Positions 1 through 64,000 of a DNA stretch of 64,000 nucleotides are shown here, one piece after another. Numbering within the stretch: position 1 is the stretch's first letter; each line of letters begins with the position of its first letter. The stretch lies in contig JAAOOA010000584.1 of assembly GCA_012861695.1 (NCBI GenBank), positions 62,001-126,000 of the forward strand, written 5' to 3'. Both the position numbers and the translations under genes were made by a program. This DNA comes from Trematomus loennbergii (Eukaryota; Chordata; Actinopteri; Perciformes; Nototheniidae). A model generated the notes under the pieces. The model searched no databases, was not told the origin of the DNA, and was given only the letters and a program-made list of their open reading frames with translations.

Positions 1-945
1 ACAGTTTTAAAATGGTTTTATCTAATTACATTTTTCATAGCATTATTTATCATATATAACTATCATGGGCCATGGTGCCCAGAAAGAAGCTCCACAGCAA
101 GATGCACGCTTTCTAGTAGACACTCTCTTTTTGTAATTGTTTTTTCTCATTTTAGGACGTTACCTTACTTTACTATCCCTGCCCTTCTGTTAGACTTTAA
201 CACACCTCTGCTTTGACCTCTCAAGCACTAAGAAAGCGGAAATATCCTTGGTATTCAATATTCTGTATTAAGTATCGACTCAGCACAGGATTATACTGCA
301 GTTATTATCTTGGCTTTGATAAGGCACGCCACATCTAAAGCTATTGTTAAAACTAAGAACACTTCCTCCTGTGGCTGCTGTTACACCATCAAATCAAATA
401 TACATTAACTGCAGATCCCTCAAAAAGCATTTAATCATGAATAAAACTAATCCTATCCTAAGGTGCTAATTTAGTTCCAGATTGTCCGTAGTCATTGTCT
501 CTGGATGATCAAATTTGAATGTATCTCTTGTTCTTTTTCCATTGTGTCACCAAAATACATTTTTAAGTTTTATTTTCAGGAAGTTGAAAGAGCCACAAGA
601 TCTCAGGAGTTCAATATCCATGCAGTCATGAGCCATGATGGTCATCACATGCTCTTATATTGGCCAGCTATTTAGTAATATATACCAGTGATGTTGCCAT
701 TGCATTTTAAACACAAGATATCATTCATTTTGGAAAATAACTTGTAGTGGAAATCCAATATTTATTGCTGCCAAATTGGTTTGTCCGAAAGAGAGGGGAC
801 ATATTTTAAAATATGTTCAAAAACCCTTTTTGTTTTTCAAACAGAGCTATTCAATGCTGTGAAAGTATAAAAAAAGCTTTATCCAGGGAGAAATGCTCAC
901 ATCCTGTATACAATTATGCACAGAAGCATTGAGGATTGAACCCCT
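1..945. other. Non-coding, nothing recognised
   Basis: AT-rich sequence with no open frame of note, no splice-flanked coding stretch and no repeat I recognise. Confidence 0.5.
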
Positions 946-1570
946 CCTGGCAGTGGCGTAACAAGGTTGTGATTGGCCCCGGTGCAAATATTGTTTTGGG
1001 CCCCCCCCACCCAATCTCCAACCTCTCTTGTCCTTTCTCTTTTGAGCGCCGCTCTTGTGCTTTGGTTTGCTGTACATTATAAATGCAAGCTATTACATTT
1101 GTTATAATGCTACCGAACTTGCTGCTGCTAGCTACAGTACAGTACAGGTTGATTAAACGGTTCGCTCGTCACGCAAGGTATCACATGACATAAAAGGGAG
1201 CTAGGTCATTGGACAGACAAATTACAAATTAATTTAGGTTGCTTGGTTACTTTGAAGACTGCGTACACTAACATACGTGGACGTACTCAAGAATGACGCA
1301 GGAGCACAAAGTACCAATGAACTGGCCAGATGTATGGAGAACCGGGATGACTGGAAGCGACGACGGAGGGCTCGTCTGAGGACGACCTAGAGAGAGAGCG
1401 TGAACGGCAATGACATTGACCGGTTCATCATCCATTTTTTGAATTTTGTTACACCATGTACCTCTGAACTACAGTACAAGTAGAAAAAGTAGTATCAAAG
1501 GGAAATACTCAAGTAAAGTACCTCAAGATTGTACTTAAGTAAATGTACTTGGTAACTTTACACCTATGCT
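946..1570. mobile_element. hAT-like transposon fragments
   Basis: The left side reads CAGTGGCGTAAC, the usual opening of several fish hAT families. The right side (about 1460-1570) reads in reverse as AGGTGTAAAG followed by runs of AAGTAC and TTGAGTA, the subterminal pattern of Tol2-like hAT elements. The two ends do not look like partners, so this is probably two pieces of different elements. No transposase remains and no target duplication is visible. Confidence 0.45.
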
Positions 1571-2108
1571 CAAGGGATAAAGCTTGCTTGGCTATGTAAA
1601 TACTTTGAACTAATCCTGATCCTCATTTACTGAAAAACGATCAGCTAATTTTAAAGTGCACAACATTTTGATCAGAATAAACAATTAACTTAATTTCATG
1701 CAAACACCACTGACATCTTCAAAAGGAGCCAACAAAGATTATCCGTCATCCGTGAACTTAAAGGACTATGTGTGTCCCCCCCCCATTTCTCCATTCTTGC
1801 TCTTTGAACTGGACTCAGCAGCATAACTCCTCTTTTTTTAACTGCTCTTGTTGAACCTGTGCCAATGAAGCTCTGATCATCTGAGCAGTATAATGTCATG
1901 CAATTGTCATACACGCTTAATGACACCTTGCCCACTGTCTCTCTTTGCATGATCTACTGCTAGCGGCCCTCAGGCCAACTTTATGGGTCAGACCCTGAAG
2001 ATAATATGACAGAGAACAGTAAGTTACCACGGAGTTGTTCTCCCTTTTCCTTAATAACTGACCAAAATCACTTTCTAAACTGCAGAGAATATACATAGAA
2101 CAGAACAA

Positions 2109-2185
2109 TGAATCAGAATCAGATTACCTATTTAGTCCCACAGAGGGGACATTTACAAACCTTACAACAAAGAGCCAAATACAGC
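2109..2185. repeat. LINE-type 3' tail
   Basis: The stretch GAATCAGAATCAGATTACC followed by a 'tttagtccc..gagggg' pattern resembles the short 3' ends of fish non-LTR retrotransposons. Only the tail is present. Confidence 0.4.
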
Positions 2186-2284
2186 TTATTATCTCTCAAG
2201 AAGCATGCATAAAACAAATATTAATTATATTTTTTATAAAAAACTAGAAATTATACAAAATACAAAATACACATTACATGACAT

Positions 2285-2915
2285 TACATGTCACTTGTTA
2301 CTGTAGACGCTTTTATCCAAAGCGACTAACAATACTGTGGGCAATCCCCACAGGAGCAATTTGGGGTGAAGTGTCTCAGGGACACAACGACATGCTGACT
2401 GCAGAGGGGTTTGACGTGGATATTTGAACCTTGTCAACACTGTAAAGATGTACAATGAGAGTAATCAATAGTAAACTGGTGAAAGTTGTCTTAGAGTTGT
2501 TTATTCAAAGCTTTGAAGGTACAGGTAGTGCAAAGTACAGAGTGGTTTTCAGGAGTGGACACAGAGGAGAATGTGTGTGTGTGTTTTATAGAGGACCTGT
2601 TGCTGTGCAGAGAGAAAAAGTGATAACACTTCCTCCTAACTTACAATGCTCTCATAGGGAACAAGAGACACTTTCCTCAGGTACGACCTTGGCAGGAAGC
2701 CACCGTGTGATACAACAGGTTGAGTTACGACCTTGGCAGGAAGCCACCGTGTGATACAACAGGTCGACTAGACCAAAACAGTTTTTCTCAGTATAATATC
2801 ATCATTTGGTTTTACCATATAAAGTAATATAAGAAATTGCCACTACAGGTTTGAACCTGTGCCCCCCTGATCCGAACACCTGCGCACAACCCACTGCGCC
2901 ACACGCCTCACTAGT
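2285..2915 (-). mobile_element. tRNA-derived SINE split by ~430 bp insert
   Basis: Read on the minus strand, 2840-2915 is a tRNA-like head with an A-box (GTGGCGCAGTGG) and a B-box (GGTTCAAACC). Positions 2285-2415 hold the body and tail, including CGCTTTGGATAAAAGCG. An uninterrupted relative lies at 41383-41562, where head and body are contiguous. About 430 bp (roughly 2416-2840) therefore separates the two halves here. The insert has no clear terminal repeats but contains a 44-bp tandem duplication. Confidence 0.7.
2683..2770. repeat. 44-bp tandem duplication
   Basis: A ~38-bp segment beginning ACGACCTTGGCAGGAAGCC occurs at 2683 and again at 2727, a period of 44 bp. It lies inside the sequence that splits the SINE. 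Confidence 0.8.
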
Positions 2916-3034
2916 ATGATAGCACACTTACAATACAGGATATATACAAGTTTAGGATATAGCAGCCAGTCGTAATTATAAAAGGTGGTAGAATACATTG
3001 CACAGTTATTAACGGTATATGTATATTACACATA

Positions 3035-3150
3035 AAGTCAAAGTAAAAGTCAGCTTTATTGTAAAGAATTCTACATGTTGTACATCCAGAAATCTCGAAA
3101 TACCGTTTCCTGCAGTCCTACAGTGTGACATATATACATCAAACAAAAAA
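3035..3150. repeat. Retroposon 3' end fragment
   Basis: The pattern 'gtcagctttattgta..ctacatg..gaaatacc.tttcctgcag' is typical of short fish LINE tails. No coding part is attached. Confidence 0.4.
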
Positions 3151-3610
3151 ACAAAAAGGGCCTAGATAAGCCTGGTATACATTAAACAAAACAAAGGGCC
3201 TCGATAACTGGGGTATACAGTTTAAAGTAAGTTAAATATATATATATATATGATATAACTACCATTACTAAGTAATGGTAGTTATATCAGAGATGTGACA
3301 AACCGTACCTGTATGAAACTGCGACTATTCCTGTCTGATCATAATGAGGAAGACTGACTAATAAAATCACATCACCAAATGTCTGACACAACAACAGAAA
3401 CTGCACTTTAGGAGCTTATATGCTAAATTAAGCCTGTGTGGTTATTGTTTTCTTTATTTGTATTATTTGATGATTCAGTTGAACAACTGTGTAATAAAGC
3501 GGTGAATATACTGTATTACACTGTATTTAGCTCTGTATCCAGTCCTTAGGACTCCTCCAGCTCTTTACATTCCACTCATCATTCACCTTACACACCCCAG
3601 AGACTGGCTC

Positions 3611-3752
3611 ACACAGCTTCACACACACATTCACACAGCTTCACACACACATTCACACAGCTTCACACACACATTCACACAGCTTCACACACACATTCAC
3701 ACAGCTTCACACACACATTCACACAGCTTCACACACACATTCACACAGCTTC
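3611..3752. repeat. 22-bp minisatellite
   Basis: About 6.5 near-identical units of a 22-bp motif starting CACAGCTTCACACAC. The element AGCTTCA recurs at exact 22-bp spacing seven times. It lies about 180 bp upstream of the TATA box of the Ig gene. Confidence 0.9.
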
Positions 3753-3926
3753 ATGGGTTGAGAAACACATATTCCCAGTCCCAGGAGGAGGTTGGTAATC
3801 CAGCTGCGGTTCAGTCGCTTTGAAGCCAATCTCTGACAATTATTAACTACATGAATAACACTCTGAACTGGTGAACTGATTGTATAAACTCCTCCTCAGA
3901 GTTCCGCTCATCCGTCGACGCCTCAG

Positions 3927-3957
3927 TATAAAGAGTGCTCACCTCTTCTCAAACCTT
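3927..3957 (+). promoter_or_regulatory. TATA-box promoter of Ig gene
   Basis: TATAAA at 3927-3932 lies about 30 bp upstream of a plausible transcription start near 3957. A short untranslated exon follows and ends at a donor (AAAAAG/GTAATT) at 4068/4069. The matching acceptor is CTCATAG at 4525, just 7 bases before the start codon. The start site is inferred from spacing only. Confidence 0.5.
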
Positions 3958-4000
3958 TAGTCACTGTCAGCACCTCCATCTGTCTTCTGTTTCCCAGAAG

Positions 4001-4063
4001 ATGTTTCACACCTGGGGATGTCCTCTTTTCCATCCATTTGGATTTTACTGGACTGAAAACTAA
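4001..4063 (+). CDS. Upstream ORF in Ig gene 5' leader
   Basis: An ATG at 4001 opens a 20-codon frame that closes at TAA (4061-4063) inside the predicted untranslated exon, before the donor at 4069. If the leader is transcribed as modelled, this short frame precedes the true start at 4533 and could dampen its translation. Its peptide resembles nothing I know and is unlikely to matter as a product. Confidence 0.35.
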   Translation: MFHTWGCPLFHPFGFYWTEN

Positions 4064-4331
4064 AAAAGGTAATTTATTACAATCAACTAGACAGTGTTAG
4101 AAAACGTTACTGGATTTTAATGTGGTGGGATCAACTGGGACTGGGAATATGTGTTTAATAAAATACATTTAGATCTAGCAAAGTGAAAATAAACACCGTT
4201 GTATTCGAATTAAATGGAAATGCTTTGTTTATATGTTGATGTGTGGAACCAAACTAACCCTAAACTCACCTCTTCCCTACGACAAGCAGCTTTGAGATTA
4301 CTTCTTGTGACAGAAAACACATTACTGCAGC

Positions 4332-4335
<4 letters not shown>

Positions 4336-4384
<49 letters not shown>

Positions 4385-4406
4385 TGTGTGTGTGTGTGGT
4401 GTGTGT

Positions 4407-4472
<66 letters not shown>

Positions 4473-4515
4473 TGTGTGTGTGTGCGTGCGTGCGTGTGTG
4501 TGTGTGTGTGTGTGT
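4336..4515. repeat. (GT)n microsatellite in leader intron
   Basis: About 180 bp of nearly pure GT with a few GGT and GCGT interruptions. It fills the end of the leader intron and runs up to its acceptor at 4525. Apparent reading frames through it are artefacts. Confidence 0.95.
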
Positions 4516-4532
4516 CCTCTCATAGGAAGAAG

Positions 4533-7500
4533 ATGATCTTCATCCTCCTGCTGCTCCTCTTCCTCACCTCCTGTGTCTCTGGTTAGTTCACTACTGTTTT
4601 TTGCCACTAAGACAAACATATTAACTTTATATATATAATACATCCCTCCCCAAATTAAAGCTTTTTCGTACGGAAGATTATTAGGGCAAAGCACAATGGG
4701 CAAAACTGATTTTTATTTTCATGTCGAAAAAATAAGTTAAAATACAGAGAATAAAGTTGAACTTTCAGTTGATGCTGTAACACAGGGGGGTCAAACTCAA
4801 TGTCATCGCGGGCCACATTCGCATAAAGGTTGCACTCAAAGGGCCGGTTGTAACTATATAAATATATAATATATACATATAAAATAATGTATTATAAGAT
4901 AAGATAAGATAAGACAGTACTTTATTGATCTCAAATTGTGAAATTATATGACATTATTGCCTCTGAATTGGATTATTATCGGATGGGATAATAACTTAGT
5001 AATTAACTACGTCTGAAAGCAGAAGTCCAGGGCAAATAATTGCAAGTCTCTTCAGTGCGCATGCCACAAAACGAGATGCATTGTGGGACATGTAGTTTAT
5101 GGGCAACCTGCTTCTGTAAAGTAGCATGTAACCGTATAATAAACTTATTATATTGTTTGCAAGCTCTTGCGGGGCCACATGAAATGAAGTCGCGGGCCGG
5201 ATTTGGCCCCCGGCAGGGGCGGACTGGCCATCGGGACGTTCGGGACGAATCCCGATGGGCCGGTACTGAAGTGGGCCGGTCGGACGATGTGGGCCGCTCG
5301 GATAAGTCACTAGCACCCCCCCCCCGTTGATCATTTACCGAGGTGGGCCGGCGGTACCGAAGTGGGCCGGTCGAGAGTCCCGGGCTGATTTGTAGTCCCA
5401 GTCCGCCCCTGGCCCCCGGGCCTTGAGTTTGAGACCCCTGCTGTAACACAAGCAGTTGGATTTTTTCAGTTTAAAGAGTCCCTCTGTGTCTCCTCCACAG
5501 GAACATAGCTGCAGTTTAAAGAGTCCCTCTGTGTCTCCTCCACAGGAACATAGCTGCAGTTTAAAGAGTCCCTCTGTGTCTCCTCCACAGGAACATAGCT
5601 GCAGTTTAAAGAGTCCCTCTGGGTCTCCTCCACAGGAACATAGCTGCAGTTTAAAGAGTCCCTCTGTGTCTCCTCCACAGGAACATAGCTGCAGTTTAAA
5701 GAGTCCCTCTGTGTCTCCTCCACAGGAACATAGCTGCAGTTTAAAGAGTCCCTCTGTTGCGGCTTTCACACCGGCGCTTTTCACTTTCTAGCTCCTCGCG
5801 AGAGCTTTTCTGGTTCAGCTCCCGTTTCCCTTTTCAGCTCCCGCTCTGTTCACACCGCCCAGAGCTGCCGAGAGATTTTCTCCCACAACAACAACGGGCC
5901 GGGGACTACGTCGGGTCGACGATCGTGTTGCTTTTAATCATACGAAGCCAGATTAAATTAAATAACGACTTCTCCAACCTTATACTTTTCTCCAGAGTGC
6001 CGTGGTTCATTGTTTATTAATGTGTTTCAGCGGCATTTACCGACCGCTGCAGTGCTGGCTGCTCTTCAACGGGAGGTTATTCTCCCGTTAGCTCCGGGTT
6101 AGCTCACACGCCTCTAAAGTATTCACTGTCTGACTGTCACACAAGCAGCTGATACATATCCCCAGTTCCCCTTAAGTGAATGTGTGTCAGTCTGAATTGA
6201 CGCTGTTTGGCATCACAACGCTGTTATGAAAGTGTTAGCATAGCAACCGAAGCTAAACTGACTACTTGCTAAGCCGTTTTCTCCAGGCACATTTTACCGG
6301 CGTATTTTTCATTATGATTCTACTTGTGATAGTCGGACATGACAACCTGTACAGCCCATGTATTAATTCCATCCGATAGCTGCTATAATAACAAACAAAA
6401 CGTCTGCCTGCTCTCCACAATGATCAATAACAGCGAACGGATGGTCAAAGTAAGGTTTCCTGCACGCCTCGACGTAAGCGACGCCGCGTCATAGCTCCAA
6501 AGCTCTTGCCTCTGGACCGACAACTTTTTGGAGCTGGAAGTGAACCGCATTCCGGAGCTATGACGCGCCGCCGCTGCGGTGTGAACAGGAAAAACCGGCG
6601 CTTTTCAGGCTCTAGCTCCCAGCAGGAGCTGGAAAAGCGCCGGTGTGAAAGGGGCATGAGTCTCCTCCACAGGAACATAGCTGCAGTTTAAAGAGTCCCT
6701 CTGTGTCTCCTCCACAGGAACATAGCTGCAGTTTAAAGAGTCCCTCTGTGTCTCCTCCACAGGAACATAGCTGCAGTTTAAAGAGTCCCTCTGTGTCTCC
6801 TCCACAGAAACATAGCTGCAGTTTAAAGAGTGCCTCTGTGTCTCCTCCACAGGAACATAGCTGCAGTTTAAAGAGTCCCTCTGTGTCTCCTCCACAGTAA
6901 CATAGCTGCAGTTTAAAGAGTCCCTCTGTGTCTCCTCCACAGGAACATTTGTAGTGAATGTGACTCAGACTTCCTATCAGGCAGAGGAGAACCAGAACAT
7001 CACCCTGGAGTGGACCTTCAGCACCAGAACAGACACTAACTTCAGATCCATTTCCACCCACTGTTTCCTGTATACTAATGACCGACCCTCAGTTCTGTTT
7101 GAACTACGTGAAGGTGTTGAATTCCCAGAGTCTCAGGATCCAGAGTTTTCAGGACGAGTCCAGTGGGACAAAGACGTCCTCACAGAAGGACGCCTCACAC
7201 TTCATGTCTCCAGACTCAGGACCAGTGACTCTGGGTTTTATGTGTGTGACATACTCGTCACACCTGATGGGAGTAACTCTAGGAGATGCTGGCTCAACGT
7301 CACTGGTGAGTAACCCCAGTGCTGCATTTACTGTAAAACTTCACTTCTTTAATGTGCAGACTCTAGTAGCTCTAGTCTAATATAAGAAAGATGCAAAGTC
7401 AATAGAGAGGTGCAGTGACGCGTCCTAAAACCAGGAAGGAAGCTGCGCATGGGTACCTTCCAGTTCCCTCGACAAAAAACCAACGAGATTTCTCCAGAGG

Positions 7501-8105
7501 ATTTAGGAAAATAGCTGGAAATAAGATCTGTGGAAAACGAACCTGTTTGATAAATGCACGTTTTGTTCAGTCGGATAACCTCCACATGTCTACCCTACTT
7601 TTATATTTTTCTAATCATAAATCTATCGATCATAAATCTATCGATTTGATTTATGATCGATAGATTTATGATTTATTATTTTCCAAAATCCTATGGAGGA
7701 ATCCCAGGTAACTGGAAGGTACCCATGCACAGCTTACTTCCGGGTTTTAGGACGCGTCACTGCACCTCTCTATGCAACCTCTGATGCAGGTGATGGTTGT
7801 ATTCAGTCTGAAAGAGGTTTTCTCCATGTCAACATGATGTTACTAAATGTGTATTTTCCACAGCTGCTGCTGAGCTCCAAACTCAGAGACCAACAGAGAG
7901 TCCACTTCCAGAGAGTCCACTTCCAGAGAGACGGAGAGACATCTTGATCTACGCCACAGTGACACTTACAGCATTTCTACTGTGTCTCTTTGCTGCTGTC
8001 TTTGTCCTCAAAGTTCGGCTCAGTAAATATCCTCAGAGTAAAAGATACATCAATGAGGATGTCCAGACGATGAGTTCCTCAGAGAAACAAACCCAAAGAG
8101 TCTGA
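4533..8105 (+). CDS. Single V-domain IgSF type I membrane protein
   Basis: Three coding exons, all phase 1, join to a clean 217-residue frame: 4533-4581, 6943-7305 and 7864-8105. Exon 1 encodes a signal peptide (MIFILLLLLFLTSCVSG). Exon 2 encodes one V-set domain with the strand-F motif DSGFYVC and N-glycosylation sites in NVT and NIT. Exon 3 encodes a short proline-rich stalk, a ~23-residue membrane helix and a ~32-residue tail containing YIN, which fits the YxN form bound by Grb2-type SH2 domains. The strand-B cysteine is missing (ITLEW) and a cysteine occurs later in THCFLY, so the disulfide may be non-canonical. The architecture matches the fish families loosely annotated as butyrophilin-, B7- or VTCN1-like receptors; I cannot name an orthologue. 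Intron 2 carries a minisatellite made of acceptor copies. No poly(A) signal is seen before the hAT at 8278. Confidence 0.8.
4783..5440. mobile_element. Non-autonomous hAT (Charlie-like) with 8-bp TSD
   Basis: Terminal inverted repeats: CAGGGGGGTCAAACTCAATG on the left, and on the right the complement of CAGGGGTCTCAAACTCAAGG. It is flanked on both sides by CTGTAACA (4775-4782 and 5441-5448), an 8-bp target duplication as expected for hAT. It contains a short LINE-type tail (about 4890-4945, repeated GATAA units) and a second hAT (5214-5411). It sits in intron 2 of the Ig gene. Confidence 0.88.
5214..5411. mobile_element. 198-bp hAT MITE nested in another hAT
   Basis: The ends are CAGGGGCGGACTGGCCATCG and the complement of CAGGGGCGGACTGGGACTAC. 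It is flanked by the 8-bp duplication GCCCCCGG (5206-5213 and 5412-5419). It inserted into the right end of the 4783-5440 element, so it is the younger of the two. Confidence 0.87.
5469..5755. repeat. 45-bp minisatellite, block A (splice-acceptor copies)
   Basis: Six full units and one partial unit of a 45-bp motif that includes GTGTCTCCTCCACAGGAACA. This is the polypyrimidine tract and acceptor of the real exon at 6943. Each unit ends its acceptor with GAACATAG. Block B (6657-6942) is the same array, so a 0.9-kb element separates what was one array. Confidence 0.95.
5756..6656. mobile_element. ~0.9-kb TIR element inserted in minisatellite
   Basis: The left end reads GGCTTTCACACCGGCGCTTT. 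The right end is the complement of CCCCTTTCACACCGGCGCTT. The inverted repeats therefore match over about 19 bp, and array units flank it on both sides. The bases next to the ends (TGT left, TGA right) suggest a 3-bp duplication with one change. No transposase frame remains. The GTTCACACC-type end recalls Harbinger MITEs (compare 56455-57242), but TGT is not their usual TWA target. Confidence 0.7.
6657..6942. repeat. 45-bp minisatellite, block B, ending in the real acceptor
   Basis: Six further units follow, and the seventh is the functional acceptor of the V-domain exon (AG at 6941-6942, then GAACATTTG). Two units differ at the acceptor (CACAGAAAC near 6805, CACAGTAAC near 6895) but keep AG. 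See block A. Confidence 0.95.
7403..7772. mobile_element. Foldback MITE (GTGCAGTGACGCG family)
   Basis: The inverted ends ATAGAGAGGTGCAGTGACGC and complement extend inward for about 80 bp of near match, through CTTCCGGTTCCCTCGAC-like sequence to an AT-rich palindromic centre (ATCGATAGATTTATGAT). Probable TA target. Relatives lie at 15528-15708 and 42689-44346. It lies in the last intron of the Ig gene. Confidence 0.85.
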
Positions 8106-8277
8106 AACCCTCTTCAAATGAACAAGAAAAGTCCAAGGTTCTCATCATCTTCTGATTTAACTTTCAGAAAACTACTGATGATGGAAGAATGTATATTTGT
8201 ATGCAGAAGCTATTATGAAAAGAACCACAAAGCGTAATACGTAGTGTTTATTGATGTATTCACTGTTTGCTGTAATC

Positions 8278-9513
8278 CAGTGGTTCTCAAACTTTTTCTG
8301 TCATTCCCCACTTTGAACAGGTGGGCCTTTTCAAGCCCCACCTGTTCCTCATCGCTCCAATAAAATGGTAGGCCAAGCTTAAAATTGTCAAATGTATTCT
8401 ATAGCAGGGGTCTCCAACCTTTTTTAGGATGAGAGCTACTTAAAAAAAATAAAACAAGTCGTGAGCTACTTTTACTCCTCTTTTTTTAGTTTTTTGCTGT
8501 GTATATATTTAGCACATTTTAACATTATGATATGCTTACCTTTAACCTTCGTTTGCTATTTGGGTCTGTGGGACCCCTTTTCAGTGTTTACTAAAAGAAC
8601 ATGTATGCAATTAAATTATTTTAACGTGTTTATTTGGGGGTGGACCTCACCTCCCCTAGGGGGGTCCGGGGGCATGCACCCCCGGGAAGATGTTTTTTTA
8701 AATGTTGTAGTGAAATGCATCAATCTGGTGCACTTTGAGCACAGCATGAATTGATGGAAACAGCTCTCAACACTCATATGAAATGGAGCTGTATACTTTT
8801 TAATGATCCAAACATCTTTAGAATATGATCACAACCAATAACAAATAATTTAAACTGGTTTATTCTTATCTTATGTTACCTATAGTTAGCAATATTTCTT
8901 TTTATTTATGCATATTTTACTAATCACTCCCCTTTTAAACTGTTCTTTTTTTTTTACTGTCCTACAGTCCACATTGGAATGATTTCTTACTTTATTTTTT
9001 ACAACTAGGCTATATTAAATAGATAAACACATTGCTTTTCTTCCCGACTGCAACGCTGTTGTGTGTGTGTGTGAGAGATTTTTACACATGTCTGTAAATG
9101 ATTTTGGTTTCAGATGTGTGTGTGTGAGCAGGCTCGGATTGGCCATCGGGAGATTCGGGACTTTTCCCGGTGGCCCGCTGCCGTTGGTGGGCTGCTGCTG
9201 TTGGCATAGGCGTGGACTTTCACAGCGCCGCTGCGCTGGTACCGCATCCGCCGCCGCAAACACCCGCCGTTGCGAGGCTCCGGCGCTGTGAAAGTCCACC
9301 GCCGTTGCGAGTCTCCGGCTGTAACAGTCCACTACCGCCCGCAAGGACCCAGGTTCGATTCCGGCCTGAGGTCCAAAAAATGTATTTAAAAAAATAAAAA
9401 GTTTAAAAAAAAAAAAAAAATCTCCCGTTCATTTATTCGCGATTTATTCGCGACCCACTATCACATCTCTGCGCCCCACCAGTGGGGCGCGCCCCACACT
9501 TTGAGAAACACTG
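8278..9513. mobile_element. hAT element with 8-bp TSD, containing other elements
   Basis: The ends are CAGTGGTTCTCAAACTTTTT and the complement of CAGTGTTTCTCAAAGTGTGG. The 8-bp duplication CTGTAATC lies at 8270-8277 and 9514-9521. Inside are the start of a different hAT (CAGGGGTCTCCAACC at about 8406) and a piece shared with the 46960-48544 element (about 8622-9000). There is also a CATCGGGAG-type fragment (9129-9190), a 19-bp-arm hairpin (9212-9300) and a tRNA-like SINE piece with an A-tail. AATAAA at 8359-8364 could serve as a poly(A) signal for the upstream Ig gene. Confidence 0.87.
9330..9421 (+). mobile_element. tRNA-like SINE fragment
   Basis: A B-box-like segment, GGTTCGATTCCGGCC, is followed by an A-rich tail ending in a 17-base A run. 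The A-box half is not evident, so this is a SINE piece rather than a tRNA gene. Confidence 0.45.
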
Positions 9514-9521
9514 CTGTAATC

Positions 9522-10068
9522 ACATTACATTCTGTGAGCACTACACAAACTTGAAAGACAGTTTAAAAGATCACTGGAAATGATTCAGATGTATCCACCA
9601 TGTTTTAACTAATTGATCCTTGACTGGATTTATCCGTGCTGATTGTATATTTTTAACACATGTGACATTCTATATCTTCTACGTTAGAAGAAAAGATGCT
9701 TTGTAGGAAGAAATGAATGTTTGCATTAAATCTAGTTAGGTGGAGTGGAAGGAATTCAAGTGTTGCTGAATTGCAGCTGAAGTTATGTAAAATATGTTAA
9801 TAGGAACAGCTGTAGAAAAACGTTGCTTTCTTTTTCCTCCATTATCCAAAATGTGGTTTGTAAAGAGTCAGGATTTTTGTATTTGGTGCGTTGATGCTTA
9901 TCTTCGAGATATATATATGTATATATTGTTTTGTACATTAGCAGCGATGATTGAGATTGTATTTTCTGACTGAATTTGATTGTTTAAACACAAAAAACTA
10001 AGCGCTTGTTGAGTTAATTTAGGCCTTGTATCTGATTCACCAGCACTTCCTATGGTGTGTGTGTGTGT

Positions 10069-10128
<60 letters not shown>

Positions 10129-10779
10129 TGTGTGTGTGTGTGCACCACATAATCCACACGTGCACGCCCGCCTCGTGCACGCTCCTCACCGGATACAGAC
10201 TGATCGCTGCCTCCTTCAGCCGTGCAGTGTTTCTGGTTACAATTAATGTTTAAATGTCTTTTAAATGTAAAAGGATGGTGGATATTTGCAGGGATTTAAT
10301 AAAAAAAAAGGCTATCAGATATTTTTTATTTATGTAAACTGTCCCTGTTAAATAATACATCAATATTTAATATATTTTTTATAATATTATTTTAATTTTA
10401 TATTAATTAGGAAATAAACTATTAATAACAAAAAAATAATATATATTTTCTAAAAAGTAAATAAATTGAATAAATTATATAAAAACTAACTTCCACATTT
10501 GTTAGTCTTTGTACTTCATTTTACTGAAGAACGTATAAAAAGTGTCCTCTTTCCAACAATGTGTCTGTGGAATCAAAGGGACGTACACATGCAGAGCTGT
10601 GAGCCTCGCAGTAACAGGAGTACCAACCAACGACCCCATTGACTCCTATATTCATTAATAGCAGAGATTTCAGAAGTGAACTCAACTTTGATCTTCTGAT
10701 TGATACTCCATTCAAACCTTTACATGTTTCACTTCTTTCATACATTAGGAGTTACAGCTTTAAGTGAGATATGAACAGA
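9522..10779. other. AT-rich non-coding spacer
   Basis: No coding sequence. It holds a (GT)n tract (10053-10141) and poly(A)-signal-like words (ATTAAA near 9725, AATAAA near 10298). These could belong to the 3' region of the Ig gene if its transcript reads through the hAT. Positions 10521-10779 look unique. Confidence 0.5.
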
Positions 10780-12085
10780 TATGGAGCTATTTCAGGGTCA
10801 TAAGTTTTGATCATTCGAAAAAATACAATTTATTTGAAAGTCCAAGTTTTCATCCTGAACATTGAAAAATACAATGTTGTATTAAAAAAAAAGAAAAGTA
10901 TTTGAAATAATTTTTCAGGTTGAATATTATTTTGATTCAGTTCAGCAATTTTTTGGAATAAAATATTTATTTATTATATTATATTTATTTTTTAGTTTCA
11001 AATCTTTTTTTTTCAGGTTTCAATTATGTTTTTGCCTTCAAATCGTTTTTCGCTTTCAGATCTTTTTTTTTCGCTTTCAGACTTTTGGCCCTGATATTGC
11101 TTCGGGGGCGGGGCTTACCAAAGAGTAGTTTGTCACCCTGAGTGACAGCCCTCCCTCTGTCATGATGCCTTCATGGATGTTAGGTAGCGCAAGAAATATA
11201 ACTACACACTTTCTATACACAATACTCCCGTGATTGGTGGTAAACAAAACTGATACCAGCGTCAAAGTTCCGTTAAACGAGCTGTTGAGCATCGTAGTTG
11301 GCAAAAATTGCGATATAAGAGCAATAAACTGTGCTAGAATGTGAAATTACGTATCCGCAATGAAGCGTTGTCCTTCCCCACTTCCACGTAGCTCCGTGAA
11401 CGCAGCATAGTATTGGCTGGGCTTTTGCGATGGCGTCAGGTCCACCTGCTGGCTCCATGGCTGGCACCAGCGCACAGGTAAGAAATATTAACTTTTTCCA
11501 TTCATGGTCTTAGAAGTTATCTAAGACATGATAATAATATTATAGCGACATACATCAAAGGAAGGCAGGCCTTTTGAGGTGGGGAATGAATGTGGCAACG
11601 CGGGAAACTAACCATGGCATTGAGGCTACTCGTGTATGCTATTAGCTATAGTCAGTGCAAGTGAATTTCCCTTATGTTGATAGAGTCCAGCTCACGTGTT
11701 TCTCAATCTGTCTTTGCCAGAGTGGCGACCGTAATTCATCTGTGGCTGCAGCAGCACACACTTTAATAACCATGCTCACACAGCACCTAAGCCAGGGACA
11801 GCTGGAAGGAAGGAAGGAGGACCAGACACTGCCTGGTCCTTCTGTAGAGCAGGAGATGGCCAGGTTTTAGATTTTAATAAATATATATTTGTGTTTATCT
11901 ACAGGTAAACTGCAAGTTGATATGTCCATTTATGATTATGTGCTAAACAACATTACTTTTTTGTTTAAATAATGCAGATCTTTCCCTGGATTCTTTGTGA
12001 AAAAATCGAATCGAAATTGCCTTGGGAAGAGAAAGCTTCCAGCTCTCAAGACCTTTGCAACTGAAGCGAAGAAAAACTGGAGACC
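10780..12085 (+). repeat. Left inverted arm of two-gene transposon
   Basis: From outside in: an AT-rich subterminal zone of repeated TTTCAGnTT-like words, a GC-box, an inverted TGTCAC/GTGACA motif near 11131, a CCAAT-type sequence (ATTGG near 11411), exon 1, exon 2 and the start of exon 3. It matches 18535-20287 in reverse. Confidence 0.85.
11104..11114 (+). promoter_or_regulatory. GC-box in transposon arm promoter
   Basis: GGGGGCGGGGC, an Sp1-type site, lies about 320 bp upstream of the exon-1 start codon. The right arm carries the mirror copy (CCCCGCCCCCC near 19883), so both genes have the same upstream element. The CCAAT-like ATTGG lies about 20 bp before the ATG in both arms. Function is inferred from motif and position. 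Confidence 0.4.
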
Positions 12086-15000
12086 CTTTACATTTTATGT
12101 TTACCTGTTAAACTTGAATGCAGACAGTACCCCAACCGCATCGGAAGAATTTGCGCTTGCCCAGGCGGGACTGGGCAAAAGACATATATCGATGCCCCTG
12201 GACATGAGCCATGAAGAGGTATTGTATAAAGAAAACCATATTTATATAACCTGTGTTCATATTTGAAACTTGGGACTTATTTGTAGAGTTGGTTTGGTTT
12301 CAAGAACACCCTATTTTATCGTTTCCTTAGTTCTTCAGTCTCCTGAAAAAGGAATATCCAAAGTTGCAGGCGCTGGATGGAGGATGGCTCCTCTACAAAT
12401 CAACAGGTGCAAAAAATGTGTCAAATAACATTCATTGTAATACATTTTCATTTAAATATTTAGCTAAAAGCAACTGAAATGATTCAAACAATGTAAATTA
12501 CAGGAGGTCAGGGTAAACGAAAACTTATAATGATTCCGCCTGACTCGGACGGATACACCGGCACACTCCTCCGCAGTGTCACAGGGGCAGGGAAGAACAC
12601 CCTGTATATTGTCCCTCTGCAGCATGAATTCGACTTAACACCTTTGCCCGCGGATGCTGTAGAGTTCCAGAATATGCCAAAAGCCCAATGCCAAACATGC
12701 AAGTTACATTTTCCTCTGCAAATTTTGGCTCTGCATGTCCAGGAGTGTATGGAGGAGTGTCTATCATCGGAAGAAGACATTGAGGTAAATGTGGGCATGA
12801 AATATATGTAATGTTGCATTTTAATAGGACAACTTGCTTTAAATATTTTTTTATTCAGTGAGTTATAACATGTGTTGGTAATATTTTGTGTTTGTTAGAC
12901 AACAAGTGAGGTGGAAATTGTTTCGGTCGTGCACCCTGTGCAAAACCATACAGAGAAATCTCTTGAAGAGGTAAAGGACTTAATTGTATTGTATTGCATT
13001 GCACTGTAAAATTGATATAAACTTGATACAGCTGCTAATATTTAAACTTTTACCTCCATCAGAAGGTGCCATGTCCCATCTGCTTCGAGAGCTTCACACC
13101 ACAGTTTTTAGAAATACATGCAAGCATGTGTGGAGAAAGGTATTTTACATGTTTATATTAACGATATACATCTCCTTTGTACTTTGTTAGAGATCAACAT
13201 GTCCGTCTGGATGAGAAAACTGACATGGGCCACAACGAAAGGCAATGGAGAGGCAATTCGAAAGGTAAATACTGGGTTCTTCATTCTGCTTGGATCTTCA
13301 TTCTAAAAAAGCTCTTTATTCAATATCAGTAGTTTACGCCTGTTAATTATGAGTTTTGTTTGGCAGTGTTGATGACGTATTGGACACAATCTCTGGAAGA
13401 GTAGACGTAGAGAAACGTTTCAATATACAAATCTCACGAACAAACATTCTCGAAAGAGGCCTTCTACAGTGGCAGCGTCAAAAAGGCAGTTCACCCACAG
13501 CTACCCTGAACGTGACCTTCTTTGGGGAGGCAGGAGTCGACACAGGAGCCCTCCGAAAAGAATTTCTCACAGGTTAACAAAAATAACAATTTTGCATTCT
13601 TACATTTGACTCTTAATTAAAATAGTCTAGATTTATGGATAATGTCTGTGAAACTTTGGTTGAAGGGCTGATTAACAAAGACTCATGACATTCTTTTTCT
13701 TTTAGTCTTTGTTATACTACTTATCCTTTTTTGTATTTAAACGGGGTTAGACATTAATAAAATACTTGTAAAATAGTATCCTGATTATTAAAGTAAATGG
13801 TCTTTGTACTTGTGTGTAGAAGTGGTGGCAGGAATTGAGGGTCGTTTCTTTGAAGGACCTCAACAGCAGCGGATCCCACGGTACTCTCTGAATGACTTAG
13901 ACAGTGACCTCTACAGGTTTGTTTACTTTTAAGCATGTACAGTAAGGACCAACTGTTCATTTTTGATAAATGTTATATAACATAAAAAATGTATTCATGC
14001 TCAATCTGTGTTAATAGGACAGTGGGAGAGATTTTGGCTGTTAGTTTGGCACAAGGTGGCCCCGCCCCTGCCTTCTTCAGCCTTACAGTTACCTCTGTAG
14101 TGGACGTATAAACCAGAAGGTTCTCAACAGTGATTCAGTGGCAGATGTCCAGCTGAGAGAGTTAATTGACCAGGTATGAGTTCTATATTATGTAAATGCT
14201 GGGTTAATAAGAAATAAGCATTTATTTCCAATTATAGTCATAGGTTTATATGAATATGGTAAAGAGATGTACTTCTCAGTTTTCAGGTTGAGTCGGCGAC
14301 TGAGCATTCAATTATAGGCCTATCTGATGAAATATTGAATTGTGGATATACTGGAAATGTCCATTCCAAACAAGGACACCATTGTTCGGTATGCTTGACA
14401 CTTATTTATTTTTGTATATTAAAAGATGTTACACGAGTACCTTTTATTAAGGATTGCATTTACTTTGTAATTTTGTAGTTCCATCATACTCCACGCAGTG
14501 CTGCGGCTGCAGCCTATGTTGGAACAACTAAGGGATGCAGCTGTATGGACTCCTTTCACTGATGAGTCAGTACCCAGATATCTGCAGCCCTTGTTTGTTT
14601 CTGGGGAAGATGTAAAAGTGAGCAGAACAAGAGACCATTCTTTACAATTTGATATTAAAGTTAAGGAGTAAAGAGTACATCATTTATATCTGGATTTGTT
14701 CTCATCATAGGTCAATGCAGAGTTTGTCAGACATCCATTCTTCCTCAACTGAGTGACAAAGGGACTACCAGGCATCAGGTTGAGCTGGAGATGATGAACT
14801 TCATTCAGGACTTCCTATATATGAAGGTATAAAGTTTTTGATTTACTTCTAATGAAGATTTAAATGTAAGTTGTTTTAAATTACAAAAGTTGGGTTTTTA
14901 AATTTGAAGGCATTGGGCTTGGAAAAACATTAAAATGTCCTTGAATTTAATGTTTAAGATGTTGTAGGAATCCTGAATTACACAAACTTGATTACCTTTT

Positions 15001-15411
15001 TTGGATCAGACGTTCTGTGGTTAAAATACCTCAGTACAATTCACTTGCACTAAAGGAAAACTACACTTTAAACTGTCATAACGGTTTTTGTTTATTTTCC
15101 TCATAGCTGAAGATCATGGGCATGTAGATAAAGATGGCCTACATCCCATCACACCTGCAACGTTTCTGCAGTGGATCACAGGCCAGGGTCACGTCCCACT
15201 TCTTCCCTCAGAGAAGAAGGACTTTGCAGTTGTGATCCAATTCAATCATGACTGCAGTGCAGACTTTGGGCATCACAGTGTCTGTTACCCTGTTGTGACA
15301 GCATGTGCCAAGACAATCACCTTACCTGTGAGACATATGAGGCCCTATGAAAAATTCAAAAACATCCTGACTGAAGCGTTTCAATTAGGCCAAGAATTTA
15401 GCAATGTGTAA
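11430..15411 (+). pseudogene. Zinc-finger HECT E3 ubiquitin ligase (G2E3-like), decayed
   Basis: Up to 15 exons with GT/AG borders, for example 11430-11477, 11721-11863, 11978-12218, 12331-12406, 12504-12784, 12899-12970, 13063-13139, 13367-13572, 13820-13916, 14479-14617 and 15107-15411. The N-terminal part is basic (KKSNRNCLGKRK). Two C2HC fingers follow: CQTC..H..C in exon 5, and CPIC..H..C in exon 7. The HECT domain starts with FFGEAGVDTGALRKEF and continues through LAVSLAQGGPAPAFF. It ends in VVTACAKTITLPVR, where the cysteine sits at the catalytic position. Phase breaks occur in exon 11 (near 14090, stop at 14109), exon 12 (near 14360), exon 14 (near 14733) and at the exon 8/9 and 14/15 joins, so this copy is probably dead. 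Known G2E3 ligases move ubiquitin to substrates through this cysteine. Why a transposon carries one is open. Confidence 0.8.
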
Positions 15412-15527
15412 TAAGGTAACCATTAACGACCTCTGTTCCAAGTTAACCTTACTGTTTAAGTGTTAAAGGTTTAGCATTGACTGCTTCCAGTCAAGTAATC
15501 TTAAAAAAAAATGTAATGGCAGCAATA

Positions 15528-15708
15528 GAGTGGTGCAGTGATGACGTGTTTTTGTAGGCTGACCCGGAAGTAAGCTGCAAGGGTTCCCTCAACAAAAAAG
15601 CAGTGGGATTTCTCCATACTGTAGGATATCCCATTGCTTTTTGTCGAGGGAACCCTTGCAGCTTACTTCCGGGTCGAACTACACAAATACGTCATCACTG
15701 CACCACTC
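15528..15708. mobile_element. 181-bp foldback MITE between the convergent genes
   Basis: Inverted ends GAGTGGTGCAGTGATGACGT, with arms matching almost to the centre (CCCGGAAGTAAGCTGCAAGG and its complement). It belongs to the same family as 7403-7772 but has a shorter core. It sits in the 430-bp gap between the two stop codons. Confidence 0.9.
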
Positions 15709-15840
15709 GGTTAAACATTTCTTAAAGAAAAACAAACAAATTGATATAATGTTGTAACATGTTGCTACCCAGAACTGTGATATGGAAAATGTTAAGGGTG
15801 TTGATGTCTAAATGGTTAAACCCTTGAAACATGTTTGCAT

Positions 15841-18500
15841 TTAGGATGCATGATTTAGTACATGGTTCAATACAGCTAAATAAATGTCTCGGCCGTAGGA
15901 CCCAGATGGTCTTGTAACATCAATATTGGCCAAAAGTCCTGCCATATCCTGCTCACTGAGGGGACTTTCAACAGGTGGAAGAATCACTCCAGAACTGGTC
16001 TCATCTGGCTCACTGGCAGTGTTGAAATCAAGATCTGCATCCTCCATTTCCTTGATAAAAATTAAATATCAGTCATGGATTTTAGGGGACCAAGAATAAC
16101 TTTAAGCACCACAAACACTAGAGAATGTAAAGAATAAAAACGAAACACTTTTTTGCCTTTTCAACGGTACACCTATCAAAAGAGGTGATTTTGAGGTCTT
16201 ACAAAATGCATTTCAAGTGCAGTCTCATGCTTTGCATTTTACATTAGTAAGCAAGTTTTATGCAATTTTTCATTTATTTGATGCTAGTGATTGTAAATTC
16301 CATTGAAACATGACAAATATAATTTTTACCTAGCCCAAAGGTTCAATACTAATGTAATGAACAGCGAAGTGCCAATGCCAATTTCTTTCATAATATAAGT
16401 TTAATGGAGTTCCTTTAATTTTGTTAAGCTGTTTTAAGCACAATACTTTGGTCTAATATATTTTAGTTGAAATAGTTTGAGAACACTGGCCAAAATTATG
16501 TTGATACAATTTTGCTTGAAATAAACATGTAATGAGTACCTCTGCAAGGTCTGGAACATCAATAGGATTATGGAGGAGTCCCATTGTCCACAGTTGGTGT
16601 GGGGACAAATTTCGCTCTGTCCTTAGAGGGTGATTATCCCAACCCATCCTGAAGACATTGAGATCCCTCTGAAGACGCGGAAGAAATACATGCTGGGCAC
16701 AGAACAGGTGGATGCTATCGAAGGATCTAGAACACCCTCATCCTCGAGGCTGTGAAGAACCTCGTAGTGCACGTTTGAAACAGCCATCCAAACATCTCGC
16801 CACAAACGTTCGATTCTGTTAAAATAAAAATCATCAAATTACACTCAAATTGGACAAAGCACAGTATATTCACAAATGATGGCTTTGTGTTTGTCATTGT
16901 TTGACGTTACTTCAAAAAATGTACCTTTGATTGTGCACACTTTTCCCTGACATGAAGCTTCCCCTTCCACAGCCCCTTATAGTGAACATGCATCGCGCTA
17001 TGCCAACATTTTCCACTCCTTGGTCGGCTCTTACTCTTAAAAAGATGAATCGTTATTTGTGAAAACAAAATTACCTTCCGTGAGAAGCCATCAATCCCTC
17101 CAAAAATAACAAGACCATATCTTAGAAAAACAACACAAAATCACTTTTAGTGTGTTATTTCTTATGCAAACAACTGTGACAGGGCATTTTAAAACATAAC
17201 TTTTTAATTTGTACTCTATTATCCTTTATTGTACATAGCATGTAAACATCAAATGTGTGGCGTACCTGATGAGTTTATGATTTGTGTCGATGTGTACCAA
17301 GTGCAGAGGACCCTGAACAGAATATGTCCTTCTTGCAACACACCCCATCCTTGCCATTCTTGTGAGTACACCCACAGAATCAACACGATGCATTGATGAA
17401 GACACTCTCTTCCATTGCACACGGTGACCCATGGCCTTCAGGATTCCTTTCATCATTCGATATCCTACATGTGGTGTCCTGGCCTTAACTGACCGAACCA
17501 AATTGTCTAGTTCATCATCAGTTAGGGTACTGTAGGACTGTTTTATGGAAAGGCCATTTTCATGCATGCGCCTTTTGACTGTCTTCTCAGATACACCCAG
17601 AAGTTTTGCTATGGCCGACACTGGTAGGGACAAGTCTTCTATTGAGCCTTGTAGTTGCTGAGGACAGACAACATATTTGGTCGTCCCATTTCTCCTTGCA
17701 TTACTGGCACCTGATGAGGGGTCTGATTAGAGATGTCTTCAATATTGACAAGCCTTGACAGCTCAGTCAAAGCATTGATGACATCCTGTGGCATATCAAC
17801 CTGGCCTGATAGCGACCTAAAAAGAGCCATCTCCTGGTCCACTGCAAACTGCAAATAGTCAACATCTAACGGCAGTCTTTGCGTGATCTGGGAAATTCTA
17901 TTCAGTAGTCTCTGAAGAAAGTCCCTTTTCAGTTGCTCCTAGAAAAGACAAACATCAATTTACCATATTGAACTGGATTAGTTCATGTTCAAATAAAACA
18001 GCATTAAATATCGTTAAGGACATGTGCAAAGAAAATGACTGCAACAATTATGCTTTGTAAACAAACTCTATAAAATAGGTGATCAAATCAAAACATAATG
18101 TAAGTTATTACCAATCATTTTTAAATAATCATTTAAAGAGAGGTGCTGTGTGAGCATGGTTATTAAAGTGTGTGCTGCTGCAGCCACAGATGAATTACGG
18201 TCGCCACTCTGGCAAAGACAGATTGAGAAACACGTGAGCTGGACTCTATCAACATAAGGGAAATTCACTTGCACTGACAATAGCTAATAGCATACACGAG
18301 TAGCCTCAATGCCATGGTTAGTTTCCCGCGTTGCCACATTCATTCCCCACCTCAAAAGGCCTGCCTTCCTTTTATGTATGTCGCTATAATATTATTATCA
18401 TGTCTTAGATAACTTCTAAGACCATGAATGGAAAAAAGTTAATATTTCTTACCTGTGCGCTGGTGCCAGCCATGGAGCCAGCAGGTGGACCTGACGCCAT
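15841..18500 (-). pseudogene. DDE integrase-type transposase, two frameshifts
   Basis: Minus-strand exons: 18453-18500 (shared leader MASGPPAGSMAGTSAQ), 18112-18208, 17266-17938, 17075-17120, 16925-17035, 16540-16815 and 15841-16050. The large exon has a helix-turn-helix (GVSEKTVKRRMHENGLS) preceded by a GRP motif. The catalytic triad of an rve-fold enzyme is split over exons: D in LVHIDTNHK, D in [11 protein letters not shown] in NQRIERLWRD. The C-terminal exon is acidic and ends at 15841. Single-base shifts near 17680 (after GRP) and near 16718 break the frame, and the phase of the second leader exon does not fit the large exon, so this copy is inactive. The presumed role is cutting and joining transposon ends in the nucleus. 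No retroviral gag/pol companions are present, so I read it as a DNA-transposon enzyme. Confidence 0.78.
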
Positions 18501-18530
18501 CGCAAAAGCCCAGCCAATACTATGCTGCGT
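18135..18530 (-). repeat. Inner copy of promoter/leader duplication
   Basis: This 395-bp segment (promoter side, exon 1 and part of exon 2) recurs at 19208-19597 in the same orientation. The right arm thus carries two copies of the leader region while the left arm has one. The inner copy abuts exon-3 sequence at 18532 (GCGTTTTCTTCG), a rearrangement joint. The outer copy lacks 3 bp in exon 1 (one codon). Confidence 0.85.
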
Positions 18531-18534
18531 TTTC

Positions 18535-20287
18535 TTCGCTTCAGTTGCAAAGGTCTTGAGAGCTGGAAGCTTTCTCTTCCCAAGGCAATTTCGATTCGAT
18601 TTTTTCACAAAGAATCCAGGGAAAGATCTGCATTATTTAAACAAAAAAGTAATGTTGTTTAGCACATAATCATAAATGGACATATCAACTTGCAGTTTAC
18701 CTGTAGATAAACACAAATATAATTTATTAAAATCTAAAACCTGGCCATCTCCTGCTCTACAGAAGGACCAGGCATTGGGTGTTTCTCAATCGCGAGTACG
18801 CTTGCTTGGTAGCACATGTCTGCCGAGCATCTTGCTTCAGAAGTGAGTCAAGAATACTTCCTGGCATTCGGAAAACGAAGTGTGGAACACGCTAGCAAAT
18901 GTGCAGGTGTGCGTCATATGAGAGGCCCCGCGTTACATCTTCCGCCACAGATTTGGGGAAATTGGTCCGTGCGCAAAGCATTGTGGGGATTTAAGACCGC
19001 GAAGTCTACTCATGTGCAGACTCGATATTTCTCCAAACGGGGTACGCCGGGCTCGGTAGATTTCCAAGTATGCTGGAGATTGGAACAGTACTTCGGCGGC
19101 ACTCAATGACGTAGTATGCTTGAAATAGTGGCTCTGAAGCAGCTTTACTCGCGATTGAGAAACACCCAGTGTCTGGTCCTCCTTCCTTCCTTCCAGCTGT
19201 CCCTGGCTTAGATGCTGTGTGAGCATGGTTATTAAAGTGTGTGCTGCTGCAGCCACAGATGAATTACGGTCGCCACTCTGGCAAAGACAGATTGAGAAAC
19301 ACGTGAGCTGGACTCTATCAACATAAGGGAAATTCACTTGCACTGACAATAGCTAATAGCATACACGAGTAGCCTCAATGCCATGGTTAGTTTCCCGCGT
19401 TGCCACATTCATTCCCCACCTCAAAAGGCCTGCCTTCCTTTTATGTATGTCGCTATAATATTATTATCATGTCTTAGATAACTTCTAAGACCATGAATGG
19501 AAAAAAGTTAATATTTCTTACCTGTGCGCTGGTGCCCATGGAGCCAGCAGGTGGACCTGACGCCATCGCAAAAGCCCAGCCAATACTATGCTGCGTTCAC
19601 GGAGCTACGTGGAAGTGGGGAAGGACAACACTTCATTGCGGATACGTAATTTCACATTCTAGCACAGTTTATTGCTCTTATACTGCAATTTTTGCCAACT
19701 ACGATGCTCAACAGCTCGCTTAACGGAACTTTGACGCTGGTATCAGTTTTGTTTACCACCAATCACGGGAGTATTGTGTATAGAAAGTGTGTAGTTATAT
19801 TTCTTGCGCTACCTAACATCCATGAAGGCATCATGACAGAGGGAGGGCTGTCACTCAGGGTGACAAACTACTCTTTGGTAAGCCCCGCCCCCCGAAGCAA
19901 TATCAGGGCCAAAAGTCTGAAAGCGAAAAAAAAAGATCTGAAAGTGAAAAAACAATTTGAAGGCGAAAAAATAATTGAAACCTGAAAAAAAAAGATTTGA
20001 AACTGAAAAAATAATTGTTTTGAATCTGAAAACGTAAATCTGAAACTGAAAAAAAGAAGTATTCAAATATCGAAATATGTATAAAAGTGAAATATGAAAA
20101 TAAATATTTTATTCCAAAAAATTGCTGAACTGAATCAAAATAATATTCAACCTGAAAAATTATTTCAAATACTTTTCTTTTTTTGAATACAACATTGTAT
20201 TTTTCAAAGTTCAGGATCAAAACTTGGACTTTCAAATAAATTGTATTTTTCGAATGATCAAAACTTATGACCCTGAAATAGCTCCAT
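18535..20287 (-). repeat. Right inverted arm of two-gene transposon
   Basis: Reverse complement of the left arm. Outside in: AT-rich subterminal zone (19905-20287), GC-box, exon-1 copy (19522-19566), exon-2 sequence interrupted by a MITE (18776-19168) and exon-3 sequence. It then runs into the duplicated leader at 18135-18530. Confidence 0.85.
18776..19168. mobile_element. 393-bp MITE inside transposon right arm
   Basis: Inverted ends TGGGTGTTTCTCAATCGCGA and complement. The undisturbed left arm shows the empty site GGACCAGGCAGTGTCTGGTC, so the insertion is nearly exact, with at most a 2-bp duplication (CA). No coding capacity. The insertion post-dates the arm duplication. Confidence 0.88.
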
Positions 20288-20560
20288 AGATTAACGCATG
20301 TGTATTTTTTGTCCTCGGCCGCCGTAGTTTCAGAGCGCATCGAGTTTAAAATACCATCTACAAGCTGATGCTGACAGCCCGCTCCTGCCGCCCGCTTGTG
20401 GCAGACCACACTTCCACGCTCACCGGCAGGCCCGGACTGGCCATCGGGAGGACCGGGAGGGTGTGTGTGGCGCGACTCGCGCGAGCGAGGCACACGGACC
20501 GGGAGGGTGTGTGTGGCGCGACTCGCGCGAGCGGAAACCTTTGCAATTCAAGAAAAATTT
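20288..20560 (-). mobile_element. hAT fragment (same family as 30643-31594)
   Basis: It matches 31310-31510 in reverse, including GACAGCCCGCTCCTGCCGCC and the GCGCGACTCGCGCGAGCG palindrome, here as two copies of a ~45-bp unit. It ends abruptly at the border of the two-gene transposon, and no partner piece is visible on the other side. Confidence 0.7.
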
Positions 20561-20639
20561 AACTAATCAAATGTTTTTCCTTTTTTCAACAGATACAGTC
20601 TTCATCAGGTCGGAACAACCCTCTTTTATCTAATTTTGA

Positions 20640-21430
20640 ACATTACAGCAGTTACATGTTAAAGTCAATCCACTTCATTATCTTCATGTGTATGGCCCAC
20701 AAGATCTCAGAGCACCAATCAGGGCCCTGCTACAGACCACATGATCAACCAGGATGAAATTCAAAACATGCCACAATATTCTACTCTCCTCCATGGTCAG
20801 ACATTGTCCGGTTTAATGTTATGATTTATTTTAACTTTTGGCCTTAATTGTGATTAAAATGTGGCCTGATTTTCACTTCTCTGTAGGTGATCGTTGTCTC
20901 TATGAAACAATAGGAGGGCCTGTAGAAGCTGGAAATGGTACAGTATCTGTTTTAAAATGGAGTAATAGAATACTACTGCAGTGGCCAGCAGTGTCTAAAT
21001 AAAGAACAGGAATTGTCCTTTGATACATTATTTTAATCCTTCTAACAGGTGCCAGTAATGAACCAGAAGAGAGCCTTTACTCAAATGTGGCTGCAGGTAA
21101 TGTCAAGTACAAAACACTTTATACATATACACATAAATATACTAAAGCTTTTATAATGTGCTGTGCTGCTTGCAGTTTCAGCAATGAGCAAATCCACCAA
21201 ATAAAGCTTTTACACTTTTTGTGCATTGTTATACAGCATGTTGTTTTCCAGTAATGTCTTGGTTTAATGATACATACTTAAAATATCATAATTATTAAAT
21301 GGCAAATGTAAATATGTTCACACACAAATGAATTTGCATTAACATACATTGTTTTATTCAAAAATAGACCGTACCATGAGCAGAAATGACCCAATGATAA
21401 TAACTTATTTTGGTTTTCTCCAGATCAATA
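20640..21430 (+). CDS. Cytoplasmic-tail exons of an IgSF inhibitory-type receptor (partial)
   Basis: Several small phase-1 exons end a receptor gene. A poorly resolved exon lies at about 20644-20796, ending in MPQYSTLLH. Clear exons follow at 20887-20937 (with LYETI), 21049-21096 (with SLYSNV) and 21424-21430 (stop), and AATAAA lies at 21782. SLYSNV fits the ITIM pattern [SIVL]xYxx[ILV]; the other two tyrosine motifs are near-fits. Such tails occur in fish CD22-like and FcR-like receptors, where phosphorylated tyrosines recruit SH2 phosphatases. The extracellular and membrane exons are not found upstream. The two-gene transposon and a hAT piece occupy that side, so the gene may have been cut off by insertion or rearrangement. 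The first exon seems to need a one-base correction. Confidence 0.55.
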
Positions 21431-21799
21431 AAGACATCCTCATGGACAGAACCAATGGAGCAGATAAAAACATGAAAACAACATCCTTGTTTCAGCAATT
21501 GAGTGTATTTGCTGCTTTTGTGTAAATAGCGCAGTGCCTTTTAAAAAATGCCTTTCTAGGAACATGGTGAATGCTTTGCAATTCAACTGTACTTACTTTC
21601 TGTGTACTTATATTTAGTGGAAAACATTGTACTACCACCTTATCTGTTAAATGTCTGATTTAGATCATGTGGCTCGAACTTGTTGTACATTGAGTGATAT
21701 TAGAGACAGATACTAATATGATGCAGTATGGACACATGCTTTAGCACTGTAGATGCACACAGTGGACACACACATATTATTAATAAAACCCAAATGCAA

Positions 21800-22499
21800 T
21801 TAACCTGCATGTACTGTTCAGTGAATGATTCTTACTAGATGCTACCACAGGGTGCCCACAACTTATCTAATGCCTTGAAGTTATCTGCAGAAGTAGTCTC
21901 TTGCAAAGCCAAAACATCTGAAGTCACAGCACCACAATAGGTCAAACAAGCTTTTCAGATTCAAAGGAACTGAAGCACACACCTTTTGTACAATGTATTT
22001 GTTTTCTTTCAGATATTTAGGGCCCGTTTTTAGTTTTTATAACTTGGTTTATCTTATCTAATTTTAAATACAAATGTTCTGTATTGTGTGAAGCAGATTA
22101 ACCAAAATAACTAAGAACATGATGGAATTTCTCATACGCTTGTCACCAATAGAAAAACATCAACCCACAAATCTTATCTTTATTGCATGATTTCAATGCA
22201 ATCAAAGCAGTAAAGCCTGTCGAGGAAGAAAACAAGGAGAACATTTTATTTTTCAAACATGTTATTGTCATTACAATTTTTAAATGGTAACCAAAACCCT
22301 TAATGCACTTAAATATTATATGTTTTCTGCTAGTACTCTCACTTTATTATCTCGTATAATTTCAAAATGTGAATACACGTTACTGTGTTTCTACATTGTC
22401 CCCCCCACTTTTCAAAATCCCGTTTGTGTCCCCCCCCTTTTCAAATGTGTTTTCATTTTAATTTTTGTACGCAAACGCTTATCGCCAGGGTGGAGCACA
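21800..22499. other. Non-coding spacer
   Basis: AT-rich, no gene seen. The last 120 bp (C-run motifs, GCTTATCGCCAGGGTGG) resemble 27460-27570 and probably belong to a hAT-related element. Confidence 0.45.
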
Positions 22500-22503
22500 G
22501 CCT

Positions 22504-22900
<397 letters not shown>

Positions 22901-23186
22901 AAGCTAGAATCTATTTCAATATAGTTTTGGTATTAAAATAATGTTACACCTCTTGTATGCCCTGAATGCAAAAAACAACCACAGACAAGAATATATATTT
23001 TTAATTATCAAAATGATAACAAAGGCTGAAAAAACAGGAGAAGCCTGTCTTCCCTTGGTCTCCAGGAGAAAACTGTATATCACCAAGTTTTCATATAGTT
23101 TTGTGTGTGAAATAGATCGCTGCAGTGAACACGACTTTATGTATTTGTTTATGGTTTATTTGATTTGGAGGGATGCAGTATACGGG

Positions 23187-24127
23187 TCATTCCAGAATTG
23201 GAGGACAATTTAGACACCAACATTTTTGAAAAATGAACCTTTCATTTTATTATTTTTTGTTATGTATTTAGGAAAAACAGATAATAAACCATCAAAAAAA
23301 GTGATTTGCCCAGCTAAGGCATCAAATGTATATTTTCCAATGAAGAATTAACCCTGTTACTCTAATTATAGTAACAGGGTTGAAAATTTGAAAATCAATG
23401 CTAATTTTAGCTTTTACCTCAGGAATTAATGCTAGCTGCACAATGTAATGCTATTGTCAAGGAATGGACACACTTAGATATTTAACTAAAGAAAGATACA
23501 TTTGAAATTAATTTGTTTTAGTCTCATAATTTGAGTAACAGGGTTGCGTTTGTATGAGTGCCACACTCCTTCAAGAGTGACAAGATTGGAAATATATTAC
23601 AAATAAAAGAGAGGACTTAGTTTTGGTCTACCCATGGTAGTAGCACATGGCTTGCTGATGTCCTTTCCACTGTGTCATGCGACAAACAGTTTTTTCACTT
23701 CCTCTGCCAAGCTAAAAAGGTTTCGGTAACAGGGTTGCGCGCATGTTGAGGGACACACCTTCTGTGCAAAATTACTGTTATTTAAAATGTGTTTATGATT
23801 TAACAAATTGATTTTACCATTACAAGACACATATATCAATAGAATAATACCAAAAAAGTAAATAAAAACCCTATTTTAAATGTTATATTTGACATGCAAG
23901 TTGGTCACCAAGAAGCTGGGACAAGAGAAAAGGGCAATTTTAGGGGGTGTTCGAGAGCTATTTGATATTTTAAATAATATTTTGAAACCACTTTTTCTAC
24001 AACTTTATATGCATCTTGTCTCAAGACAAGTATATTTAACACAACAAGTGCATGTCTTAGCTTTTTGGGCATGGATTATTAGATTTTTTATATGGGGGAC
24101 ATGAAATGTCCTCCAATTCTGGAATGA
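23187..24127. mobile_element. ~940-bp TIR element with repeated TAACAGGG words
   Basis: Inverted ends TCATTCCAGAATTGGAGGAC and complement match over 21 bp. Inside, TAACAGGGTT recurs near 23370, 23536 and 23728, and a complementary AACCCTGTTA lies near 23350. There is no transposase frame and no clear target duplication. I do not recognise the family. Confidence 0.7.
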
Positions 24128-27080
24128 GAAGTTCAGAGAAGAGGCAACCCCTATATATTGTTTATTTGATTTCATTTCAGCACCATGGCAGAGGCAAATA
24201 TAGAGTTAATGTGTGGAGATTATAATGTCCCGTTTACTAAAATATGTATTTGTTTTTGATGTTTAGTTGACAAAATAGTCACTGTGCTACATTTTGCTGC
24301 ACTCAAGCATACTTCTGAAGACAAGAGTTGTGTCCCCCTTTGGCCACAAGGGGGAGTATATATATATTGTATATATATATATTTTGTATAGATGTTGCAA
24401 CTATACAGAGCTTTGGCAATACTATATGTAACTGAGGTCATGCTAATAAAGCTATTGAATTGAATTGATATACCTTTAAGTGAGCTGTCAGGAGGAAACA
24501 AAGGTTCGCCAACACATTGCACTTTAAAGCTGAGAAAGTACAAAGACGTGAAACGATGTGCTGCAATGTCTGTGTATCTTTGAAGAATGCCAAGTAAAGG
24601 AAGAAAGTAATAACTCGCACTGAGTCTTAATACATTACTTTATTTCTATTATATAGAAACACTATCCAATGATTTATTATGTTTGTGTTACACACACCAT
24701 TACTGAATTCATTCTAAAACCAAGAATCCTACATACAACAATAGGGAGCCCTGGCTCAAGGACGGACAAAACAAGGACACCACACATGATTATTTTCCAA
24801 TTACAGTATATTTATTTAAAGAGAGTAACTCAATTGTGATATCAGTTAATCAGTAATGTGTGTAGTGTACGGGTGTGTGATGTGTCAGCAGGGCCGGACT
24901 GGGACCATAGCAGGCCGGGAATTATACACCCAGCCAGGCCACTACCAGTTTTGTTTGGGGGCGTTTTGCTGGATGTATCGTCAATATTTACAACGTTGCT
25001 GCCCGTAGTGATAGCCCTACAGTTTGAATCTACTACTTAAATAGAAACATATGGACATAGGATATTGTTAAAAAAATGTGCATATGTATTTGGGAACCTT
25101 TCCATGTGAACATGTTTTATTTGGGGGTGGACCTCAAATGGATTAAACTGTGATCAATAACTATAGTAACTTATTGAGAGAACATGAACATAGCTTGCTT
25201 ATACTGTTGTCATTACATTTCCTTTGTTCAGTGTTTTCATAGACATAGCCTATTGAAACAGTTTCCTCTGTACCTGCCAGTTCTGTCCACTGAGCTCTGC
25301 ATCTCTCCCTCAGGGTCATCACCATCAGCATCATCTGATAGTGGAACTGAATAAGGAGAATATGTAATCATTACATTAACAACTATTATGAAATAACATT
25401 ATTCAAGAACATACATTATGCAACACTTATTTTATCACTTAGTTGACCCTGTATTTGCATGGCATAATACCATAATGAGTGTCTCCCCTTTAGACAACAT
25501 AACATCATCTCAAGTTCACAGTATGAGGGGTTTGTAGCCCCACAGTTAGCTGCAGTCTAACGGTTATATTACATATATTTGCCTTGAGTAACATTAAGGA
25601 CATGTTTGGGTTTTGCCTTATAGTCTCCAGTCACACAGGCCTATACTAACTTAGCATTGGACTGAGAAACTGTTTTGTTGACAGTCGATGTGCACATCAG
25701 GCTACAATATAGAAAGAAATGTGGCTCATAATGTTCGCTCACTTACTTTCTGCTTCGTCATTCTATACCATACGGGGTTCTGAATAAATCAGTGATTTTA
25801 GCACATTTCGCTGCCTTTTTGCAGGATGGGGGTCCATCCTTCCACAATAATTAATCTTGCCGTCAGTTTCAGTCGGTCCAGTCCACACTAATGTAAACAG
25901 CAGCGCGCTGGTCTCGTGAGAAACGGAGAGTGGAACAACCATCACATCTTCATTATTCTCCTGAAATGTAAATGTGCCCATTCGCTAGTCTGACACATAG
26001 ACTGTATATATAAAGGTCTGGTCTGACAGGTGCGTGGTTCTCACTGCGCTTCATACCGGTGCAACTTTGAACACCTTCAATATATGCCGCATTAATGGAT
26101 TTGGCCTGCAGTCACCGCATCTGGGCTGAATTAAACACGTATTATTTTAGTCCTGTGTGTTTATTAGAGGCCATGTCAGCAGGCCACATCACATCATGCC
26201 AGCGCTGCGTTCACAAGACATACAAGCCACAAACTGGCAATCGAAACATGCTACAACCTGAGGGACAGTGAATGAGACACACAGACACAGACACACACAC
26301 CCACCTTGAGGGAGGGAGGGACAGGTGATCGCAGTGCAGCGATCAGCTGTTCCCGAGCAGAGAGAGAGAGAGACAGCTGCTAGACACAACTCTTATTAAT
26401 CCCCGTACCGGACAATTGTTATTTTTCCAAATCGGAACCGGATTTCGGTTCCCGATCCTCATCACATCCCAGCCACAGCCGTGGTCTTAACCGGTCTTGA
26501 CATAAAATCTCGAGTCCTATAGGTCCGATACAGAGACAATACGAAACCAAATGCAGTCGATTCCGAGACCAATACCGTTAAAAAGTGGTCTGGAGACCGG
26601 TCTCGAGTACAACACCAGCAAATATTCTCATACTAATGATTATTAATTATTATTCCCCTCTCTTCTGATACCAACACTGTGCCGATGAGAAAGTGTACCT
26701 GTAACACTCTCCAAACTACTGTAGGAGCGGAATCATTCGAAAAATATAATATAGGATAATGCTATACAATGCTAACGGAGGCGAGACGTACGTTATTCAC
26801 GCGCTTATCCACACGCTTATGTACACGCTTATGTACACGTACGTTATCAACACGCGTATCTTAGATAGCACTTTCAAAGCTACGCCGCCGCCACGTGAGC
26901 GCGTACTTTGAGCGCACCTATGATACGTCGCCGTGACGTCTGACGTCTGACAACGTCGTGACGTCGCCTGTATCGTACGTCAACCCATTCAAAATTGATG
27001 GAGGCGTTGGCGCACGTTGACACGTCAGTTCTCCGCTCAGTGAGCTTAGTTATCTGCTCTTTGGCACAAATCACACCTCA
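24128..27080. other. Non-coding region with transposon fragments
   Basis: No gene found. A hAT-like start (CAGGGCCGGACTGGGACC) lies at 24891 without a visible partner. Positions 26390-26600 contain CCGGTCTCGAGTAC and ACCGGATTTCGGTTCCC-type motifs of teleost repeats. Positions 26780-27000 are unusually rich in ACGT words (TACGT, ACGTC). Confidence 0.45.
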
Positions 27081-27081
27081 T

Positions 27082-28607
27082 AGTGTTTCCCCTACCATTG
27101 TCTTGGCGGGGCGCTGCGCCCTGCCAACGGCGCCCCGCGCCCCGCCTGAAATTCAAGGTGTTTTTTGTTTTTTGTTTTTTGTTTTTAATTAAAAAAATCT
27201 ATATTATAGCACCAAATTGCAACTGAAGTAATCTATCTACGGTCACTTTTCACATTGAACATGTGCTCTTTTATTAAATAACTAAACGCCTATGTTATTT
27301 ACATGGGCGGCGCCACCCCCCCCCCCCACACACACACACACACGAATGCACACACTCACAATCAGAGACAAGAGCGGAGGAAAGGAGGAGAACAACAAAG
27401 TGTAAAAAGTCAAACAAATCTGCATTATTGCCCCGAGCTCAGCTGTCTGCCCGTTTGTGTGCCCCCCCCCCAGTTTCAAATTCGTTTATTATTATTTTTG
27501 AACCTCAAGCCGTTATCGTCACGGAGGAGAAGGACACACACAGCCTGCCCAGGTGGACTCGCGCGAACGCGACAACGAACGTAGCGTGCGCATTATAAAA
27601 ATAGCTCACAGATGGTGAGCAGGTACAGCGGTTTTGAAACTACAGTATTGAATTTGACAGAAAACAACAATGAAACGCCAGCAGAAGAATAGTCTAATGA
27701 GTTGGGTGAAAAAAAAGACAGGAGATGTGAGTTGGTTTATTCAGTAAATTAGCTCAGGATAATTGGATGTTCTGTCCAACACCTGTTGATGTGAGGCTAA
27801 TGCAGGATTTGCTAGCTTGATGCTACCGGCATTTAGCGGCAGTGACAAATTGCCTCTTAAAATGTATCATCAGCAACAGTGGCGGCCGGTCATAGGGGCG
27901 CTAGGGGCGCCGCCCCACCTCTTCCCATATTGAAAAAAAAAAAAAAAATTAAAAATTAAAATTAAAATAAAAAAATATATATATGTTTAAAAAAATATAT
28001 ATATTTTTATTTTTATTTTTAATGAACAAGGTAAATATTATATAATTGGTATCAGTAAAATGTATAATCTACAATAAAATCTCGTTTAAAATTGTGTTAC
28101 GATGTCTAAAGTTACTGATAAGTCACATGTTTCCTGCCTGGCCTTGCCCATGCACCTTCTCTCGTCTGGGCGCTAAGAGAGGAGCCTTCAACCAGTGCAG
28201 CAGCAGCCACTAGCAGCTGACTGTTGCTATCTGTAACGTGACCACCGGCCGCCACTGGTCGCAATGTATGACAAGCAGACCGCTTGTTTAATGTTAGATT
28301 CACACCAATAGCTCAATATGATCATAACCACGATTGCTTTCATATCAGAGATCAGATGAGGTGGAGCTGCCCCCAGCGATAGAGGAAGCAGCAGCAGCAC
28401 AGGGTTGCAGCAGGTATGTTATATGCTGTAGTCAGGTGATTTAAATGTATCAATGAAAGGAAGAAGTGTAGGCTACATGATAAGAAGGGAATACAGTTTG
28501 AATAAAAGTAATACAGTACAGTGTAACACTGTACTGTATTACTTTTAATGTAATGGGGTGGTACCCGAGCAGCACCCTGCCAATGCAGTAAACCTAGGGG
28601 AAACACT
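27082..28607. mobile_element. hAT-like element, GTGTTTCCCC ends
   Basis: Inverted ends AGTGTTTCCCCTA (27082) and complement (ends 28607). Inside is a smaller hAT (27877-28257). An 8-bp duplication is not evident, because the right side runs directly into a (GT)n tract. Confidence 0.65.
27877..28257. mobile_element. 381-bp hAT-like MITE
   Basis: The ends are CAGTGGCGGCCGGTCATAGG and the complement of CAGTGGCGGCCGGTGGTCAC. AT-rich centre, no coding part. The flanks do not show an exact 8-bp repeat. Confidence 0.7.
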
Positions 28608-28608
28608 G

Positions 28609-28609
28609 G

Positions 28610-28640
<31 letters not shown>

Positions 28641-28656
28641 TGGTGTGTGTGTGTGG

Positions 28657-28687
<31 letters not shown>

Positions 28688-28718
28688 TGTGTTTGTGTGT
28701 GGTGTGTGTGTGTGTGTG

Positions 28719-28770
<52 letters not shown>
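28609..28770. repeat. (GT)n microsatellite
   Basis: GT run with GGT, TTG and GTTTG interruptions, directly abutting the end of the 27082-28607 element. Confidence 0.95.
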
Positions 28771-28773
<3 letters not shown>

Positions 28774-28959
28774 GCACTAGTGCATTTTGACTGAGTGAGA
28801 GCAAGCGAGAAAGAGAGAGAGCGCACCAGTTACGGGGATTTTGTTGTTAGCAGCTGGTGCTAGCTCAGAGCTAACAGACATTAGAAGCTGTTTCTACAAC
28901 AAGGAGAGGGAGAGCTCTCGCCTGTCAGACTGAGAGGCTGATAACTACAGCTCCGTGAG

Positions 28960-30418
28960 CAGTGTGCGAAAAAGTACCCGTCCCACCGCCCGGGACGTGT
29001 TTATTTACAATGTCGGACAAGTAGATCTTTCAATTGACTTGTCCAGCGACAAGTAACGTTTTTAGCCCTCATTTATTGACAAATTATTGATAAACTCAGT
29101 TTACAAAATGCAGAACTCATTCGCAAATTGTCCGTGTCCGCCATTGTTCGTTTAGAAATGTTAGTTTCGGTTCTGCTTGTCGATTCCTAAGGAAATGCAT
29201 CTCGCCGCTTTCTGTACTGTTAGACGGGGGCGGGGCGGGGCGGGAAGTGTAGCACAGTGGCAGGGTTGGGAAGCAAAACTCGGTTCCGAGTAGGAACAAA
29301 TAACAATTGTCCGGTACCGGGATTAATACGAGTTCTGAGGACAGGAGGCGAGGCCGAGCCCCGCGGACCGCAGCTCTCTCATCTGCTCCGGATCATCTGA
29401 TCGTTGCACGGTGCAGTTCTCTCTCTCCCTCTCTCTTTCTACACACAGCGGACCCGCTGCCCGTTTAACAGCCTAATCTTTGTCAAACTTTCTTATGTTC
29501 TTTCTTTAACACGTAATGAAGGTTATTAAGCGTTTTTAGCTCCTATGTTGTTAATATGACCGCCATTTCCTTTATGAAGTAAATCAGCCTCCCTGTCTGT
29601 GTCCTCGCGCTGTCCTCACATCCCCCGACCCCCAGACCCGGAGGAGCACAGGGATGTCAGTATTGTTTATGAAGCAGGGTAGGCCTATAGAAAATACATT
29701 TTGAAATGAAAATAGTATTTATTTACTTTTACAAACAGTGAGCAGCTGGGCAGCTGCAGCATGTGTATTGCAGGACATGTGTAAGCATGCAAGCGTCTTT
29801 GAGTTGTAGAAAAGCGCTAGGCCTATAGGCTATAAATATAATGTATTATATTATTATTAGGCTTATGTGTTGGACATGTGTGGTTGGACTCTGTCTCACA
29901 GGCAGGTTGCAGTGTAACATCAGAGGAGACTGGGCCAATTTACATTCTCAAACTGCACCACATTGAACTAACTAAACAATGCAGAGATTATTTATATAAT
30001 TGTATTCAATAACCGTAAGAAATTAAACAGTCTGAAGTGATTTCTAAATAGGAATACAGATTGACTTAATGTTTTCATAAATATGTTTTTTCTCCCAGTT
30101 TGTCATGGGACTTATTTTACCCTCTCAAAGAACCGGAATCGAGAACCGAAAATAACCGGAATCGAAAAGCAGAACCGGAATCGTTAAAATCCAAACTATA
30201 CCCAACCCTATGTGTGATGCAGTAAAATCTTACCGCTCACTTACGTTAGCGGTGACGTAAAAATCGTGGGGAAAAGTAAAATACGTTGGCGAAGAAGAAG
30301 ATTCCAGTGGCCCCAATTTTTGTCCATTCTGGACAAGTGAAAAATGTATTCGGACAAGTAAATTGCCAAACTCACTTGTCCATGGACAAGTACTCTCTAA
30401 AAACTTTTTCTCACACTG
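28960..30418. mobile_element. 1.46-kb TIR element with 5-bp direct repeat
   Basis: The ends are CAGTGTGCGAAAAAGT and the complement of CAGTGTGAGAAAAAGT. GTGAG lies directly outside both (28955-28959 and 30419-30423). Within, 29261-30210 has ends CAGGGTTGGG and CCCAACCCTA with CCGGAATCG words, another teleost repeat. ACTTGTCC/GGACAAGT words are frequent near both ends. Confidence 0.68.
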
Positions 30419-30449
30419 GTGAGGTAAAGGACTCTCTGAGGGTTTAGAT

Positions 30450-31004
30450 CAGGGTCGGCAACCTTTTTCCTATGAAGTGTCATTAAAAGAAAAATTCTGA
30501 TCAGTGTGCCGACGATCGTAAATTGTCAACGGGGGGGGGGGGGTGAAGAGCGCGACGCTCGTGAACTGTCAACAGGAGGGCGGGGAAGCAGTTTGTGGAC
30601 CTCTTTCACCTGTCAGCGCAACTTACATGATGCCGTTTAAACTAGGGCTGTCAGTCGATTAAAATATTTAATCGCGATTAATCGCATGATTGTCCATAGT
30701 TAATCGCGATTAATCGCAAATTAATCGCACATTTTTATCTGTTCTAAATGTACCTTAGAGGGATATCTTTCAAGTTTTTAATACTCTTATCAACATATGA
30801 GTGGACAAATATGCTTTATATGTTTGTTTATTATCATTTGAACAATGACAAATATTCTCATGAATATTAAACACAACAACCTGAACATTACAAATATTCG
30901 CCTCAATTCAACCTGGAACCTCTCTCATACAATAATTGTGTGTGTGTGTGGTGTGTGGTGTGTTGTGTTGTGTGTGTGTGTGTGTGGTTGTGTGTGTGTG
31001 TGTG

Positions 31005-31052
<48 letters not shown>

Positions 31053-31896
31053 AGACACTGTGATGGATCGTTGGAGGAGCTATGTGCAGCTCAAGGCATA
31101 TATGCTCCAACGGGAGCTGCCTGGATGCTGCAATCATGTTGCGCGCACTATCCGTGCTGAGTGTGCTGACTTTTCGTACAATGTCCCACTGTCTGGCTAC
31201 CTGCATAAAGTCAAGTGCTCGGCGCAGTTGTCGGCGAAATGTCATTGAAAAGCTCCTTATATCCGTTAGCGCAGCTAGCTAGCACCAGATGCTAACAACA
31301 ACACGTAAGGTGTGCCTCGCTCGCGCGAGTCGCACCACACATACACACTCCCTCCGGTCCTCCCGATGGCCAGTCCGGGCCTGCCAGTGAGCGTGGAAGT
31401 GTGGTCTGCCACAAGCGGGCGGTAGGAGCGGGGCTGTCAGCATCAGCTTGTCGATGGTATTTTAAACTCCATGCGCTCTGAAACTACAGCGGCCGAGGAC
31501 AAAAATACACATGCGTTAATCGCGTTAAAATAATTAGTGGCGTTAATTTTTTTTTGCGTTAACGCGTTATTAACGCGTTAACTTGACAGCCCTAGTTTAA
31601 ACACATTTAAATAATTGTTTAAACGCCATAATAATAATGACGACCGTCCGTTCTGTGATCTCCAGAACACACGATGGCCAGTCCGCGCCTGTGTAGCATA
31701 TGTTAAAGAGAGCGGGGCTGTGTTGCGTGCATGGCTTCCTTCTGCAGGTAACGGGGAGACGCGCTCTGGCGGCGGTCTCGTTCAGGATCCGAAAATAAAA
31801 TTTAAATATTTGTTCCACTTATTTATTCAACTTATTCCTAGTGTGCCACTGGTGGCACGCGGCACCGTAACCAGTGCCAGGGGTTGCCGACCCCTG
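30450..31896. mobile_element. hAT with 8-bp TSD GTTTAGAT
   Basis: The ends are CAGGGTCGGCAACCTTTTT and the complement of CAGGGGTCGGCAACCCCTGG. GTTTAGAT flanks both sides (30442-30449 and 31897-31904). It hosts a second complete hAT (30643-31594). Confidence 0.9.
30643..31594. mobile_element. Nested hAT with 8-bp TSD GTTTAAAC
   Basis: The ends are TAGGGCTGTCAGTCGATTAA and the complement of TAGGGCTGTCAAGTTAACGC. GTTTAAAC flanks both (30635-30642 and 31595-31602). ATTAATCGCG and TTAACGCG words fill the subterminal zones. A (GT)n tract lies at 30938-31051. The inner part 31310-31510 matches 20290-20535 in reverse. Confidence 0.9.
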
Positions 31897-32250
31897 GTTT
31901 AGATAGTTAACTTAGACTAAGTTATCTCAGTGGGTCTCAAACGGTTTGGTCACCATTTACATATTTCCAATGCACACCTTTATTTATATAGTTGTAAACA
32001 ATAAGGTAGGAAATCATTCCAGTGTGTACTATAGGACAGTAAAAAAATTAAAATACAGTTTAAAAGGAGTGATTAGTCAAATAGGCATAAATAAAAGAAA
32101 GAATGCTAACTAGGTACATAAGATAAGATAAAGATGGAGAGGAGGAGTACTGAGGTGTTAATAATAAACAAGTTTAAATTATTTGTTATTGTTTGTGATC
32201 AAGGATTTTTGATTATTTAAATATACAGTTCTGTTTCATGAGTGTTTAGT

Positions 32251-33687
32251 GCTGTATCCATAAATCCCTTAATTTCCCCTCAAAGTGCGTGTAACGTATA
32301 CAAACAATATGCTGTATGTAGAGAGATGGAAGAAGGGAATCTACTGACGCACTACCGCAAACATTAGTTTGTCAATTTATGTAAGTATGTTTTTACTGAG
32401 GATATTTATTTTACTTTTTCTCCAGTCACTGTGCAGTTATAATAGAAGATTTATTTCGATATATGACCACAAGGTGGCGTCAAACTACTTTATCTGATAC
32501 TTTACCTACTCTACACAAATAGTCCTTCTGAAGTCTGGCAGCAGGGTCTGATGTCATGTAACTCCTCACTAATAACTAAACAATTGACTGCTTACGGTTC
32601 ACTACTTCCTTAGCACTGATGCATGGAAGTGGAAGCTTTCAATGTTGACTACCCACCACATTTAAAACTACACAGCTACTGAAGTGTCGTGGTATTATTT
32701 ATTTCGACCATTTTATGAAATTAACAAATCTTTGTTCGACTATGGATCAAATGTTGCACCTAGAAAAAACATATTTTCTGTATTCAAATGATTGCTTTAT
32801 TACTAATGATATAGATATGAAATGTTGCTCCCTTAAAGTAGATAGAGTCTATCTCGAGGAGGGGGTTGGACTTTGTCTCTCTTCACTTTCACTTCTGGTA
32901 AAAGAGACTATGAGAGACTCCTGTGGGTGAGGTTGTTTCTAAACTAAAGCTTGAATTCCTCCATAACACTCCATCACTGCGTTTCAACTATTGGTTAAAG
33001 CTGTACACACATTTCATATGAGATATTGGTGAGAAGGCCCATGGATTATAAAGTGAGAATGACGCCTGCAATTGTATCTCCTTCTTAAAACTGTATGCAC
33101 TTTATTTCTTCTAGAAAGACTTTATGCAGCAGCCTTTAGAGAAGCATATGTGAAGAATCACGAGCACACAGGATGATCTTATCTACATCAGGAAGGATAT
33201 GTAAACCTTATCTCTGTTCATCATTAGAGGAGGCCCAAACCAACGTGCAAAAAAATGGTGCAGTATTTCCTGATTGCTTTTCATATGCTGCAGTTTCAGT
33301 CTTTCTATTTGCACAAAGTAGAATAATTTCTCAGAAGCAGATTATCAGTGTTGGATGTGAAGATGGACACACTTGGCTCTGTCCACGGGTTTTTTTCTGT
33401 GAGTACTTTTCCTGTTTTAATTGCCATTGATAAAACGTTTTAAATGCTGAGGTTAATATATTTCTGTTAGTTTGATAATGTCTGATTTAGTTCATACTTA
33501 TTTCATTTCTGAATTTACTTTACCGTGGACAAGCTCAAGGTAATTATACAATTTTCAAACTTTTGTTTACTCATTCTAGACAAATCTACCGATGTAACTC
33601 TCCAAACAACATCCGTTGGTCAATGTATAATACTGTTTTGACAAAAGAAAACACATTTTACTTTTTGTATCTTGTGATGGTTTCTAG
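32251..33687. other. Non-coding or unresolved upstream region
   Basis: No confident gene. An ATG at 33362 opens a short frame ending at a donor-like GTGAGT (33399), which might be a signal-peptide exon for the broken Ig domain downstream. Its residues are not clearly hydrophobic, so I do not call it. Confidence 0.35.
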
Positions 33688-34082
33688 ATGCTGTACTGAC
33701 CATTGAGCCAAACTGGACCACTGTTTTTACCAGAGAGTCTGTTACCTTCAAGTGTGACTTTACAGGAGACATGATTGATTGAAAAGTTTATTAACAGCTT
33801 GTATATTGGGTACAGTACAGTACAGCTCAAAACATACAATTATTAAGGGGATGCAGACCAGAGAAATACTTTCGTCTTGTTTACATCAGGGTCCCCCATT
33901 TCCAATTCAAAGACAGCGACTGGTTTATCAATCACAGGAATGATCAAGAAGGCTTCCTTACGTCAAACATGAGAGCTATGAATTACATTCTCTAACTCCA
34001 GGCTACAGTGGTGGCATGCCAATGTTTTTTTATCAGAAGGGCTCAACAAAGGAAAGCAATAAAATCTATCTAAATGTATCAG
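33688..34082 (+). pseudogene. Broken FcR-like Ig domain exon
   Basis: After an acceptor (TTTCTAG, 33681-33687) the frame reads DAVLTIEPNWTTVFT and then ESVTFKCDFTGD, a typical first half of fish FcR-like/CD22-like Ig domains. About 130 bp of a LINE-type tail (from about 33775) follows. The second half, after about 33905, contains KGSTKESNKIYLNVS and ends at a donor (GTAAGT at 34083). The second-half cysteine is reachable only after a one-base shift, and a stop lies near 33993. The residues match receptor ectodomains of the type whose tail lies at 20640-21430, but they need not be the same gene. Confidence 0.7.
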
Positions 34083-34242
34083 GTAAGTGATCAAAGTAAT
34101 ACCACCATGACGAAGTTCAATAAAAACATTATTTATTTATTTATGAGCCATGTTGATGTGAACACGCAGTTGGACAAGTTCTATATAATCTGTACATTAC
34201 TGTAAGTTTTAACGTTTGAACAGCTCCGCTGACGCTGTATAG

Positions 34243-34782
34243 CAGGGCTATTCAATTAGTTTGGAATGGGGGCCGGTTGATGAAAATGATCCAAAGCAAG
34301 GGGCCGGGAAAAAGATGGCTTGAAATATGAGCAATCATATTTAAGAGCTTCAGATACAGTAAATACTACAACAGCATAGTGGAGTGCATATATTGTGTTT
34401 AATTCAATCAAACAACATAGCCCCAAGGCCTTTATAGATCTAAATGGCAAGTTCAGAACTCAGTAGGCCTACATGTTTCATTTGATTTCATTTAGGTGAA
34501 ATGATCTAATCATTCACGCAGAGATGCAATCAATGACAGGAGTTGTCACTACAGTATAGTAGGTGGGTTCGAAACCCGAGCCCGTCGAAGTTTTCAGGCA
34601 ATGTCTACCCCTCTATCTTTCAATGTAACACCCTCTCTGGAATAAAGGCACTATGGCACAAAAAAAAAAAAAAAAAAATCTTAAAAAAAAAAATTGATTA
34701 CTTTTTAATATTATACTCAAAGGGCCAGTAAATATCACCCGGGGCCGGATTTGGCCCGCGGGCCGCCAATTGAATAGCCCTG
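34243..34782. mobile_element. hAT-like element (CAGGGCTATTCAATTAG)
   Basis: The ends are CAGGGCTATTCAATTAG and the complement of CAGGGCTATTCAATTGGCGG, with GGGCCGG motifs next to both. The flanking 8-mers (CTGTATAG, CCCTAAAT) do not match, so the duplication has decayed or been lost. A SINE lies inside. Confidence 0.7.
34537..34695 (+). mobile_element. SINE with tRNA-like B-box and A-tail
   Basis: GGTGGGTTCGAAACCCGAG supplies a B-box, and the A-box side near 34545 is weak. The body ends in a 19-base A run followed by TCTT and more A. It lies inside the 34243-34782 hAT. Confidence 0.6.
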
Positions 34783-35459
34783 CCCTAAATGAAGACGAAG
34801 ACAATACTTTGTTCATTTTGTTTAATAAGTAATAAAAGTTGCACTGTAAGCACATTAAAACTTTCAATAATGTAAAATGCAATAATGTAATCCACACAAT
34901 CACTTTGTTTGAGCAGAACCCCAGTAAGTTAAAGAAAATAATGAATCATCTCCTTATTGATTATGATCAGGATAATTACAGCTGTATAATATCTCACATT
35001 AACACATAAATGTGATTATAGATTTTGTAATTGGTACGGTTTTTACTCAGTCCGGGCATACAAGGTGTGTCCTCGCACACCACCTCGAGGTACCGATAAA
35101 CTCCCTTCTTTCTATACCTCCATTCATCAATTTTACATCATGTATCTCTTCCTGTTAGTTTATCCCTTTAGACTTTGGTCACAGACCTTAATGAACACAC
35201 CTCTGAAACCTTGGGATTCAAAAACCGTAAAGCACTGCTGCCGTATTTCAGATCAATCGATCCTGGCGACCTCCAATATGACTTACTATAATTCTGCAAC
35301 AGAGTTACCTAGGTGCGACTTAACAGCTGTTATCTCTGGAGACTGCAGTGTTCCGTCAGGGATTGATCAACCAAGGGGACAGGACGCTGGAATCAATCTG
35401 GACTCAGGACTCAAGCTAAGGGGAACAGGTTACATTTCCGTCTGATTTGTCACTTATTC

Positions 35460-35490
<31 letters not shown>

Positions 35491-36676
35491 TGGACTTTAG
35501 TTTCCTTTCACAAGTGTGAACAGGTAGTTTTATTTAAAGTTTCACAAGTTATAATACCACACACTAATAATAATAAACTGCGTTTTGCTCAGATATATAT
35601 TATATCTGTTCGGTCTAGGTTTGCCCCACTACTAGTTAGTATCAGGGTTTCTTCAGTCTTCTGCAAGAGCTGCTGAGTTCAAGAGGACTGATTTCCAATG
35701 TTCTTCAGTCTCCTTATATCCTCTTTTGTCACATGGTTTGTCACGTGGTTTGTCACATCCTGTGCGTGCAAGCTCGTGCGTTAGAGGTGTCCGTCTTTGT
35801 TGCTTTGTGGTTAAATGTTCACTTCCCACAAGGAAGTGCATAACAGATGTTCATCTCCTCGAAAGAGGAAGTGCGTAGAAAGTTCCTCGAAAGAGTACCC
35901 ATGTAAGAATTTCTGTTATACATCCTGTTTATATTGCTAAAGCGTTAAACTATATGATACATGACTATGGCATTCAGAGTTTTAACACAGTTTTTAACAT
36001 ATTTAAGCTTTATATAATAAAATACATTGTTCCATTTTCTTTTCTTCAACAATTTCTTTAAAAATGCACACGAAGAAAAAACTAAGTACCCAGGATAAAA
36101 AAGGTTGGATGCTTTCTTCTTAAAGAGGCCCTATAATGATCATTTTCAGGTTCATATTTGTGTTTTGCTCCTCTATTGTGACATGTTTACATGCTTTAAT
36201 TTCAAAAATGTCATTATGTAACATAAGTAAACAAAGCATCGAGGCGTTTCAATGTTTTGATTGACAGTGGAAGAAATGCCACAACTATCAGCTGTCAGCA
36301 ACAAACATGGAGTCTAAATAAGCTCTAAAGATAAACAGAATTCCACCTGCTGTCACTTAAAAATCCCTGAACAGATGTTGACATTGTAGGTTTTAGAAAA
36401 GCTCCAGATAAAGTGAAGTTAAAGTTTCTGAGCCAAATATATGTTCTAAAATCAGCAGTTTCATTCTTGGAGGAACACCAAACACAATACTTCTTCGTAC
36501 TTCAGTAACCCTGCCTCAGTAGTTATTTTACCCAAAAGTTAATTGACTGAACATAATTGCACTACCAAAATCAAAAATGTTGAAACTCAACATATCCATG
36601 GTTCAACCATGGTTTGCAGAAGTGTAGAATGCCAACGTTTGACATGCTGACTGAGCTGGACTTAAAAGACTTCTGA
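34783..36676. other. Non-coding region
   Basis: No gene recognised. A TAA microsatellite lies at 35462-35488. Positions 35690-35900 carry repeated short words (TTTGTCACRTGG, CTCGAAAGAG), which might be a retroelement LTR, but no TG..CA borders or primer site are clear. TTAAAGAGGCCCTATAATG at 36121 resembles the start of the TTAA-flanked MITE family seen at 39593, without a matching end. Confidence 0.4.
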
Positions 36677-38417
36677 CTACTTGAGGTTACAGAACTCAGC
36701 AGTGTCATCAAAAGGTGAAAAATTAAACCGAAGTCCAGCATAGAGCGGCTGAGTGAAAGTGGTCTGGACTCTGTGGAGGAGAGTTAAGGTTTCAGAGACG
36801 CTGTAGAAGGACAGAATACCTGCATCGTGATCCAGATACACTCCAACTCTGGAGGAATCAGGACCTGAGACGGGAGTTTTTACTTTGTTGAACAGAAATG
36901 TATACTTGTTATTGTCAGACTGTAACGCCCAAGATTTATCATTGGATCCAAACAAACATCTATCCGGATGTCCTGCTCTGCTGATGTTCTTGTATGCAAC
37001 TGCTACACAAACTGCCACCCTCTCCACTCCACTTCCCAGTAACAACGACCAGTCAGACTTTCTTTACTCAGGACCTGATGATAATCAGTGAATCTGTCTG
37101 GGTGACTTGGATATGACGGACATAGTAACTGGCATGTTGCTTTTCTGCCCTCCTCAGTTAATATCAGCCATGTGTTTGCAGTGTTTGGATCCAGAGTGAT
37201 GTCACATGAATATTTTAAGAATCTAGCTCTGGTTTTGGGCTCTGGTGGTGACAGTAAAACTTCCACTTCACTCACCATCAGTGAGATGTTTGTCCACGTC
37301 TTCGCCAGGACGTCCTGTAGTTTATCTCTGACTGCTGACACAGCCGCTATCACGTCCTCAAAGTAGCGCAGAGGACGGATGTTGATGCTGGATGAGTGTG
37401 CAGGTTCACTGAGTGCTGACAGTGAAGCGTAGTTGTGCAGAAAGTGGGTGTGATCCTCTGTGTGAGAGAGCTTCTGCAGCTCAGCGTCTCTCCTCTTCAG
37501 CTCCCTGATCTCCTGCTCCAGCTTCTTCTGAAGCACTTTGACTCGACTCACTTCAGTTTCCTGCTTGGATCTGACCTGCTGCTTCACATCAGAGCTTCTT
37601 TTCTCTGCGAGACGGATCAGCTCAGTGAACATCTTCTCACTGTCATCCACTGCTTTATCAGCAGAGCCAGTGACGGCCTCCGCCTCCTGCTGAAGCAGCT
37701 TCACCTCCTTCTCTCTGTCCTGGATTCCCTGCTGGATGTTTTGTCGACTCCCCTCCAGCTCTCTCTGCCTCTCAGTCCTTTCTGCTGCAGCTGACACTGT
37801 GTCGTGGCCTTTATGTTCCTCCTCAGAGCAGAGATAACAGATAGACTGTTGATCAGTGCGACAGAACATCTTCTTCACCTCCTCATGACGAGAGCACATG
37901 TTCTCCTGGAACTTCTTGGAGGGCTCCATCAGCTTGTGTTTCTTAAAGGCAGGAGATTCATAATGAGGCTGATGTGTTTATTACAGTATGAGGCCACACA
38001 CTGCAGACAGGACTCCAAAGCTTTCCGTTTTCTCCCAGTACAGACATCACATCCCACATCTTCAGCTCCAGCATAGCAGTGATCAGCAGGAGCAGCAGGA
38101 GCAGCTTGGAGTCCAGTCTTCTTCAGCTGCTCCACTAAATCTGCTATCATGGTATTTTTCATCAGGACAGGCCTTGGTGTGAAGCTCTTTCTACACACAG
38201 GGCAGCTGTAGATTCGATTCTCATCCTCTCCATCCCAGTGGCTTTTAATACAGTTATTGCAGTAGTTGTGTCCACAGGGAATAGACACCGGTTCCTTCAG
38301 TAGATCCAGACAGATTGAACAGCTGACTATCTTTTGGTCAAGCTGATTTTCTTGCTGCGCCCATTTCACCTCTCCGTGTAAGCAAATGTCAGTTTCACTT
38401 TCCCTGAATAGAAACAA
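36677..38417 (-). pseudogene. finTRIM (ftr-type) E3 ubiquitin ligase, three 1-base breaks
   Basis: Minus strand, intron-less in this copy. [31 protein letters not shown]-box-like cysteine pair (CDVC..CLQC) follows, then a B-box 2 (MCSRHEEVKKMFC..CYLC), a long coiled coil rich in E/K/Q (about 37750-37450), PRY (ITLDPNTANTW) and SPRY (CYWEVEW..VAVAYKNIS). This is the finTRIM order. Breaks: the usual start ATGGCGCAGCA reads ATGGGCGCAGCA (extra G near 38361); one base is lost near 37963 between the B-boxes; one change near 37015 lies inside SPRY. In-frame starts further upstream exist but are not the family's start. Typical finTRIMs are ~550 residues, and the pieces sum to about that. finTRIMs are interferon-inducible antiviral candidates in fish. 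It is either a recent pseudogene or an assembly with three indels. Confidence 0.85.
38391..38404 (-). promoter_or_regulatory. ISRE upstream of finTRIM
   Basis: On the minus strand GGGAAAGTGAAACT, a full match to the interferon-stimulated response element core GAAANNGAAACT. It lies about 30 bp upstream of the ancestral finTRIM start. IRF/ISGF3 binding is inferred from the motif. Confidence 0.65.
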
Positions 38418-38494
38418 GCTCTGCTCCGCCTGCTCTTGTGTATGTTACGGGTCCTAAAAGCTTGGGTACCACAGCAACAATAAAGAAATCTGTA

Positions 38495-38565
38495 GAAAAC
38501 AGAAAAGTGCAGCAGCGTGAAATAAACACAGGATCCGGTTGATCGTCTGGATTGCTTCTCATTCA
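38495..38565 (-). repeat. 70-bp finTRIM leader-like sequence, copy 1
   Basis: Reads GGATCCGGTTGATCGTCTGG on + and matches 46644-46712 almost base for base in the same orientation. On the minus strand it ends ...TTTTCTACAG. Copy 2 continues GTCAGT, a donor-like site. Copy 1 continues ATTTCT. It may be a leader exon of the finTRIM. Confidence 0.75.
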
Positions 38566-39592
38566 AAATTCAAAGTACACATACAGTTACATACAAATAG
38601 CTGTACTTAACAAACATATCACATTTCTCGATTTCAGTTATCCGTCTATGTCACAGTCAATTACCAACCCAGTCTCACATCTAAACGTGTAATAACTACG
38701 TTGGTCCACAACTTCGGACGTAGTATTTCTACAAAAACGCCTCTGAAATTGTAGGATCCCTACGTTTTTTTTCACCATTCATTTCCAATGGCTGGCGTCT
38801 ATGTCACGTGATCTTCAACTTTCTCTCCGCAGAAATAAAAAACATGGCCGACCTTCGTTTTATTCTCGGTAGAAAATGCCTATTTTAAGGTTAGTTTTGG
38901 CCATTAAAATGCATTTTGATGTCATTTGATGCGAGAAATATGAGTTGTTATTTCAGATTATGTGTGCAGTGGATGTACATGATCTTTAGTTTGCTAGTTA
39001 TTATGAAGAATACTTCAGGAAATTGTGTAAATACAACGTTTTCATTGTTACCAAGGTGGTTGCTAGGGACGCTGCTATCGATATTATGTCTGTTATGTTG
39101 TGTAACTGTTTAATGGTGTTATCTTTATTGCTACCCGGCATCTAAAATTGTGGCATAGATACGTTATTTTCCATTATGCTCTCTATATATTGTCTTTATT
39201 ATGCTTTAAACAGTGTCTCAGGCTTTGGCTATAGGGCGGCTCAAAGTATTTTGTCGGCCGTTGTGAAACTGCTTTGTTTATTGTCCTTCTTTTTGTTTTA
39301 AATAAAGCATATTCAATCGAGACATGCCAAACATGTGACGTCATATGATGCGTCGCATCTGCGCACAGGGAGCAGGGAGACCCCGAGATCCGTATTTTTA
39401 AATAAAGAGATTTTCAATCACGGGCGCGCATCAAACGTGTGACGTAATGTGGTATTAAAAGTATTAAAAGAGGTGAAAATCACTACAAGTCTGGGCATGT
39501 TGAGAGCTGTACATACACAACATTTCATAGTCTTATATTTCAACAGTTTTACGACAAACTGTGACTTTTTTGACATGGAAATTATTATTTAA

Positions 39593-39938
39593 AGTGGACC
39601 TATCATGTTATATTTGAATAATATAGTGTAGGACCATACCTATATAAGGCATATTTATACTTTTTTTTTTTCAAAATACCAAACAGATCATGCATTTTAG
39701 CCATGCCTCATTTTGCTCAATTTGCTGATTCTGTGAGAATCAGCCCTTGCAACGTCAGGACAGTGTTCAAATCTGGATCAGTTTTTTATCAGATCCGTTG
39801 CAGCCCCTTTTTTGAGATTTGGGTATGGAGGAAAAATAGAGGTTGTGTTTTCTGACACTTGGTGAGTTCCCTGGAACACCGGGGACACATATTCATGTGT
39901 AAAGACGTACAAAAGTGCATTTTGCATGATAGGTCCCC
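39593..39938. mobile_element. 346-bp MITE with TTAA target
   Basis: The ends are AGTGGACCTATCATG and the complement of GGGGACCTATCATG. TTAA lies at 39589-39592 and 39939-39942, the target used by piggyBac and Kolobok groups. Confidence 0.8.
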
Positions 39939-41382
39939 TTAAGATTGACAAACATCATATGTGTAATTCGTGGCACAATTCAAACGGGATCGAAAGATAA
40001 TCTTTCTCTCTCCATTGACTTCAATGCATACTTTTTCCGAAATAAGGTCCCATGGAGGGACCCGGAAGTTTGACGGACATTACCCACAATCCTCTGTAGC
40101 AACCATAGACTGTATAAAAAATTAAATAATACATTATTCCGAGTGTGCTTGCTTTTCTCTTTGAAAGTCATCACATAACGGCATTGTAATACACGTTTCG
40201 GCTGCATTAATATGACATATCTGCCGTAGTTAACTCTATTTATAGATCCCTGATGACAAGACTTCTAGACAAACAGGGACTGCCGCCAAAACTGAAAACT
40301 TGACGTGGATCTTAAATATATAAGCAATTAAACAACATCTTACATTTCTTTTCACACAATACGTCTCCTTGCAGTATCAACACTAATTCGGCTGACTTTT
40401 ATATTTGATCCAATTGGTAGATAGGCTGTATTTACGCCATAACGGTGCACAGCTGATAGAAAGGGACACCTACTGGTTAAAGCACGTTATTGCATTTTAT
40501 AATTTTATTATTAGATATTATAGGATCCCTATAAAGTATATTCTTTACTCGTCGTTATTCTCTACTAATAGTTAATTAAAGACTGTATATAATGACTATT
40601 TTGCACATCCCATTCAAGATTTCAAGATTTTCTAAGGTTTATTGACATTAAAGACTGTATATAATGACTATTTTGCACATCCCTTTCAAGATTTCAAGAT
40701 TTCTAAGGTTTATTGACATATCATATTATACACAACTACGGTGTAGTTATGCAATGAATGAAAAACTTGGGTCAGGTTCCTCAACAGTGCATTACAAGAC
40801 ATCTATCAATATGTGTGTATACCTCCACCATTAAACTGTCATATTCTGCACATTTCTTATACTATCTACATACATCTTATAAGAGTAATACATATGTATA
40901 ATATCAGTTAAAATAAGTGCTTCAACATAGTTAACATTGCTGGAGGTATAAACACATATTGATAGATGTCTTGTAATGCACTGTTGAGGAACCTGCACCC
41001 AAGTTTTTCATTCATTGCATAACTACACCGTAGTTGTGTATAATATGATATGTCAATAAACCTTAGAAAATCTTGAAATCTTGAAAGGGATGTGCAAAAT
41101 AGTCATTATATACAGTCTTTAATTAACTATTAGTAGAGAATAACGAGTAATGAATATACTTTATAGGGATCCTATTAATATCTAATAATACAAATTCAAT
41201 AACGTGCTTTAACCAGTAGGTGTCCCTTTCTATCAGCTGTGCACCGTTATGGTGTAAATACAGCCTATCTACCAATTGGATCAAATATAAAAGTCAGCCG
41301 AATTAGTGTTGATACTGCAAGGAGACGTATTGTGTGAAAATAAATCTAAGATGTTGTTTAACTGCTGATATATTTATGATCG

Positions 41383-41562
41383 GGGAGGCGTGTGGCGCAG
41401 TGTAGTGCGTTGGTGTTCGGATCAGGGGAGCACAGGTTCAAACCCCACTGCAGTCAGCATGTCGTTGTGTCCCTGGGCAAGACACTTCACCCCAAATTGC
41501 TCCTGTGGGGATTGCCCACAGTATTGAGTATGTAAGCGTCATGAATGTAATGTAATGTAATG
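41383..41562 (+). mobile_element. tRNA-derived SINE
   Basis: Head with A-box (GTGGCGCAGTGTAGTGCG) and B-box (GGTTCAAACCCC), then the body (GTCGTTGTGTCCCTGGGC..) and a short ATGTAATG-repeat tail. It is the uninterrupted relative of 2285-2915. It is present in only one arm of the foldback element, so it arrived later. Confidence 0.8.
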
Positions 41563-42867
41563 ATCCACGTCACGTTTTCAGTTTTGGCGGCAGTTCTTCC
41601 TGTTTTCAGATAATAAACACCATTTCCCAACGTGCATTGCGGCTAAACCGTCCAATCACCGAGCTGAGGATCTTGCATACGTCTGTTTCCGGTGTTTATG
41701 ACGATGTGATGTGAGATGTGAGATGTGAGACTGGGTTGGAGAATTGCACAGGGGAAAATAACGTATCTATGCCGCGGATTTTGTTAAACTAATACGTTTG
41801 CGCTGTGGACCAACACTATAAATTGACGGGGAAGGGGGTAGCAATAAAGATAACACCATTAAACAGTTACACAACATAACAGACATAATATCGATAGCAG
41901 CGTCCCTAGCAACCACCTTGGTAACAATGAAAACGTTGTATTTACACAATTTCCTGAAGTATTCTTCGTAATAACTAGCAAACTAAAGATCATGTACATC
42001 CACTGCACACATAATCTGAAATAACAACTCATATTTCTCGCATCAAATGACATCAAAACGCATTTTAATGGCCAAACTAACCTTAAAATAGGCATTTTCT
42101 ACCGAGAATAAAACGAAGGTCGGCCATGTTTTTTATTTCTGCGGAGAGAAAGTTGAAGATCACGTGACATAGACGCCAGCCATTGGAAATGAATGGTGAA
42201 AAAAAATAGGGATCCTACAATTTCAGAGGCGTTTTTGTAGAAATACTACGTCCCAAGTTGTGGACCAACGTAGTTATTACACGTTTAGATGTGAGACTGG
42301 GTTGCAATTACTGTACCTCAAGTGCAACATCATTCCCAACTTAAACATGTATCTCACTCACTAGTATGTGACAGTTTTATACTTCCCAAAACATTCTGTA
42401 TAATATCACATGTGCAATAGCGAAGCAGGGCTACTATAATATGTAGTGCAATTAACAGTAATACTCACTGTATAAAGAGCAAATGTCAAATCTGCACACA
42501 CTGGGGAATTACACTTAATGTATACAAAGCTGTTACTCAAGGAGAAATTCAACAAAGTCAATATAAACACATAACGCTATCAAATAATACTTTCTATCAA
42601 TATATACCTTTAACAAATACAACATATTATTTTACAATTCACAATGACATCTGTAAGTTTAACTGTTTAGTTTATAAAGCATTCAATAGAGTGGTGCCGT
42701 GATGCGTCCTAAAACCGGGAAGTAAGCTGCGTTCCCTCGACAAAAAAGCAATGCAATTTCTCTATATGGATTTTGGAAAATAGCTCGAAATAAGGTCTGT
42801 GGTTGACACACAGTTAAGAGACGGATCACGTTTTGTTCAGCCGGATAATCTCTACATGTCTACCCTA

Positions 42868-43690
42868 CTTAGGCCTGTCACGATAATCAATTTTGTTGGA
42901 CGATAAATATTCCCGGAAATTATTGTGATAAACGATAGTATTGTCGGCGCCGTTGTAAGACCATTTTAGACCACTGACATAATGATAATATATATAATAA
43001 TAATTCAAGTACATCCTTTCAAACATAACTTTTTATTGAACATTCAACATTGCAAAATGTGAAATAATATTCAAATATATAAATTATATATAATAAATAA
43101 AACAAATACATTTAATTATAAAACATTTTTTAAATCACACACAACCAAAACAATCAATGAAATAGACTCAGGCTGGAAAACAGAGCTCTCTCTCTCATAT
43201 ATATAAAAATAAATATGAGCACACATTGCAAGCAAAGAAAAGAGCATTCAAGTGTACAGTCCACTGTCCATACAAAGACCCAGATGCTTCAACAGGCCAT
43301 ATCCAAATCTGTATTTCCAAGATTCGAGCAAGGAACACCAACATGTTTGCATTGTCAGGCAAATGCATCTTTGATTGTAAACTGTCGGGAAGGTGGGGGC
43401 TCTCCATCTCCAGCTGCCGTGTTTGCTCCCAGCTGGGAAAACGGAATGGGTAGGTTGTGTTTCAGGTGCAGTTTAAGGTTGGTCATATTGCTAGCTTTTG
43501 TTGCTACCTTTTTAAAACAAATGCGACACACCGCCCGGCTCATTCAAGTCCGGAGGTGTGCCTCGTGATTTGGCTTAAATCCAAAATATTCCCACACCGG
43601 AGATGTGGTATTAGGTTTTGCAACCACTTCCATTTAACTTCAAATTCCCCTCGAGCAAGTCACACGTTGTCTCCGCTTGTCTCTATATTG
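42868..43690 (-). mobile_element. hAT fragment with BED-type zinc finger remnant
   Basis: It starts TAGGCCTGTCACGATAATCA at 42868, a known fish hAT opening. On the minus strand, 43355-43543 encodes SRAVCRICFKKVATKASNMT and then LKLHLKH, a BED zinc finger (C-x2-C..H-x3-H) of a ZBED/hAT transposase. 43195-43407 may be a further piece in another frame. The catalytic region and the right terminus are missing. Confidence 0.7.
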
Positions 43691-43717
43691 TTAATATAGA
43701 TTTATGATCGATTAGAT

Positions 43718-44243
43718 CAGCGGTTCTCAAACTGTGGTCCGCGGACCGTGGAAAAAAGCTAAATAAAATCCACTTTTTATTATCAAGGATTTTCGATTTT
43801 ATTATCAAGGATTGCTCTATCGAAATCAGTCACATTGACCCGAAGACACATTTTGAGTTGTATATACTGTTGGAAAGAGGAGATTCCTAGCTTTCTAATG
43901 ATATCAGGATTGTTTTTATACTCCAAATATTAAGCAAAATATGCAGTCGCTAGGGATGTAACGATATATCGCGATAAATAAATGTCTCAATACCGTCGTG
44001 AGACTGACAAAATCTACCGCGATTTAAAAAAAATAATTATAAAAATAATTTTTTAAACACATTTTTTTTTTAAACCATTAATTTAACCAGGTGGTCCCAT
44101 TGTAGTGTTGTTATATTGTTGACACTTTAAAATACTACTAAAATGCCATACAAATCAGATTTATTATTCAATAAAGAAAAAACAATTCCGCAAAATTCAT
44201 TCTAAATAGTGGTCCGCATAAACAAAAAGCTTGAGAACCCCTG
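43718..44243. mobile_element. 526-bp hAT with 8-bp TSD GATTAGAT
   Basis: The ends are CAGCGGTTCTCAAACTGTGG and the complement of CAGGGGTTCTCAAGCTTTTT. GATTAGAT lies at 43710-43717 and 44244-44251. Inside, TAGGGATGTAACGATATATC (about 43952) is the start of another hAT family, truncated. Confidence 0.9.
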
Positions 44244-44515
44244 GATTAGATCATATGGAGATATTGCATTGCTTTTTGTCGAGGGAACCGGAAGGTACCC
44301 ATGCGCAGCTTACTTCCGGGTTTAGGACGCGTCACTGCACGGTCTATGAAAGGCCAAATTATTATAGGTGTAGGAGCTCACATAAATACACTGTCAGTGT
44401 TAATAAACTAAAAAGACAAGGCGATGTGCCTGCAAAACTCAAAACATATCACCGTGCGTAGCAGCTAACCTGCCTGCGAGCCTTTGCTCAGGTCACATTT
44501 ACAACCGCGGTCAAG

Positions 44516-45124
44516 CCCGCTGTCACTACCGATCTGCCCTATCTGCAGTGCGCATGTGCGAGATGGTCCGCCATATTGCACAACTCCGTACGGCAACCCA
44601 ACTAGGACACTTGACACAGTGGCTTTTGGCAAAGCACACAAAGAAAACTCCGAAAAAACCGAGAGAGATCAGTTATTGTTATTACAACGTGACTTCACTA
44701 TTATTTAACAACTCTTTTTATTGGGTTCTTTTATTTGGGTTTAAGTACATTGTCAGAATAAGTGAGAAATGGATGTAACTTCTGTTAGACAGCTATATGC
44801 TATACATTTTTGCATACATTCACAGTAAATATTTATTCAGTATGATAGCTGTCTAACAGAAGTTAAATCCATGTCTCACTTATTCTGACAATGTACTTAA
44901 ACCCAAATAAAAGAACCCAATAAAAAGAGTTGTTAAATAATAGTGAAGTCACGTTGTAATAACAATAACTCATCTCTCTCGGTTCTTTTTCTGCTTTGCC
45001 AAAAGCCACTGTGTCAAGTGTCCTATTAGAGTTGCGTATGTAGTTGTCAAATATGGCGGACCATCTTGCACATGCGCACTGCAGATAGGGGCAGGGCTGC
45101 AGATCGGGTAGTGACACCCGCTTC
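44516..45124. mobile_element. 609-bp foldback element
   Basis: Two ~290-bp arms mirror each other. The left begins AGCCCGCTGTCACTACCGAT; the right ends with the complement of GCGGGTGTCACTACCCGATC. The arms are separated by a ~50-bp centre near 44810. No coding capacity. Confidence 0.88.
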
Positions 45125-45292
45125 TCTTTTTCTTTTTTTTTAAGCTTTAAAACAAATGAATAACGACTATATATATAATAATAAATACACTGAGCCTGTC
45201 TCTTTTTCTCTCTTCTGACAGCGTCAGTGTCTGTCTCATGCAGCAGCTGATCCAGTAATGAGTGACCCGGCCAGTATAACTAGTTTCCGCTT
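45125..45292. repeat. Spacer shared with 61811-61985
   Basis: TTAAAACAAATGAATAACGA and the following ~150 bp (CAGTGTCTGTCTCATGCAGC..) recur at 61811-61985 inside the 61433-62420 element. This is a fragment of that family lying between two foldbacks. Confidence 0.75.
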
Positions 45293-46437
45293 CCACTTCG
45301 GAAAACACAGTCAAGCCAGTCCGCACGTTGTATTGCGGTGCGCGAATATCCTATGCATTACGGTAGAGGCCTGGAAAAACTGTCTTCAAAATAAAAGCAC
45401 TTACTCGGTTAATAACAAATATACCTAAAAATATACCAAACATATTCATATATACTGAAGCTTGAATTAAGAAATATGTACTATATAATGTGATCAATAA
45501 TAATTTAAAACAAACTACGTATAACTAGTACCACATTATAACTGAGTGAATGTCAAACTTAAGGAGTTTCAAAATAAATTACTTTTGAAATCTCATATAT
45601 GGGCTATCATCCCTCTGTTTTTAGATAAGAATAAAACAAAAACTCTCCAGTATCAAATACTTATTTCACTTCGGGGTGATAGCAGGACACCCCATCTAGT
45701 CACACACAGAATATCAGGACAATCTGATGTAGAGTTTCAAAATAAGACTTTGAAGTCTCATATATGAGCTATCATCCCTCTGTTTTTAGATAAGAGTAAA
45801 ACAAAAACTCCAGTATCAAATACTTTTTTCACTCCACATCAGAATGTCCTGATATTCTCTGAGTGACTAGATGGGGTGTCCTGCTATCACCCTGGAGTGA
45901 TATTAGTCTTTGATACTGGAGTTGTTGTTTTATTCTTATCTAAAAACAGCGGGACGATAGCTCATATGAGACTTCAAAGGTCTTTTATTTTGAAACTCTA
46001 CATCAGAATGTCCTGATATTCTCCGAGTGACTAGATGGGATGTCCTGCTATCACCCTGGAGTGATATTAGTCTTTGATAATGGAGAGTTTTGTTTTATTC
46101 TTATCTAAAATCAGAAGGACGATAGCCCATATATGAGATTTCAAAAGTATTTTATTTTGAAACTCCTTAAGCTTTACATTCACTCAGTTATAATGTGGTA
46201 TTAGTCATACGTAGTTTGTTTTAAATGATTATTGATCACATTATATAGTACATATTTCTTAATTCAAGCTTCAGTATGAATATGTTTGGTATGTTTTTTA
46301 GCTATATTTGTTATTGACCGAGTCTGCACTTTTATTTGAAGGCAGTTTTTCCAGGCCTCTACCGTAATGCATAGGATATTCGCGCACTGCAATACAACGT
46401 GCGGGCTGGCTTGACTGTGTTTTCTGAAGTGGAAGTT
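45293..46437. mobile_element. 1.15-kb foldback element with internal direct repeats
   Basis: Arms of more than 500 bp: the left starts CTTCCACTTCGGAAAACACA and the right ends with its near complement. Within each arm a ~170-bp unit (TAGATAAGAATAAAACAAAA..) occurs twice, so the centre reads repeat-repeat then inverted repeat-repeat. ACCGCGGTCAAGCC lies at 44507 and in reverse near 46443, outside both foldbacks, so the pair may form one compound element. Confidence 0.85.
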
Positions 46438-46643
46438 GGCTTGACCGCGGTCATTTACACACGGCGCGGTGCGGCTGAAGCCCGCGAAAACGGCATCTAT
46501 AGTTGCCGACAGTGTAGTATTTCTAAAGTACCGTTACTATGTCAAACATGCTCAAAACTTTCTGACACACTCTCTTAAACATCTCTAACATTATACCTTG
46601 TTTACACAAGTTAACATCGATCATTTTCATCATGTACTGACCT

Positions 46644-46712
46644 GTAGAAAACAGAAAAGTGCAGCAGTGTGAAATAAACACAGGATCCGGTTGATCGTCT
46701 GGATTGCTTCTG
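46644..46712 (-). repeat. 70-bp finTRIM leader-like sequence, copy 2
   Basis: Matches 38495-38565. On the minus strand it ends CTACAG/GTCAGT, a plausible donor, so it could be an untranslated first exon whose downstream gene is the finTRIM ~8 kb away. Confidence 0.65.
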
Positions 46713-46959
46713 AGGAGGGAGCAGAAGTGTCCTCCCTAAAATAACCCAGGTGTCACCGCTCACCTGAGTCAGGTGACCTGACAAAGGCCCAATCCCAAAC
46801 CACACCCTACGCCTACACACTCCCCCTCCGTGACGGAGTGACACTCTCAGCTCAACGAGACTCCCTCCTGTCAGATGGTGGGTGTAAATTATGGAGCTAA
46901 TTTCCTGCCCTAACTCCACAAACAAACTAAACAGGTTTTACAAATGCCACATGATTCAC

Positions 46960-48544
46960 CAGGGGCGTCGCCTGGACCTGAAAACATTCAGGGCTTAGCC
47001 CACAGTGGCGGCGGCACTACAGTGGCATTTTTTACTGCAACACTCCCCACACGCACACACACAGTACACCCGCGACTGTACGGGCCGTCTCCACGGCAGC
47101 GTTAAAAAAATCTTGGAGGTGGGCGTATCTGAAGCTTGAGGATTTTTTGCGAGCAACCAATCACATGAATCTCCCGCCCGCGACATACGAAGCAAAAAAG
47201 CCCGAAGTAAACTGGATATAACTCCTCAAAACAGGCGAAAACCTACCACTGTCTCTGCCACCTCCCTCCATGCCTGGCTCCTCCGGTTTATATCCCGGTA
47301 GGTCTGGTCATAAAGCACGGGTGATTGATTCGCTACCGCTAATTTCTCCTCCATGTTTTGGAATATGAGGAAATGACCTGCGGTATTTCTCTCCCAGCAT
47401 ACACGCCGTTTGATTGGCTAGAGCTTGAACTGTCAGATTTGCGTACACGGGATTTGATTGGCTGACGCTTCCTCCTCAGCTTCAAAAGTTGAACATTGTT
47501 CAACTTTGGATCTTGAAAATCCTGAGAATCTCCGCTCGCCTGCCCACAATGCATTTCGGCGAAAGCGAAAAAAAGTGACGTCACCCCATTCAAAGTGAAT
47601 GGGCAGAAGCGTTTCAAGATTTTTAACGCTGCCGTGGAGACGGCCCGTAACAATGAAGGCTCGATAATCAGCTCACGGCATATAGGCAGGGGTAAAGTGG
47701 TATTTTTGTGGGTGGCTCACCTCCTCTAGGGGGGTTCGGGGGGATGCTCCCCAGGAAGATTTTTTTTAAATATTGAAGTTAAATGCATCAATCTGGTGCA
47801 CTTTGAGAGCAAAATGAAGAGATCTATGGATACCTCTCTCAACACCCATATAAAGCAGAACTGTAAACAGATGTACTTTTCTTTATGGATATTTTACTAA
47901 TCACTCCCCTTTCAAACTCTATTCTTGTTTTACTGCCATATAGTATTTCATAACTGTTTTTCCTTTATTCTTTTTTTTAATAACTATAATGATCATATGA
48001 AGGTGTGTCGCGGAAATAATCTTTTGAATAATTTGTGACCAAACCGTTTGAAACCCACTGAGATAACTTACTAAAGTTAACTATCTAAACACTCAGAGAG
48101 TCCTTTAGCTCACCTGAGTCTCTCAGTCTGAGAGGAGAGGACTCTCCTCCAGCAGCTTCTTCTGGAACAAACAACTCCTTATGTCCGTTAGTGCAGCTAG
48201 CTAACCAGATGCTAACAACACGGTCCATGCTGACACCGGACCCTCCCCCTCCCCCTCTCTCTCCCCCTCCCCCTCTCTCTCTATCACACAATGCGCTATT
48301 GCCACACACACACACAGAGCCGTGCTTGAATGACACAAGCACGCGTTTATTTCCATGCAACTCTCTGATTGGTCTGGTGTCATGCCTCTGTTGCATTCAC
48401 TGAACACGGGAAATTACAGTGCTGCCGTCCTCTCTTGTGTCATGATGAGGTTCACGTAAAGCACGGTTAATGTATTATATTATTGAGGGAGAATTGTCCG
48501 GGGCTACAGAAAAAACATCCGGGGCAGGCCAGGCGACGCCACTG
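46960..48544. mobile_element. Complete 1.59-kb hAT with 8-bp TSD TGATTCAC
   Basis: The ends are CAGGGGCGTCGCCTGGACC and the complement of CAGTGGCGTCGCCTGGCC. TGATTCAC flanks both (46952-46959 and 48545-48552). It contains a TIR element (47081-47650) and CCCCCTCTCT-rich low-complexity sequence near 48240-48285. There is no transposase frame, so it is non-autonomous. Fragments of this family occur at 8622-9000 and 28798-32250. Confidence 0.9.
47081..47650. mobile_element. ~570-bp TIR element nested in hAT
   Basis: Inverted ends ACGGGCCGTCTCCACGGCAG, continuing through CGTTAAAAA and ATCTTG for about 33 bp of match. TA flanks both sides. A minus-strand frame (47339-47653) covers the right terminal repeat and resembles nothing I know. 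Confidence 0.75.
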
Positions 48545-48599
48545 TGATTCACTAACAATCGAGTGATCACAACGAAAACAGCCAAGACACATATTGAGA

Positions 48600-49778
48600 C
48601 CAGAAAATGAATGTTATTAGGGCTGTAAATATAACTAGAAAATGCATTTCCTGCAGAAAATGCGTGCGAATGCTGTAAACTGTGAACATTTGTGGCTGAA
48701 TTTAGCTGAAAATGCAGAAAAAGCTGAATATGTTATTAGTTAAATGGTAGCTGCTTTTAGCTACAAAAATGCAGAAAAGCTTAATATTTAAAAGAAAAGG
48801 TTTAAGAAAAAAGGTATAAACAACAACACGTATAGCCTCCATGTCCTGAAATAACCTGAAGATGAATTGTCAAACTGGCAGAGTTGAAAAAAGTGATAAA
48901 GCATATTCTTCTTTTAGAAAGTATAATAAGGTATAAACAATACAATTCATAGACATAATTCCCCTAAAAAAGCTGTATAATGTATTTGTTGAATGGTTTC
49001 AGTAGCTGAAAGTATGCTGAAGTAGCAAAACGTACTGTAGTACTAGTAGTAAGCATTATATAACAGTAATATTGTACTAGAAGCTGGAGTAAGAGTTGTA
49101 GTAGTGCAAAAGTGAATATTTTGAATGAGAGTTAAAGAGACAGTTCATCCCCAAATCACCTGAGGATCTTTGTGGAGTGTACTGTATATGAAAATAGAGT
49201 AGAACAAACCATTAGTATGAAGCAGACAAGTTACCACATTACAATAAAAGGTTTTAATAGATTTTGTGAGTCAACAATGTTGTGCTAATTAACAGTATTA
49301 TTATCTTCAAAATGCAGCAATTATTATTAGGAGTCATATCATATTAATAGCATAACATAGACACAATGAAATTAAAAGAAATTAGAAAATGTCAACAAAA
49401 AAGAAACCTTCTCTGCATAAAGCCTAAACGTTTAATGTTGGCCTTAGATCTTACAATAGGGGAACTTTGACAAACCAGGAGGAAATGTATAAGGCCCTTT
49501 GGCTGCATTTTGGTGGCAGTTGCACTGATTACAAAAAATGTAAGAGATCTTTAGTTCATTTTCTTATTTTAGAATTAGGTGGATGGTGACAATTTGTTTT
49601 ACTTAGTTAATTTTCAGCTTAACAATAAATTGATTATGGTGTAAATGATCTGACTAAGCTGCACCTTTTAAACTGCACTAAACATTTTAAGAAAGTTAGA
49701 TTAATATATAACCTTTGATAAAATTCATCCTATACACCTAAATGTTTGCATAAAACAAAAGACTAATAAAAAATTAAA
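48600..49778. repeat. A-rich interspersed repeat (family of 59.2-64 kb)
   Basis: ACTAGAAAATGCATTTCCTG at 48624 and the next ~150 bp recur at 60943-61070. GCTGAA/AGCTGAATAT words are frequent. No gene seen. Confidence 0.65.
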
Positions 49779-50629
49779 CAAAGAAAAAAAATACAAGATC
49801 ATACTTACAAAACCAAAATGCTTGGTTACTTAATAATTGTTTATCAAACAGGTTGATAAGGCAGGGCTTAACCATATTGTCACCATCAGGCAAAGGAAGT
49901 GTGTGCTGTATATTTAAATGATGCATTGTAGTAGCACTGTAAAATTGGGGTGAAAAATCAACAAAACTATAACAATATTGTTCAGCCCTACCATGAAAGA
50001 ATGTTCACATTGTGTTTAGCTAGGCTAATAGCCCTATGAGTTCATGGCTTTAAGCTCCAGTAGCTCTTGACTGACAGTAATCGTCATGTCAATTGTGTGA
50101 TTTACCAACATCTAGCTCAGGTTACTGAGCCTCACTGAAATGCAGGAGCTTTGTTGGCTTTTGAAGAAAATATGGTTCGAGTCACTGGTGTGAATTCAGT
50201 GAAGAATTTGAAAATTGGAACATTTAATTCCCAATTAAATAATTTGACAAGGCTTAATTAACCAAGTCACATGTCGTATGCATCATGAAGACAATCGCTT
50301 CAGCTTAGATTTCACAGACTGAACGCTGATTCTATATTTATATAGAGCTTTTTTCATGGGTTCAGATTAGCCCAAGACTAGGTATACAATGTGAACATCC
50401 TTTAAAACCTTTCATATCTACCAGCTGAAACCCCACACTCATGATCACTATGTTGTACTGTTTTTCTGTCCTCTTCCAGTTAATTAACCTGGAAGAGGAC
50501 AGAAAAACTATGTCTTTTAGATACATGTAGAAAACATGTGAAAGCAAAGATGGCATGAATGAACATACATACAATGAAAATAAACATACATTGTTTGGAT
50601 CAGGTCAAAAAAGCTTTTTAAAAAAAGGA
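49779..50629. repeat. Duplicated segment X, copy 1
   Basis: About 850 bp nearly identical to 52149-52984. It contains a near-perfect hairpin at 50460-50512 (arms TTTTTCTGTCCTCTTCCAG and complement around GTTAATTAAC). Confidence 0.92.
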
Positions 50630-51818
50630 CCAGATTGCTGTCCTACTGTTCAGTGGCAGTCAGTCCGTCAGTGGGTCAGTAGTATTGGTTGCTGTATGTT
50701 GAATCTGTCCATTGTAGGCACAAATCAAAACTGTCAACGTTCAGTGTGAGGACGTAAGGGCGGTAAGATGGTGACCTTTGACATGTCCAATCGCTGTAGA
50801 AGTGCTGCTTCCAGTTTCCTTTAGCAACATGGAGGGGGAGAGTCTTAAAGAAAAAAGGTGAAAAAACGTTACCCCTCACATTCCTGTAGTTGTTAATACA
50901 ATTAGATATTGTATCAAGCAAGTACAAAAATGTGTTACCTTCACAGCTTTAGGAGGAACTTTCACTCTGACAGGGATGACTGATCTGCAGCAGTTTGGTT
51001 CCCTGCAACAGTTCATCTGATCACTGCCAAAGGATCAACAGGATGCAGGTCCTACTGTACTGAGCTGTGCACAGCAGTGGATACACATATGGGGATGTGG
51101 AGGTGGTCAATGCAGATATCTTGAACACTGCTGAAGGGCAAAACATCTTCTCACACAGAAGTTGAGGACTGCTGCATGATGGTCAGCTTCTTCGATGTTT
51201 GTTTCTGTCTGTGCAGTCCTGAGTGTCTTCACTGTGAAATGTTGGAATCACAGTGGAGCAAGACCTGATAGAAGAAGTGAATACATGAGTGAACACAACA
51301 TGACATTAAAACATTACATAAGCACAAATGGAATTAGAAGACAATACCTGTTGCTCTGTTGTGAAGAATGTTCACCACTGCCTGCATTGAGGGGGAACAC
51401 ATTATCTGTGGTCCAGCAGTGATGAGTCCACTATAGGTTGAACAGTTAAGCTGCTGCCACTGTTGCAGCATGCATGTCTTGGTTTTACGGGATGATCCAG
51501 TATCTCAGCACCAGAGAGAAGACAAGGCTAAGGCAGGCAGGTGATATCTCATCCTCTTCTTTGAAGAATTGGGATGAGAAGGAAGTAGAAGGTGTCACTG
51601 TGTGGTCCAGCAGTGACTGGTCCACTGTGGTTGAACAGTTAAGCTGCTGCCACTGTTGCAGCATGCATGTCTTGGTTGTTGTGAGCAGTCAACAGGTAAG
51701 CTGCTGTTGCTGCAGTTGTCAGTTGTTGTGAGTCGATCCTCACGGTGCTGAAGGAGATGAGGACAAAGCTGGCAGGTGCCGTCACAGAGGAAACTGACAA
51801 ACTGTGTCTGGTCCAGGG
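50630..51818. other. Unique spacer between duplications
   Basis: No gene seen. A ~75-bp segment (GTTGAACAGTTAAGCTGCTG..) occurs twice, near 51435 and 51628, ending in GCATGCATGTCTTGGTT both times. Confidence 0.5.
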
Positions 51819-52133
51819 GAAAGGAAACTTACAGGAGTTATAGTCTCTAAAGTCATGGCCCCCTACCCTACGCTAGAGTATGTAGTTTGAAATTGTGAGG
51901 GATATAAGTGTGGGATTTCAGCTGGTAGAAGTACATCAGAAAGTATGTGTTACATAGAACATATACTTTTTGATGTAAATACATTTTTGCAAAATTGTGT
52001 CAGCAGCTATTTGTGTCAGCATGATGTACATAGCTGCTGACGCAATTTTGTCCTGTGCATTTATCAACCCTGAGCCCAACCCACCCTGATAAATGCACAG
52101 GCAAAGTTATGCTGAAAATATAGCTTAAAAAAC
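51819..52133. repeat. Duplicated segment Y, copy 1
   Basis: About 315 bp nearly identical to 52984-53302. Two hairpins: TGTCAGCAGCTAT/ATAGCTGCTGAC near 51998-52044, and CCTGTGCATTTATCA/TGATAAATGCACAGG at 52052-52100. Confidence 0.9.
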
Positions 52134-52148
52134 AATAAACAACTTCAA

Positions 52149-52984
52149 CAAAGAAAAAAAATACAAGATCATACTTGCAAAACCAAAATGCTTGGTTACT
52201 TAATAATTGTTTATCAAACAGGTTGATAAGGCAGGGCTTAACCATATTGTCACCATCAGGCAAAGGAAGTGTGTGCTGTATATTTAAATGATGCATTGTA
52301 GTAGCACTGTAAAATTGGGTTAAAAATAAAAATATTGTTCAGCCCTACCATGAAAGAATGTTCACATTGTGTTTAGCTAGGCTAATAGCCCTATGAGTTC
52401 ATGGCTTTAAGCTCCAGTAGCTCTTGACTGACAGGAATCGTCATGTCAATTGTGTGATTTACCAACATCTAGCTCAGGTTACTGAGCCTCACTGAAATGC
52501 AGGAGCTTTGTTGGCTTTTGAAGAAAATATGGTTCGAGTCACTGGTGTGAATTCAGTGAAGAATTGAAAATTGGAACATTTAATTCCCAATTAAATAATT
52601 TGACAAGGCTTAATTAACCAAGTCACATGTGTATGCATCATGAAGACAATCGCTTCAGCTTAGATTTCACAGACTGAACGCTGATTCTATATTTATATAG
52701 AGCTTTTTTCATGGGTTCAGATTAGCCCAAGACTAGGTATACAATGTGAACATCCTTTAAAACCTTTCATATCTACCAGCTGAAACCCCACACTCATGAT
52801 CACTATGTTGTACTGTTTTTCTGTCCTCTTCCAGTTAATTAACCTGGAAGAGGACAGAAAAACTATGTCTTTTAGATACATGTAGAAAACATGTGAAAGC
52901 AAAGATGGCATGAATGAACATACATACAATGAAAATAAACATACATTGTTTGGATCAGGTCAAAAAAGCTTTTTAAAAAAAGGA
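52149..52984. repeat. Duplicated segment X, copy 2
   Basis: See 49779-50629. It lies directly between the two Y copies, so the order is X-spacer-Y-X-Y. Confidence 0.92.
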
Positions 52985-53302
52985 AAGGGAAAGGAAACTT
53001 ACAGAAGTTATAGTTCTAAAGTCATGGCCCCCTACCCTACGCTAGAGTATGTAGTTTGAAATTGTGAGGGATATAAGTGTGGGATTTCAGCTGGTAGAAG
53101 TACATCAGAAAGTATGTGTTACATAGAACATAATATACTTTTTGATGTAAATAATTTTGCAAAATTGTGTCAGCAGCTATTTGTGTCAGCATGATGCATA
53201 GCTGCTGACACAATTTTGGCCTGTGCATTTATCAACCCTGAGCCCAACCCACCCTGATAAATGCACAGGCAAAGTTATGCTGAAAATATAGCTTAAAAAA
53301 CA
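52984..53302. repeat. Duplicated segment Y, copy 2
   Basis: See 51819-52133. Both hairpins are retained. One arm base differs (GACACAATTTTG here, GACGCAATTTTG in copy 1). Confidence 0.9.
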
Positions 53303-53459
53303 TGTTTACCTTAAAAAGATATGACCCATAATATTGTCCAATACTGTGAAAAGTTTAGATTGCAAAAAACAAAAAAATATGTTATAGCTTTAAAACATGA
53401 TGACCTAAAAAAGATATGGCCCAATACTTATAGCTAGTTTCTACCTACCAAAGATTCCA

Positions 53460-54592
53460 GCTAGAACTCACCTGACATCATTAAACACTGTTAGAGGACA
53501 CAACACAGAACATCCATTGTACAGAGCTTTGCTGTCACAGACTGTCACTGAACCTGCACTTTGTCCATCTGATGTCCTGCACATTTTTGCAACTAATAAA
53601 CAAGTTGATTCCCACAACTCAGCAACATTAGCTCTGTCTGCTGCAGGCAACTGGTCAGATTTCACTTTCAACGGATCCGGTTCAACATATCTGCAAAGGC
53701 AACATCATCCTTCTGACGCATAATCTCAGTGAGATTGATCATCTGAAAGTGTTCTTGCCAAAGGTCAATCTCACATGGGTCATGGATACAGAGGGCCTTG
53801 CCCTGTCGCACTGGTGGTAGCTGATAAAGTCTCCAACAGCTAATACTGACATTCCTCCAAAGGGTCTCTGACTGCCTTTGATCTGTTTCAGTCTCGCATC
53901 CACATAGGCGAAAAGGGGCTTTGACACCATGGAAACTTCATCAATGATGATAATTTCAGCATTTAAAAGTTCAGATCTGACTTCATCCAGTTTGTTACCA
54001 AGACCTTGAAATGGAGGCTTTAGGCTTCTCGGCAGCTTCAGGAGAGAGTGCAGTGTTGTGCCTGATATATTAAAGGCTGCAGTTCACACTGTCTCCATGA
54101 GAAGGCCATGCCTCACAAGCAGCTTTACTGACACGTCCACTCTTCAAAATATCTGCATAGGTTGGCTTTGGTACACATGGCTGATCACCTTGACCTCTCT
54201 GGTTTACCGGTTTAGCATGAGAAGGGCCTGCCTCACAAAGATCATCACTTCGACGTCTCTTCTTTAGCATGTCAGCATAAGATGGCTGTGGTACACATGG
54301 CTTATCACCTTGACCTCTCTGGTTTACCGTTTAGCATGAGAAGGGCCTGCCTCACAAAGATCGTCACTGTCACGTCTCCTCTTTACCATGTCAGCATAAG
54401 AAGTCTGTGGTTCACAGGATGCATGGTGTTGACCTCCCTGTTGTACACTTATAGCATGAGACACTGGACACACCTTCACTTCTCCACTGCTCAGAGGACC
54501 AGAACATTCTGCTGCTTCACTTGTTGCACAGGGAACATCTGTAGATCTTTTCCAGCGCAGGCTTTGAACTTGGGACTTTTTGTTCTTCCTCG
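53460..54592 (-). pseudogene. Decayed Helitron (N-terminus + helicase piece)
   Basis: Minus strand. It starts MPRKNKKSQVQSLRWKR at about 54592. The N-terminal part has three ~35-residue repeats (YADMVKRRRDSDDLCEAGPS type, near 54420, 54270 and 54160). It then jumps to a PIF1-like helicase at about 54060: [16 protein letters not shown], Walker [21 protein letters not shown], then (after a 1-base shift near 53820) [13 protein letters not shown] and LTEIMRQKDDVAFADML. The Rep nuclease and the helicase Walker A are missing, so an internal deletion joins the two parts. A later motif, LHIFATNKQVDSHN, is encoded on the opposite strand (53550-53620) because 53523-53635 is inverted. No terminal Helitron hairpin could be fixed. 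Confidence 0.8.
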
Positions 54593-54749
54593 GCATTGTT
54601 GTTGTTCTCCAATACCACAAATGTTATTGTTTAATTCCTTAAAGCACCTTAATATTTGCAGGTTTAAAAATATATTTAAATATAAGAATCAAACAATTCA
54701 GTTGGTTGTTTTATTGCAGTATATGACAAGTTAGACAATAACAAAGCTC

Positions 54750-56370
54750 TTTATTTTCTGATCAAAACAGTGTGTGAACTGTATACCTGGGGTGTGTTTA
54801 CGTTTATCAGAGAAAATGAATACAATATCGTATTATGTTAACTAGTTAAGTAAATAAATACAGCAAAAATCAAATATGACTTAAAACAGCCTTTAGGAAT
54901 TAGATACGTTTACGGTAACAAAATTCAGTAACAACAGTTCTTATAAAATAAATATGGATTGAAATTATAAACGTATAACCTTTGTATATATATATTTGTA
55001 ACTATCCACTTAGTACAACAATGTATGTGTTGTGACAATGATACAATTAAATGTTGAGTTCAAGCACTTTTCACTTGACAGAGACAGAGAGAGCGTAAGA
55101 GCAGAGAGACTCTTAGATTTGCTTTTTCAACAGATAGATCAAGTACTGGTAACTTGAAAGCCAAAATGTCAAGAGTTGTTTCAAAAATCAGTGCCAAGCG
55201 TTTTTTTGCGTTTTTTCAAATGTCAGCCATAAAATCGGTTTGCGGTTCTTATAGATAGAGTGGGATAGATCAAGCACTTTTCACTTGTAGAGTGGGATAG
55301 CAAGACAGAAATACCAAAAATAGATAGAGCGTACCACCAAGTACTTGTAACCTGGTGGCAGAGATCAAGTACTGGTAACTTGAGGGACACAAAAGATAGA
55401 ATATGCCAAAAATTAGACAGAGCAAGGTAGATTGGATAGGATAGACAGAGTGGCCATATAATCAGATTGAGTGGAAACAAGTGATAGGAAAGAGAGAATG
55501 CGGTTTTGATAGAGAGAAAGAATCCAGAGAGTTCCTCAACAGCAGGGCACCTGTAACACACAGAAAGTTTTGATTTAAGAAAACAGATTCAACCCCAAGC
55601 TCAAAGGTCATTGAAGGCATCTGATCACATTAACCTAATCTAAAAACATTATGACATTATGCACTGACCACATTTATATGTGGAAAAAGAAATGCCAGGA
55701 AATGTAACAGTTAGGCAGGGCTGGTTTAGAAGCTCTATTTAACTACAATGACACTTTACTGTGTTTTAGAAACGCTGCATTTAATACATTTCCATTCATA
55801 AATCTCAACTTACTATCAAGGTCACCACAACGTTCTCAACTATGTCAGTCAGCAGTTGGAGACAGGAAGGAGGAGCCAGCAGATTGAGGGAGAGAGAAAG
55901 AAACATTTAGAGGGAGTTCAGAAAAACAACAACCTCACAGCGCATTGCAATCCTATGTAATGTTAAAAGCTGCTCATGTACTTCATGTTGCTTTCCACTG
56001 TTTATTACTAAATCACATGCATGTTAAAACACAGGACCGTTATTAAAGGCAAATACAAATATATGTTATTGTATTATTGGTTATCTTTTTGAATAAAGAA
56101 AGTACAAATATAATGAAGGTTTAATACATGTTTGTATCACAAGATAATTAAATCTCGATACAAAAATGTGTAGGACATATATTGTTGGTTATTACATTGA
56201 TTGTGAATTACTGCAATGGAAATAGTTTGATGTCTGAACACAGCGAGGTGGCTATTTGTATTAGCAGAAGCAATATCATTTATTAAATCAATATTTTGAG
56301 TCTAATTATTAATTAAAAAAATAGGGGTAATGTATAGTCAACCTGAATAATGACCACCTCACAGTGTACA
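54750..56370. other. Non-coding region with repeated CAAG..CTTG motifs
   Basis: AT-rich. Four exact 17-bp CAAGyACTnnTnACTTG motifs and one degenerate copy lie between 55061 and 55382. A 112-codon open frame (55223-55561, -) spans them but has no recognisable domain. Confidence 0.45.
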
Positions 56371-57355
56371 TTACATTTAATTTAGCTGACGCTTTTATCC
56401 AAAGCGACTTACAATGACCAATTACAGGGACATTCTCCCTGGAACTGAGGCTAATGGTGCGTTCACACCGGACGCGATGCGATGTTTGGGGGCGGCGCGA
56501 TTACATGTAAAGTCAATGCAGAGACGCGGACAGACGCGAATTCGCTCCGACGGCGAGCATGAAGCGGTGGACGCGGCGCGAATCACGCGATTGAACGGTG
56601 CCGCGTCAAACGCGAGAGTTCAATTTTTTCCACTCGAGCGTCAAATTCACGTGACGCGTTCTCGCGGAAGCCAATCAGCGGTGAGGATCTCAGCCTGCCG
56701 TCACTGACGTTCAACCAGAAAACATCAGCCGTTAGCTGTTAGCAGTTAGCACACAGAGCTCACAGCTCCTCATATCTGTTCAGAAACTGGACAAAAGTTA
56801 AACAAGTACAAACCACAGACTGTCTGTGCATGGCGAATACAGTCGCTGGTTTATTTATGTCTGTAGGCCTTGTTATGAGTGTGGACGAGCATATACAACG
56901 TTAGCTTAGCCTGGTCGACCCGATCTTCATTCAGAAAACAAGCATTTTAAAAGGTTTTTCGCCTGCCGTCTGTCTGCAGACTTGTCAAAGCATTAATTCA
57001 TGGTTTTTACTAACCGGTATCAGTATGTTGTTACTTCGGCATCATTTAGAAACGTGTATTACAATTTAATCACGGTAAAATATGTTCATTTTGTTGTAGT
57101 TGTAGCTCCCGAGCCAGCGCGTCTTGTTTGAATGATGCGAGTAAACACAGCTGGCAGCCGTGGTGAAACTGAGCGTTTAGAGCGATGCGATAGGAGCGAT
57201 TAGAGCGAAGCGAATATTCGCATCGCGTGGTGTGAACGCAGCATAAGTGCCTTACTCAAGGGCACACTATTGGTGGTGTTCCAGGCGGGATTTGAACTCA
57301 CTACCTTCCGATCTTCAGCCCACCTCACTATCCATTAGACCAACACTACCCCCTT
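56371..57355 (-). mobile_element. tRNA-derived SINE split by Harbinger-like MITE
   Basis: On the minus strand 57355-57245 is the head: A-box TGGTCTAATGGATAGTG, B-box GAGTTCAAATCCC. 56454-56371 is the tail with CGCTTTGGATAAAAGCG. The two halves rejoin at TAA once 56455-57242 is removed. Its tail matches the 2285-2915 SINE. Confidence 0.82.
56455..57242. mobile_element. 788-bp Harbinger-like MITE with TAA target
   Basis: The ends are TGGTGCGTTCACACCGGACG and the complement of TGCTGCGTTCACACCACGCG. TAA on both sides (56452-56454 and 57243-57245) is the 3-bp TWA target of PIF/Harbinger. GCGATGCGA words lie at both ends and there is no transposase. Confidence 0.83.
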
Positions 57356-57479
57356 TAGTGTATTATTCCATACGAATGCAATTTATGGATGTCATTACTG
57401 TTGACACAACTTTTTTTAGGATGGGAATCTATTGTTAACTGTAAACCAATCAAATATAAGTTGATTGATTGCAAAAATA

Positions 57480-59200
57480 CAATGCATTTGCTTACTTACA
57501 CTACAGTCTGCAAGGAGTCACCAACAGTGATGGTCTGCAGTTAGAAAAGGGAAAGAGAAGGGGAGGAAGAGGCTTAGATTATTATTAGATATTGTTATAC
57601 TTTTCTTGTCCATAACAAAGATATTATAAAAGTGTCTAATAACATGTAATCTAATGTAAAGCGTATTTGAGCCCCTAGAGAAGCACTATAAAAATACCAT
57701 GTATTATTATTATTATTAAACACAATATCAATGATAATAGATTAATGTTAATTGAGCAGGATCTGAAGATAGATAAAACGTGGCTGCTTATCAAAAGCAC
57801 ATCGAATAGTAAATATATAGTTCAGGTTCATGGGTTTCAAAACGGTTCATTCATAATTATTCTCCAAAGGACTTAACTGTGGCCCAACTAATGTTTTCCC
57901 GTTAAATCCGTGCAAACAGTTGCAATTATATAAAGGTATCAAAGTGTAATGTATTAGTTCTGGAATATGACTTGACTGAGAAACTATAGTATGTATACAT
58001 TCGGTTACATAAAATGACTTTAATTTCAAATTCAGTGACAGCAACCTCAAATACATTTCTTAAAGCATTTAAATATAATATGGTTTATATTTAGATATTA
58101 GAATCACATATTACAGTTGGTCGTTTTATTGCAGAATGTTGCATTTATTATTTATTTGTGTACTTACACTTCAGATCTGCAACGTCGCCAACAGTAATAG
58201 TCTGAAATTAGAGACAGGGAGAATATGGGGGAGGGGGAAGGGAATGACAGATTATAAATTTCACCTCAATAAAACAATCTTACACACCATTTTAATTATA
58301 AGTACTTTTCAGGAGCACAGTATGTTTCCTTATTTACTATCAAAGTGTTATTAAAAATGTTGAATTTCCCAGGGACTTCACTTATTCTTAAATAAATGTT
58401 AATAAATCATACAAACAGTCACAAAATAAATAAATCATGTGTTAATCTAGGTCTAAGATTTAAGGCAGAATATACACCGTTAACCAAACCTACTTCCCCA
58501 GGGATTGATGCATTCATTATTTAGTCTTGTTTTGGGTCAAGAGGATGTATGTCAATTTCCTCATTGTCTAAAATAAATTATCGTCTGTGCGTATGTGCAA
58601 TTAGAACTACAAAATATAACATTAGTTACACGGAAGGGAAATTGCTGTTAGGAACGTGACTGACTCCCACCCCACCTACCGGTGACTTAGCAACAGCTGT
58701 AAATGCTTTAAAACTAAGTTTAACAGTACTTTAGTTCTTCATAATAACTCTGACAACATTTTGACAAATTAAAGTTCCCACATTAGTGTCAGGAGGGTCA
58801 CTTGAGATGCTGAAAAATACCTTGTTCGAAAAAAACCTGTTTCGAAGTAGATTTTTGATAATTGACCGGCAAACGTTTGTAGCTGCTATGCTAGCGTTAG
58901 CACGTAGCTAACATTAGCTCCCGTTACCAAGCAATACAAGTTTTATTCTGGTTGACCATGAAAACGTTTTCCCTCCTCGTTTAGCTGCCAACTTCAATGT
59001 TCATGTAAAGCGCCACACCTGTATTTCTACTGTTAAAATGTTGCGGAACCCATTTATAGTTGTATGGAAGAAACGTAATGTGAAGCACTCACCATCAAAG
59101 ACACGGAGCAGAGTGACGCAGCACAGTTCGTCTCAGACAGAAGATCAGGTGATGCGTTCAAAGGGACTCGGAAAATCGCGCGTCGAGGCTATAGATAACT
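57480..59200 (-). other. Possible spliced minus-strand transcript with tiny repeated exons
   Basis: On the minus strand two ~33-nt segments share ACyATyACTGTTGGyGAC (about 57508-57540 and 58166-58198). Each is preceded by a pyrimidine/AG acceptor and followed by GTGTAAGT. A possible first exon ends at GATG/GTGAGT near 59092, and another short candidate lies near 55812-55837 (before GTAAGT). No protein family is recognised and no start is sure. Confidence 0.25.
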
Positions 59201-59570
59201 AACTATTAAACGCTATATAAGCCGTATTTAACATAAACACAAGTTAAACATCTAAAAAGACAGTTATAACAACTTTTGAAAAATGTAAAGTTTCCCATCA
59301 TGTGATGAAAAAGCAGAATATCTTTGATATTTCAATGCACAGCATACAGCATTCGCAGTAAATAGTGAAGAAGCTTAATATTTAAAAGATAAGGTTTAAA
59401 AAAGGTGTACATGTATAGCCCCAATGTCCTGAAATAGCTGAACAATGTAATAGTTGAATGGTTATAGCTGAAAGTTGGCTGAAGGAGTTAGATATTAAAT
59501 GTAAATAGTAGTGAATGAATGTTTACAAACACCTGTGTGTGTAAACCCAGAGATGAAAGGTTACCATGGT

Positions 59571-59573
<3 letters not shown>

Positions 59574-59666
<93 letters not shown>

Positions 59667-59717
59667 AGACTCTGTCTGTCTGTCTGTCTGTATGTCTGAG
59701 AGAGAGAGAGAGAGAGA
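59574..59717. repeat. (GA)n and (TCTG)n microsatellites
   Basis: GA runs at 59574-59669 and 59697-59717 separated by TCTG repeats. Reading frames across it are artefacts. Confidence 0.95.
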
Positions 59718-61432
59718 TGTTACAGCTCAAATGCATTGCAATGACTTCCATGTTAAAAAAAAGACTTTAAAAAGCTGAATGTTTTAAAAAGTATAACATA
59801 TTTTGAAAAAGTTGAAAGTGTCCCATCATGTGCTGAAAAGGCTGAATAGTTTGATATTTGAATGGTTCCTGCAGCTGAAATTAGGCTCAAGGAGTTAAAT
59901 AAAGATATTAAATGTAAGTAGTAGTGAATGAATGTTTACAAACACCTGTGTGTGTAAACCCAGAGATCAAAGGTTTCCATGGTGTCTGTTCTGATTAGAT
60001 GATGTCACTCAGGTGTGTGCGTGGCTCCAATCAACACCATGACAACCAACTGCCCATTAGAATGCATTGAGGAGTATATCTGACAATTTTGCCAACTGTT
60101 CAAAAACTATGGCTCCTAAAAAAAATACCAGACCGTGAGCATCAGGGAACCCCAATGAACTGATATATGTTGTTTTTTTTGGTTTTGTGTGTAAAATGTG
60201 GAGATGGGAGCAGTTTGTCTAAAGTGTACTTCTCTCTGTTCTGAAGAAAGTTCCGGAAAGATTTAACATGGGAATCAATTGGGAGCTAGCTGGACTTGTT
60301 GTCTCTTCATGCCCTCAAGAGGCATTTTGTTTAATATTTCTTCTTAATTTTTTTCATTTTCCAACCTAGGAGAGGTTTTCCTACGTTTTTCATGACAAAA
60401 TATGTCTGAGGAGTGTAGGGTTTGGGAATTATGGCAAGTTTAAAACATTTTTGGGGGAGAATTTGAAGCACCCCTCCACTCTGTTTTGAGATCAAAGCAC
60501 TCTAGACTTAACGAGCTGCTCCATCCACACTAATGTTAAAATCTGAAGAAAGCCTCTTTACCAAGCTCCAAACTAAGTTAAATATCTCAAGAAGTGTAAA
60601 AGATATGAAGAATCTGAATAACAATGTTATAGCTGAAGGTCTTGTGATCATTTGAAAGTTGGAATGAAGTGTCTAGCTGAAACTATGTGGAAGGAGAAGC
60701 ATTTGGCGCAAAGTGTAGGAAAAGAGGATTTGAAGGCATCTCCCATTGACTTCAATGTTAAAAAAAAGAGTTTAAAAAGCTGAATATTTCAAAAAGTATA
60801 AAATATTTTTAAAAAGTTGAAGGTTTCCCATCGATTCCTGAACAGGCTGAATAGTTTAATATTTGAATGGTTTCTGTAGCTGAAAATAAGCTGAAGTTAT
60901 GGAGTGCTAAAGTATTGGCTGAAATAATAATAATAACTAGAAAATGCATTTCCTGCAGAAAATGCGTGCGAATGCTGTAAACTGTGAACATTTGTGGCTG
61001 AATTTAGCTGAAAATAAAAGCTGAATATGTTATTAGCTGAATGGTAGCTGCTTTTAGCTACAGAGACCAAGTCAGTGTGTTGCTGAACTTAGCAGAGAAA
61101 TGCAGAAAAGATAAATGATTTGAATCAAATTGTTACAGCTCAAATGCATTGCAATGACTTCCATGTTAAAAAAAAGACTTTAAAAAGCTGAATATTTTAA
61201 AAAGTATAACATATTTTGAAAAAGTTGAAAGTTTCCCATCATGTGCTGAAAAGTTTGATATTTGAATGGTTCCTGCAGCTGGAATTAGGCTGAAGGAGTT
61301 AAATAAAGATATTACATGTAAGTAGTAGTGAAGGAATGTTTACAAACACCTGTGTGTGTAAGCCCAGAGATCAAAGGTTACCATGGTGACGACATTATCA
61401 AAATACCTGTTTACGTCTGTCTGTCTGTCTGT

Positions 61433-62420
61433 GGCCCCGGCCCCACGGGAACGCATACGGCAAAACGCATAGGATTAACGCAAACGCAATCGCCAAAAAG
61501 CTTCCGTCCACACGCAATATACACCGGATAGTGTCTGCCCACACGAGACAGCTCCATTTAGATCCAACCGCTGGAAAAGCTGCAGTACATATGCCGAGCC
61601 TGTACGTGGCGCTGTAACTTCCTCCACAAAAGCAGCAACTTCCTCCACAAAAGCAGCGAAGAAGAATGGTTGTCATGGCTGCACTTCTGTTTATTCTCCG
61701 CGGTGGGGGCCGAGGGAACCGGGCAGAGTTTTTCGCCGGTCAACGTGTGTTAAAGTTTAAATCTTCCGGACAAAATTATAAAAGTGCCGGTCAAAGGTCT
61801 TCTTTGTTATTTATTGAGCTTTAAAACAAATGAATAACGACTCTATATAATGATATATAATAATAAAATATACGGAGCCTCTCTTTTTCCTCTATTCTGA
61901 CAGTGTCAGTGTCTGTCTCATGCAGCAGCTGATCCAGTAATGATGACTCGACAGTAAAAATAAACATATTTATAACTAGTTTAGTTTGAGAGGTAATTAA
62001 AATAGCTAAGGGTGATGATCTGACTTGAAGTGTGTGTTTTGCTCCCGCTGCATCACAGCGGGAGGAGCTGCGTGTCTCCGTCCTGTCAGATTAGACTTCA
62101 CTCGCGTTTATGTCCATATCGAGATAAAGATAAATAATCTGAATTCAGTGTGCAGTGTACTTTTGCGGGGGTGAGCAGCAGAGGAGGGGGGGGCAGGGCT
62201 ATTGCGTCATCATTATCACAAAATGATCGTATAGAGGCGATCACACGGAGCCGTTGGACCCCCCCAGAGCGCTCCGTTCCCAGATCTATCCACCTTTGGA
62301 CCCGTTGTCGTTTGCGGGGTCCGTTTCTATCGTTTCGTTACGGCCTCGTGTGGCAAAAAGGGCTATACGCAAGAGAAATATGCGGATACAACCCGTTTTC
62401 GTTCCCGTGGGGCCGGGGCC
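61433..62420. mobile_element. 988-bp TIR element (GGCCCCGGCCCCACGGGAAC)
   Basis: Perfect 21-bp inverted ends. Both flanks are TCTG microsatellite, so a target duplication cannot be read. Positions 61811-61985 are shared with 45125-45292. A short AACTTCCTCCACAAAAGCAG unit occurs twice near 61617-61655. No transposase frame. Confidence 0.8.
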
Positions 62421-64000
62421 TGTGTCTCTGTCTGTCTGTGGGCATGTCTGCTCTGATTAGATGCTGCTTGTAGCTACAAAAACCAAGTATGTGTGTTGCT
62501 GAACTTAGCGGAGAAATGCAGAAAAGTGAAATGATTTGAATAAAAATTGTTACAGCTCAAATGCATTGCAGAGTAGGAAAAATAGTGAAGAAGCTTAATA
62601 TTTAAAAGAAAAGGTTTCAAAAAGGTATAAACCACAACATTGTCCTGAAATAGCTGAATAAGTTAATAGTTGAATGGTTTCTGCAGCTGAAATTAGGCTG
62701 AAGGAGTTAAATATCAGATGTAAGTAGTATGAAGTCTCCATCAGACAGAAAATAATAGGCTGAGACAGTCTGTTAAAGTCCAGTCTGTCAGTGTTGTTTC
62801 TGTTCCTGAGCACCTACTCATAACACCCAATCATAACACCTATGTGTGTGTCCAGAGATCAAAGACAACCAACTTTAGCAGATTTAGAGATTGTGTGTAT
62901 GAAATGAACAGTTAGAACTGACTGCTGTCAGTTGGAGTGATGACATCATCGTGTTTATAGTTGAGCTAACGAGCTGCCTAGAGATCAAAGGCTTCATTGT
63001 TCTGAATGAGAGATGAACCTCTTACATGTGAACGTTTTGTGGAAGAACGATAACAGATATCTGTGAAATTTCAAAACGTGAAGCATGTGAAGGAAGTTGA
63101 GTATCTGAAGTGTAATTTTTGTGTACTTTCGGGTTAATAATGTGGCCTTTTTAGCAGTTTAAGAAAGGTGTGCGGCTGCTGCTGTGAGGAAATATCTGCC
63201 TGAAATTACAATGGGCTTTAATGGAGACATGTTGAACGTTTTTGTCACTTCATGCCCTCAAGAGGCATTTTGTTTAATTATTTTGCTTAATTATTTGTCA
63301 TTTTTCAAGCTATGAGATGTTTTCCTACGTTTATCATGAAAAATTATGTCTCAAGAATGTAGGGTTTGGGAATTATGGCAAGTTTAAAACATTTTTTGGG
63401 AGAATTTCAAGCACTCTCCACTCTGTTTTGAGATCAAAGCACTCTAGACTTAACGAGCTGCTCCATCCACACTAATGTTAAAATCTGAAGAAAGCCTCTT
63501 TACCAAGCTCCAAACAAAGTTAATTATCTCAAAAAGTGTAAAAGATATAAAGAATCTGAATAACAAGTTTTATAGCTGAAAGTATTGTGATCATTTGAAA
63601 GTTGGAATGAAGTGTCTAGCTGAAATTATGTGGAAGGAGAAGCATTTGGCGCAAAGTGTAGGAAAAGAGGATTTGAAGGCATCTCCCATTGACTTAAATG
63701 TTAAAAAAAAGAGTTTAAAAAGCTGAATATATCAAAAAGTATAAAATATTTTTAAAAAGTTGAACGTTTCCATCGATTCCTGAACAGGCTGAATAGTTTG
63801 ATATTTGAATGGTTTCTGTAGCTAAAAGTAAGCTGAAGTTATGGAGAGCCAAAGTATGGTTGAAAAATAATAATAATAAGGGAAGAATAAAGAAAATTGA
63901 AGTACTATAGTGGAATGCTGTGGCACAGCATTCGCACTAAAATAAGGGGAAGAATAAAGATTCGAAGAACTATAGTGGAATGCTGTAAACAGCATTCGCA

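Follow-up and report, generated by a model that had tools for sequence, protein, structure and literature searches.

The DNA between positions 10780 and 20288 of the window, the 64,000-nucleotide stretch of Trematomus loennbergii analyzed here, holds an IS3EU-type DNA transposon with two genes, recently active as a family and rearranged in this copy. The transposon encodes a D-D-E transposase and a HECT ubiquitin ligase-like protein in convergent orientation, and the two genes share their first coding exon, a copy of which lies in each arm of the element. The existence of the element with both genes, taken alone and irrespective of what the ligase does, is practically certain, and a role of the ligase as an accessory, ubiquitin-based factor of the transposon is rather probable. 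The following features were assigned in the window:

10780..20288, no strand: whole element, damaged copy, 9509 bp
10780..11860, plus strand: left terminal inverted repeat, starting TATGGAGC, including HECT exon 1 and the beginning of exon 2
10988..11086, plus strand: subterminal array of the left arm, ~20-nt units, about 5 copies, 72% matches
11430..11477, plus strand: HECT exon 1, encoding MASGPPAGSMAGTSAQ, within the left arm
11721..15411, plus strand: HECT exons 2-15, frame broken in the window
12504..12784, plus strand: HECT exon 5, first C2HC finger
13063..13139, plus strand: HECT exon 7, second C2HC finger
15107..15411, plus strand: HECT exon 15, predicted catalytic Cys and C-lobe
15528..15708: intergenic hairpin between the convergent genes, 71-nt arms, 92% complementary
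15841..16050, minus strand: transposase exon 7
16540..16815, minus strand: transposase exon 6, catalytic E
16925..17035, minus strand: transposase exon 5, second catalytic D
17048..17051: breakpoint where ~724 bp, including transposase exon 4 (of 7), have been lost
17075..17120, minus strand: transposase exon 3
17266..17938, minus strand: transposase exon 2, HTH region and first catalytic D
18141..18531, minus strand: inner portion of the original right arm, which breaks off at ~18531
18453..18500, minus strand: transposase exon 1, encoding the 16 residues also encoded by HECT exon 1
18530..20288, minus strand: second left-type end, inverted, acting as right end, containing a ~389-bp insert
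19522..19566, minus strand: second, slightly shorter copy of transposase exon 1
19911..20011, minus strand: matching subterminal array of the right arm, about 5 copies, 73-77% matches

The transposon unit has the termini TATGG..CCATA in the window and in the other whole copies, and the window element starts with TATGGAGC and ends with GCTCCATA. A preliminary description of this DNA had reported inverted arms enclosing the genes, and the arms 10780-12075 and 18141-20288 indeed pair in inverted orientation with 80-100% complementarity, the outermost 43 nt (10780-10822 and 20246-20288) being 100% complementary; arms of that length are not chance. Of the bounds originally given, 10780..20287, the left end was confirmed and the right end had to be moved one base further, to 20288. 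The arms had been described as kilobase-scale, which is correct for the whole copies, where they measure ~1.08 kb; the right arm in the window is longer and irregular. The other copies are bounded by the same arms as the window copy. The subterminal arrays are candidate binding sites for the transposase.

The irregular right arm of the window is explained by a truncated right arm joined to a second, inverted left-type end: the original right arm stops at ~18531, after which the left-type end follows, and in whole copies the right arm is continuous from the transposase to the end. A left-type end at the right side also fits the absence of a target duplication in the window, where the flanks differ (AACAGA on the left, GATTAA on the right). 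The window transposase carries indels in exons 2 and 6 in addition to the loss of exon 4, and the HECT frame is disrupted by indels in exons 8 and 11-14. Copies of undamaged size measure ~9.23-9.31 kb, compared with 9509 bp for the window copy, which was rejected as a model of the element since it is rearranged.

Several further observations concern the window itself. The ~389-bp insert, at about 18778-19166, has borders that repeat inverted and is missing from all seven whole full-type copies. The hairpin at 15528-15708 also occurs in the other copies examined and may represent a nested miniature element or a structure at the 3' ends. The AACAGA adjoining the element end on the left (10774-10779) is likewise found at the right flank of the copy C1881; the two flanks may be halves of one insertion after rearrangement or swap, and no longer flank similarity between the two loci was found. 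About 17 kb from the element, TRIM-type gene pieces at 37003-38444 (minus strand), where two overlapping frames encode RING, B-box, coiled coil and PRY, mark a candidate for a different kind of E3 ligase. A minisatellite at 5003-7088 (minus strand) has units that read CSCGGDTEGLFKLQL in an open frame. No RNA family was found in the window at the gathering threshold.

The genome (1.208 Gb, 3566 contigs) was searched with a 2-kb HECT stretch, yielding 27 matches, from which nine further near-full and ten partial matches were taken with their flanks. Seven of the nine near-full matches are whole with both ends, six of these with perfect 6-bp duplications and C1881 without; the remaining two, C207 and C937, contain HECT DNA and a transposase cut down to its last exon and were not counted as whole copies. 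Seven of the ten partial matches share one internal deletion from within HECT exon 3 to exon 9 and represent five loci by their flanks, four of them with perfect duplications. Among the other partial matches, C75 and C18 are fragments and C628, sharing the right flank of C16, was merged with the C16 locus. The C60 pair and C2691 were merged into one locus by flanks as well: this insertion is seen three times with the same flanks, as L028, L032 (C60) and L033 (C2691), and the C60 pair lies in opposite orientation ~60 kb apart, representing either an assembly duplicate or an inverted duplication. Transposase DNA of 98-100% identity was detected at 14 places besides the window, which reduce to 12 distinct loci once three records whose flanks coincide are merged. 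The HECT C-terminal exon is present at 14 of these 14 places, and the element unit was found at 12 distinct loci besides the window with DNA of both genes at each, as the proposal of a two-gene transposon had predicted of further copies. The HECT gene is thus not a single-copy gene in the T. loennbergii genome, in agreement with its assignment to the transposon.

Perfect 6-bp target duplications flank the unit at 10 of 13 distinct loci, the window counted among the 13, with a chance expectation of 1/4096 per locus. They read CATGCA, CAATAC, GGCCTG, CGTAAC, CCTATC and GGTCTG for full-type copies and ATCTCC, CCCTTT, GGTTTT and AACCTC for the HECT-deleted type; duplications are absent from the window, C1881 and the C60/C2691 locus. 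The 13 units differ by 0-0.65% in substitutions, and C55 and C12a show 4 base differences and 21 gap openings over 9322 columns. Such near-identity argues for recent movement, and part of the indels between copies may be assembly errors. In the HECT-deleted subfamily, the transposase is broken at all five loci as assembled, by a stop at four and by a 1-base deletion at the fifth. As this subfamily spread to at least four loci with duplications despite its broken transposase, it was likely mobilized in trans. The ligase is therefore dispensable in cis, and the subfamily is uninformative on a need for the ligase in trans because its transposase is broken too.

The assignment to IS3EU was made by comparing ends, duplication length and transposase type with published descriptions. 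The passages on these elements in two papers describe IS3EU elements with TA..TA ends, terminal repeats >30 bp and 6-bp duplications, fungal members with TAYGG..CCRTA ends and, for IS3EU/GingerRoot, an integrase-type D-D-E transposase without the HHCC zinc domain (PMC10045372; PMC12730594). The fish element matches in its TA..TA ends, the TAYGG..CCRTA pattern, the 6-bp duplication and a D-D-E transposase without HHCC, and the comparison with IS3EU suggested earlier was thereby borne out for ends and duplication length. Duplication length alone cannot exclude a Polinton, as Polintons are also described with 6-bp target duplications (PMC10045372). A Maverick/Polinton or Ginger element was rejected, with no polymerase or capsid genes and just two genes in a 9.3-kb unit with 6-bp duplications, whereas Ginger elements make duplications of 4-5 bp.

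The organization of the genes is best seen in the copy C55 (unit of 9306 bp), the one copy in which both genes read whole. HECT exon 1 (719-766) and transposase exon 1 (8538-8585) are located at mirror positions within the ~1.08-kb arms, and each encodes MASGPPAGSMAGTSAQ. Both proteins begin with the same 16 residues because the same first coding exon lies in each arm. As the arms hold the end, the subterminal repeats and the first exon, it is inferred that each also carries a promoter, which would switch on both genes together. The window shows the convergence already noted in the preliminary description, with the HECT exons on the plus strand (11430-15411) and the transposase exons on the minus strand (15841-18500).

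The HECT gene of C55 has 15 exons encoding 716 aa, with all 14 introns GT-AG, and its frame is intact in three of eight full-type copies (C55, C12a and C63). The HECT domain recognized earlier was recovered by Pfam in the whole-frame C55 protein (PF00632), barely above threshold at 24.2 bits with a cut-off of 23.9; no further Pfam family, PHD finger included, was found at E<=0.5. The C2HC fingers also proved real in sequence, with the pattern C-x2-C-x11-H-x3-C present twice (exons 5 and 7). Small zinc fingers of the C2HC kind are known to bind ubiquitin or DNA. At E<=1, no PDB sequence match was obtained for either the HECT protein or the transposase. The AlphaFold model of a 73%-identical HECT relative from Perca (pLDDT 77) gave 97 structure matches at E<=0.001; HECT ligases occupy all 50 of the 50 best rows, with Smurf2 as best match (E 7.4e-14). 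Among the best 120 of 147 relatives, the catalytic Cys is conserved in 88 of the 93 that have a residue at this position (27 gaps), and the finger cysteines and histidines are kept in at least 96 of 102-108, one misaligned finger column being left out of the counts. By sequence and model, the protein is predicted to adopt the two-lobed HECT fold with a conserved cysteine in the C-terminal region (predicted Cys682), and it looks like a complete ubiquitin ligase. In G2E3, PHD fingers precede the HECT domain. The transposon protein shares the HECT domain with G2E3, whose name is the source of the label given to its fish relatives, and differs in showing no PHD finger by Pfam and having two C2HC fingers instead; "G2E3-type", as it was first called, is consequently a label alone.

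The C55 transposase is encoded by seven exons (485 aa, all six introns GT-AG) and contains an HTH region and the D-D-E core; its frame is intact in two of eight full-type copies, C55 and C16. The D-D-E core was correctly described as split, and all three residues were located, over exons 2, 5 and 6. Pfam assigns PF24764 (E 5e-72) together with weak HTH matches, and the zinc-binding (HHCC) integrase domain is absent among the 20 Pfam families listed for the transposase. In the best 120 of 1861 relatives, the three residues are kept in 115 of 117, 112 of 115 and 116 of 119 proteins. The AlphaFold model of the relative from D. mawsoni (pLDDT 81) gave 104 matches at E<=0.001 to D-D-E recombinases, with a chain of a CRISPR-associated transpososome, TnsB and retroviral integrases in the best rows.

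The gene pair is not restricted to T. loennbergii. The HECT relatives examined (best 120 of 147) belong by name nearly all to ray-finned fishes; the top named matches are Antarctic notothenioids, with Trematomus bernacchii 100% identical over 57% of the query, followed by Perca (73%), Astyanax (70%) and zebrafish (45%). Comparing these 120 proteins with the best 120 of 1861 transposase relatives, 13 HECT/transposase pairs with at least 6 identical first residues were found. Eleven of these share at least 8 residues, nine within the same species and two from close relatives, and the other two share just 6 residues, across orders. The nine same-species pairs have identical N-termini of 8-61 aa and come from seven species: Brachyhypopomus gauderio, Danio rerio, Carassius auratus, Paramisgurnus dabryanus, Acanthochromis polyacanthus, Triplophysa rosa and Nothobranchius furzeri. 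In zebrafish, zgc:112970 and LOC100136843 (zgc:174680 by the name of its relatives) are identical in their first 24 residues. Among the 120 transposases compared, a same-species protein with the same N-terminus was found for just nine of the 120 HECT proteins, many models being partial. Six pairs, read by eye among the best-listed proteins, have gene numbers 1 or 2 apart: one each in D. mawsoni, Sarotherodon galilaeus, T. rosa and Misgurnus anguillicaudatus and two in B. gauderio.

The distances among HECT proteins and among transposases are correlated (Mantel r 0.89, P 0.0001) over the 13 pairs for which adjacency or a common first exon supports the pairing. The coefficient is 0.91 without the two notothenioid pairs and 0.76 when seven weaker same-contig pairs are added (20 pairs). 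A first run had given 0.92 (12 pairs) and 0.87 (18 pairs); the Nothobranchius and Melanotaenia pairs were absent from it and included in the later run, and the second HECT partner of Brachyhypopomus (P0038) was omitted from both. Host relatedness can add to these correlations. Trees of 18 pairs concur on three groups: Danio, Paramisgurnus, Carassius A and Brachyhypopomus 1; the T. loennbergii element, D. mawsoni, Perca and Sarotherodon; and Triplophysa, Brachyhypopomus 2, Brienomyrus, Carassius B and Acanthochromis. Carassius and Brachyhypopomus have two families each, in which both proteins track the family rather than the host. The two trees conflict for Misgurnus, Epinephelus, Leuciscus and Paramormyrops, and Nothobranchius and Melanotaenia likewise have different nearest neighbours for the two proteins. 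The same-start pairs and the correlated distances indicate that the ligase has accompanied the transposase over the long term and is neither a host gene nor a one-off capture. The earlier suggestion that fish "G2E3-like" predictions are transposon genes probably applies to many of them: it is supported where an exon or adjacent numbering is shared with a transposase and does not extend to every protein so labelled.

Some likenesses between distant hosts were observed in addition. The Astyanax and T. loennbergii proteins are 80% (transposase, P0122) and 70% (HECT, P0004) alike, and those of Acanthochromis (P0182 and P0031) and Carassius 81% and 74%; these likenesses may reflect horizontal transfer between fishes. 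In Corythoichthys intestinalis, the HECT-family model P0061 (847 aa) also contains PF27079, otherwise listed for transposases, and is either a fused model or a fused gene.

A second, diverged family is present in the T. loennbergii genome. At four places, three on C116 and one on C1020, transposase blocks of 48-58% identity converge with a HECT last exon (58%) 242 bp away; this pairing accounts for four among five such transposase places and seven such HECT places. The remaining HECT exons were not found at L043, the single place of this family that was retrieved. On C620 and C523, a transposase and a HECT exon point towards each other across ~5.5 kb. For at least 11 further diverged transposase places, no HECT match was seen up to 12 kb away in scans that scored 91 of 461 transposase and 62 of 443 HECT candidates, and some transposase families may have no ligase. 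Between the diverged family and C55, third codon positions differ by 63% (HECT) and 69% (transposase) and second positions by 21% and 26%, which shows constraint on both genes; codon-position counts are given in place of dN/dS as dS is saturated.

The genes of maize MuDR are convergent, and its terminal repeats carry promoters and are far shorter than the ~1.08-kb fish arms. MuDR consists of a transposase gene and a second gene (mudrA/mudrB), each beside a terminal repeat (PMC8224964), and differs from the fish element in transposase superfamily and second protein. A parallel is found in fungal IS3EU elements carrying a TET/JBP dioxygenase and an alpha-kinase, with all TET-bearing members described as carrying the alpha-kinase gene opposite in orientation to the transposase (PMC12730594). 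They resemble the fish element in having an enzyme gene opposite to the transposase and a second class of enzyme with a possible role against silencing; they differ in hosts and in enzymes unrelated to HECT, and the passages of that paper on these elements mention no shared first exon (PMC12730594). Enzyme genes that face an IS3EU transposase are therefore not a new kind of arrangement. Compared with IS3EU/GingerRoot, the fish element adds a HECT ligase as second gene and ~1.08-kb arms with a coding exon for both genes, and it is the HECT cargo and the shared exon inside the arms that are new as far as our searches of the open-licence literature show. An unclassified repeat among the Cottus candidate repeats has a blastx match to G2E3, and the passage on it describes no structure, transposase or ends (PMC5638112).

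It is quite possible that Repbase already includes the family as a two-frame IS3EU element, with no paper on the ligase. Repbase is stated to contain 45 IS3EU families, 17 of them autonomous, as of May 2022 (PMC10045372), and teleost genome papers count IS3EU elements; against this, the open-licence literature yielded no paper that joins IS3EU and HECT.

Mechanistically, the transposase would bind the subterminal arm repeats, cut at the TA ends and join with a 6-bp stagger. The HECT protein would act in trans as an accessory factor ubiquitinating a host or element protein, and the addition of ubiquitin would favour transposition or escape from silencing. As its substrate, a host chromatin or repair factor is tentatively ranked first, ahead of a control of transposase level, which we regard as unlikely. 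The action on transposase, host repressors or the cell cycle put forward in the preliminary description is speculative. Rather doubtful is the wider proposal of a lineage that has had its own ligase since before the major teleost groups split, in which the repeats would be promoter-plus-first-exon cassettes and the ligase would disarm host defence.

The HECT gene might instead be inert cargo, an old captured gene without contribution to transposition, as the spread of copies devoid of HECT exons 3 (part) to 9 and the several diverged transposase places without a HECT match (in scans scoring 91 of 461 transposase and 62 of 443 HECT candidates) would allow. This is improbable: inert cargo should decay, yet the cysteine, the finger ligands and the codon structure are kept down to about 40-58% identity, the descent of ligase and transposase is largely common and the same arm would drive both genes. 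A similarly low probability is given to an accessory factor that does not transfer ubiquitin, i.e., a degenerate ligase fold binding DNA, ubiquitin or the transposase. The weak Pfam score (24.2 compared with 23.9 bits), the two small zinc fingers of a kind that binds ubiquitin or DNA and the loss of the catalytic Cys in 5 of 93 relatives point in this direction; the Cys is however present in the other 88 (best 120 of 147), and both lobes are modelled as a HECT fold. A host HECT gene lying beside a transposase by chance in a segmental duplication, as some annotations naming a host ubiquitin ligase might imply, is virtually impossible and refuted for the T. loennbergii genome by ten loci where the arm ends directly adjoin 6-bp duplications that differ from locus to locus; the first exons are moreover shared with the transposase and lie inside the arms.

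If the preferred reading of a two-gene transposon with an accessory ligase is true, the transposase of a DNA transposon has a permanent partner in an E3 ligase encoded by the same element, in an economical design in which one repeat serves as element end, probable promoter and first exon for two genes. It would become possible to test directly, in fish cells, whether transposition or host silencing is controlled through ubiquitin. Among fish genes, many of those annotated as "G2/M phase-specific E3 ubiquitin-protein ligase" or as zgc:112970-like would then be transposon genes, a reclassification that affects gene-family counts.
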